Position numbers and translations under genes: made by a program. A stretch of 33,401 nucleotides of DNA. It comes from a virus. Position 1 is the stretch's first letter. The number at the start of each line of letters is the position of its first letter. Below are positions 1 through 33,401 of the stretch, in pieces. The notes under the pieces were generated by a model that was given only the letters and a program-made list of their open reading frames with translations, did no database searches and was not told where the DNA came from. The stretch lies in IMG/VR virus record IMGVR_UViG_3300015264_000041, positions 1 through 33,401 of that record; one strand, written 5' to 3'.

Positions 1-2
1 CC

Positions 3-41
3 GAAGTCATTGAGGCGGCTGCCCATTACGTGAGGAGCTGA
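3..41 (+). CDS. C-terminal end of an upstream gene (possibly the capsid protein), partial
   Basis: An open frame runs in from the left edge and stops with TGA at 39-41, one base before the next ATG. Only about 12 codons are visible (ending AAHYVRS), too few to identify the product. In siphovirus order the gene before these small proteins is usually the major capsid protein, so that is a guess from position. Two other frames are not excluded: one also stays open until a TGA at 31-33. Confidence 0.3.
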   Translation, partial: EVIEAAAHYVRS

Positions 42-42
42 C

Positions 43-255
43 ATGGCCACACAGAAGCCCGCAGCGCAGCAGCCGGGGCCGGAGGCGGAAGAGCCGGGTG
101 CGCCGCTGGGCAGCGCGGGCGCGTCCAGTAACCCGCTGGTGCACCAGCTGCTCGCCGAGCGGATCATCGCGGCCAGTGACGGCGTGGACGACAAGGACGC
201 CGTGAAGGCCATCGACGCCAGGCTGGCGGACCTCGGCGTCAGCGTCAGCCAGTAA
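43..255 (+). CDS. Small hypothetical head-module protein
   Basis: 70 residues starting at ATG 43, with GAGGAG 7 bases upstream. The N-terminal third is low-complexity Ala/Pro/Gln/Glu. The C-terminal half (from about residue 28) looks helical and acidic (QLLAERIIAASDGVDD). No catalytic motif is visible. Its place directly behind the putative capsid end suggests a small head-associated protein, but this is inference only. It is followed by a strong RNA hairpin. Confidence 0.6.
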   Translation: MATQKPAAQQPGPEAEEPGAPLGSAGASSNPLVHQLLAERIIAASDGVDDKDAVKAIDARLADLGVSVSQ

Positions 256-260
256 AGACC

Positions 261-307
261 GGCGGCCCGGGTTCCCCGAGGTTCCCGGGCCGCCGCCCAA
301 CCTCGGG
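261..307 (+). promoter_or_regulatory. Two mutually exclusive RNA hairpins in an intergenic leader
   Basis: An 11-bp perfect stem is formed by 261-271 (GGCGGCCCGGG) and 284-294 (CCCGGGCCGCC). A second perfect 9-bp stem, CCCGAGGTT 275-283 with AACCTCGGG 299-307, shares the loop and the right arm of the first, so both cannot form together. The second ends right beside the ribosome site GGGAGAAGG of the next gene. No T run follows, so it may be a U-less terminator, a processing site or a translational switch. Confidence 0.55.
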
Positions 308-317
308 AGAAGGAAAC

Positions 318-563
318 ATGGACGTCGTCTATGCCACGTACACCGCGCAGGTGGTCACCCCCGATGAGGGGCGCCACATGGTCCACGGCGGCCAGCACTG
401 GGCCGCTAGTGACCCGGTGGTCGAGGCCGCGCCCGCAGGGCTGTTCTCGCCGGATCCCCGCTACGGGGTGTCGTACAGCGTGCCGCCGCCGGAGCTGGCC
501 GACCCGCCGGTTGAGCAGGCGACCGCGGCGCCGGGCGAGAAGCGGAACACGCGCCGTGGCTGA
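318..563 (+). CDS. Small hypothetical structural-region protein
   Basis: 81 residues from ATG 318, preceded by GGGAGAAGGAAAC. The sequence contains HMVHGGQHWAASDPVV and a Pro-rich C-terminus. No domain was recognised. Similar short proteins commonly sit between capsid and connector genes in actinophages. The last 8 bases overlap the next gene, so the two are probably translationally coupled. Confidence 0.6.
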   Translation: MDVVYATYTAQVVTPDEGRHMVHGGQHWAASDPVVEAAPAGLFSPDPRYGVSYSVPPPELADPPVEQATAAPGEKRNTRRG

Positions 564-765
564 CCGCATCGTGGGGTACCGCGTCAGCGGCGTTCTCTAC
601 CATCCTGCTGACGTCGGGATCCTGATCGAGTCCGAATCGGGCGGCGCTCGCGTGGTGCCAGCACCTGACGAGATCGTCCGCGACAGCCGTGAGCACCCGG
701 CCTGCCTGCTGCCCGGGACTATCGTCTTCTGCCCTGGGCCTGAAATCGCCGAGGTCCCGGCGTGA
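556..765 (+). CDS. Small hypothetical protein
   Basis: 69 residues from GTG 556, inside the end of the preceding gene; the longer in-frame extension upstream to 331 is a shadow of that gene. The product (MADRIVGYRVSGVLYHPADV at its N-terminus) looks like a small compact beta-rich protein and has no motif I can name. It overlaps the glycosyltransferase start by four bases (GTGA). Confidence 0.6.
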   Translation: MADRIVGYRVSGVLYHPADVGILIESESGGARVVPAPDEIVRDSREHPACLLPGTIVFCPGPEIAEVPA

Positions 766-2207
766 CCGCCCCGGAGGACCGCGCGACCGCGGTCACCGTC
801 GCGTACGTCCACGACGGCAAGAACCTCGCCCACAGCTGGCATCACTCGATGGTGCAGCTGATCGGGTGGGACCTGGCGAATGAGGCCAGGATCCTGCGCG
901 GCGGCTACATCGCGATGAAGCACGGCACTGACGGCCTGGCCGATGCCCGCAACAAGGCCGTGCGGCTGTTCCTGGCCGAGCGTGAGGCGGACTGGCTGTT
1001 CTGGACCGACACCGACATGGGCTTCGCGGCGGACACGGTGGACCGCCTGCTGGCGGCGGCTGATCCCGTGGAGCGGCCGGTAGTCGGGGGCCTGGCGTTC
1101 ACCTGGCGGGAGGACAGCCAGGACGGCATGGGCGGCTGGCGGACCTCCCCGGCGCCCACCATCTTTGACTGGCGCGTGCTGGACGACGGGCAGATGGGCT
1201 TCGTGGTCCGGTTCAACTACCCGCCGGACACGGTGACCGCCTGCGCGGGGACTGGCGCGGCGTGCGTGCTCATCCACCGGTCGGTGTTCGAGAAGGTCGC
1301 CGCCGCCTACGGCGAGCACTGGTATGACCGGATCCCGAACACGACGACCGGGCAGCTCGTCAGCGAGGACCTGTCGCTGTGCCTGCGCGCGGGGGCGCTG
1401 AAGATCCCGGTCCACGTGCACACCGGGGTGCCAACGACCCACCAGAAGATGATCTGGGTCAGCGAGGATGACTACATGGCCGCGCGGGTGCTGGCCGCGC
1501 TGCCGCCGCCGGTGCCGCCGGCGACTGAGGCGACGGCGGTGATCGTCCCGGTGCTGGGCAGGCCGGGTAACGCGGCACCGTTCATGGCATCGCTGGCCGC
1601 GCCGGGCGCCCCGCTGGCTCATGTGTACGCGGTCGCCGATGAGGCCGATGCGGAGACCATCGCGGCGTGGAAGGAAGCCGGGGCCAAGGTCATCGCCATA
1701 GACCGGGCCGACGGGTCAGGGGCGCCGGGGACGTTCGCCGAGAAAGTCAACGCCGGCTACAGGATGACCGCTGAGCCGTGGCTGCTCCTGGTAGGCGATG
1801 ACGTGCGGTTCCACCCCGGGTGGCTGGACCAGGCGCAGCACGCGGCCCGGGACGGCGCTGACGTGGTCGGCACGAACGACATGCACAACCCGAGGTGCGC
1901 CGCTGGCGAGTGGTCGCCGCACCCGCTCATCCGCCGCGCCTACATTGACGAGGCGGGCGCGTCGTGGGACGGCCCGAAGGTCGTGGCCCATGAGGGCTAC
2001 CGGCACAACTTCCCCGATGACGAGATCGCGGCGGCGGCGGCGCAGCGCGGCGCGTGGGTGATGGCCCCGCACGCGAAGGTGGAGGCGCTGCACCCGCTGT
2101 GGGGCAATGCCGCTGACGACGCGACGTACGCGCTCGGGCGGAAGCACTTCGAGCAGGACAAGGCCCTGTTTGAGGCAAGGCTTGTCAAGTATGGCAAATG
2201 TCTTTGA
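762..2207 (+). CDS. Tandem-domain glycosyltransferase (two GT-A folds)
   Basis: 481 residues from GTG 762. The N-terminal half contains LFWTDTDMGF with a DxD motif at D83/D85, the metal and nucleotide-sugar site of GT-A glycosyltransferases. It is preceded by an ARNKAVR helix typical of family-2-like phage enzymes. A second GT-A-like unit starts near residue 258 (AVIVPVLGRPGN) and has LLVGDDV near residue 346. The arrangement suggests a bifunctional enzyme or one catalytic plus one accessory domain. It lies among virion genes next to a methyltransferase and beta-rich decoration proteins, so modification of capsid or tail protein is the likely role (inference). Sugar donor and acceptor cannot be read from the sequence. 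Confidence 0.8.
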   Translation: MTAPEDRATAVTVAYVHDGKNLAHSWHHSMVQLIGWDLANEARILRGGYIAMKHGTDGLADARNKAVRLFLAEREADWLFWTDTDMGFAADTVDRLLAAADPVERPVVGGLAFTWREDSQDGMGGWRTSPAPTIFDWRVLDDGQMGFVVRFNYPPDTVTACAGTGAACVLIHRSVFEKVAAAYGEHWYDRIPNTTTGQLVSEDLSLCLRAGALKIPVHVHTGVPTTHQKMIWVSEDDYMAARVLAALPPPVPPATEATAVIVPVLGRPGNAAPFMASLAAPGAPLAHVYAVADEADAETIAAWKEAGAKVIAIDRADGSGAPGTFAEKVNAGYRMTAEPWLLLVGDDVRFHPGWLDQAQHAARDGADVVGTNDMHNPRCAAGEWSPHPLIRRAYIDEAGASWDGPKVVAHEGYRHNFPDDEIAAAAAQRGAWVMAPHAKVEALHPLWGNAADDATYALGRKHFEQDKALFEARLVKYGKCL

Positions 2208-2210
2208 CCT

Positions 2211-2227
2211 GCTAGAATGGCTAGAAT
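2211..2227 (+). promoter_or_regulatory. Candidate extended -10 promoter for the HNH gene
   Basis: In an AT-rich patch directly after the glycosyltransferase stop, TGCTAGAAT (2210-2218) matches an extended -10 element (TGn plus TAGAAT), and TAGAAT recurs at 2222-2227. No good -35 hexamer is spaced at 16-18 bp. The patch contrasts with the surrounding GC-rich coding DNA and may let the inserted HNH gene be expressed on its own. Confidence 0.4.
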
Positions 2228-2287
2228 CGAACGCCCCGGCGAGTGCAGCAACACCCCCGGGGCCTGGCCGACTGCTAAGGAGTCGAC

Positions 2288-2770
2288 GTGGCCATCATCG
2301 AATGCGCCTGCCCGTGTGGCAAGGGGTTCACGGCTAAGTCATCGGATGTCGCCCGAGGCGGAGGCAAGTACTGCTCCCCTGCCTGTTACTACCGGTTCGT
2401 CAGGGACGCGGCGCGTTCGGACTGGAAGGGCGACGAGGTCAGCTATGCAGGACTCCACCAGTGGGTTCGTCGCCTCAAGGGGGCACCCGCCTGCTGTGAG
2501 TTCTGCGGTGCAACCGAGAGCCTGGAATGGGCCAACATATCGGGTGAGTACCTGCGCGAGCCCGCCGATTGGATGTCGCTTTGCGTGCCATGCCATCGGC
2601 GTTACGACAGGGACAAGCGCTTGACCTGTCAGCGAGGGCATCCCTGGACGCCTGAGAACACCAGGGTTAAAGCGTCAGGCTGGCGGAGTTGCCGCACCTG
2701 CGCGAGAGAGGCAAGGCGCAGGCGTTACCAGCGGGGCAGGGAGAATGGCCGTGCACCAAGAAGCCTATGA
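2288..2770 (+). CDS. HNH homing-endonuclease-like protein
   Basis: 160 residues from GTG 2288, preceded by AAGGAG. Paired cysteines suggest several zinc knuckles: C6/C8/C10 with C29/C33, C70/C73 with C99/C102, and C114 with C135/C138. The segment CEFCGATESLEWANISGEY followed by LCVPCHRRYD matches the phage HNH variety that has WANISG in place of the classical first His pair. Such proteins are usually free-standing homing endonucleases. Base composition is lower in GC than the neighbours and the gene has its own AT-rich leader, consistent with insertion between the glycosyltransferase and the methyltransferase. It overlaps the next gene by 26 bases. Confidence 0.75.
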   Translation: MAIIECACPCGKGFTAKSSDVARGGGKYCSPACYYRFVRDAARSDWKGDEVSYAGLHQWVRRLKGAPACCEFCGATESLEWANISGEYLREPADWMSLCVPCHRRYDRDKRLTCQRGHPWTPENTRVKASGWRSCRTCAREARRRRYQRGRENGRAPRSL

Positions 2771-3290
2771 GTGGGTAGCAAAGTACGCCACGGATGACGC
2801 GATTAGCGTCCTTGACATCGGCGGCCGCTCGATCAACGGCTCCGTGCGCCCGCTGTTCCCCGCCGCCACCCGCTACACGGTCCTGGACGCGCTGCCCGGC
2901 GAGCGGGTCACTGACGTTGACATCATCGCCGACGCCGCCACCTGGAATCCGTCCGGCCAGTGGTGGGACGTGGTGGTCTGCGCGGAGGTGCTGGAGCACG
3001 CCGCCTCCTGGCGGGCGATCCTGCGCACCGCGTACGCGGCGTGCGCGCCGGCCGGCCGGCTTATCGTCACCACCGCCGCGCCTGGCCGGCCGCCGCACTC
3101 GGCGGTGGACGGGGAGCTCCGGCTGCTGCCCGGCGAGCATTACGCGAACATCCGCCCGGCCGAGCTGGAGCGGGCGCTGACGGCGGCGGGGTGGGCCGAG
3201 GTGGTGACGGACGTGCGGGAGTTCCCTGCCGACGTGCGCGCGACGGCGGTGAAGGCCGCCAGGGACGCAGGGCCGGGCGGTGAGGCGTGA
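2745..3290 (+). CDS. Class I SAM-dependent methyltransferase
   Basis: 181 residues from ATG 2745. Motif I is VLDIGGR (residues 22-28), a slightly degenerate GxGxG loop. An acidic residue follows strand 2 (TVLDALPG), and CAEVLEHA (79-86) is the usual motif II/post-II of Methyltransf_11/23 families. Length is normal for a stand-alone domain. The substrate is unknown. It lies beside a glycosyltransferase in a virion-gene cassette, so it may modify a sugar or a virion protein rather than DNA; no DNA-target domain is visible. The stop overlaps the next GTG by four bases. Confidence 0.8.
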   Translation: MAVHQEAYEWVAKYATDDAISVLDIGGRSINGSVRPLFPAATRYTVLDALPGERVTDVDIIADAATWNPSGQWWDVVVCAEVLEHAASWRAILRTAYAACAPAGRLIVTTAAPGRPPHSAVDGELRLLPGEHYANIRPAELERALTAAGWAEVVTDVREFPADVRATAVKAARDAGPGGEA

Positions 3291-3991
3291 CCTGGAGCGT
3301 CCTGCAGTCCGCCGGTAACAACTTTTTTGGCACCAGCGTCACGGCCACGTTCGGGAGTAACGCCGGGAGCGGCAACAAGATCATCGCCGCCGTCGGCAGC
3401 GACTGGTCCGACGCCCCGACGTCCGTCAAGGACGCGGCGGGCAACGCCTGGACCCAGCTGGGGTCGGCCACCTCCACGACGAACGGCTCCATCTGGCTGT
3501 ACGGCCTGGACGTCCCGGCCGGCGACGTGGGCATCGCGGTGGCGCTCACGGCCCTGTTCCCCAGCTCCAACGGGCAGTCGGTCGTCGTCGCCGAGGTGTC
3601 CGGCTTGCTGGCCGGGAACACCGCGGCGATGCTGGACGGCTCCCCGGCGACGCTGACCGGCACGGCGACGACGACCGGCTCCCCGTCGTACTCCTCCGCC
3701 GCGTCCGGTGAGTTCCTGGCCTGCGGCTACGCGGACAAGGGCGGCGCCGTCACGGTCACGGCGGCGTCCGGGATGACCCGCGCCTCCGGTTCCCAGGCCA
3801 ACTTCAGCGACGCATCGCTCGAGTACGGCAACAGCACGGGCGGCTCGGAGTCCACGGGCTTCGGGGGCGCGTACAGCGGCGGCTGGACCGTGCTCACGGT
3901 GGCGTTCAAGCTCGCCGCCGGCGCGGCATCGGTAACGCCCGCCCCGGTAGTGGTCCCGCAGGCGGCGGTCATGCAGGCAGCCAACTGGTAA
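3287..3991 (+). CDS. Putative virion surface/decoration protein (beta-rich)
   Basis: 234 residues from GTG 3287. The chain is rich in Gly, Ser, Thr and Ala with alternating hydrophobic strands (IIAAVGSDW, SIWLYGLDVPAGD, SVVVAEVSG), as in beta-sandwich decoration or adhesin domains. The DAAGNAW...L pattern occurs in actinobacterial and phage surface proteins. No enzymatic motif is seen. The last 20 residues carry TPAPVVVP, also found in the repeat protein encoded at 4780-5673. This shared tail suggests that the two proteins belong together (inference). Confidence 0.6.
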   Translation: MTWSVLQSAGNNFFGTSVTATFGSNAGSGNKIIAAVGSDWSDAPTSVKDAAGNAWTQLGSATSTTNGSIWLYGLDVPAGDVGIAVALTALFPSSNGQSVVVAEVSGLLAGNTAAMLDGSPATLTGTATTTGSPSYSSAASGEFLACGYADKGGAVTVTAASGMTRASGSQANFSDASLEYGNSTGGSESTGFGGAYSGGWTVLTVAFKLAAGAASVTPAPVVVPQAAVMQAANW

Positions 3992-4009
3992 CAAGCGAAA
4001 GAGGCAGAG

Positions 4010-4501
4010 ATGGCCAAGGCCGGTTACAGCATTACTACGGGCGTTGCGGGAACAGCCGGGACGGCCCTGTCCGCCGGCGTCGCGAAGTCGGTCCTGACGG
4101 TTATCGCCCCGGCGACGTTCGGCATCGACCTGACGAAGATGCGGCTCGGCTTCGACGGCGTGACGGCGTCTGCCGTGCCGGTAGCGGTGGAGATGTGCGA
4201 TAACACGCTGGCGACCAACAGCACTCCGGGGACGGCCAACACCAACGGCAACACGAGCATCAACCAGGTGTACGGCCGGACGATCGTGGCCGGGTTCACC
4301 GGGTTCTACAACTCGACGTCGGAGCCGACTGTCCTGACGTCGTACGACCGGTGGACGCTCACCCCGAACGGGGGCTTGGTGATCTATGACTGGCCGCTGG
4401 GGTCCACGCACGACACTCCGGTGTCGGCGGGCATCACGCTGCGCTGCAACGCGCCGGCCGCAGTGAACTGCACGGCGACTTTCTGGATGGAAAGGTGCTA
4501 G
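4010..4501 (+). CDS. Putative virion structural protein
   Basis: 163 residues from ATG 4010, with GAAAGAGG upstream. The composition is that of a beta-rich structural protein (many Thr, Ala, Gly and Val; few charges). Landmarks are ATFGIDLTKMRLGFDG near the start and NCTATFWMERC at the C-terminus. I recall similar proteins from actinophage head regions but cannot name a family with certainty. It sits in the decoration cassette and its stop abuts the next GTG. Confidence 0.6.
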   Translation: MAKAGYSITTGVAGTAGTALSAGVAKSVLTVIAPATFGIDLTKMRLGFDGVTASAVPVAVEMCDNTLATNSTPGTANTNGNTSINQVYGRTIVAGFTGFYNSTSEPTVLTSYDRWTLTPNGGLVIYDWPLGSTHDTPVSAGITLRCNAPAAVNCTATFWMERC

Positions 4502-4765
4502 GTGAAGCCCGAGCAGCTTGAGTACGCGGCGCCGGGTCCGGGTCAGTGCATCCTGCACAACATCGGCGGTGAGCTGCTCGTGGAGCGCGCCGACGCGGTC
4601 GTGGCGATCCCCGAGGCGCTAGTGGCGCAGGTCCGGGCCGGGACGGCCCCGGCGGGCCTGAGCCTGGACGGGCCGGTGCTGGTCATCGACGGCAGCAACC
4701 AGCGGGTGTCCTACCGGCTGGGGCGATGCCCGCAGCCTGGTTACCTGCTGGGAACGCTGGCCTGA
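4502..4765 (+). CDS. Small hypothetical protein of the decoration cassette
   Basis: 87 residues from GTG 4502, immediately after the previous stop. It has a compact alpha/beta appearance (CILHNIGGELLVERADAVV, then GPVLVIDGSNQRVSYRLG). No motif was recognised. The lack of any gap implies co-translation with its neighbour. Confidence 0.6.
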   Translation: MKPEQLEYAAPGPGQCILHNIGGELLVERADAVVAIPEALVAQVRAGTAPAGLSLDGPVLVIDGSNQRVSYRLGRCPQPGYLLGTLA

Positions 4766-4779
4766 GCTTAGGAGGCGCC

Positions 4780-5673
4780 GTGGCCGTTCACGGGCGCGCC
4801 CACCCGGCCCCGGCGGTCATCTCCCGGGGCAGCCTCGCCGATGCCCCTGTCCTGACCACGCCCGCGCCCGTCATCCGGCAGGCGGCGGCGACCCCGCGAT
4901 TCGGGCAGCCTAACCAGGTCCAGTTCTCCCGCGCGTCGCTGCAGGACCTCGCGACCCCGGTTACCGCGGCGCCGGTGATCCGGCAGGCCGCCGCGACCCC
5001 GGGGTTCGGGGCGCCGAACGCGGCGCTGGCGTCCCGGGGCTCGCTAGCCGACGCCCCGGTCCTGGTCACCCCGGCTCCGGTGGTGGTCCCGGCGGCGGCG
5101 ACGCCGCGGTGGGGTGCCCCCGGGGCACCGGTCCTGTCCGCCGCGCCGGCCATCGCGGTGATCGTCACGCAGGCGTCGCCGTCGCCGCTGGTCACCTGGC
5201 AGCAGCCGCCGCCAGTGCCCCCGGCGCAGGCGCTGACGTCGCGGTCATCGCTAGCAGACGCGCCAGCCCTGACCACGCCGCGGCCCGTCGTCGTGATGGC
5301 GACGGCGGTCACGGCGCAAGGGCGCCCGCAGGCCGCGGTCATCTCCGCCAGCCCGGCGCCTGCCGTCGCCTCCGTGGCGGTCGCCCCGCAGCCGGTCATC
5401 GTCGCGGCGCCGGTGAAGCTGGCCGCGGCGCAGCCGCCGGTGATCCTGCGGGCCACGCTCGCCGACCCGCCCGTCCTGGTCACCCCGGCTCCGCTGGTGG
5501 TGGCGCGGCCCGTGTGGTGGCCGCCGGTGTTCCCGGTGATCACCTCGGCGCCGTTCATCGCGCCGCCGCCGCCGGTGACGTTCGGCCGGTCGGCGGCCAC
5601 GGGGCGCACCGTGACCTCAGCCGTGCCGGGCACGGGCACGGGCGTGATCGCAGTACCGGGAGGACAGCCATGA
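4780..5673 (+). CDS. Pro/Ala-rich repeat protein, putative fibrous decoration protein
   Basis: 297 residues from GTG 4780, with a perfect AGGAGG at 4770-4775. Five diverged repeats start near residues 15, 50, 85, 154 and 224, with core pattern R-x-S/T-L-x-D-x-P-V-L-x-T-P-x-P-V. The first three have a period of about 35 residues and also share AAATP followed by an aromatic residue. The protein is nearly free of charged residues and of Cys, rich in Pro, Ala, Val and Thr, and has a GTGTGV tail. It could form an extended fibre or linker on the virion and is a plausible target for the glycosyltransferase through its Thr/Ser-Pro sites (inference). It overlaps the connector gene by four bases. Confidence 0.6.
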   Translation: MAVHGRAHPAPAVISRGSLADAPVLTTPAPVIRQAAATPRFGQPNQVQFSRASLQDLATPVTAAPVIRQAAATPGFGAPNAALASRGSLADAPVLVTPAPVVVPAAATPRWGAPGAPVLSAAPAIAVIVTQASPSPLVTWQQPPPVPPAQALTSRSSLADAPALTTPRPVVVMATAVTAQGRPQAAVISASPAPAVASVAVAPQPVIVAAPVKLAAAQPPVILRATLADPPVLVTPAPLVVARPVWWPPVFPVITSAPFIAPPPPVTFGRSAATGRTVTSAVPGTGTGVIAVPGGQP

Positions 5674-6494
5674 TCGACCTCGGGCAGGTCTACGAGGCCA
5701 CCCTGACCATCGCGGGCCAGGCGAGCCCGCCCGCGATGGTCACGCTGACGATCACGCTGCCCGACCAGACCACCGTCACCCCCGTAGTCGGCGCCGGCGC
5801 GGCGTCCGGCGCCGACTGGGTGCTCACCGTCGACTACCCGACGGTGCAGGCCGGGCTGCACAAGGCCGCGTGGGTGACGACCGGCCCGGGGACCGCCGTC
5901 GTCGACTACTTCCCCGTCCGGCAGTTCATCAGCATCATCTCCATCGCTGAGGCGAAGGAGCACCTGAACAAGTCGCCGGGCGTGAAGCCGGCTGACGCGG
6001 AGCTGCGCCGGTTCATGATGGCCGCCACCGAGCTCATCGAGTCCAAGGCGGGGACCTGCGTCATCCGCCAGATCGCCGGCGAGTTCATCCCCGGTGACTT
6101 CCGCCGCATGATCCGCCTGCCCTCGGCGCCCGTGCCGTCGGCCGCCTCGGTCACCTCCATCGCCAGCCTGCGGGCGGGCGGCCCCTCGTGGGCGACGGCG
6201 GACCTGATCGTGAACCCGCGCGCCGGGACGTGCCAGGCGGCGGACCGCCGCGGGTTCTGGGGCGGCCCGTGGCAGTGGTCCGGCACCGCCGGGCGGGCGG
6301 TGATCCCCGAGCGGCTGGAGCACGCGGAGAAGGAGCAGCTGCGGCACCTGTGGGAGACGCAGCGGGGCGCGCAGCCGCGGGCGCCGCTGGCTGGCGACGA
6401 GGCGTTCACCACGTCCGCCGGGTGGACGTTCAGCGTGCCGCGCCGGGTGCTGGAGCTGCTCGAGGCGGACATCATCCCGGTGGTCTGCGCGTGA
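5670..6494 (+). CDS. Head-tail connector (adaptor) with N-terminal Ig-like domain
   Basis: 274 residues from ATG 5670 in an ATGA overlap; the much longer frame upstream is a shadow. Residues 1-85 look like a beta-sandwich domain (YEATLTIAGQ, WVLTVDYPTVQAGLHKAAWV). From about residue 90, SIAEAKEHLNKSPGVKPADAE begins a helical bundle with RRFMMAATELIESKAGTC, the signature of HK97 gp6-like/Phage_connect head-tail adaptors. Gene order (adaptor, small protein, tail terminator, major tail protein) agrees. The fused Ig-like domain is an actinophage elaboration. Confidence 0.75.
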   Translation: MIDLGQVYEATLTIAGQASPPAMVTLTITLPDQTTVTPVVGAGAASGADWVLTVDYPTVQAGLHKAAWVTTGPGTAVVDYFPVRQFISIISIAEAKEHLNKSPGVKPADAELRRFMMAATELIESKAGTCVIRQIAGEFIPGDFRRMIRLPSAPVPSAASVTSIASLRAGGPSWATADLIVNPRAGTCQAADRRGFWGGPWQWSGTAGRAVIPERLEHAEKEQLRHLWETQRGAQPRAPLAGDEAFTTSAGWTFSVPRRVLELLEADIIPVVCA

Positions 6495-6685
6495 GCGGCC
6501 GCCTGACCGTCGTCATCACGTGGATGGACGGAAAGCAAGAAATCTACTCCTGCGCGAGCGCCCAGGAGATCAACGGCGTGCTCTACCTGAGGGCGCACCT
6601 GTCGGGCATCACCGCGACCGTGACAGCGCCGGACAGGCAGTTCCCCATCGCGAACATCCGCACGTGGACGACGGAGGGCCAGTGA
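6491..6685 (+). CDS. Small hypothetical protein in the connector region
   Basis: 64 residues from GTG 6491, overlapping the adaptor stop by four bases (GTGA). It contains VVITWMDGKQEIYSC and alternating beta-type residues. Position would fit a head-tail stopper, but it is short for one. Its end overlaps the next GTG by four bases. Confidence 0.6.
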   Translation: MSGRLTVVITWMDGKQEIYSCASAQEINGVLYLRAHLSGITATVTAPDRQFPIANIRTWTTEGQ

Positions 6686-7146
6686 GCTGGGCGTCGTCCG
6701 CGCCGCTGGCGATGAAGGCCATGGCGGCGCTGTTCACCGCCTGGCCCGCCCTGGCCGGGGTGAAGGTCAAGGACATGGGGGACCTGTCCGACTCCGACGC
6801 CATGGCCGTGCTGACGGTCGGCTACCTCAACCCGGACGAGGACAGCCACGCCGACGCTAACAACGCCAGCGCGGACCTGTCCGGCGGCGTGGACCGCGAG
6901 GCGATCACGGTCCGCTGCGGCCTCGCGGTGCTGACGGGCGATGAGGGCGACGCGGCGGCCGCGCGGGACGCGGCGTTCGCGATCCTCGCCGCCGCCGGCG
7001 CGTGCCTGGTCGCCAACCAGACGCTGTCCCGTACGGCGATGAGCGCGCGGGTCTCCGGGTGGTCGCTGCGCACGGACCAGGTAGGCGTCGGCTACCGGGC
7101 GCAGGTCGACTTCACCGTGTCGGTGGACGCCTTCACTCAGCGATAG
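6682..7146 (+). CDS. Tail terminator-like protein
   Basis: 154 residues from GTG 6682 (GTGA overlap); upstream extension in this frame is shadow. The plan is an N-terminal helix with FTAWPALAGVKV, a central strand AVLTVGYLNP, a helix AAARDAAFAILAAAG and C-terminal strands ending in VDFTVSVDAF. This resembles the small alpha/beta tail terminator family (gpU/gp9-like) that precedes major tail proteins. No catalytic motif is expected. The call rests on architecture and order. Confidence 0.6.
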   Translation: MSWASSAPLAMKAMAALFTAWPALAGVKVKDMGDLSDSDAMAVLTVGYLNPDEDSHADANNASADLSGGVDREAITVRCGLAVLTGDEGDAAAARDAAFAILAAAGACLVANQTLSRTAMSARVSGWSLRTDQVGVGYRAQVDFTVSVDAFTQR

Positions 7147-7156
7147 GAGAGCGGCG

Positions 7157-7405
7157 ATGTCGCCAGTTACCTCGGAGTGGTTCGCCAAGCGGCTCGCCGA
7201 GGCGGGCGTGATCTCGGCGGAGGAGCTGAACGAGATATCGCGGATCGTCATCGACTGCACGGTCGGCAACGCGGTGCAGGTCTACGTCCAGCGGTTCGGC
7301 CAGGCGGACGCGCTGGAGAAAGCTCGCGCCCATGCTCGGCGGGAAGCTGCGCGACGGCAGGGAGACGGCAGAGGCCGGGATCCTGGCGCGCCCGGCGGCA
7401 AGTAG
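7157..7405 (+). CDS. Small hypothetical protein
   Basis: 82 residues from ATG 7157, with GGAGAG upstream. The N-terminal half is a helical segment (EWFAKRLAEAGVISAEEL) and the C-terminus is very basic (RAHARREAARRQG). No family was recognised. It is a typical small gene between terminator and tail tube genes. Confidence 0.55.
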   Translation: MSPVTSEWFAKRLAEAGVISAEELNEISRIVIDCTVGNAVQVYVQRFGQADALEKARAHARREAARRQGDGRGRDPGAPGGK

Positions 7406-7426
7406 CGACTAGCGAAGGGAGCCGCG

Positions 7427-7786
7427 ATGGCGGCCGTACTGACTACCCAGGTCTTCCCGCATAACGGGGCGGCGATCACCTACACGACCTCCGGTGCCGG
7501 GGGCCTGGCCACGTCGGGGAACACCACGCCGTGCGGGCAGGATCTCGCATTGCTGGTCAAGAACGGCTCCGGCGGCACGCTGACGGTGACCTTCACGATC
7601 CCGGCCGGGATCACCGTGGACGGCCTGCCGCTGGTGTCCACGTACGCGCCGACGATCACCACGGGCGGTGACGCCGTCTACCCGCTGCCGCCGGCCAGGT
7701 ACCAGGACCCGACTACCGGCCTGGCGACCTTCGCCCTGTCGTCGGTCACGACGGTCAGCGTGGCGACCATCTCGACGAGCACCTGA
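7427..7786 (+). CDS. Putative small virion protein (beta-rich)
   Basis: 119 residues from ATG 7427, with GAAGGGAG upstream. Almost no charged residues; Thr, Gly and Val dominate (LTVTFTIPAGITVDG, then FALSSVTTVSVATIS), indicating a beta-sandwich. This is typical of accessory structural proteins coded next to the tail tube gene in actinophages. The specific role is unknown. Confidence 0.55.
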   Translation: MAAVLTTQVFPHNGAAITYTTSGAGGLATSGNTTPCGQDLALLVKNGSGGTLTVTFTIPAGITVDGLPLVSTYAPTITTGGDAVYPLPPARYQDPTTGLATFALSSVTTVSVATISTST

Positions 7787-7796
7787 GGCGGCGGTC

Positions 7797-8003
7797 ATGG
7801 AGCCAGGGTTCACGCAGATCATCAATCCCCTCCTGGGCCCGTCGTCGGTGTCGGTGGTGGCGGAGTCGTCGCTGCCCCAGTGGTACCGGGCCGGGTGGCG
7901 GCTGCTGGCCGACGGCGACATCCCGCCCGCGCAGCCGGAGCAGGAGCAGGAGCCAGAGCCGATGACCCTCGCCGAGGCCGGCGAGACCGCGAAGGAGATG
8001 TGA
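7797..8003 (+). CDS. Small hypothetical protein with acidic tail
   Basis: 68 residues from ATG 7797. The N-terminal part has FTQIINPLLGPSSVSVV. The C-terminus is a Gln/Glu/Pro-rich acidic stretch (QPEQEQEPEP). No domain was recognised. The stop is one base before the major tail protein ATG, so the two are co-translated. Confidence 0.55.
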   Translation: MEPGFTQIINPLLGPSSVSVVAESSLPQWYRAGWRLLADGDIPPAQPEQEQEPEPMTLAEAGETAKEM

Positions 8004-8004
8004 C

Positions 8005-8487
8005 ATGGCCCCCACGCCGCTGACCGCCACGACCCGGTACACCCCGCCGGGGAACCGGAAGTACTACTGGATCACCGCCGCCGTCGCCTACGCCACCCCG
8101 ACCCGGGCGGAGATCAACGCGGGCATTGACCTGACCGCCGAGGTCGAGTCGGTCAACGGGTTCACCCTGACGGGCAACAGCGCGGACACCCCGGACCTGG
8201 CGACCGGGTTCGTGGGGCAGGTCCCGGCGCGGGTCACCGCCGCCGACAGCGAGATCGTGTTCTGGGCGTCCTCGACGTCGGCGGACGCCCGCACCGTGTT
8301 CACGCGCGGTACCGCCGGGTTCGTGATCATCCTGCCGGAGGGCGATATCCCGACGCAGAAGATGGAGATCTGGCCGGCGAAGGTCAAGTCGATGTTCGTC
8401 GACCCCAGCATCGAGGACCCGGCGAAGGTCCACGTGCAGTTCAGCATCACGAAGATCCCCGCGCAGAACTCCACTATTCCGGCGTGA
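8005..8487 (+). CDS. Major tail (tube) protein
   Basis: 160 residues from ATG 8005. The features fit a siphovirus tail tube subunit: an RYTPPGNRKYYWI opening, DLTAEVESVNGFTL early, a middle RTVFTRGTAGFVIILPEGD and a strand-rich end KVHVQFSITKIPAQN. It directly precedes the frameshifting chaperone pair, the conserved place for the tube gene. It forms the tail tube by hexamer stacking around the tape measure. Confidence 0.75.
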   Translation: MAPTPLTATTRYTPPGNRKYYWITAAVAYATPTRAEINAGIDLTAEVESVNGFTLTGNSADTPDLATGFVGQVPARVTAADSEIVFWASSTSADARTVFTRGTAGFVIILPEGDIPTQKMEIWPAKVKSMFVDPSIEDPAKVHVQFSITKIPAQNSTIPA

Positions 8488-8888
8488 TGGGCACCTACCT
8501 GACGCGCGAGGCGATCCTCGCGGCGACGTCGCTGCCGACCGAGGAAGTACCCGTGCCCGAGTGGGGCGGCACGGTGGTGGTGCGCGGCCTGGACGGGGAG
8601 GGCCGCGACGAGTTCGAGGCGTCCACCGTGACCGTGCGCGGCAACGTGGGCGTGCGGGACACCGCCAACATCCGCGCCAAGCTCGCCGCCCGCTGCATCA
8701 TCGACCATGACACCGGCGAGCCGGCGTTCACCCAGCAGGACGTCTGGGCCTTGGGCCGGTTGTCCGGGGTGGCGCTGAACCGGGTGTGGGAGGTCGCCGC
8801 CCGGCTGTCCGGGATAGGGCAGGAGGACATGGAGGAGCTGGAGGGAAAATCCTCGCCTCCCCCTGGCGAAGGTTCACCTACGAGCTAG
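8487..8888 (+). CDS. Tail assembly chaperone, short form (gpG-like)
   Basis: 133 residues from ATG 8487; a GTG one codon upstream at 8484 overlaps the tube gene stop and is equally possible. The product is acidic and helical (GLDGEGRDEFEASTV, DVWALGRLSGVALNRVWEV), as gpG-type chaperones are. It binds the tape measure during tail assembly. The reading frame contains the slippery heptamer GGGAAAA at 8843-8849 near its end, after which a Pro/Ser tail (SSPPPGEGSPTS) finishes the unshifted protein. Confidence 0.8.
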   Translation: MGTYLTREAILAATSLPTEEVPVPEWGGTVVVRGLDGEGRDEFEASTVTVRGNVGVRDTANIRAKLAARCIIDHDTGEPAFTQQDVWALGRLSGVALNRVWEVAARLSGIGQEDMEELEGKSSPPPGEGSPTS

Positions 8889-9013
8889 CCCGCGAGCTGG
8901 GGATGACCCGCGCCCGGCTATTGCGCGAGGCGTCCAGCCTGGAGCTGGCCGAGTGGGAGGCCCTGCACCGGGTCGAGGCCCGGGAGCGCGGCGGGAGCGA
9001 GCGGAGGCGGTGA
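8487..9013 (+). CDS. Tail assembly chaperone, frameshifted long form (gpGT-like)
   Basis: A -1 slip on GGGAAAA (8843-8849) joins the gpG frame to the frame ending at 9013, giving about 175 residues. After the slip the protein continues ILASPWRRFTYELAREL and ends with a basic, helical gpT-like domain (SSLELAEWEALHRVEARE). The ratio of short to long form is known to matter for tail assembly in siphoviruses. The extension has no plausible start of its own, which supports the fusion. Confidence 0.8.
8843..8849 (+). other. Programmed -1 ribosomal frameshift site
   Basis: GGGAAAA read as G GGA AAA in the gpG frame fits the X XXY YYZ rule. Slippage gives GGG AAA and enters the -1 frame that stays open to 9013. 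Location near the 3' end of the first chaperone and the downstream gpT-like frame match the conserved tail chaperone arrangement. No downstream pseudoknot was worked out. Confidence 0.85.
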
Positions 9014-9136
9014 CGTCGCCTCGGTGAAGTCGGCCACGCCCCGGGCGAGCCAGTCCGCGAGGCCGGGGAGCGCGAAGTCGGCGGCGATCTGGTCGTCGAC
9101 CTCGAAGCTACAGTTCCAGCCGCACGGGCACTTCAT
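8918..9136 (-). CDS. Possible antisense small Cys-rich protein
   Basis: 72 codons on the minus strand, starting at ATG 9136 and running back into the chaperone extension. The first 43 residues lie in a 148-bp gap between rightward genes. They read like a real protein (MKCPCGWNCSFEVDDQ, then ADWLARGVADF) and use G/C at nearly every third position. No ribosome site is obvious. A competing 41-codon plus-strand frame at 9024-9149 looks less protein-like. Real or not is uncertain. Confidence 0.35.
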   Translation of the reverse strand: MKCPCGWNCSFEVDDQIAADFALPGLADWLARGVADFTEATSPPPLAPAALPGLDPVQGLPLGQLQAGRLAQ

Positions 9137-9161
9137 GACCCGACTCTAGGAGGCCGGTGAC

Positions 9162-9683
9162 ATGGCCAGGGTGACCGGCGGCGGCCCGGAGGAGATGAAG
9201 CGGCTCGCCGCGCGGCTGAAGACGGCGGACGCGGAGCTGCGGAAGAACCTGCGCAAGGCGCTCACTGAAGCCGCCGGGCCTGTTGTCGGCGCGGTGCACG
9301 AGGCCATCCAGGCATCCCCGTCTAAGCATGACGGGACGCTGCGCGGCGAGGCCGCCGCGACGGTCAGCTCATCCGTCAGCATCACCGGCAGCGGGGTAAC
9401 CCTGGCGATCGTCTCGCGCGGCTCGCTGATGCCGGAGGGGAAGGGAAACCTGCCCGCCTACCTGAATGACGACAGGCGGTGGAAGCACCCGGTGTTCGGC
9501 CGCCCGCTGGCTGAGATCGAGGCGCAGGTTACCGGGAGGGGCCATGGCCGCGGCTGGACGTGGGTGAAGCAGTCCTCCCGCGCTACTGGCTGGTTCGACC
9601 GCACGATCGCCAGCCGCGCCCCGGACCTGCGCCGCGCGGTGGAGTCCGCCATGGACGAGACCGCCCGGAAGCTGGAGGGCTAG
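9162..9683 (+). CDS. HK97 gp10-like tail/head-tail protein
   Basis: 173 residues from ATG 9162, with AGGAGG upstream. It starts with a basic amphipathic helix (EEMKRLAARLKTADAELRK) followed by AAGPVVGAVHEAIQ and a C-terminal RAPDLRRAVESAMDET helix. This is the layout of gp10-like tail-completion proteins. It lies between the chaperones and the tape measure, later than usual, so a minor tail role is possible. Confidence 0.5.
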   Translation: MARVTGGGPEEMKRLAARLKTADAELRKNLRKALTEAAGPVVGAVHEAIQASPSKHDGTLRGEAAATVSSSVSITGSGVTLAIVSRGSLMPEGKGNLPAYLNDDRRWKHPVFGRPLAEIEAQVTGRGHGRGWTWVKQSSRATGWFDRTIASRAPDLRRAVESAMDETARKLEG

Positions 9684-9694
9684 TAAATCAAGGC

Positions 9695-9732
9695 GGACCC
9701 GGGCGGTGTGCAATCACCGTGATCCCGGGTCC
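9695..9732 (+). terminator. Strong hairpin before the second HNH gene
   Basis: GGACCCGGG (9695-9703) pairs with CCCGGGTCC (9724-9732). An inner stem CGGTG (9704-9708) pairs with CACCG (9715-9719) around a 6-base loop; the right side has a 4-base bulge. It lies 12 bases after the previous stop and is followed by TTG, not a U run. It could be a U-less terminator or part of the homing insert's leader. Confidence 0.45.
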
Positions 9733-9756
9733 TTGACCGCGAAAGGACCGCGACCC

Positions 9757-10404
9757 ATGACCAATACTGTCAGCAAGCGCTGCAACAAGTGCGGCCAGGA
9801 CAAGCCGCTCAGCGAATTCCAGCGGCTCACCAGCGCGCCAGACGGCCACCAGTACACCTGTAAGGCATGCCGCGCTGATCAAGCGAAAGGGACCCGCCCG
9901 GCGGCACGCCTGAGCCAGCAGAGATACCGGGAGAAGAACCGGGAAACACTTCGCGCTAGGGGCCGCGAGTACGCGGCCGATCCTGAAGTCCGTGTACGTA
10001 AGCGGCAGGACTACCAGGAGAACCGCGACGAGCGCACAGAGCGGATGCGGCGGCGCTACCAGGAGAACCGCGAGGCGCGCCTAGAACAGAGCCGGCAGTA
10101 TTACCAGGAAAACCTGGATGCCGTGCGCAGGGGCGTACGCAACCGCGCCGACAAGCTGAGGGCGCAGGTCTTCGGTCATTACGGCACGTCTTGTGCCTGT
10201 TGCGGGCGCACGGATGATCTGTCCATCGACCATATTGGCGGGAACGGGCATGAGCACCGCCAGGAGATTTTCGGCCGCCAGGGCGGCGGGGTCGAGTTCT
10301 ATCACTGGCTAATTCAACATGGATTCCCAGAGGGCTATCAGACGCTCTGCCGTCCGTGCAACCAGAGCAAGTTCACCGGCGACCGGTGCCGCCTGCAGCA
10401 TTAA
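9757..10404 (+). CDS. HNH / endonuclease VII-like zinc protein
   Basis: 215 residues from ATG 9757, with GAAAGGA 9 bases upstream. An N-terminal zinc knuckle (CNKCGQDKPLSEF, then CKAC) is followed by a basic helical region in which YQEN recurs three times at about 20-residue spacing. The C-terminal nuclease core has CACCGRTDDLSIDHIGGNG and a distal YQTLCRPCN; the Cys pairs bind zinc and DH supplies catalytic residues. This layout is common in free-standing phage homing endonucleases. Codon use is less GC-biased than the neighbours. It ends 20 bases before the tape measure frame opens and may have disturbed that gene's start. Confidence 0.75.
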   Translation: MTNTVSKRCNKCGQDKPLSEFQRLTSAPDGHQYTCKACRADQAKGTRPAARLSQQRYREKNRETLRARGREYAADPEVRVRKRQDYQENRDERTERMRRRYQENREARLEQSRQYYQENLDAVRRGVRNRADKLRAQVFGHYGTSCACCGRTDDLSIDHIGGNGHEHRQEIFGRQGGGVEFYHWLIQHGFPEGYQTLCRPCNQSKFTGDRCRLQH

Positions 10405-10520
10405 CCCGGAAAGGACGGTGATGACTTCATGGCCACGACCATGAGGTTTTTAACATCACCGGCGACGATCAGGGGTCGGCTTCCTTCGCCCGGTTCGCCC
10501 GCTCGGTTGAGGGCGCGAAC

Positions 10521-13286
10521 GTGGCCGTTGACCGCAACAGCGCGGCGCTGAAGACCCAGGCCAGGACGGCGCAGGTGGCCGCCGGGGCCACGCTCAGCAT
10601 GGTCAAGGCCGACGACCTGCTCGCCGACGCCGAGCGGGTCCTGTCCGGTGAGGCGGAGAAGACGGCCCGGCAGCTGCGCCAGCAGGGCCGCGCCGCCGAG
10701 GAAGCCGCCGCCAAGAACAAGCTCGCCGCCGACGCCGCCAAGGGCGGCGCCGGCGGCTTCGCCGCGCTGCAGACCCCGATGGCCGGCGCCATCGCCGCCG
10801 GGGTCGCGCTCGCCCCGGTAGCGGTCACGCTCGCCGCCGGGCTGGGCGGCCTGGGCCTGGCCGCGTACGGCACCGTCCGCCCGATCCTCGCCGCGTCGCA
10901 GGCAACCGGCGGCCTGAAGGCGAACCTGTCCACGCTGTCGCCGGTGCAGCAGCAGATGGGCCGCGAGCTGCTCGGCCTGGAGGGCACCGCGTCGGCGTTC
11001 TCCAAGTCGCTGCAGCCCGAGGTGGTCAAGCTGTGGGGTGACGGCATCGGCCTCGCCTCCGGCGCCCTGCGGGAGCTGCAGCCCGTCGCGAAGGCCACCG
11101 GCGACGCGCTGCACGGCGTCCTGGTCCAGGGCGGATCCCAGCTGTCAGGTGAGTGGAAGTCGTTCTTCCAGTTCATGGCGGCCCAGGCCGGGCCAGACCT
11201 GCAGCTGGTCGGGCAGCTGCTCATTGACCTGGCGAAAGACGTCCCGCCGCTGCTGATGCAGCTGCAGCCGCTGGCCCGGCTGATCCTCGTAGTCGCCGAC
11301 GTGGCGCTGAAGGCCGTGGGCGGGCTGGAGCGGATGCACCTGGTGCTGCCGCTGCTCGGCGCGGCCATCGGGTTCGTCGTCGGCGGGCCGCTCGGCGCGC
11401 TGGCCGGGGCGTTCGCCGGGCTGGCGATCCAGGAGTTCGCCGCCGCGGAGGCCACTAAGCAGGTTGCCGTCCAGTTCGAGGCGGTCGCGAAGGTGAAGAT
11501 CCCGTCGGCGTCGGCGGCGGCCGTCGACTGGACCGCCGTGGCGGCAAGCCTGAAGACGACCGCCGTGAGCACCACGGACGTGAAGAACGCGATGATCGAC
11601 GCGCATCCGGCCGTGGGCACGATCCGCGGTGACCTGGACCTGCTCGGCACCTCCACGACGACGGCCACGGTCGCGTTGCAGGCGTACTCGGACCTGTGGA
11701 ACCAGTTCGTCGGTAAGGCCGTGAGCGACCAGCAGGCCGTCCTGAACGTGACGCAGGCGTTCGAGTCCTTCAACTCCACCGTGAAGGCCAGCGGCCGGGG
11801 CGCCACGGTCACCCAGCAGGCGTTCCTGTCGATCTTCTCCGCGATCGGCACGGGCCTCGACACATTGCACAAGAACAACGCGAGCGTCGACCAGCTGAAC
11901 AGCTTCTACCAGACCAATATCGCCCGGCTGAACGCCCTGCACGGGCTGACGCCTACGCAGCGGTCCGACGTGCAGGGGCTGACCAGGGACTACCAGGCGT
12001 GGGCCGACAAGATGAACGGCCTGTCCGGCAACACGGTGAAGGCGGCCGGGGTGCTGCGGGACAACTTCCTGTCGGCGATGAGCCTGACTCACCAGCTGGT
12101 GCCGGTCGCGAAGGCCGACGCTGACGCGTTCGCGGCGGCGGTGTACAAGACCGGCACGAACAGCCGCGCGACTGCCTCGGACCGCCAGCGGCTGATCAAT
12201 GACCTTATCCACTCGGGGCTGTCGGCCGCGCAGGCGAAGGCGGACGTGGTGCGGTTCCAGCAGCAGGTCGACGCCCTGCACGGCAAGTCGGTCAACGCGG
12301 AGCTGACCATTGGCGGTGACGGCACGGTCAAGATCGTCGGCACTGGCCTGGCCACGCGGACGATCACCGCTAGCGGCCAGGTTCGCGCGGTCGGGGGCCA
12401 CACCATCGCGAAGGGCTGGCTGCTCAGCGGCGGTGTCCCCGGAGTGGACTCCATTCCACTGCTGGGCATGGCCGGTGAACTGGTCGTGCCCAAGCCCATT
12501 GTCGATGCTGGCGAAGTGGACCACCTGCGTGGCAGGATTCCCGGGTTCGCGGCCGGCGGCATTGTCGGTCAGGTGACCGCCGGGCAGAAGACGATGAGTA
12601 TCGCCGAAGCGCAGTGGGGGCAGCTGGCGGTGTCCGCGTTCGCGGAGGCGGCGCTGCAGGCAGCCGCTAAGACCGCAGCGGCGGCAGCGGCGGGCGGCGG
12701 GACGTTCCTCGGTGCGGGAAGCGCGAACTACGCCGCTGACATCACGACGGTGCTGAACTCGCTGGGCTTGCCACTGTCCCTGACCGGCAACTGGATGTCA
12801 CAGATCGCCACGGAATCAGGCGGCAATTTGCGGGCCGTGAACCTCACCGATTCGAACGCCCAAGCGGGTCATCCCTCTGTCGGATTGCTTCAGCTGATTC
12901 CCGCGACTTTCGCTAACTTCGCTGGTCCCTATCGGAACACGCCGCCACTGGTGAACTTCGGCGGCGGCTTTGTTTCCGAGGACCCGATGGCGCAGATCTA
13001 CGCCGGAATCCATTACGCCCTCGCGCGCTACGGCACGAACATGGGCGCTGTCATCGGCCACGGCCACGGTTACGACAACGGCGGCATCCTTAAGCCGGGC
13101 ATCACCCTGGCGGTGAACGGCACCGGCCGCGACGAGTACGTCACCCGCACCCCGCCCGGCGGCGGGAACACCTACAACATCACGGTGACGGCGCCCGCGG
13201 GCACGCACCCGGCGCAGCTCGGCAGGGAAGTCGTCAAGGTGATCGCTGAGTACGAGCGGGTCAACGGCGCGGGCTGGCGGTCATGA
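10521..13286 (+). CDS. Tape measure protein with lytic transglycosylase domain
   Basis: 921 residues if started at GTG 10521. The frame is open and protein-like from 10425 (HEVFNITGDDQGSASF) but has no ATG, GTG or TTG before 10521, so the annotated start probably lacks about 30 native residues. Parts are an Ala-rich helical N-terminus, hydrophobic segments near residues 87-120 and 273-310, a long helical middle, and a GEWL-like transglycosylase domain near residues 735-850. The latter has QIATESGG (Glu765 as likely acid), SVGLLQLIPATF and YAGIHYALARYG. Tape measures set tail length and can digest peptidoglycan during DNA entry. It is the longest gene in the window. Confidence 0.85.
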   Translation: MAVDRNSAALKTQARTAQVAAGATLSMVKADDLLADAERVLSGEAEKTARQLRQQGRAAEEAAAKNKLAADAAKGGAGGFAALQTPMAGAIAAGVALAPVAVTLAAGLGGLGLAAYGTVRPILAASQATGGLKANLSTLSPVQQQMGRELLGLEGTASAFSKSLQPEVVKLWGDGIGLASGALRELQPVAKATGDALHGVLVQGGSQLSGEWKSFFQFMAAQAGPDLQLVGQLLIDLAKDVPPLLMQLQPLARLILVVADVALKAVGGLERMHLVLPLLGAAIGFVVGGPLGALAGAFAGLAIQEFAAAEATKQVAVQFEAVAKVKIPSASAAAVDWTAVAASLKTTAVSTTDVKNAMIDAHPAVGTIRGDLDLLGTSTTTATVALQAYSDLWNQFVGKAVSDQQAVLNVTQAFESFNSTVKASGRGATVTQQAFLSIFSAIGTGLDTLHKNNASVDQLNSFYQTNIARLNALHGLTPTQRSDVQGLTRDYQAWADKMNGLSGNTVKAAGVLRDNFLSAMSLTHQLVPVAKADADAFAAAVYKTGTNSRATASDRQRLINDLIHSGLSAAQAKADVVRFQQQVDALHGKSVNAELTIGGDGTVKIVGTGLATRTITASGQVRAVGGHTIAKGWLLSGGVPGVDSIPLLGMAGELVVPKPIVDAGEVDHLRGRIPGFAAGGIVGQVTAGQKTMSIAEAQWGQLAVSAFAEAALQAAAKTAAAAAAGGGTFLGAGSANYAADITTVLNSLGLPLSLTGNWMSQIATESGGNLRAVNLTDSNAQAGHPSVGLLQLIPATFANFAGPYRNTPPLVNFGGGFVSEDPMAQIYAGIHYALARYGTNMGAVIGHGHGYDNGGILKPGITLAVNGTGRDEYVTRTPPGGGNTYNITVTAPAGTHPAQLGREVVKVIAEYERVNGAGWRS

Positions 13287-13435
13287 TGCCGGAAGAGGCT
13301 GAGGATTTCTCCTGGTACGACTGCGGCCCGCATGGCGTCCCGGAGCTGTTCTCCGCCGCGATGGACCCGTCGCCCGCCAGCCAGGTCAAATGCTGCTGGG
13401 ACTACATCATGCGCGTATACGGCAGGCGTGAGTGA
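13283..13435 (+). CDS. Small Cys-containing protein between tape measure and minor tail genes
   Basis: 50 residues from ATG 13283 (second ATG at 13286), overlapping the tape measure stop in ATGA. It contains WYDCGPHGVPELF and KCCWDYIMRVYG. It has no named family. The end overlaps the next GTG by four bases, so the three genes look translationally coupled. The overlaps and protein-like sequence support it despite its size. Confidence 0.6.
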   Translation: MMPEEAEDFSWYDCGPHGVPELFSAAMDPSPASQVKCCWDYIMRVYGRRE

Positions 13436-14754
13436 CCGCGCCGGACGGCATGGCGCAGCTGATCGTGGAGGCCGGGTTCGCGCCTGCCGCCCCGGGCCTG
13501 TCATCCGGCGTCCTGATCCTCGACGACCCGGTCGCCGGGCACCTGGACACGGGCACGCTGGCCGACGCCGACACGTGGACCGACATCTCCGCCCCGCTGG
13601 CGCAGTCGCTGACGATCACCCGGTCCTCAACCCGCGAGCAGGGGCCGGTCATCACCTACGAGGGCGGCACCGCCACGGCCGTCCTCGACAACAGTGACGC
13701 CCGGTTCACGCCGGAGAACCTGGCCGGCCCGTACGTGGCGGCCGGGATCACCCAGGTGCGGCCCATGATCCCGGTGCGCGCCCGCGCGACGTGGGCCGGG
13801 GTCACCTACCCGCTGTTCCGCGGGTTCGCCCAGTCGTGGGACCCCGGCGAGGACCAGGGGCCGGACTACGCGACCGTGACGCTGAACGCCGCTGACGGGT
13901 TCCTCGTCCTGGCGGGCACCACCCTGCCAGCGGCGGGCGCCGTGGGCGCGGGCGAGCTGTCCGGCGCCCGCGTCCAGCGGATCCTCGCCGCCGCCGGGTG
14001 GTACGCCGCGGCCCGCGGCATGAGCGTGGTCTCAGCCGGGAACTCGGCGATGCAGGCCACCACGCTGGGCGCGCCCGCGCTGGACCTGCTGCAGCTGACC
14101 GCGGCCAGCGAGATCGGCGCCGTGTACGTGGACGAGACGGGGTCGCTCACCTTCCGCGGCCGCCACGACGTGCTGACCGATCCCCGCAGCAGCACGGTGC
14201 AGGCGGTGTTCGGCGACCGGCCCGGCACGGTGCAGGCCGCTGGCACCGAGATGTACTACTCGGCGGTGAGCGTGCCGCCCGCTGACCTGACGATCGCCAA
14301 CGACATCCAGGCCACCAGGGCCGGCGGGACGCTGCAGGAGGTCACCGACGCGGCGTCGGTGACGAGGTACCTGTTCAGGCGGACCTACTCGCGCTCGGAC
14401 CTGATCCTGACCAGTGACGCGGAGGCGCTGAGCTGGGCGCAGTACGTCGCCTGGATCGCCGCGGCGGGCAACCCGGAGTTCGACTCGGTCACGCTCATCC
14501 CGTCGGCCGACCCGGTCAGCCTGTGGCCGCTGGCGCTCGGGCTGCGGACCGGCGACCGGATCCAGGTGTGGCGGCGCCTGCCCGGCATGGCGTCGCCGAT
14601 CACGAGGGACTGCCTGATCCGCGGTATCACCCACGTGATCGGCGCCGGGACGTGGGAGACGACGTTCGCCTTGCAGGACGCGTCCCGGTACTCGTTCCTG
14701 ACCCTTGACAGCCCGGCGCTCGGCCAGCTGGACATGAACGCGCTCGCGTTCTAG
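13432..14754 (+). CDS. Minor tail protein (distal tail/baseplate type)
   Basis: 440 residues from GTG 13432. The N-terminal region has LDDPVAGHLDTGTLADADTW and SLTITRSSTREQGP, then TATAVLDNSDARFTPEN and YPLFRGFAQSWDP. This opening is conserved in actinophage minor tail proteins encoded just after the tape measure. The middle has the VDETGSLTFRGRHD strand pattern and the C-terminus ends in SRYSFLTLDSP. By position it should be a distal tail or baseplate hub component that joins tube and tip. Confidence 0.75.
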   Translation: MTAPDGMAQLIVEAGFAPAAPGLSSGVLILDDPVAGHLDTGTLADADTWTDISAPLAQSLTITRSSTREQGPVITYEGGTATAVLDNSDARFTPENLAGPYVAAGITQVRPMIPVRARATWAGVTYPLFRGFAQSWDPGEDQGPDYATVTLNAADGFLVLAGTTLPAAGAVGAGELSGARVQRILAAAGWYAAARGMSVVSAGNSAMQATTLGAPALDLLQLTAASEIGAVYVDETGSLTFRGRHDVLTDPRSSTVQAVFGDRPGTVQAAGTEMYYSAVSVPPADLTIANDIQATRAGGTLQEVTDAASVTRYLFRRTYSRSDLILTSDAEALSWAQYVAWIAAAGNPEFDSVTLIPSADPVSLWPLALGLRTGDRIQVWRRLPGMASPITRDCLIRGITHVIGAGTWETTFALQDASRYSFLTLDSPALGQLDMNALAF

Positions 14755-14800
14755 CGCGCGCCGGCCTCAAGCTCCATCCCCTCTACGTACCGGGAGCCGC

Positions 14801-15304
14801 ATGCAGCCCGACATCCGCCCGCACACCCCGCAGGAGATAAGGCGGTGGGCGCACGAGCGCCGCCCGCACGAGCGCGAGGCACTCCCCGCGGCGGGTGAGC
14901 GGCTGCTGTTCCGTGAGCGGAACTTCGGGCCGGCCGTCCCCGCCGTCGTCGTCGCCGTGCAGGACCTTGAAACACCGGCTGACCACTGGAACCAGCACGG
15001 CGGCCTGCTGGCCGAGCGCGGCCCCGGGATGCCGGACCCGGCCGTCTGGGCCCAGGAATACCAGCGCGACGCCGCCGGCAACCTCGTCTGCGACGCGGAC
15101 GGCGACCCGGTCCCCACCGGCCGGTTTTTCCTGCACGATGACCCGTGGCCGTGGGTGCACGTGCAGGTCATCACCGGCACCGGCGAGGACGGCGAGCCGA
15201 TCCTGGCGCCGCCGCGCTGGTGCAAGGAGGCCCGGGTGCGCGGCTCCGCCGGGTGGCTGCGCGAGGGATCCCGCGCCCACGCCGGGAACTACAGGGAGGG
15301 CTGA
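14801..15304 (+). CDS. Minor tail-region protein
   Basis: 167 residues from ATG 14801, with GGGAG upstream. It is rich in Pro, Arg, Trp and His (WAHERRPHEREALP, DDPWPWVHVQVITG, PRWCKEARVRGSAGW). No family can be named with confidence. It lies between a minor tail protein and a beta-rich protein and overlaps the next ATG by one base, so it is probably part of the tail tip set. Confidence 0.6.
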   Translation: MQPDIRPHTPQEIRRWAHERRPHEREALPAAGERLLFRERNFGPAVPAVVVAVQDLETPADHWNQHGGLLAERGPGMPDPAVWAQEYQRDAAGNLVCDADGDPVPTGRFFLHDDPWPWVHVQVITGTGEDGEPILAPPRWCKEARVRGSAGWLREGSRAHAGNYREG

Positions 15305-15807
15305 TGGCCGTACCCGTGCTGTCGGTCGGGGACGTCCTGACCGCCAGCTTCTGCAACACCTGGTTCACGCCGGACGCCGTCTACAAGACGGCCGACCAGA
15401 CGGTGACCAGCTCCACGACGCTGGTCAACGACAGCGAGCTGTTCCTCGCCGGGCTGTCCGCCTCCGCCGAGTACAAGATGGAGGCCTGGATTTCCTTCCT
15501 GGCGAACTCCGCCGTTGACATCAAGTGGGGCTGGTCGGTGCCCGCCGGCGCGTCGATGGCCTACAGCGCCTTGCACAACGAGGGCGGCGGTACCGGGTTC
15601 GGGGCCAGCGCCGACGTCAAGGCCGAGACGGACGTGCCGATGGCCGCCGGCGGGAGCCCGACGCCCACCGCCATCGTGATGAAGGGCAAGCTCACCACGG
15701 CCGGGAGCTCCGGCACCCTGCAGTTCAAGTGGGCGCAGAACACGTCCAACGCGTCCGCGACCCACGTCCGCGTCCGGTGCTACATCACCCTGGACCGGAT
15801 CGGCTGA
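15304..15807 (+). CDS. Putative tail tip or fibre-associated beta-rich protein
   Basis: 167 residues from ATG 15304. The N-terminus (VLSVGDVLTASFCNTWF) is followed by YKTADQTVTSSTTLVNDSEL, a pattern I recall from actinophage tail-tip accessory proteins, and then strand-rich sequence to VRCYITLDRIG. It is the last structural gene before the lysis region. Receptor binding is possible but not shown by any motif. Confidence 0.55.
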   Translation: MAVPVLSVGDVLTASFCNTWFTPDAVYKTADQTVTSSTTLVNDSELFLAGLSASAEYKMEAWISFLANSAVDIKWGWSVPAGASMAYSALHNEGGGTGFGASADVKAETDVPMAAGGSPTPTAIVMKGKLTTAGSSGTLQFKWAQNTSNASATHVRVRCYITLDRIG

Positions 15808-15850
15808 CCGTTCCCCGCTGACCTTGTGACAACCGGAAGAGAGGGGCACG

Positions 15851-16123
15851 GTGGGATGGCTCAGGACGGCGTGGCTGGAGGCGCTGGTCGCCGTGACGGC
15901 GGCCGGGATAGCGTGGGTGGAGCTCATCGTGTGGGCGGTCACCGCACGGCACCCGGACCCGGCGCTGACCGCGGTGGCGGGGTCGCTGCTGCTGGCGGCG
16001 GCGGCGAAGGCCGGGTGGCGCATTATCTCAGCTGGGGAATCGTCATCCTCGCCGCAGTCACCCTCGCCGCCCTCCTCGCCGCCATTGCCGCCATTGCCGG
16101 GGGCGGCTGACGGTGGCGGCTGA
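15851..16123 (+). CDS. Small membrane protein, possible holin component
   Basis: 90 residues from GTG 15851, with GGAAGAGAGGGG upstream. It has two predicted membrane segments, about residues 7-29 (LEALVAVTAAGIAWVELIVW) and 38-56. The remainder is a Ser/Pro-rich tail of unusual composition, which overlaps an out-of-frame membrane ORF at 16015-16110. Position at the head of the lysis region suits a holin or holin partner, but this is inference. Confidence 0.5.
   Translation: MGWLRTAWLEALVAVTAAGIAWVELIVWAVTARHPDPALTAVAGSLLLAAAAKAGWRIISAGESSSSPQSPSPPSSPPLPPLPGAADGGG
16015..16110 (+). CDS. Nested small single-span membrane ORF
   Basis: 31 codons from GTG 16015 in the -1 frame relative to the preceding membrane gene and wholly inside it. 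The product, beginning MAHYLSW, is one long hydrophobic helix (GIVILAAVTLAALLAAIAAI). It could be a separate peptide, or the native C-terminus of the preceding protein reached by frameshift. Low-complexity GCC/CTC codons make chance hydrophobicity possible. Confidence 0.3.
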   Translation: MAHYLSWGIVILAAVTLAALLAAIAAIAGGG

Positions 16124-16556
16124 CGGCGGGCAGCGGATGACGCGGGGGGCGCGGCACGCGGTCCTGGTGCTGGCTGCGGCGCTGGTGCTCATGATGGCGG
16201 CGTCGCCGACGTTCACGGTGGTGTACGCCAACTCGACTGCCGCCCGGCAGGACGCGCAGTCCCGCGCGCAGGACGCGACGATCGCCCGGCTGAACGCCGC
16301 CATCGCGCAGCAGCGGCGGCAGCAGCTGACCTCGTGCAACGCCGCCGCCGACCTGGGCACCGCGGTACTGCCCGCCCGGCCGGGGCCAAGCCGGTTCGCG
16401 GTCAAGATCGTCACTGATAACCGCGCCCAGTGGTACGGGCTGGGCTGCGGGCGCCCCGGGTCGCTGCCGGTGCCGCCGGGGCTGGCGGCCGCCGCGGCGC
16501 GCTACGGCATCCCGGTCAACGGGCTGACCGCTAAAAAATTAGCGCTAAAGAATTAG
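16113..16556 (+). CDS. Membrane-anchored coiled-coil protein of the lysis region
   Basis: 147 residues from GTG 16113. There is one N-terminal membrane or signal-anchor segment (residues 14-35, HAVLVLAAALVLMMAA), then a Gln/Arg/Ala coiled-coil stretch (QDAQSRAQDATIARLNAAIA). The C-terminal domain has Cys residues at SCNAAADLG and GLGCG. The architecture recalls inner-membrane spanin-like or periplasmic phage proteins, but gram-positive hosts do not need spanins, so the role is open. It ends with a leucine TTA codon, rare in such genomes, inside an AT-rich tandem repeat. Confidence 0.6.
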   Translation: MAADGGQRMTRGARHAVLVLAAALVLMMAASPTFTVVYANSTAARQDAQSRAQDATIARLNAAIAQQRRQQLTSCNAAADLGTAVLPARPGPSRFAVKIVTDNRAQWYGLGCGRPGSLPVPPGLAAAAARYGIPVNGLTAKKLALKN

Positions 16557-16557
16557 C
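16530..16557 (+). repeat. Tandem 14-bp AT-rich hairpin repeat
   Basis: GCTAAAAAATTAGC (16530-16543) is directly followed by GCTAAAGAATTAGC (16544-16557), 13 of 14 bases identical. Each copy is itself an inverted repeat (GCTAA/TTAGC) around a 4-base loop. It covers the last codons and stop of the preceding gene and is a sharp AT island in GC-rich DNA. Confidence 0.7.
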
Positions 16558-16579
16558 GACCAAGAGAAAGGCGCAGGTC

Positions 16580-16714
16580 ATGGCATACGACGAGATCCTT
16601 GAGGCCGTGGTGCGCGACGAGCTGCAAGACCTCGGCCTCGATGAGGACAGCATCGCGGAGTCCCTCTCGGCGATGCGGGACGCTGGCGGCTTCGACGTGG
16701 AGTGGACGCCGTGA
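16580..16714 (+). CDS. Small acidic hypothetical protein
   Basis: 44 residues from ATG 16580, preceded by GAAAGG in the leader GAAAGGCGCAGGT, which recurs before the endolysin gene. It is strongly acidic (LEAVVRDELQDLGLDEDS) and probably helical. The stop overlaps the next GTG by four bases (GTGA). No family was recognised. Good ribosome site and overlap support it. Confidence 0.6.
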   Translation: MAYDEILEAVVRDELQDLGLDEDSIAESLSAMRDAGGFDVEWTP

Positions 16715-17010
16715 ACCGCCTGCTGTCGCCGGCGACGAACCCGGCGGGGCTGACCGCCGCCGGGATGGCGCTCTACGCCGCCGCCGTCATGATCACCGCA
16801 GCGCTGCACCACCACGGGGTGGTCAGCGTCCCCGTCATCGTCGCCGCGGTCTCGGCTGTCGCCGCCCTGTACACGCGGCAGAAGGTCACCCCGGTGGCCG
16901 ACCCGAAGGACGGCGCGGGCAGGCCGCTGGCGCCAGTGCAGTTCGCCAAGGGCGGGATCGTCCCGCCGCCAGGTCCCGTCATCCCGCCGCCCGCTGAGAA
17001 TCACCCTTGA
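16711..17010 (+). CDS. Holin-like small membrane protein
   Basis: 99 residues from GTG 16711 in a GTGA overlap; GTG 16702 is an alternative. Two hydrophobic helices are visible, about residues 16-33 (GMALYAAAVMITAAL) and 38-56 (VVSVPVIVAAVSAVAALY). A short loop with three His lies between them, followed by a charged VTPVADPKDG segment and a Pro-rich tail. Size, topology and position ahead of the endolysin fit a phage holin. The frame continues past its TGA into an amidase remnant. Confidence 0.65.
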   Translation: MNRLLSPATNPAGLTAAGMALYAAAVMITAALHHHGVVSVPVIVAAVSAVAALYTRQKVTPVADPKDGAGRPLAPVQFAKGGIVPPPGPVIPPPAENHP

Positions 17011-17403
17011 GGCAGCCAGGGCGGGGCCGTCATCCGGCCGCTGCACTACGCCGAAGCGGACATTCACTGGTGCGAGGGGATTTACCGGCTCATGCGCGAC
17101 ACCCTGGGCACCATGCGCGAGGAGGTGCTCGAAGCCGACTGCACCGAGGTGGCGGCGGGGCTGAAGGGCACCGGGTACAGCTTCCTCGACTATGACGCCC
17201 TGGCCGCCAAGCGGCTTCACCTCTACCCGCTGTACCCGCTGCTGCGCGAGCGGATCACCAGCCAGCACACGATGATCTGCTCCCAGACGGCTGACGAGTT
17301 CGTCAACCGGATGGGCGGCTGGGTCTTCGATGACCGCCGCTGGCCGGGAGACGTGACCCCCGGCGCGCTGTACCGGCGCGACCTGGAACTGAGGAGCGCT
17401 TGA
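17011..17403 (+). pseudogene. 5'-truncated permuted NlpC/P60 (YiiX-like) amidase remnant
   Basis: An open frame of about 130 codons directly after the holin TGA, in the same frame. It reads GGAVIRPLHYAEADIHW, GYSFLDYDALAAKRLHL, MICSQTADEFVNRMGG and FDDRRWPGDVTPGALY. This order matches the C-terminal half of permuted papain-like amidases, with Cys in the CSQ motif as nucleophile. The N-terminal half carrying the catalytic His is absent. There is no ATG/GTG/TTG before ATG 17092, which lies after conserved sequence. It is most likely a truncated relic of a lysis-related enzyme; expression by stop readthrough or from ATG 17092 cannot be excluded. Confidence 0.55.
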
Positions 17404-17458
17404 AGATTCCCTCATCTCAGGTGGCGAAACTAGAAGTCACTACGGAAAGGCGCAGGTA

Positions 17459-18346
17459 ATGCGCGGTATCGACTACGCCGACTTCCCGCACCCGCCGCCC
17501 GCCGCCATCAAGGCAGCCGGGTACGGGTTCGTGATGCGGTACACCTCACCCAGCGCCGGCAACGACGTGAACGGGAAGAACCTCCAGCCGCCCGAGCTGC
17601 ACGCGCTGCTCGCCGCGGGCCTGAAGGTGGGCCTGGTCTTCGAGTTCGGCGCGCAGCAGATGCTCGCCGGCCACGCGCAGGGCGTCGCTGACGCGCAGCA
17701 CGCCGACGCGGTGTGCGCGGCGCTGGGCCTGCATGGCCTGCCGGTGTACTTCGCTGCGGACTGGGACGCGACGCAGGCGCAGCAGGCGGCCATCAACGCC
17801 TACCTCGACGGCGCCGCCTCGGTGATCGGGAAGGCGCGGACGGGGATCTACGCGGGCTTTTACCCGGTGAAGCGGGCGCTGGACGGCGGTCATGCCGTGT
17901 GGGCGTGGCAGACGCTGGCGTGGTCGGGTGGCCAGTGGGATCCCCGCGCGCAGCTGCGGCAGCACCTCGGCGTGAGCGTCGGCGGGGTGTCTTGCGACTT
18001 GAACGAGGCGATGGCGGCTGACTTCGGCCAGTGGCCCCGCCCGGCCGTGACCCCGCCACCTCCTCCGCCGCCACCGCCGCACCAGTACACCGTGCCGTCC
18101 GGGCTGTCCCAGACCGTCCAGCCCATCACGGTGCACCTCGGGTGGCAGCCGGGAACGCCGCTCTCCCCGCACTGGCGCTACCAGGTCGTCAGGTGGGCCG
18201 GCGGCAAGCCCGGGGAGATGGTGGCGGGCGATGTCGTCACCGGGCCGCACGCGACCGCCGTGGTGCCCGGCCCGGGACAGTACGCCTGGCGGGTGCAGGC
18301 GGCTGGCGACTCCCCGTTCACCGCGTGGCGGGAGTTCACCGCGTAG
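17459..18346 (+). CDS. Endolysin with DUF1906 glycoside-hydrolase-like domain
   Basis: 295 residues from ATG 17459, preceded by GGAAAGG. Residues 2 to about 185 form a DUF1906 (Rv2525c-like) TIM-barrel domain: GIDYADFPHPPPAAIKAAG, YGFVMRYTSP, PVYFAADWDAT and the final SCDLNEAMAADFGQW. A run of nine prolines links it to a C-terminal beta domain (residues 210-295, ITVHLGWQPG to PFTAWREF) that may bind cell wall. Its location after the holin-like gene supports peptidoglycan hydrolysis during lysis. Activity of DUF1906 proteins is less well defined than that of classical lysozymes. Confidence 0.75.
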   Translation: MRGIDYADFPHPPPAAIKAAGYGFVMRYTSPSAGNDVNGKNLQPPELHALLAAGLKVGLVFEFGAQQMLAGHAQGVADAQHADAVCAALGLHGLPVYFAADWDATQAQQAAINAYLDGAASVIGKARTGIYAGFYPVKRALDGGHAVWAWQTLAWSGGQWDPRAQLRQHLGVSVGGVSCDLNEAMAADFGQWPRPAVTPPPPPPPPPHQYTVPSGLSQTVQPITVHLGWQPGTPLSPHWRYQVVRWAGGKPGEMVAGDVVTGPHATAVVPGPGQYAWRVQAAGDSPFTAWREFTA

Positions 18347-18362
18347 CGGTGATGGCGGGGAG

Positions 18363-18707
18363 ATGGCAAGCGAAGAGATCGACCTGGGTTACGGGCACTG
18401 GCTGCGGTTCGTCAGCTGGGGACCGGACCGGATGCTCAACCCGCAGTACCTCTGCATGCCTGACGTGGACCGGTACGGCGCGATCATCAGGCACGAGCTG
18501 CTGCCGTCAGACCAGAACGCGACGTGCGTCCGCGACGGCAAGTGCCAGGGCTGCATCCTGTTCGCCGGGGAAGTGCAGCAGGAATCGGAGCCAGGGAAGG
18601 CGGCGTGGCGGGTGCTGAGCTGGGAGCCGCTGACGCTTGACCCGTCGCTGCAATGCCATTGCGGCGACCACGGGCACATCCGCGAGGGCCGCTGGGTTCC
18701 CGCGTAG
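18363..18707 (+). CDS. DUF6527-like Cys-rich protein
   Basis: 114 residues from ATG 18363, with GGGGAG upstream. A central CVRDGKCQGC and the C-terminal sequence EPLTLDPSLQCHCGDHGHIR then EGRWVPA suggest a zinc site. The PLTL-PSL-C-CGDHG-I--G-WVPA pattern is the one I associate with DUF6527 proteins of phages. Function is unknown. It is the last gene before the late-operon terminator. Confidence 0.65.
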   Translation: MASEEIDLGYGHWLRFVSWGPDRMLNPQYLCMPDVDRYGAIIRHELLPSDQNATCVRDGKCQGCILFAGEVQQESEPGKAAWRVLSWEPLTLDPSLQCHCGDHGHIREGRWVPA

Positions 18708-18751
18708 GCTGGCGCGGCATCAGGTAGCGTGGGACATCCTGCGCGAGTACG

Positions 18752-18785
18752 AAGGCCCCTGACCGGAGACGGTCGGGGGCCTTTT
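18752..18785 (+). terminator. Intrinsic terminator of the late operon
   Basis: A 14-bp stem, AAGGCCCCTGACCG (18752-18765) with CGGTCGGGGGCCTT (18770-18783), including one G-T pair, closes a GAGA tetraloop and is followed by TT CGCG. Counting the stem end, four T occur in a row (18782-18785). It lies 45 bp after the last rightward late gene and before the convergent leftward block. Confidence 0.9.
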
Positions 18786-18855
18786 CGCGTTGAAGGCAGC
18801 TTTAGTTACCCGAGGCTAGTTGAAGTTCCGGCGCGGTTAAGTTAACTAAGCGCCT

Positions 18856-18880
18856 GCGCCGCCGTGCCCGCTGGCGGCGC
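18856..18880 (-). terminator. Hairpin at the end of the leftward operon
   Basis: GCGCCGCC (18856-18863) pairs with GGCGGCGC (18873-18880) around a 9-base loop, immediately after the last leftward stop codon (18882-18884). No T run follows on the minus strand, but U-less GC hairpins often end actinobacterial transcripts. The rest of 18786-18881 is relatively AT-rich (GGTTAAGTTAACTAAG) with no gene. Confidence 0.5.
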
Positions 18881-18881
18881 G

Positions 18882-19052
18882 CTAGTCGACGTCGACCCAC
18901 GGCCCCCAGAGCGCCCAGCCGTTCTCGGCTGTCGGCTTCTCGGCTTCTCGGTAGGCGACCCGGTCACCCACGGCCCGGGTCATCTGCTCGGCGTCGGGGC
19001 CGGTCACCTGAAGGACGATCTCACCGTCCCGGAACGCCGCCCACGTGCGCAT
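18882..19052 (-). CDS. Small hypothetical protein
   Basis: 56 residues from ATG 19052 on the minus strand. The sequence reads MRTWAAFRDGEIVLQVTGPD, continues DAEQMTRAVGDRVAYREAE and ends NGWALWGPWVDVD. It looks like a small folded alpha/beta protein with three C-terminal Trp. No family was recognised. It is the last gene of the leftward block and starts 6 bases after the preceding stop. Confidence 0.6.
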   Translation of the reverse strand: MRTWAAFRDGEIVLQVTGPDAEQMTRAVGDRVAYREAEKPTAENGWALWGPWVDVD

Positions 19053-19058
19053 GCCCCC

Positions 19059-19217
19059 TCATCCTCTCCCGCTGGCGAGCAGTGCCGCCAGCCTCGCGAC
19101 CCGCTCGGCCTCCACTGCCGCCGCGTCCCCGTCAGCCTCGGTGTCCACGCGGACCCCGACCGCCGTCAGCGACGCCAGCCCGAACCGCAGGACGGCGGCA
19201 GCCAGCAGGGGATGCAC
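19059..19217 (-). CDS. Small hypothetical protein
   Basis: 52 residues from GTG 19217, with GGAGG 6 bases upstream. Ala-rich and helical (HPLLAAAVLRFGLASLTAVG then EAERVARLAALLAS). The hydrophobic N-terminal half might contact membrane. Larger plus-strand frames here are shadows. No function can be named. Confidence 0.5.
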   Translation of the reverse strand: MHPLLAAAVLRFGLASLTAVGVRVDTEADGDAAAVEAERVARLAALLASGRG

Positions 19218-19285
19218 GGGAAGCCTCCAGGGGGCGGTGCGCGAGCGCGCGAGATCAGCCTATCGGCCCGCGCACCGCCCGCCGG

Positions 19286-19414
19286 CTAGACGCGGTTCAG
19301 GCCGTCCCGCCCGGCCATCGGCGGCCCCTCCGCCAGGACGATGTACGGCCACTCCTGGCCCTGCGGCGCCCCGCTGAGCGGCCCCTGCATCTGCGCATTC
19401 TGCGTGCCCTTCAT
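19286..19414 (-). CDS. Small hypothetical protein
   Basis: 42 residues from ATG 19414, preceded by GGGAGAAG. The chain is Gly/Gln/Pro-rich (KGTQNAQMQGPLSGAPQGQE) and ends in WPYIVLAEGPPMAGRDGLNR. Supported by ribosome site and operon position only. Confidence 0.5.
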   Translation of the reverse strand: MKGTQNAQMQGPLSGAPQGQEWPYIVLAEGPPMAGRDGLNRV

Positions 19415-19464
19415 GAACTTCTCCCTTCACCCGTGCCGCCCCGCCCGTGCGGGGCGGCCACGCC

Positions 19465-19698
19465 TTACTTCCCGCGTGCCTCCCGCGCACGCGCCGCCGC
19501 CCGCTCGTCCCGCTCGGCGCGCATGTCCGCCGCCCAGCTGTCCAGCATCGCCCGCAGCCGCGACGGCGCGCACTCCAGCAGCCTCCGCTCAAGCAGCGCC
19601 TCCACGTGCCCCAGGCACGCATTCAGCTCCGACGTGGTGTACTCGCGCGGCGGCCGCTCCCGCACCGGGCGCGGCACCGGGCCGCCTGCTACGTCCAT
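19465..19698 (-). CDS. Small helical hypothetical protein
   Basis: 77 residues from ATG 19698, overlapping the stop of the upstream gene by 10 bases. The centre reads YTTSELNACLGHVEALLERR, then LRAMLDSWAADMRAERDERA, i.e. two or three amphipathic helices with a basic end. No family was recognised. An in-frame ATG at 19713 is possible but would overlap more. Confidence 0.55.
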   Translation of the reverse strand: MDVAGGPVPRPVRERPPREYTTSELNACLGHVEALLERRLLECAPSRLRAMLDSWAADMRAERDERAAARAREARGK

Positions 19699-19937
19699 TC
19701 CACGTGCTCCCATTCCGCCTCAGGCGACTGGCACCGGATCGTCTTGCGGCACACGACGCACCCCAGCAGCGCCAGCATCGGGTAGTGATGCCGCATCGGC
19801 GGCTCGCCGACGCCCCAGTAGCCGGTCAGGATCTCATAGCGGCGCAGCTCCACGCCGACCCTCGGCGTGGCCTTGTGCGGCTTGGCCTTGCGCCCCGCCC
19901 GGCGCTTCGCCGCCAGGTCGGTTACGTCGCCGGTCAC
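19689..19937 (-). CDS. Small basic protein with CxxC motif
   Basis: 82 residues from GTG 19937, chosen because it has GGGAGGAG upstream and overlaps the preceding stop as GTGA; ATG 19952 is the longer option. The basic N-terminus (KRRAGRKAKPHKA) precedes RYEILTGYWGVGEPPMRHHY and a CVVCRKTIRC cysteine knot that may bind zinc. Coupled to the two flanking zinc-ribbon genes. Function unknown. Confidence 0.55.
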   Translation of the reverse strand: MTGDVTDLAAKRRAGRKAKPHKATPRVGVELRRYEILTGYWGVGEPPMRHHYPMLALLGCVVCRKTIRCQSPEAEWEHVEWT

Positions 19938-20155
19938 CGTCGCTCCTCCCATCCCTGCCGCAGCGACATCCGCGTCTTGTGGACGTGCCTCGCGCCCAGG
20001 CGCCGGGTCAGCCTCGTGCCCTTACAGCGCCAGCAGCGCCCCTTGCGCCCCGGCCCGCGGCACCACCAGCACGTCCGGTACGGGCTGAAGTAAACGAACA
20101 CCGCCCGGCCGGCCACGGCCAGCAGGATCACGGCGGCCACTTCGATAACGCGCAT
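19934..20155 (-). CDS. Membrane-anchored zinc-ribbon protein
   Basis: 73 residues from ATG 20155, preceded by GAGGGAGAG; ATG 20179 would overlap the previous gene. One N-terminal membrane helix (residues 4-21, IEVAAVILLAVAGRAVFVYF) precedes CWWCRGPGRKGRCWRC, a DnaJ-type CxxC...CxxC ribbon, then a basic end. Similar small proteins occur in actinomycete integrative elements, as far as I recall. A role at the membrane in transfer or regulation is only inferred from the neighbourhood. Confidence 0.6.
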   Translation of the reverse strand: MRVIEVAAVILLAVAGRAVFVYFSPYRTCWWCRGPGRKGRCWRCKGTRLTRRLGARHVHKTRMSLRQGWEERR

Positions 20156-20156
20156 G

Positions 20157-20624
20157 TCACTCTCCCTCGTGCGGGCCAAGGCAGTCCGCCATGCCCCGCC
20201 AGTAGGCCTTGCAGCCGTATCTGGGGCACTCGCGGTTGCCGCAGGTGCCCGGCTCGTGCGACTCGCCCCGGGGCCGCGGCTTGCCCGCCCGTGCCTTCGC
20301 TGCCGCCTTTCGCGCCCGGTCGCGGGCGCGCCGCGCGGCGGCTGCCTCCTTGCGCCTGGCCGCCCTGGCTGCCGTGGCCGTCTTCCGCTTGCGCCGCCGC
20401 TCGGCCGTGGCGGCCTTCCGCTTGCGGGCCTTGAAGTCGGTCCGCTGACGGCAGGCGTGCCGCAGGCCCCGGCCGGCGCCGCACGTCCCGCACGTCCAGG
20501 TGACCGGATTCCGCAGGGTGGTGCGCCGACGACGGCGCCGGGCGGGTGAGCACAGGTGAGCGCCGAGGCCGCGCGGCTTCCCGCACGCCCCGCAGCGCAA
20601 GGCCCCCTCCAGCTTCAACCCCAT
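20157..20624 (-). CDS. Basic zinc-ribbon protein of mobile-element type
   Basis: 155 residues from ATG 20624, with GGAGGA upstream. The protein has an N-terminal CGACGKPRG and CGTCGAGRG knuckles, then QRTDFKARKRKA leading into a long Arg/Lys/Ala helix, and finally CGNRECPRYGCKAYWRGM. The very basic middle suggests nucleic-acid binding. Related layouts are common next to FtsK/TraB genes of actinomycete conjugative elements (from memory). It is separated from the ATPase gene by the repeat cluster. Confidence 0.6.
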   Translation of the reverse strand: MGLKLEGALRCGACGKPRGLGAHLCSPARRRRRRTTLRNPVTWTCGTCGAGRGLRHACRQRTDFKARKRKAATAERRRKRKTATAARAARRKEAAAARRARDRARKAAAKARAGKPRPRGESHEPGTCGNRECPRYGCKAYWRGMADCLGPHEGE

Positions 20625-20697
20625 GGGGGCGGCGTCCTCCGTCGTCGTCGCTCACTGGGCTGCCCGCGCGGAACCGCAGGTCAGCAGGCCACCGGGG

Positions 20698-20811
20698 CGC
20701 GGCACGCCCCGCGGCACGGGCGCCGATGTGCCGCGCCACGGGACGTTTACGCAGGTCATCGCGTGCCGCGCCAGCGCGGCACATGTGGCGCGGCCTCATG
20801 GCCGTGCCGCC
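20698..20811. repeat. Cluster of 8-bp repeat CGCGGCAC (candidate clt-like locus)
   Basis: Perfect copies of CGCGGCAC occur at 20698-20705, 20710-20717 and 20775-20782. Its complement GTGCCGCG is at 20728-20735 and 20763-20770, and a 7-of-8 copy (GTGCCGCC) at 20804-20811. The copies at 20763 and 20775 extend into an inverted repeat GTGCCGCGC/GCGCGGCAC. The cluster lies mainly in the 171-bp gap between the translocase stop (20796) and the next leftward gene. TraB-type translocases recognise short 8-bp repeats in such positions, so this is a candidate recognition site. Confidence 0.6.
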
Positions 20812-22922
20812 CCGGTTAGGTCGGCCTTCTTGCAGCCCTTCCGGTTGGTGCCGGAGCGGCCGGGAGGCCACCGGATATCGGTGCTGGGGATGCCACGGGC
20901 CCGCGCTGCGGCGCTGACGGACTCGGCGGTGGCGTCCGCGTGCCGTGCGGGGAGCTGCCCGGCGAGCCGTTCGGCCGCCGTGTCCCACCAGAGGCCAGCG
21001 TCGCCGTTCATCACCGACAGCAGGTCGGCCACGATGTCGGATTCCTCGTCGCCGAGGCCGGCGCCCAGGGCGTCACCGGACAGCGTGCGCGCCTTGTCCC
21101 GGATCTTCCGCGCGGCCCGGCAGATCACCTCAGCGTCCTCGCCGTCCGCGAGGTAGGTCCGCACCGTGGGCGCGTCGTCGGTGAGGCCGTACAGGATCCC
21201 GATGCCCTTGAACTCATCGCCCAGCGGCAGGCCCGAGGCGTCGTAGCCCTCGCCGTAAGCCTCGTTGCCGAGCACGGCGTTTGACACGTCGCGGGTGGCG
21301 CACCGTAGCGCGAACCGGGCGATGAAGTTGTCGCGGAAGCGGTTGAACAGCCGCTGCACGTCACCCGCGCCTACCCCGGCAGGCTTCTGGGACGCTCCCA
21401 CGAGGATCACGCCGGCGGACGGGCCGAGCGCGCCGATCCGCGCGAACAGGTTCGCGAACTCCTTGTTCAGCTTCTGGTCGTCCAGCTCGAAGTAGCACTG
21501 GAACTCTTCCAGCAGTACCAGCTGCACGTGCAGGTCAGGCCGCTTGTACAGCTTCTCCGTGAGCTTGCCCTCGGGGCACTCCGACACGGGCAGCCTGGCC
21601 AGCTCCTCATTGACGTGGACGATGTGCCGGTCAAGCTCGCGCAGCGCGGCGAGGGCGCGCTGCACGGGGTCGCCGTCCTTGGTGGGGTGGGTGCCCTGGA
21701 TGAACTGGTGCGCGACGAGCTTCAGCGGCTGCCAGTCCTTCGACGACTTCCCGTCGATCAGCGTGATGTCAACCCACGGGTCAAGCGCGGCGAACAGCGC
21801 GATCAGCCGGGCCGCGAAAGTCTTGCCGCGCCTCGGCTGGGCGCCGACCAGCAGCGAGATCCACAGCAGGCAGAACGCGACCTTGCGGCCGAACTGGTCC
21901 AGCCCGAACGGCGCCTTGCGCCAGATCGACCGCTGCTTGCAGTCCAGTAGCGGCGTCCGCCCGGCGCGCTCGGACAGCGGGTCATCGTCGAGTACCCGCA
22001 GCGTGTGACGTCGTTCCGACTTCTTGTCCTTAGTGAAGTACACCTGGCTTTCGGCCACGTCCAGGCCGGAGGCAATCCTGGTCTTGGCGTTGACCACCGT
22101 GGCGAAGGTGCCCCCGTACGGGAGGTAGACCACGACCTCGCTGCTCTTGCCGAGCGCGTCGCGGGCCATCGTGGAGCCGAACCCGAGGTGCTCGGCGGGC
22201 TTCTTCGGGTCGGCGGAGCACAGGCCGGCCGTGGAGTAGGCGCGGATGATGGCGTCGGTGGAGACCTTCCGCACGAGCGGCGCCGTCACCGCCGAGGAGA
22301 CGATCGGCCGGTGGGCGGGCCGGCCGTAGCGGGCGAGCGGCGGCATGACCACCGCGGCGATGATCGGCCACCACCACCACGGCGCGAGGGCGAGCAGGAG
22401 CACGAGCGTGAGCAGGAGCGCGAACGCCTCGGCGCCGATCACCGCGCCCCGCCACCCCCGGGTCTTGCGCCCGGTCGCGTGCAGCGCCCGCCACTCCGGG
22501 GAGTTGCCGTCCACGACGGCCTTGGACCGCAGGAACGACGTTTCCGTGAGCCACCACCAGTCACGCTGAGCCTTGGCGGCCTTGGCGGCGCCGACGATCG
22601 CCCACAGCGCGCACATGAGCAGGTAGAACGGTATGCGGAGCAGGTGGAACAGGGCGTGGAACCGGGCGGCGTCCAGGTGCTTCCCGGCGGTGCGCCTGAT
22701 GCCCTCCCAAGTGCGCAGGTGCTCCGGGATTATTGGCCGGCGTTCCCCGCCGAGCGGGGGCATCTCGATGCCGTCGCCGCCGTGGACCGGCTCAGGCTTA
22801 GGGGCGGCCTCGTCGAGGGCGTGCTCGAACGAGGTGTCGCGCGGTACCAGGTGCAGTTCTGGCGGCGGCGTGATCTCGTCGTCCTGCGCGCCGTCACCCG
22901 GGGCGTGCGGTGCCGTTGTCAT
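20796..22922 (-). CDS. FtsK/SpoIIIE-type DNA translocase, TraB/TraSA conjugation family
   Basis: 708 residues from ATG 22922, in an ATGA overlap with the upstream gene; the longer frame to 23063 is not needed. The N-terminal third has membrane stretches (FHLLRIPFYLLMCALWAIVG and AFALLLTLVLLLALAPWWWW). Walker A is GAQPRRGKT with Lys367; Walker B is VQLVLLEEF (E472/E473). The C-terminus has a winged-helix-like domain ending SGTNRKGCKKADL, typical of TraB/TraSA proteins that move double-stranded DNA between mycelial cells. This is a conjugation rather than packaging ATPase, since phage terminases look different. It is the core of a leftward operon with small membrane proteins upstream and zinc-ribbon genes downstream. 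Confidence 0.85.
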   Translation of the reverse strand: MTTAPHAPGDGAQDDEITPPPELHLVPRDTSFEHALDEAAPKPEPVHGGDGIEMPPLGGERRPIIPEHLRTWEGIRRTAGKHLDAARFHALFHLLRIPFYLLMCALWAIVGAAKAAKAQRDWWWLTETSFLRSKAVVDGNSPEWRALHATGRKTRGWRGAVIGAEAFALLLTLVLLLALAPWWWWPIIAAVVMPPLARYGRPAHRPIVSSAVTAPLVRKVSTDAIIRAYSTAGLCSADPKKPAEHLGFGSTMARDALGKSSEVVVYLPYGGTFATVVNAKTRIASGLDVAESQVYFTKDKKSERRHTLRVLDDDPLSERAGRTPLLDCKQRSIWRKAPFGLDQFGRKVAFCLLWISLLVGAQPRRGKTFAARLIALFAALDPWVDITLIDGKSSKDWQPLKLVAHQFIQGTHPTKDGDPVQRALAALRELDRHIVHVNEELARLPVSECPEGKLTEKLYKRPDLHVQLVLLEEFQCYFELDDQKLNKEFANLFARIGALGPSAGVILVGASQKPAGVGAGDVQRLFNRFRDNFIARFALRCATRDVSNAVLGNEAYGEGYDASGLPLGDEFKGIGILYGLTDDAPTVRTYLADGEDAEVICRAARKIRDKARTLSGDALGAGLGDEESDIVADLLSVMNGDAGLWWDTAAERLAGQLPARHADATAESVSAAARARGIPSTDIRWPPGRSGTNRKGCKKADLTGAARP

Positions 22923-23110
22923 CCTGGCTCCACCCGCCATCCGAGGGACCGGGCGATCCCGGCCGCGATCACGCCCAGGGCGGCCGCCTCCGCGCCGAGC
23001 ACGAAGACAGCGGCGGGCACCGGGCCGGCCAGCGGGACGCTGACGTGCAGCGTGCACAGCCACAGCAGGCCGAGGACGGCCACGACGGCGATCTTCGCCC
23101 GGCGGCTCAT
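22919..23110 (-). CDS. Small two-span membrane protein
   Basis: 63 residues from ATG 23110, overlapping both neighbours as ATGA. Two hydrophobic segments, AKIAVVAVLGLLWLC (5-19) and AAVFVLGAEAAALGVIAAGI (33-52). Tight coupling to the translocase gene suggests a partner in transfer or spread, comparable with the small Spd membrane proteins of Streptomyces plasmids (analogy only). Confidence 0.6.
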   Translation of the reverse strand: MSRRAKIAVVAVLGLLWLCTLHVSVPLAGPVPAAVFVLGAEAAALGVIAAGIARSLGWRVEPG

Positions 23111-23802
23111 GGCGCGCTCCCGTTCAGCGCGGGCTCCGGGGCGCCCTGCGCCATGACCCTGTCAGCCGCGCCGCGGGTCAGCCCGAACCGGGCCATCAGC
23201 TGATTGCGCGACAGCGGGTTGCCCGCCGCGATAGTGGCCCGCAATGAGGCCGCCGCCGCGCTCTCGGCGTCGGACGGGGTGACGGCGATAGCATGCTCAC
23301 CAGCGGGCTCCTGCGGGATCAGCTCCGGGGCGGCCTCCGGCTCAGGCTCAGGCTCGCCGGAGCGCAGCAGGTGCGCCAGCCCGGCGCCGAAGCCGAGCAC
23401 GGCCACCGGCATGCAGGCGACCGCGACGACGACCGGCCACGGGGCGCGCTGCGCGTGCGCGGCGGCCAGCAGGTGGAAGACGACCTGGCCGCTCATCCCG
23501 AGCAGCAGCGAGCCGATAGCGGAGCGCCGGGCGAACCTGCGGGCGCGGCCGGGGATCATGTCCGGGCGCAGCCACACGCCGAGCGCGTACGCCCCGTACG
23601 CCTCGACGCCGACGGGCAGCGTGATCGCGGTGTCCAGGTGCCAGGAGGCGATGCCGGGGAAGGGCTGCACGAGGCCGAACCCGCACAGGGCGCCGAGCCC
23701 GACCCAGCCTGACCAGATGGCGACGGCGGCGGGCGCCGCGATCGCTATCAGCGGCCAGCGGTTGCCGCTGGCGGGGGCGCGGGGGATGCCGTTAGGGTTC
23801 AC
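23107..23802 (-). CDS. Multi-span membrane protein of actinomycete mobile elements with C-terminal helix-turn-helix
   Basis: 231 residues from GTG 23802, with AGGAAGAGG upstream. The N-terminal 150 residues form about four hydrophobic spans: WPLIAIAAPAAVAIWSGWVG, DTAITLPVGVEAYGAYALGV, SAIGSLLLGMSGQVVFHLLA and VVVAVACMPVAVLGFGAGL. This resembles a DUF2637-like protein often coded beside FtsK/TraB genes in AICEs (from memory). A Glu/Pro linker leads to NPLSRNQLMARFGLTRGAAD, a winged-helix-like segment. It is the first gene of the leftward operon and probably a membrane part of the transfer apparatus. Confidence 0.65.
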   Translation of the reverse strand: MNPNGIPRAPASGNRWPLIAIAAPAAVAIWSGWVGLGALCGFGLVQPFPGIASWHLDTAITLPVGVEAYGAYALGVWLRPDMIPGRARRFARRSAIGSLLLGMSGQVVFHLLAAAHAQRAPWPVVVAVACMPVAVLGFGAGLAHLLRSGEPEPEPEAAPELIPQEPAGEHAIAVTPSDAESAAAASLRATIAAGNPLSRNQLMARFGLTRGAADRVMAQGAPEPALNGSAP

Positions 23803-23839
23803 GTTGGGCCTCTTCCTGGTAGCAGCAGGCGGCGGTCAA

Positions 23840-23873
23840 GGGCCGGATCGCTGTTCACGCAGCTGTCCGGCCC
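23840..23873 (-). promoter_or_regulatory. Leader hairpin upstream of the transfer operon
   Basis: GGGCCGGA (23840-23847) pairs with TCCGGCCC (23866-23873), with an inner stem GCTG/CAGC around TTCACG. It lies 38 bp upstream of the first leftward start and is downstream of the likely promoter region, so it would form in the mRNA leader. On the minus strand the stem is followed by TTGACC, a weak U stretch. Possible attenuator. Confidence 0.45.
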
Positions 23874-23888
23874 GCTTCTGTTATGGGG

Positions 23889-23976
23889 GCAGACTACATC
23901 CTGTCTGCATACAACACCAGGCAGCGTGAGACAGCACCAGGCATACGCGGGAGTTTAGAGTGGTCACGTGCTGTCT
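23889..23976. promoter_or_regulatory. Operator-like repeats between the divergent transfer operon and GntR gene
   Basis: AGACAGCAC (23929-23937) and GTGCTGTCT (23968-23976) form a 9-bp perfect inverted repeat. CTGTCT recurs at 23901-23906 within GCAGAC/GTCTGC (23889-23894, 23903-23908). CACCAGGCA is directly repeated at 23915-23923 and 23935-23943, 20 bp apart, about two helical turns. A -10-like TAGAGT (23956-23961) would place transcription start near GTG 23968. The layout fits autoregulation by the GntR protein and control of the leftward transfer genes. Confidence 0.55.
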
Positions 23977-24255
23977 ACGGTGATGATCATGACGGATGAC
24001 GACGACACCGCGCCCATCAACCCGCGCGGCTACGACACCGCCTACAAGGTCGTCGCCGACCGCATCGAGCGCCGCATCCGCAAGGGCGAGTTCAGCTGGC
24101 ACATGCCGATCCCGTCTGAGCCCGCGCTCGCCGAGTGGTACGGCGTGTCCCGCACCACCGTCCGCCACTCCATCGCGCTGCTAGTCGAGCGCGAGCTGGT
24201 CGAGGTGCGCCGCGGGAAGGGCACCTATGTCACCTGGCAGCCCGGGACCGCGTGA
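23968..24255 (+). CDS. Short GntR-family repressor (KorSA-like)
   Basis: 95 residues from GTG 23968, possibly leaderless; ATG 23989 preceded by GGTGAT is the main alternative. The product is almost only a GntR winged helix: YKVVADRIERRIRKGEF, MPIPSEPALAEWYGVSRTTV, RHSIALLVERELVEV, RRGKGTYV. There is no effector domain, as in compact repressors of actinomycete conjugative elements such as KorSA. It is divergent from the translocase operon and sits beside matching operator repeats, so it probably represses that operon and itself. Confidence 0.8.
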   Translation: MLSTVMIMTDDDDTAPINPRGYDTAYKVVADRIERRIRKGEFSWHMPIPSEPALAEWYGVSRTTVRHSIALLVERELVEVRRGKGTYVTWQPGTA

Positions 24256-24257
24256 TT

Positions 24258-24284
24258 CCCGCTACATGAGCGGGATCATGTAGC
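24258..24284. repeat. Nested inverted repeats between convergent regulator and integrase genes
   Basis: GCTACATGA (24261-24269) and TCATGTAGC (24276-24284) form a perfect 9-bp inverted repeat with a 6-base spacer. An overlapping alternative, CCCGCT/AGCGGG (24258-24263, 24269-24274), uses part of the same bases. Located in the 34-bp gap between two convergent genes, it may act as a bidirectional terminator. As a perfect dyad next to a serine integrase gene it is also a weak attP candidate. Confidence 0.5.
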
Positions 24285-24289
24285 CAGCG

Positions 24290-25738
24290 TCACGCGGTCT
24301 CCACGCGCACGTCCTGCTCGCGGAACCCGGGTCCCCGCCTGCTGGCGGGCAGGACGGTCACCGTCACCGTCGCCCGCGCCAGCGCCCGGCGCACGTCCAG
24401 CGGCAGGTCAAGGAACCCCGGCAGCGTGATGCCCTGGTACTGGCGCAGCAGGCGCTCCCGCTCGGACGTGCCGGCCAGCGCCCGCAGCTCCGCCATCCGC
24501 GCGTCGAGCTGGTCGAGCTGCCGCATCAGCGTGCGGGTGCGGCCCGCGCTGGACCGGTAGTCATCGAGGAGCGAGTCGACCTCGGCGCGCTGCTGCTCCA
24601 GCGCCGCCCACTCGGCCGCGTGCCCGGGATCGGCGGGCAGCGCAGCCGGGGGGTTGGCCTCGTCGGCGAGCGCGGCGACGACATAGGCGGACACGTAGGC
24701 GTCCAGGTGGACGGCGGACCGGTCGAGGCGATGGCAGCGGGAGCAGGAGTAGACCGGCCGGTTGTCCCCGGTGCGGCTGGACCGCATCAGTCCGCCGCAC
24801 TCCGTCCCGTCGCCGCCGGGGACGCCGCAGCGGGCGATGCCGGCCAGCAGCCAGCGGCGCGCGGACGTCGCCTTCGGGTTGGCGCCGCCGCGGGCGTCCA
24901 GGACCAGGCGCAGCCGTTCCCATTCCTCGCGTTCCAGCACCGGCTCCCACGCCGCGCGGCTCGCGCCGTCGGGCATCAGCCCGGCCAGCCGCGGGCGCCG
25001 CAGCATCTTGGCCAGGCTGTCGTGCGTCCACGCGTTCCCGGCGGGAGTGCGGTGGCCCGCGGCGGACAGCTCGCGGGCCACGGACGTGACCGACCGGCCG
25101 GCCAGCAGCCGCCGCGCCGCCTCGCGGATCACGTCGGCCTCGGACACCTGCGCGCGGGTGGCGACGTCGCACCGGTCGGGCGGGGCGATCGTCACGCCGT
25201 CCGTGGCGAACCCGTACGACCTGCCGCCGCGGCCCCCGGTCACCGTGCGGCCCTCGCGGCGCCACCGCTCCAGCTGGGCCTTCTTGCGGCGGCTGGAGTC
25301 ATCGCTTGCCTTGCACGCCTGCGCGGCCTCGATGCGCAGGATGAACCGGTCGTCGGCGTTGTCAAGGTCGCGGGTGCCGGTGACGGAGATGACGCGGATG
25401 CCCTTGCTCTCGGCGAGCCGCAGCAGGACCTCCAGGTCCCACGGCTGCCTGATCAGGCGATCGCCGTGGTAGACGATGATGACGTCGATCAGCCCGGCCT
25501 CGATGTCGGCGAGCATGGCGTCCCAGCCGGGGCGCTTGCGGTCGCGCCGCCACGCGCTCTTGTTGTTGTCGCAGTAGACCCGCACGACGCGCAGGACGCG
25601 GGCCGCGGCGATGTCCCTGCTGATGCGCTCCTGGTCGGCCACCTTCGTCTGGTCGTCGTCCAGGACGTAGCTCATCCGCGTGTAGATGCCGGCCCTGAGG
25701 CCGGCGTCAGGCGCCGGTGGCGCTGGCCCAGCTGCCAT
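24290..25738 (-). CDS. int: Large serine recombinase (phage integrase)
   Basis: 482 residues from ATG 25738; the extra 49 codons upstream are out-of-context shadow. The N-terminal resolvase domain begins AGIYTRMSYVLDDD with likely nucleophile Ser23, followed by DRLIRQPWDLEVLLR. A recombinase domain follows (SVARELSAAGHRTPAG, AWTHDSLAKMLRRP). A zinc ribbon has Cys near 304, 313, 332 and 335, and a coiled coil (EQQRAEVDSLLDDYRSSAG) precedes the C-terminus. These are the parts of large serine integrases that recombine attP with attB. No clear ribosome site is seen, and the gene overlaps the MmpS-like gene end by 32 bases, suggesting cotranscription. Confidence 0.9.
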   Translation of the reverse strand: MAAGPAPPAPDAGLRAGIYTRMSYVLDDDQTKVADQERISRDIAAARVLRVVRVYCDNNKSAWRRDRKRPGWDAMLADIEAGLIDVIIVYHGDRLIRQPWDLEVLLRLAESKGIRVISVTGTRDLDNADDRFILRIEAAQACKASDDSSRRKKAQLERWRREGRTVTGGRGGRSYGFATDGVTIAPPDRCDVATRAQVSEADVIREAARRLLAGRSVTSVARELSAAGHRTPAGNAWTHDSLAKMLRRPRLAGLMPDGASRAAWEPVLEREEWERLRLVLDARGGANPKATSARRWLLAGIARCGVPGGDGTECGGLMRSSRTGDNRPVYSCSRCHRLDRSAVHLDAYVSAYVVAALADEANPPAALPADPGHAAEWAALEQQRAEVDSLLDDYRSSAGRTRTLMRQLDQLDARMAELRALAGTSERERLLRQYQGITLPGFLDLPLDVRRALARATVTVTVLPASRRGPGFREQDVRVETA

Positions 25739-26195
25739 CTGCGGTCCGGACGATCTCGCACTGGGCGATGTGGTAATCCCCGCTGGCGGTAGCCTGCGAG
25801 ACCACGTAGCCGTCAATCCCGATCTGGCAGGTGACGCTGCCGCCGTAGTCCTGCAGCTGGGCGGTGATCGCGTAGTAGGGCGCATCGCCGAGCGGGACGG
25901 TCTCCTTCATCGGGTCGCTGCCGGACAGCTGGCTTCCCGCCGGGCCGTAGGTGACGTCGGCCACGCTGCCGCCAACGTAGTAGGTCACGGTGTGGCCGCC
26001 GGCGGGTGAGCCGCCGCCGTGCCCCCGCGTGATCATGACGGCGAAAAGGGCGGCGATGATCGCGGCTGCGGTGACGGCGACGGCGACGACGGTGAGCGCG
26101 CGGCCGGGTCTCCCGTCCGGGCCGCCCGGTGGCCGTGACGGGGGTTGCTGTGGTGAGTGCTGTGGTGGCTGCTGACTGTAGGTGCCGGGGGGCAT
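25707..26195 (-). CDS. MmpS-like membrane protein, likely lysogenic cargo
   Basis: 162 residues from ATG 26195, with AAGGAG upstream. A Pro/Gln/Gly-rich cytoplasmic N-terminus precedes one membrane helix (about residues 34-55, LTVVAVAVTAAAIIAALFAV). The outer domain has HTVTYYVGG, ADVTYGPAG, YYAITAQLQDYGGSVTCQI and QCEIVRTADGSW, the MmpS-type beta fold of actinobacteria. MmpS proteins accompany MmpL transporters in mycobacteria, but lone copies of unclear role are widespread. Placement between integrase and repressor is typical of a moron expressed in lysogeny. Confidence 0.65.
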   Translation of the reverse strand: MPPGTYSQQPPQHSPQQPPSRPPGGPDGRPGRALTVVAVAVTAAAIIAALFAVMITRGHGGGSPAGGHTVTYYVGGSVADVTYGPAGSQLSGSDPMKETVPLGDAPYYAITAQLQDYGGSVTCQIGIDGYVVSQATASGDYHIAQCEIVRTADGSWASATGA

Positions 26196-26240
26196 GGCGA
26201 TTGCTCCTTGTTGCAGATGGGATCCAGAGGGTTGAGGACA

Positions 26241-26260
26241 ACAACGGATAACAACGGATA
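26241..26260. repeat. Tandem 10-bp direct repeat in a divergent promoter region
   Basis: ACAACGGATA occurs twice in perfect tandem (26241-26250, 26251-26260), with a partial copy (CAACGACGGA) at 26269-26278. A 10-bp period puts protein contacts on one face of the helix. It lies between the MmpS-like gene and the rightward promoter and is a candidate operator or activator site. Confidence 0.6.
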
Positions 26261-26264
26261 AGTC

Positions 26265-26293
26265 TTGTCAACGACGGACATGCGGAGTAGCTT
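26265..26293 (+). promoter_or_regulatory. Candidate sigma-70-type promoter
   Basis: TTGTCA (26265-26270), 17 bp, TAGCTT (26288-26293): a good match to -35/-10 with ideal spacing. It would serve the gene starting at 26370. On the minus strand the overlapping bases 26266-26271 read TTGACA, a perfect -35 for the MmpS-like gene, though no clear -10 lies at the right distance. Confidence 0.5.
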
Positions 26294-26314
26294 AACGTTT
26301 CCTAGAGAGGTCCC

Positions 26315-26326
26315 GTGCAATTGCAC
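26315..26326. promoter_or_regulatory. 12-bp perfect palindrome in the leader
   Basis: GTGCAATTGCAC is a perfect dyad located about 15 bp after the predicted transcription start of the rightward promoter and 44 bp before the GTG of the following gene. It is a candidate repressor site. Confidence 0.45.
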
Positions 26327-26369
26327 AGGAGCCACCTGCGCGGCGTCACCAAGGACTGGGGAGGTCCCC

Positions 26370-26687
26370 GTGCGCAAAGCGTCCCGATCAATGACGATCA
26401 CCGCAGTTATCCTGTCCGCCGCGTCCGCCATCCTGTGGGGGGTAGCCGTCGCCCAGATCTGGGAGGCCGTCCCGGAGCGGGTGATGCCGACAGACCGCGC
26501 CGGGGCCGTCACCACGGCCGTCATCGCCGCCATGTGCTGGCAGCGCGCCGCCGCCCGCAGGCGCGATGACCGCGAGCGGCGCCACGAGCGGCGCGAGGAC
26601 ATCCACCTGGACACCATCGAGATGCTCACCCGGCCTCCCGCTCCCGCGCGGCGGGCGGCGACTGGGCCGTTGCGTCCGGTTCGGTAG
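26370..26687 (+). CDS. Small membrane protein
   Basis: 105 residues from GTG 26370, with GGGGAGG upstream; the longer frame from 26265 covers the promoter region. Two hydrophobic segments, about residues 8-27 (MTITAVILSAASAILWGVAV) and 43-58 (AGAVTTAVIAAMCWQ), are followed by a strongly Arg/Glu-charged cytoplasmic tail (RRRDDRERRHERREDI). The 3' end overlaps the convergent repressor gene by 62 bp. Expressed next to the lysogeny genes, it might act in exclusion, but nothing in the sequence proves this. Confidence 0.55.
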   Translation: MRKASRSMTITAVILSAASAILWGVAVAQIWEAVPERVMPTDRAGAVTTAVIAAMCWQRAAARRRDDRERRHERREDIHLDTIEMLTRPPAPARRAATGPLRPVR

Positions 26688-27039
26688 GCGGCAGCGGCTC
26701 GCCGCGGATCGCGGCGGCCATCGCCTCCAGGACGCGCGCCTGCACCCGCGGGTCCGGGTAGCGCCGGCGGACCGGCTCGACCATGTCGGGCTTGTCCGCC
26801 AGCTCCGGGGGAATGGCAGCCTGCGATTCAGCCTCCGGCTTGTAGAAGTCCTCGCCGAGGAGCTCGCCGAGCGCGCCGAGTGAGTCGCGCGGGTTGGTGC
26901 GGTCGTTTTCCCAGTTGTCGATGGTCTTGAGGCTCACGCCGAGCGCGGCGGCCAGCTCGGGCCGTTTCATGCGCTTGCGCTCGCGGGCGCGGCGGATCCG
27001 TGTGCCCAGGCTCGCGGGTTGTCTGGCCATGCCCAACAT
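26626..27039 (-). CDS. XRE/Cro-type helix-turn-helix repressor
   Basis: 137 residues from ATG 27039; ATG 27030 is an alternative. The HTH_3 domain is near residues 12-65: GTRIRRARERKRMKRPELAA, LGVSLKTIDNWENDRTNPR, DSLGALGELLG. The C-terminal half (EPVRRRYPDPRVQARVLEAM and a Pro-rich end) may dimerise. The predicted -10 TAGAAT (minus strand, 27052-27057) gives an almost leaderless mRNA. It faces the early operon across a 250-bp control region with repeated operator-like motifs, so it is the best candidate for the immunity repressor. Confidence 0.75.
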   Translation of the reverse strand: MLGMARQPASLGTRIRRARERKRMKRPELAAALGVSLKTIDNWENDRTNPRDSLGALGELLGEDFYKPEAESQAAIPPELADKPDMVEPVRRRYPDPRVQARVLEAMAAAIRGEPLPPTEPDATAQSPPAAREREAG

Positions 27040-27056
27040 GATGCCTGCCCGATTCT

Positions 27057-27074
27057 AGGCAAGTCAAGGCAAGT
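27057..27074. promoter_or_regulatory. Operator-like direct repeat in the repressor promoter
   Basis: AGGCAAGT occurs at 27057-27064 and 27067-27074, exactly 10 bp apart. The two copies fill the 17-bp spacer of the leftward promoter (-35 ACTTCA, complement of 27075-27080; -10 TAGAAT, complement of 27052-27057). Binding there would shut the repressor's own promoter. The complement ACTTGCC resembles ACTTACC at the rightward promoter. Confidence 0.55.
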
Positions 27075-27228
27075 TGAAGTAACTGAAAGCCTTGTGACGC
27101 AACATCTCCCGAGGGAAGCGGACGTGGCCGCACGGGAAGCGACAGGGGACTCACCAGATCCGCCTGGCGGCCCGCTCCTGCCGCTTCGCTCAATTGCGCG
27201 CTCCTTCTCCCGACTTCGCCAGTCGCCC

Positions 27229-27268
27229 TTGACGCTTACGCTGACTTACCGTAAGTTTCCTAGCTAGG
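27229..27268 (+). promoter_or_regulatory. Early rightward promoter with overlapping palindromes
   Basis: TTGACG (27229-27234), 17 bp, TAAGTT (27252-27257) is a strong sigma-70-like promoter. CTTACcGTAAG (27245-27255) is a palindrome overlapping the -10, and CCTAGCTAGG (27259-27268) is a perfect 10-bp palindrome at the expected start site. ACTTACC (27244-27250) resembles the ACTTGCC complement of the repeats at 27057-27074. The stretch 27075-27228 between the two promoters holds no supported gene. Confidence 0.65.
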
Positions 27269-27295
27269 GAAGCACGGCGCAAGTTGAGGAGAGCG

Positions 27296-27481
27296 ATGTA
27301 CCTGTCGGCAGTCGAAGCATGCGAGCGCCTGCGGGTGTCGCGCGACACGCTGCACAAGCTCATCAAGTCGGGCGCCCTGGAAGCGCACAAGGTCGGGTCC
27401 GGCATCACCAGCCCGTACCGCATCAGCGAAGAGGCCATCGCGGCCTACATCGAGCGGCAGACCGCCAAGGCGGCGTCCTGA
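27296..27481 (+). CDS. Excisionase-like helix-turn-helix protein
   Basis: 61 residues from ATG 27296, with TTGAGGAGAG upstream. The product is one HTH_17/MerR-like unit: LSAVEACERLRVSRDTLHKL, IKSGALEAHKVG, ISEEAIAAYIERQ. Such proteins act as excisionases (recombination directionality factors) or small regulators. First gene of the early operon, which suits either role. Overlap with the next gene is one base (TGATG). Confidence 0.7.
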   Translation: MYLSAVEACERLRVSRDTLHKLIKSGALEAHKVGSGITSPYRISEEAIAAYIERQTAKAAS

Positions 27482-27669
27482 TGGCCGGCCAGCAGCCGCG
27501 CGCCCTGCGCACGCTCGCCGAGGTCTACGCGGCGGGGGCGGCGCTGCGCCGGGCGCACCGCGCCGCCGGGCGCCCGCCCCTGTCCCAGGCCCAGGCCGAC
27601 CGCGTCGCGATGATCCTCGCGCCGTACTGGCCGCCGGCCCTCGCCGCCCGCGAGCCGCAGGCCGCGTGA
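27481..27669 (+). CDS. Small hypothetical protein
   Basis: 62 residues from ATG 27481. Basic and helical (LRTLAEVYAAGAALRRAHRA), ending in ALAAREPQAA. The ALRRAH..AGRPPLS..QADRVA pattern is typical of small actinophage early proteins, without known function. It is translationally coupled to the excisionase-like gene. Confidence 0.6.
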   Translation: MAGQQPRALRTLAEVYAAGAALRRAHRAAGRPPLSQAQADRVAMILAPYWPPALAAREPQAA

Positions 27670-27672
27670 AAT

Positions 27673-27703
27673 GACGCCGCCCCCTGGCACGGGGGCGGGC
27701 GTC
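27673..27703 (+). terminator. GC-rich hairpin in the early operon
   Basis: GACGCC GCCCCC (27673-27684) pairs with GGGGGC GGGCGTC (27691-27703), with a one-base bulge and a 6-base loop (TGGCAC). It starts 3 bases after a stop codon and lies 51 bp before the next gene. No U run follows. It may be a partial terminator or mRNA processing/stability element. Confidence 0.5.
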
Positions 27704-27753
27704 CGGCTGGCGGGAGACCTCGCCGGCACAGACCTAAGAGTAGGAGACCAGCA

Positions 27754-28233
27754 GTGAAAATCAACACCCGGGCGCCAGAGCCGCGCGGCGACGGCGACTA
27801 CTACACCCGCGCTCAGGGCGGCTACGGCGACCCGCACGGCGAGATCTGGCTCGATGAGGCAGGCAGCTTCCGGCTGGACTACCTCAGCGAGGACGACTGC
27901 GACCGCCTTATCCGCGCTGCCGCTGAGATCAAGCCCCAGGTGGCCGCCTTGCGCGCCAGGATGACGGCCCCGCACGGCCGTGACAACGTCTACAAGGGCA
28001 CGTGCCAGCTGTGCGGCCAGCCCGGGGACGACGCACTGCACGCCGACACCGACTCCATCATCGACGCCGAGGACGATGGCGCGCCTGACTGCGCCCGGCC
28101 CGGCTGCGGCCACGCCCGGTTCCACCACTGGGAGTTCGGCCCGACCACGCCGTCCAGCCCGGCCAGTGGCTGCGACCTGGACGGCTGCCCGTGCGCCGCG
28201 TACGCCGCGCCGGAGACGGCGGCCGTCCGATGA
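27754..28233 (+). CDS. Cys-rich early protein, putative zinc binder
   Basis: 159 residues from GTG 27754, preceded by TAGGAGA. The N-terminal half is polar and acidic (GEIWLDEAGSFRLDYLSEDD). The C-terminal half has CQLCGQPGDDALH, CARPGCGHARFHHW and CDLDGCPCAAY, i.e. several Cys pairs with His that could bind two zinc ions. The PGCGHARFHHWEFGP segment is of a kind seen in small actinobacterial proteins of unknown role. Overlap with the next gene is ATGA. Confidence 0.6.
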   Translation: MKINTRAPEPRGDGDYYTRAQGGYGDPHGEIWLDEAGSFRLDYLSEDDCDRLIRAAAEIKPQVAALRARMTAPHGRDNVYKGTCQLCGQPGDDALHADTDSIIDAEDDGAPDCARPGCGHARFHHWEFGPTTPSSPASGCDLDGCPCAAYAAPETAAVR

Positions 28234-28616
28234 GCGGCGAAGTCCAGCGCGAGGCGCTGAGGAACGAGCTACGGCGGCTGCAAGAGGAGCGCGACAGCCT
28301 CGCCAGGCAGCTGGCCGACCTGCGCACGTCACTCGACTACGCGGCCGGCCAGTGGGAGTCCAACGCGATGCCCCACACGCACCCGGCCCGCAGCGCCGAG
28401 TACCGATCGGTCATGAAGGACTGCGCCCGCGACCTCCGGTACGCGCTCAAGGCGAACGCGCCGGATGCCGCCAACCTCCGCGCTCAGCTTGCCACGCTGC
28501 GCGAGGCCACCGCCGAGATGCTCGCCTATATCGAAGCCGACGACAACCGCGCGCCCTCCATCACGCTCCCGGTGACACTCGCCAGCTGGCGCACCGCGCT
28601 GGAGCCGCAGTCATGA
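28230..28616 (+). CDS. Coiled-coil hypothetical protein
   Basis: 128 residues from ATG 28230 (ATGA overlap). The N-terminus is a clear coiled coil (EALRNELRRLQEERDSLARQ, LADLRTSLDYAAGQW). A second helical region follows (LRAQLATLREATAEMLAYIE). No catalytic motif. It is probably a multimeric or partner-binding early protein. Confidence 0.6.
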   Translation: MSGEVQREALRNELRRLQEERDSLARQLADLRTSLDYAAGQWESNAMPHTHPARSAEYRSVMKDCARDLRYALKANAPDAANLRAQLATLREATAEMLAYIEADDNRAPSITLPVTLASWRTALEPQS

Positions 28617-29083
28617 CCGCCGCCATGCACCGCCGCCCTAACCAGCGCCGCGACGACCTGTCCGCCCGGCTCCGCTCTGCCGCCGTCGCCGCCCGCGACA
28701 CCTGGACGCGTGCCGTCCGGCTCATCCCAGCCATCCCCATGATCTCCCGCCGCGTCCGCGTGGCGGGGGGCGCGCCTGCCGCCACCCCCGTGGCAGGCGC
28801 GCCCGAGGTCCCCGCACCCGCCACTTGCCCCCCCGGCGGGGCGGGGACCTCACCTGAACTCCCGGATGCGGCACCGGGGGAGGTGACCGCCCCCGCCACC
28901 CCGGGGGCGGCCGCCCGGCCGCCGTGGGCGACCTGGCAGGACCCGCCCGGCACGCCGATGCGGAACGCCGGGCGCGGTGCGGCGGGACGGCGGGAGACCA
29001 TCGCCATGCCCGCGCTGGACGCCCCGGTGCGGCCGTACCTGCTGGCGCACCTCGCCCGGCAGGACGGGGCGGTGACGCTGTGA
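28613..29083 (+). CDS. Pro/Ala-rich hypothetical protein
   Basis: 156 residues from ATG 28613, four bases before the previous stop. It has a basic N-terminus (HRRPNQRRDDLSARLRSAAV), a long low-complexity Pro/Ala/Gly centre and a short conserved-looking end (DAPVRPYLLAHLARQDGAVT). No family was recognised. The coding assignment rests on operon overlaps on both sides (ATGA, GTGA). Confidence 0.5.
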   Translation: MTAAMHRRPNQRRDDLSARLRSAAVAARDTWTRAVRLIPAIPMISRRVRVAGGAPAATPVAGAPEVPAPATCPPGGAGTSPELPDAAPGEVTAPATPGAAARPPWATWQDPPGTPMRNAGRGAAGRRETIAMPALDAPVRPYLLAHLARQDGAVTL

Positions 29084-29205
29084 GCGGGCTGTTCACTGAT
29101 TACGCGTGCTGCGAGCACTGCCAGCACGAGACCGATGGCGGCCCGCCGCACGAGGACCCGTGCCCCGAAGACGGCTGCACCGACGGGAAGCGGGCGATTC
29201 AGTGA
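29080..29205 (+). CDS. Tiny Cys/His-rich protein
   Basis: 41 residues from GTG 29080 in a GTGA overlap. YACCEHCQHETDGGPPHEDP then CPEDGC has five Cys and two His within 25 residues, consistent with one bound zinc. No named family. The overlaps on both sides support expression. Confidence 0.55.
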   Translation: MSGLFTDYACCEHCQHETDGGPPHEDPCPEDGCTDGKRAIQ

Positions 29206-29477
29206 CCGCCGTCCGCCCGGGGGACCGGGCCACCCTGACCGTCCTGGCCATGGAAGCCGAGCTGACCGCCCTCGGGCTACTGCCACCCGGTGACGCCGCG
29301 CCCCCGCCGTCGCCACGCCGCCTGGGGCGCCCGGCCACGCAGCCCCACGGCACCTACGCCGGGTACCAGCGGCACCGGTACGCCCGCGAGAAGCCATGCG
29401 CGCACTGCGACGAGGCTGGCAACGAGCACCGCCGCGCCTACCAGCGTGCCCGCCGCGCCGCCAGGAGGGCATCGTGA
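29202..29477 (+). CDS. Small basic protein with CxxC motif
   Basis: 91 residues from GTG 29202 (GTGA overlap). The N-terminal helix (TLTVLAMEAELTALGLLP) precedes HGTYAGYQRHRYAREKPCAH, a motif common in small actinophage proteins where HGT-AGY-RH is followed by CxxC and EHRRAYQRAR. It may bind nucleic acid; function unproven. Confidence 0.6.
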   Translation: MTAVRPGDRATLTVLAMEAELTALGLLPPGDAAPPPSPRRLGRPATQPHGTYAGYQRHRYAREKPCAHCDEAGNEHRRAYQRARRAARRAS

Positions 29478-29587
29478 ACGGCCTGACGTGGGCTGACGGC
29501 GGCGCGGGCATCCTATGGGCCGGGATCGCCGCACTCGTCATCGCCGCCGTCGTGCTCACCGTGCAAGCGATCCGGAGGCGGCCATGA
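29474..29587 (+). CDS. Tiny single-span membrane protein
   Basis: 37 residues from GTG 29474 (GTGA overlap). A single hydrophobic helix (ILWAGIAALVIAAVVLTVQA) ends in IRRRP, so the C-terminus is likely cytoplasmic. Function unknown. Four-base overlaps on each side support it. Confidence 0.55.
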   Translation: MNGLTWADGGAGILWAGIAALVIAAVVLTVQAIRRRP

Positions 29588-30036
29588 GCAAGGGACCGCT
29601 GAACTACACGACCACCATCGAGGCGACCAAGTCCGCTGGCGAGTGCATCACGCGGCTCGCCGAGCACGGCGCAGAAGCGATCGGCATCACCTACGAGGCG
29701 AAGAAGCCAACCGGGCTGACGTTCCGCATCGAGACCGTGCACGGCATGCGGCAGTTCTCAATGCCCGTCAATGTCGAGGGCACCTTCAAGGCGCTGACCA
29801 GGGCACGCAACAGCGGCGGCATCCCGCCCCGGTACGCCGACCGCGCCCAGGCCGAACGCGTCGCGTGGCGCGTGCTCAAGGACTGGCTGGAGGCGCAGCT
29901 AGCGCTCATCGAGGCGGGCGTCGCGGACATGGCCGAGGTCATGCTGCCGTACCTGAACGTCGCGCCGGGCGTCACCCTCTACCAGTCATTCGTGGAGAAC
30001 GAGCGGCTGGCGCTGACACCGGGCGGTGCGCCATGA
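29584..30036 (+). CDS. Conserved actinophage early protein
   Basis: 150 residues from ATG 29584. It has the layout I recall from Streptomyces prophage proteins: NYTTTIEATKSAGECITRLA, GLTFRIETVHGMRQFSMPVN, AERVAWRVLKDWLEAQLALI, EVMLPYLNVAPGVTLYQSF. It looks alpha/beta and cytoplasmic. No enzymatic motif can be named. It lies a few genes upstream of the recombination genes. Confidence 0.65.
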   Translation: MSKGPLNYTTTIEATKSAGECITRLAEHGAEAIGITYEAKKPTGLTFRIETVHGMRQFSMPVNVEGTFKALTRARNSGGIPPRYADRAQAERVAWRVLKDWLEAQLALIEAGVADMAEVMLPYLNVAPGVTLYQSFVENERLALTPGGAP

Positions 30037-30569
30037 ACGACCAGGCGGCATCGGCGCTGGGCAACATCAGTGTGTGGGCGTGGATCTGGTATGGCGCCGC
30101 CGGGGCGCTCATCACCGCACTGCTGTTCTGGTCGCTGGTCGCCATCGTCTTTTGGTGGCGGGACGTCGCCGTCATCGCCTGGCAGCTCGCCCGCTCCTAC
30201 CTGCGCCGCCGCAAGCTCATCGGCGCGATCGTCATTCCCGGGGCACAGCGGCCCACCCGGCCCATGCGCATCGGCGACCTGGTCATCTCGGCCGAAGGTG
30301 AACGGCTCCTGCAAGCCAGGGCCGCCGCGCTCACGTCGGACGCGGCAACCGAGGTCATCGACCCCGATCCGGCGCTCGGCTGCCCCTGCTGCCCCGGCGC
30401 CCGGTTCAACGACTGCACGTGCGCCATCCCGTGCGGCGACCCGTCCTGCCAGGCCATCGGCGAGTGCGAGTGGTGTGACCTGCCCGCGCTGCTCGCCCCC
30501 GCCCCGTGCGCCTGCCCCGGCAACTGCGGTGCCCCGTGGTGCGCCTCGGAGGTGCGGCATGGACGTTAG
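30033..30569 (+). CDS. Membrane protein with Cys-rich cytoplasmic tail
   Basis: 178 residues from ATG 30033 (ATGA overlap). One long hydrophobic segment at residues 13-43 (WAWIWYGAAGALITALLFWS), possibly two short spans, is followed by a basic RSYLRRRKLIG. The final third holds about 16 Cys in clusters (GCPCCPGARFNDCTCAIPCG, CEWCDLP, CACPGNCGAPWC), suggesting several metal sites. No family was recognised. Confidence 0.55.
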   Translation: MNDQAASALGNISVWAWIWYGAAGALITALLFWSLVAIVFWWRDVAVIAWQLARSYLRRRKLIGAIVIPGAQRPTRPMRIGDLVISAEGERLLQARAAALTSDAATEVIDPDPALGCPCCPGARFNDCTCAIPCGDPSCQAIGECEWCDLPALLAPAPCACPGNCGAPWCASEVRHGR

Positions 30570-30801
30570 CCCAGACCCGCAGGTCATCGCCGACCAGGAG
30601 GCGTACTCGCCCGGCACCCGCTGGTGCGCCGTCGTCAGCTACCCCGACCGCTCCGGCACCCTCGGCGTCTACGGGCCGTACCAGAGCCAGCCGGGCGCGC
30701 AGAAGCATGCCAAGCAGCTCAAGGAAGCAGGCATCTTCCGCGAGGAACTGTGGGAATTCCTGCCCGTCCGCCGCATCGACCTCGGGCGGTACGAGCCATG
30801 A
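30559..30801 (+). CDS. Small hypothetical protein
   Basis: 80 residues from ATG 30559, overlapping the previous stop by 11 bases. The sequence reads RWCAVVSYPDRSGTLGVYGP, YQSQPGAQKHAKQL and ELWEFLPVRRIDLGRYEP, a compact alpha/beta protein. It precedes the exonuclease gene with an ATGA overlap and may be an accessory to it, by position only. Confidence 0.6.
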   Translation: MDVSPDPQVIADQEAYSPGTRWCAVVSYPDRSGTLGVYGPYQSQPGAQKHAKQLKEAGIFREELWEFLPVRRIDLGRYEP

Positions 30802-31778
30802 CCGCCGCCCTGATCCCGACCGCGACCGAGGCCGAGTGGCTAGAGGCCAGGCGGCAGGGCGTCACCGCCTCCGAGATCGCCGTCCTGATGGGCCTGTCCC
30901 CGTACAGCTCCCCGTACGCGCTGTACCACCAAAAGCTCGGCATCCTGCCAGCCGGCGACGACAGCGACGTGATGGAGAAAGGCCGCGTCCTGGAGCCGGT
31001 CATCGCGGAGAAGTTCGCCGCGGCGCACCCGGAGCTATACATCGGCGGGACCGGCCGCGAGCTGTACGCCAATCCGGATCAGGCGTGGCAGCTGGCCACC
31101 CCGGACCGGCTGGCCTACGACTGGCGGCTAGACCCGGACCTCGTCCACCCCGTCACCCACGGGCAACCGCTGGCCGTCCTTGAGTGCAAGGTCGACGGCG
31201 GCAGCGACGAGTGGGGCGAGCCGGGCACCGACGAGATACCCGTCCACTACCGCGCCCAGGTGCTGTGGCAGTGCCGGGTCATGGGCGTGCGCCGCTGGCA
31301 CGCCGCCTGCTTCAACGCCGACCGGTGGAAGGCCCGCTGGTACGAGGGCGTCATCGACGATGCCGCCGAGGCCGACCTGCTGCTGATGGAAGCCGAGGCG
31401 CTGGACTTCCTCGGCCGCCTCGAGGCAGGCGACCCGCCCGACGTCGACTGGCGCCCCGCCACGCTCAGCGCGCTCAAGACACTGCACCCGTCTGTCGAGG
31501 ACACCACCGCTGAGATCGGCACGCAGCTCGCCGACCGGTGGGAGGCCGCGTGCCGCCAGGTGAAGCACTGGGAGCAGCGCAAGAAGCTCTACGAGGCCCG
31601 GATCAGGCAGCGCGCCGGCAGCGCCCGCCGCATCGTGCGCATGGGGCCGGGACAGGTCCCGGTTGCCCGCCGCGACGTCTACGAGGTCCGCGAGCACGTC
31701 CGCAAGGCCTCACTCACCGACAAGATCGTCCCCACTCCGCCAAAGGACAAGAAGAATGAGCGCCCAGACAGTCAGTAA
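30798..31778 (+). CDS. YqaJ-type exonuclease (lambda exonuclease/RecE fold)
   Basis: 326 residues from ATG 30798 (ATGA overlap). The YqaJ viral recombinase fold is shown by EWLEARRQGVTASEIAVLMG then LSPYSSPYALYHQK, MEKGRVLEPVIAEKF, ATPDRLAYDW with metal ligand Asp103, and LAVLECKVDGG with Glu129 and Lys131. YHYRAQ-type context (VHYRAQVLWQCRVMG) follows. Such nucleases digest one strand of a DNA duplex from its ends. The next gene is a RecT annealing protein, giving the standard two-component phage recombination system. The C-terminal 90 residues are helical and basic. Confidence 0.85.
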   Translation: MTAALIPTATEAEWLEARRQGVTASEIAVLMGLSPYSSPYALYHQKLGILPAGDDSDVMEKGRVLEPVIAEKFAAAHPELYIGGTGRELYANPDQAWQLATPDRLAYDWRLDPDLVHPVTHGQPLAVLECKVDGGSDEWGEPGTDEIPVHYRAQVLWQCRVMGVRRWHAACFNADRWKARWYEGVIDDAAEADLLLMEAEALDFLGRLEAGDPPDVDWRPATLSALKTLHPSVEDTTAEIGTQLADRWEAACRQVKHWEQRKKLYEARIRQRAGSARRIVRMGPGQVPVARRDVYEVREHVRKASLTDKIVPTPPKDKKNERPDSQ

Positions 31779-32904
31779 CGCCGTCGCCAAGAGGGACGCT
31801 GGTGCCGCCGAGCTCGTCCGCCAGTCCCGCGACTGGTTCCGCACCATCGTCCCGTCCCACGTCGACGCCAACGCGTTCGTCGCCCTGTCCATCGGCTACC
31901 TGCGCAAGAACCCCAAGCTCGCCGCCGCCGCCGTCCGCGCCCCGCAGGCGTTCACCGCCGCCCTGTCCGAGTGCGCCCGCCTCGGCCTCGTCCCCGGCGA
32001 CACCTACCACCTGGTGCCGTTCGAGAACACCCGCAACGACACCGTCGACATCACCGGCATCACCGACTACAAGGGCGAGATCGAGCTGATCTACCGCGCC
32101 GGGGCCGTCTCCTCGGTCAAGGCCGAGATCGTCCGCAAGCGCGACCACTTCCGCTACACCACCGACATGGACCGGCCCGAGCACCAGCCCGACTGGTTCG
32201 GCGACCGCGGCGACCTGATCGGCGCGTACGCGTACGCGGTGATGAAGGACGGCGCGACGTCGAAGGTCGTCATCTACTCAAGGGCCGAGATCGACGAGGT
32301 CCGCGCGTCATCCAAGGGCGCGTCCCGGTCCGACAGCCCGTGGAACACCTGGTATGACCGGATGGCGCTCAAGACCGTCATCCACCGGCTGGAGCACTTC
32401 GTCCCCACGTCGGCGGAGTACCGGCGCGAGCAGCTCCGCGCGGCGGCCGAGGTCAGCCAGCAGGTGAACCTGTCCGCCCCGGTGGCCGCCGGTCCGGCGC
32501 CCGTCGAGGCCCGCGACGTCGTCGACGCCGAGATCGTCGACGAACCGGAGCGGCCCGCGCCGAGGCTGGAGCAGGCGCCCCCGCGCCGGCCACGCCAGCG
32601 CCAGCAGGCCACCCCAGCCCCCGAGGATGCCCCGTGGCCCGGCGACGCCGCCCCCGTGACGGCCGCGCAGGAGGACGGCGACCCGCGCGACGACGTGCGG
32701 GCCTGGTTCGAGCGAGCTGGCGTCGTCAGCCACGAGACGCAGATGAACTACGCCGGGGCGCTGCTGGAGGCCGCCCCGCCCGCCTCGCTGGACTCCCTCG
32801 CCCGCGTCCAGGCCGTGAAGCTCGCCGCCCGGCTGCGCCAGTGCCCGGACAAGGACGCGCTGGACGTGCTGCTCGCCACGGGGGAGGTCCCCGGTGGCGA
32901 GTGA
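31756..32904 (+). CDS. recT: RecT-family single-strand DNA annealing protein
   Basis: 382 residues from ATG 31756, overlapping the exonuclease end by 23 bases. The RecT core covers about residues 20-235: WFRTIVPSHVDANAFVALSI, AALSECARLGLVPGDTYHLV, ITGITDYKGEIELIYRAG, YAYAVMKDGATSKVV and DRMALKTVIHRLEHFVPTS. A Pro/Gln-rich linker and a helical C-terminal domain (RAWFERAGVVSHETQMNYAG) lengthen it beyond the usual 270-300 residues; this tail may bind a partner such as SSB. It pairs with the exonuclease for recombination or genome circularisation. Confidence 0.88.
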   Translation: MSAQTVSNAVAKRDAGAAELVRQSRDWFRTIVPSHVDANAFVALSIGYLRKNPKLAAAAVRAPQAFTAALSECARLGLVPGDTYHLVPFENTRNDTVDITGITDYKGEIELIYRAGAVSSVKAEIVRKRDHFRYTTDMDRPEHQPDWFGDRGDLIGAYAYAVMKDGATSKVVIYSRAEIDEVRASSKGASRSDSPWNTWYDRMALKTVIHRLEHFVPTSAEYRREQLRAAAEVSQQVNLSAPVAAGPAPVEARDVVDAEIVDEPERPAPRLEQAPPRRPRQRQQATPAPEDAPWPGDAAPVTAAQEDGDPRDDVRAWFERAGVVSHETQMNYAGALLEAAPPASLDSLARVQAVKLAARLRQCPDKDALDVLLATGEVPGGE

Positions 32905-33121
32905 GCTGGAGGTCATCGACGACCTGGCGGGCATCGACGGCGACACGATCACCGTCGCGGTGCAGCACCACAAGGTCATCCTCGTCTTCGGCGCTGGCGG
33001 CCAGCAGGCGATGATCTTCATGGGCGCCGATGCCCGGGAGGCGTTCGCCCGCGCGTGGATGGAGGCGTGCCGCCGCGCTGACGGCGAGGCGCCAGCGGCG
33101 GGGGCGCGCGAGCATGGCTGA
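32894..33121 (+). CDS. Small hypothetical protein
   Basis: 75 residues from GTG 32894, with GGGGGAGG inside the recT end (11-base overlap). The sequence has strands ITVAVQHHKVILVFG and QQAMIFMGADAREAF, then a helix ARAWMEACRRA. No family was recognised. It overlaps the next gene by 8 bases. Confidence 0.6.
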   Translation: MASELEVIDDLAGIDGDTITVAVQHHKVILVFGAGGQQAMIFMGADAREAFARAWMEACRRADGEAPAAGAREHG

Positions 33122-33401
33122 CGACGGCCACGTGTTCACCGTGCAGGGACCGGGCGGCGTCCTCTGCAACTGCGGCAGGTACCGCGAGGACGGCGTCCAC
33201 GTCGACCCGCCGCCGTCCCCCGGCTACTACGACGGCAAGACCGGCATGCAGCCCTTCGACGTCATCGACGAGTTCGGCCTGGACTTCTACGAGGGCAACG
33301 TCGTCAAGTACATCGTCCGCTGGCGCAAGAAGAACGGGCTTGACGACCTGCGCAAGGCGCGCACCTACCTCAACCGGATCATCGCCCGCGTGGAAGGCCA
33401 G
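33114..33401 (+). CDS. DUF3310 protein, cut by the window edge
   Basis: 96 codons from ATG 33114, open to the right edge. The centre and end carry the DUF3310 signature: PFDVIDEFGLDFYEGNVVKY then IVRWRKKNGLDDLRKARTYL. Members are small phage proteins sometimes annotated as nucleotide-kinase-like, with no firmly proven activity. An N-terminal CNCG precedes it. Another early gene, typical near recombination and replication functions. Confidence 0.75.
   Translation, partial: MADDGHVFTVQGPGGVLCNCGRYREDGVHVDPPPSPGYYDGKTGMQPFDVIDEFGLDFYEGNVVKYIVRWRKKNGLDDLRKARTYLNRIIARVEGQ

Follow-up and report, generated by a model that had tools for sequence, protein, structure and literature searches.

Described systems close to the locus analysed here include those of Streptomyces plasmids, and an 8-bp type of TRS has been described for the TraB translocase (PMC3583192, PMC4170104). 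TraB of pSVH1 from Streptomyces venezuelae is an FtsK-type membrane translocase with a C-terminal winged helix, and a cluster of the 8-bp repeat GACCCGGA (8158-8256) starts about 16 bp after the tra stop codon. In pWTY27, clt comprises the final 16 bp of traA together with a further 159 bp and contains four 7-bp repeats as well as inverted repeats; TraA produced a footprint on clt, and the array at the 3' end of tra was needed in cis for transfer (PMC3583192). For pSAM2, no clt motif had been described (PMC9513070). According to papers in which it is cited (PMC5431353, PMC3583192), the Streptomyces plasmid-phage pZL12 combines plasmid transfer with a lytic cycle. No record identifiable as pZL12 was present among the translocase matches in the plasmid or phage collections. 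We know of no TRS array in pZL12/phiZL12 or in Nonomuraea PhiNon1. Short motifs read by the C-terminal winged helix of an FtsK-family pump are also represented by FtsK KOPS and the SpoIIIE recognition sequences, which are polar and spread over the chromosome.

The DNA analysed (the window) was the IMG/VR virus record IMGVR_UViG_3300015264_000041, positions 1-33,401, a stretch of 33,401 bp with a GC content of 71%. It encodes a major tail protein, tail assembly chaperone, tape measure protein and endolysin, a serine integrase (24290-25885), a repressor-like HTH protein and YqaJ/RecT recombination proteins, with the translocase gene located on the minus strand between the integrase and the lysis region. 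No large terminase was recognised in the 33-kb contig; of 34 relative records, 5 contained the TerL family PF03354, and the records of two of the closest relatives (L017 and L019) were among them. None of the window ORFs scanned with Pfam represented a replication module (RepSA, RepAM or prim-pol), and the contig may be partial. As a phage marker, the tape-measure profile phrog_167 was unspecific because it matched every control genome. The window element appears to be a temperate actinomycete phage with a conjugation-type DNA pump; some of its metagenomic relatives may be integrative elements and not phages. Glycosyltransferase and SAM-dependent methyltransferase genes were noted at the left contig end, before the tail genes (762-2207 and 2745-3290).

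The window has in common with pSVH1 an FtsK-type membrane translocase with a predicted C-terminal winged helix and an 8-bp repeat cluster behind its gene, but it differs in the motif, in being a piece of a phage genome and not a small plasmid, and in the translocase sequence (only about 29% identity over the motor). Repeats combined with inverted repeats at the 3' end of tra are found in both the window and pWTY27, whereas the latter is a theta plasmid with the motif TGACACC, for which binding has been shown; for the window, binding is only inferred. The pair of proteins encoded by actinomycete integrative and conjugative elements (AICEs) such as pSAM2, a site-specific integrase and a single FtsK-type Tra protein, is present on the window contig, but so are phage structural genes, and no AICE replication gene was recognised. 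Like pZL12/phiZL12 and PhiNon1, the window is a phage genome with plasmid traits. KOPS and SpoIIIE sequences resemble the locus in the use of short motifs and of an FtsK-family winged-helix reader, which for the window is predicted.

A preliminary description of this DNA had reported five perfect copies of an 8-mer, three in one orientation and two in the opposite one, accompanied by near copies and lying mainly in the gap after the translocase stop. The exact positions of CGCGGCAC (20698-20782) agree with this in every respect (Table 1). As the translocase stop codon occupies 20796-20798, all five exact copies fall in the intergenic gap of 171 bp that extends to the next gene (20624), and one of the four one-mismatch sites lies in the last translocase codons. 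Together, these nine sites compare with about 0.63 expected per 150 bp from the window's own frequency. The 9-bp inverted repeat, also mentioned before, was located at 20763-20782 and reads GTGCCGCGC-CA-GCGCGGCAC.

Table 1. Positions of the repeat sites and adjoining genes in the window.
Feature	Position	Strand	Remarks
Repeat array, proposed clt-like locus	20667..20811	.	9 sites with at most 1 mismatch from CGCGGCAC; conserved in L017-L020
One-mismatch copy CGCGGAAC, weak	20667..20674	+	not clearly conserved
Exact CGCGGCAC	20698..20705	+	invariant in L017-L020
Exact CGCGGCAC	20710..20717	+	invariant in L017-L020
Exact CGCGGCAC	20728..20735	-	invariant in L017-L020
One-mismatch copy	20732..20739		overlaps an exact copy
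Exact CGCGGCAC, left arm of 9-bp inverted repeat	20763..20770	-	invariant in L017-L020
Exact CGCGGCAC, right arm of 9-bp inverted repeat	20775..20782	+	invariant in L017-L020
One-mismatch copy CGCGCCAC	20785..20792	-	exact motif in L017-L020
One-mismatch copy GGCGGCAC, in last translocase codons	20804..20811	-	exact motif in L018-L020
Translocase gene	20796..22922	-	phrog_1358, AlphaFold/Foldseek FtsK motor, actinomycete plasmid FtsK/TraB homologues
C-terminal winged-helix codons, predicted repeat reader	20796..21065	-	AlphaFold models; segment exchanged with array, L033 vs L034
Small Cys-rich (zinc-ribbon-like) protein, downstream of array	20157..20624	-	tblastn 53-70% identity in L017-L020
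DUF2637-like membrane protein, upstream of translocase	23107..23802	-	similarity to ORFs upstream of Tra

The count over the full window revealed no overall enrichment of CGCGGCAC (10 exact copies, 11.2 expected by shuffling) and a distribution that was far from even, half of the copies being packed into 85 bp. When every 8-mer of the window was scanned, CGCGGCAC formed the tightest cluster. Simulation of 180 windows with a Markov model never gave an 8-mer with five copies per 115 bp, the maximum being three in 169 windows and four in 11. A polar dispersed motif of the KOPS/SRS type was rejected, as CGCGGCAC was clustered, present on both strands and found at chance level elsewhere.

The locus was also compared with that of four viral contigs (L017-L020) encoding translocases 73-77% identical to that of the window. 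Each carries 6-7 exact copies of CGCGGCAC in the same place, and two near copies of the window are represented there by the exact motif (Table 1). In the intergenic part of the five-way alignment, 47 of 48 site columns were invariant versus 62 of 112 other columns (Fisher p=6e-9), i.e., the sites were kept where the spacers drifted. A cluster arising by chance or from base composition could be suspected because of the high GC content and the chance-level frequency of CGCGGCAC over the whole window, but such an origin is contradicted by the simulations and matched controls and refuted by the conservation in relatives, so that it can practically be ruled out.

The translocase ORF extends over 20796-23063 on the minus strand, with the likely start at 22922. 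Its product matched phrog_1358 (FtsK/SpoIIIE-like, E 9e-17), and an AlphaFold model (mean pLDDT 81) matched the FtsK motor 6t8b in Foldseek (E 2.6e-15). The predicted structure comprises N-terminal membrane helices, the FtsK motor and a C-terminal part with winged-helix topology (residues 630-706, recognition helix about 666-675), the latter found in two AlphaFold models. The winged-helix model gave no significant match in PDB (best E 0.13), and the fold was assigned by predicted topology. The closest named relatives were FtsK/SpoIIIE proteins of actinomycete plasmids, including TraB of pSVH1; a phage collection of 50,697 records contained no match to the array region at the DNA level or to three family members at the protein level. 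DUF2637 proteins precede Tra in actinomycete plasmids, and the product of the gene upstream of the window translocase resembles them. Over about 120 aa it is as much as 66% identical to ORFs that lie before Tra in other loci, and it is similar to a pPaSha2 protein annotated as DUF2637 (E 2e-7). This Pseudonocardia replicon (CP052773.1, locus L009), a circular plasmid of 41.9 kb, carries its DUF2637-FtsK pair beside an annotated holin gene and is possibly another plasmid-phage.

An alignment-based scan yielded 71 viral loci. The positional analysis was performed for 67 non-redundant relatives chosen by protein alone and drawn from viral contigs, plasmids and one genus (mostly metagenomic contigs); in each, the copies in the best cluster of a 7-mer near the translocase stop were counted. 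At least four copies of one 7-mer were found near the stop in 50 of the 67 (about 75%) versus about 5% of random windows taken from the same loci and about 5% of other ORF ends; for 8-mers present in at least three copies, the corresponding values were 55 of 67 and about 10% of controls. The excess was limited to 200 bp at the translocase stop, and in loci with a cluster their own 7-mer was about 59-fold denser there than elsewhere in the same locus. No clear exact-repeat cluster was detected in about a fifth to a quarter of the relatives. As a positive control, the same scan recovered GACCCGGA, a match to the 8-bp TRS type of TraB, directly behind traB of pSVH1, and clusters behind tra were also detected in five further Streptomyces plasmids, including pSG5. 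The motif itself varied by lineage (CGCTACC, CCGCTAC, CGCGACC, GCGGAAC, CTAGCGC, CCTCTACC, GCTGACC and others).

The inverted repeat formed by part of the cluster had been considered unlike the mostly direct repeats of known clt sites, a view that needs correction. Sites on both strands were found in 63 of 63 relatives with at least six modelled sites, and since both strands are used as a rule, the mixed orientation in the window is normal; the strands are more evenly mixed there than in pSVH1, whose array also has opposite-strand copies. The site models came from a simple seeded EM procedure, and for this reason the exact-repeat counts are the firmer evidence. There was no support for a general conservation of site spacing among loci with different motifs (mean z about 0.5); it was clear in one subgroup only, in which seven loci with different motifs share a five-site geometry (12-10-8-13 or 12-8-10-11, strands --+-+) that occurred in none of 200 randomised sets.

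The inverted pairs could also be explained by an RNA element or a terminator forming hairpins at the end of the tra transcript, and the minus-strand RNA does fold well (-87.7 kcal/mol, z -2.6). However, opposite-strand copies of one motif form hairpins necessarily, many neighbouring copies share a strand, and from lineage to lineage the motif changes in all copies at once. With no T-tract terminator after the hairpin at the array and no Rfam match for the array region, this explanation is extremely unlikely.

Several other repeats were seen in the relatives. In L028, L029, L055, L085 and others, clusters of other 7-mers, unrelated to the 3' motif, were located between about -2800 and -2200 relative to the tra stop and might be repeats within the DUF2637 coding sequence or binding sites of a regulator. 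In a Phytohabitans draft (L002:4938-4992), a run of about 20 G and then one of about 22 C occur shortly behind the array, possibly as an assembly or sequencing artefact. A Streptomyces plasmid (L008:12465-12500) has five copies of TGACAGAA near replication-type genes, in an iteron-like arrangement.

Across the family, motif similarity rose with winged-helix identity (Mantel p=0.002), and the motif was shared by 75% of pairs with more than 70% winged-helix identity versus 2% of those below 40%. The motor was about as good a correlate of motif similarity as the winged helix was (0.35 vs 0.33), which means that phylogeny explains part of the relationship; the partial correlation of motif with winged helix given the motor was modest (0.19).

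The strongest evidence came from the comparison of L033:10449-13042 with L034:1-2661, two closely related viral contigs, and with L021, which belongs to a third lineage. The DNA of L033 and L034 is 93-100% identical until about 340 bp before the translocase stop and once more beyond about 350 bp downstream of it, whereas between these flanks, as far as about 250 bp past the stop, identity falls as low as 25-78%. L034 is instead 80-95% identical to L021 over the winged-helix codons and 62-85% over the array, but mostly 47-65% further upstream and beyond +350. Winged-helix identity between L034 and L021 is 0.94 versus 0.55 for the motor, and the two loci have the motif CGCTACC in common, whereas L033 has CGGAACG. 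Judged from these alignments, the L033/L034 difference is a natural swap in which the reader end of the translocase and the repeat sites were exchanged together. An assembly artefact is unlikely, though not excluded, given that each of the three records stems from a different metagenome and that the donor segment differs from the sequence of L021.

The swap also bears on whether the sites bind another protein encoded by the element, such as the zinc-ribbon protein, the DUF2637 membrane protein or a repressor. The candidate genes are linked to the array, and part of a small ORF downstream falls within or close to the interval in which L033 and L034 diverge and may belong to the swapped segment. 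Nevertheless, the coding part of the exchanged segment that can be clearly delimited encodes the translocase C-terminus, and repeats of this kind are known to be read by TraB/TraA proteins. The zinc-ribbon protein, moreover, is kept behind the array only in L017-L020 and is absent from other loci (tblastn), while arrays occur across the family. Binding by one of these other proteins is thus very unlikely.

The data support in silico the initial reading of the cluster as clt/TRS by its position 3' of a tra-type gene, as in pSVH1 and pWTY27, by its conservation, by the positional rule and by the co-exchange of winged helix and array. The array is probably a clt-like TRS locus of the adjoining translocase at which an FtsK/TraB-type pump is loaded; the binding itself, the loading of the ring and the transfer of phage DNA are inferences. 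That the translocase recognises the array can be inferred with high confidence, though without binding data. In the proposed mechanism, the C-terminal winged-helix domain of each subunit would read CGCGGCAC, and several subunits would be gathered by 6-8 sites that are spaced about 10-35 bp and occupy both strands. These may then nucleate a hexameric FtsK-like ring only on DNA bearing the array, and the membrane-anchored motor would pump the double-stranded phage genome, once excised, across a septum or into an adjacent cell or hypha, a step modelled on the action of TraB for Streptomyces plasmids.

The outcome is less certain. TraB-like transfer of double-stranded element DNA is considered likely, with moderate confidence and no mating data. 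The main rival accepts the same binding and assigns it to control of the tra operon or to DNA movement within the host, such as septum clearance or segregation of the excised prophage. All comparative evidence concerns recognition and not outcome, virions already spread a phage, and the array lies between the translocase gene and the next gene on the same strand. Operators, however, would be expected upstream of the promoter-proximal gene and not after the tra stop, and a role confined to the host is at odds with the requirement in cis for the 3' array in pWTY27 transfer (PMC3583192) and, as far as the citing papers describe it, with the combination of a lytic cycle and plasmid transfer in pZL12. 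Operon control or within-host movement is therefore rather unlikely, though a serious alternative to transfer.

At the level of the family, it may be proposed tentatively, with somewhat less than even confidence, that a broad group of temperate actinomycete phages carries an exchangeable "pump address" cassette. Such a cassette, made up of the winged-helix codons and the cognate array and recombined as a unit, would give each phage its own specificity of double-stranded DNA transfer and a second, virion-free way of spreading through the mycelium. The predicted pump address can be read from the sequence just behind the translocase stop, and dozens of predicted reader-site pairs, together with the array geometry and the natural domain swap, constitute a data set on DNA selection by winged helices. 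With this machinery placed on phage genomes, some actinophages might have a virion-free mode of spread as well.
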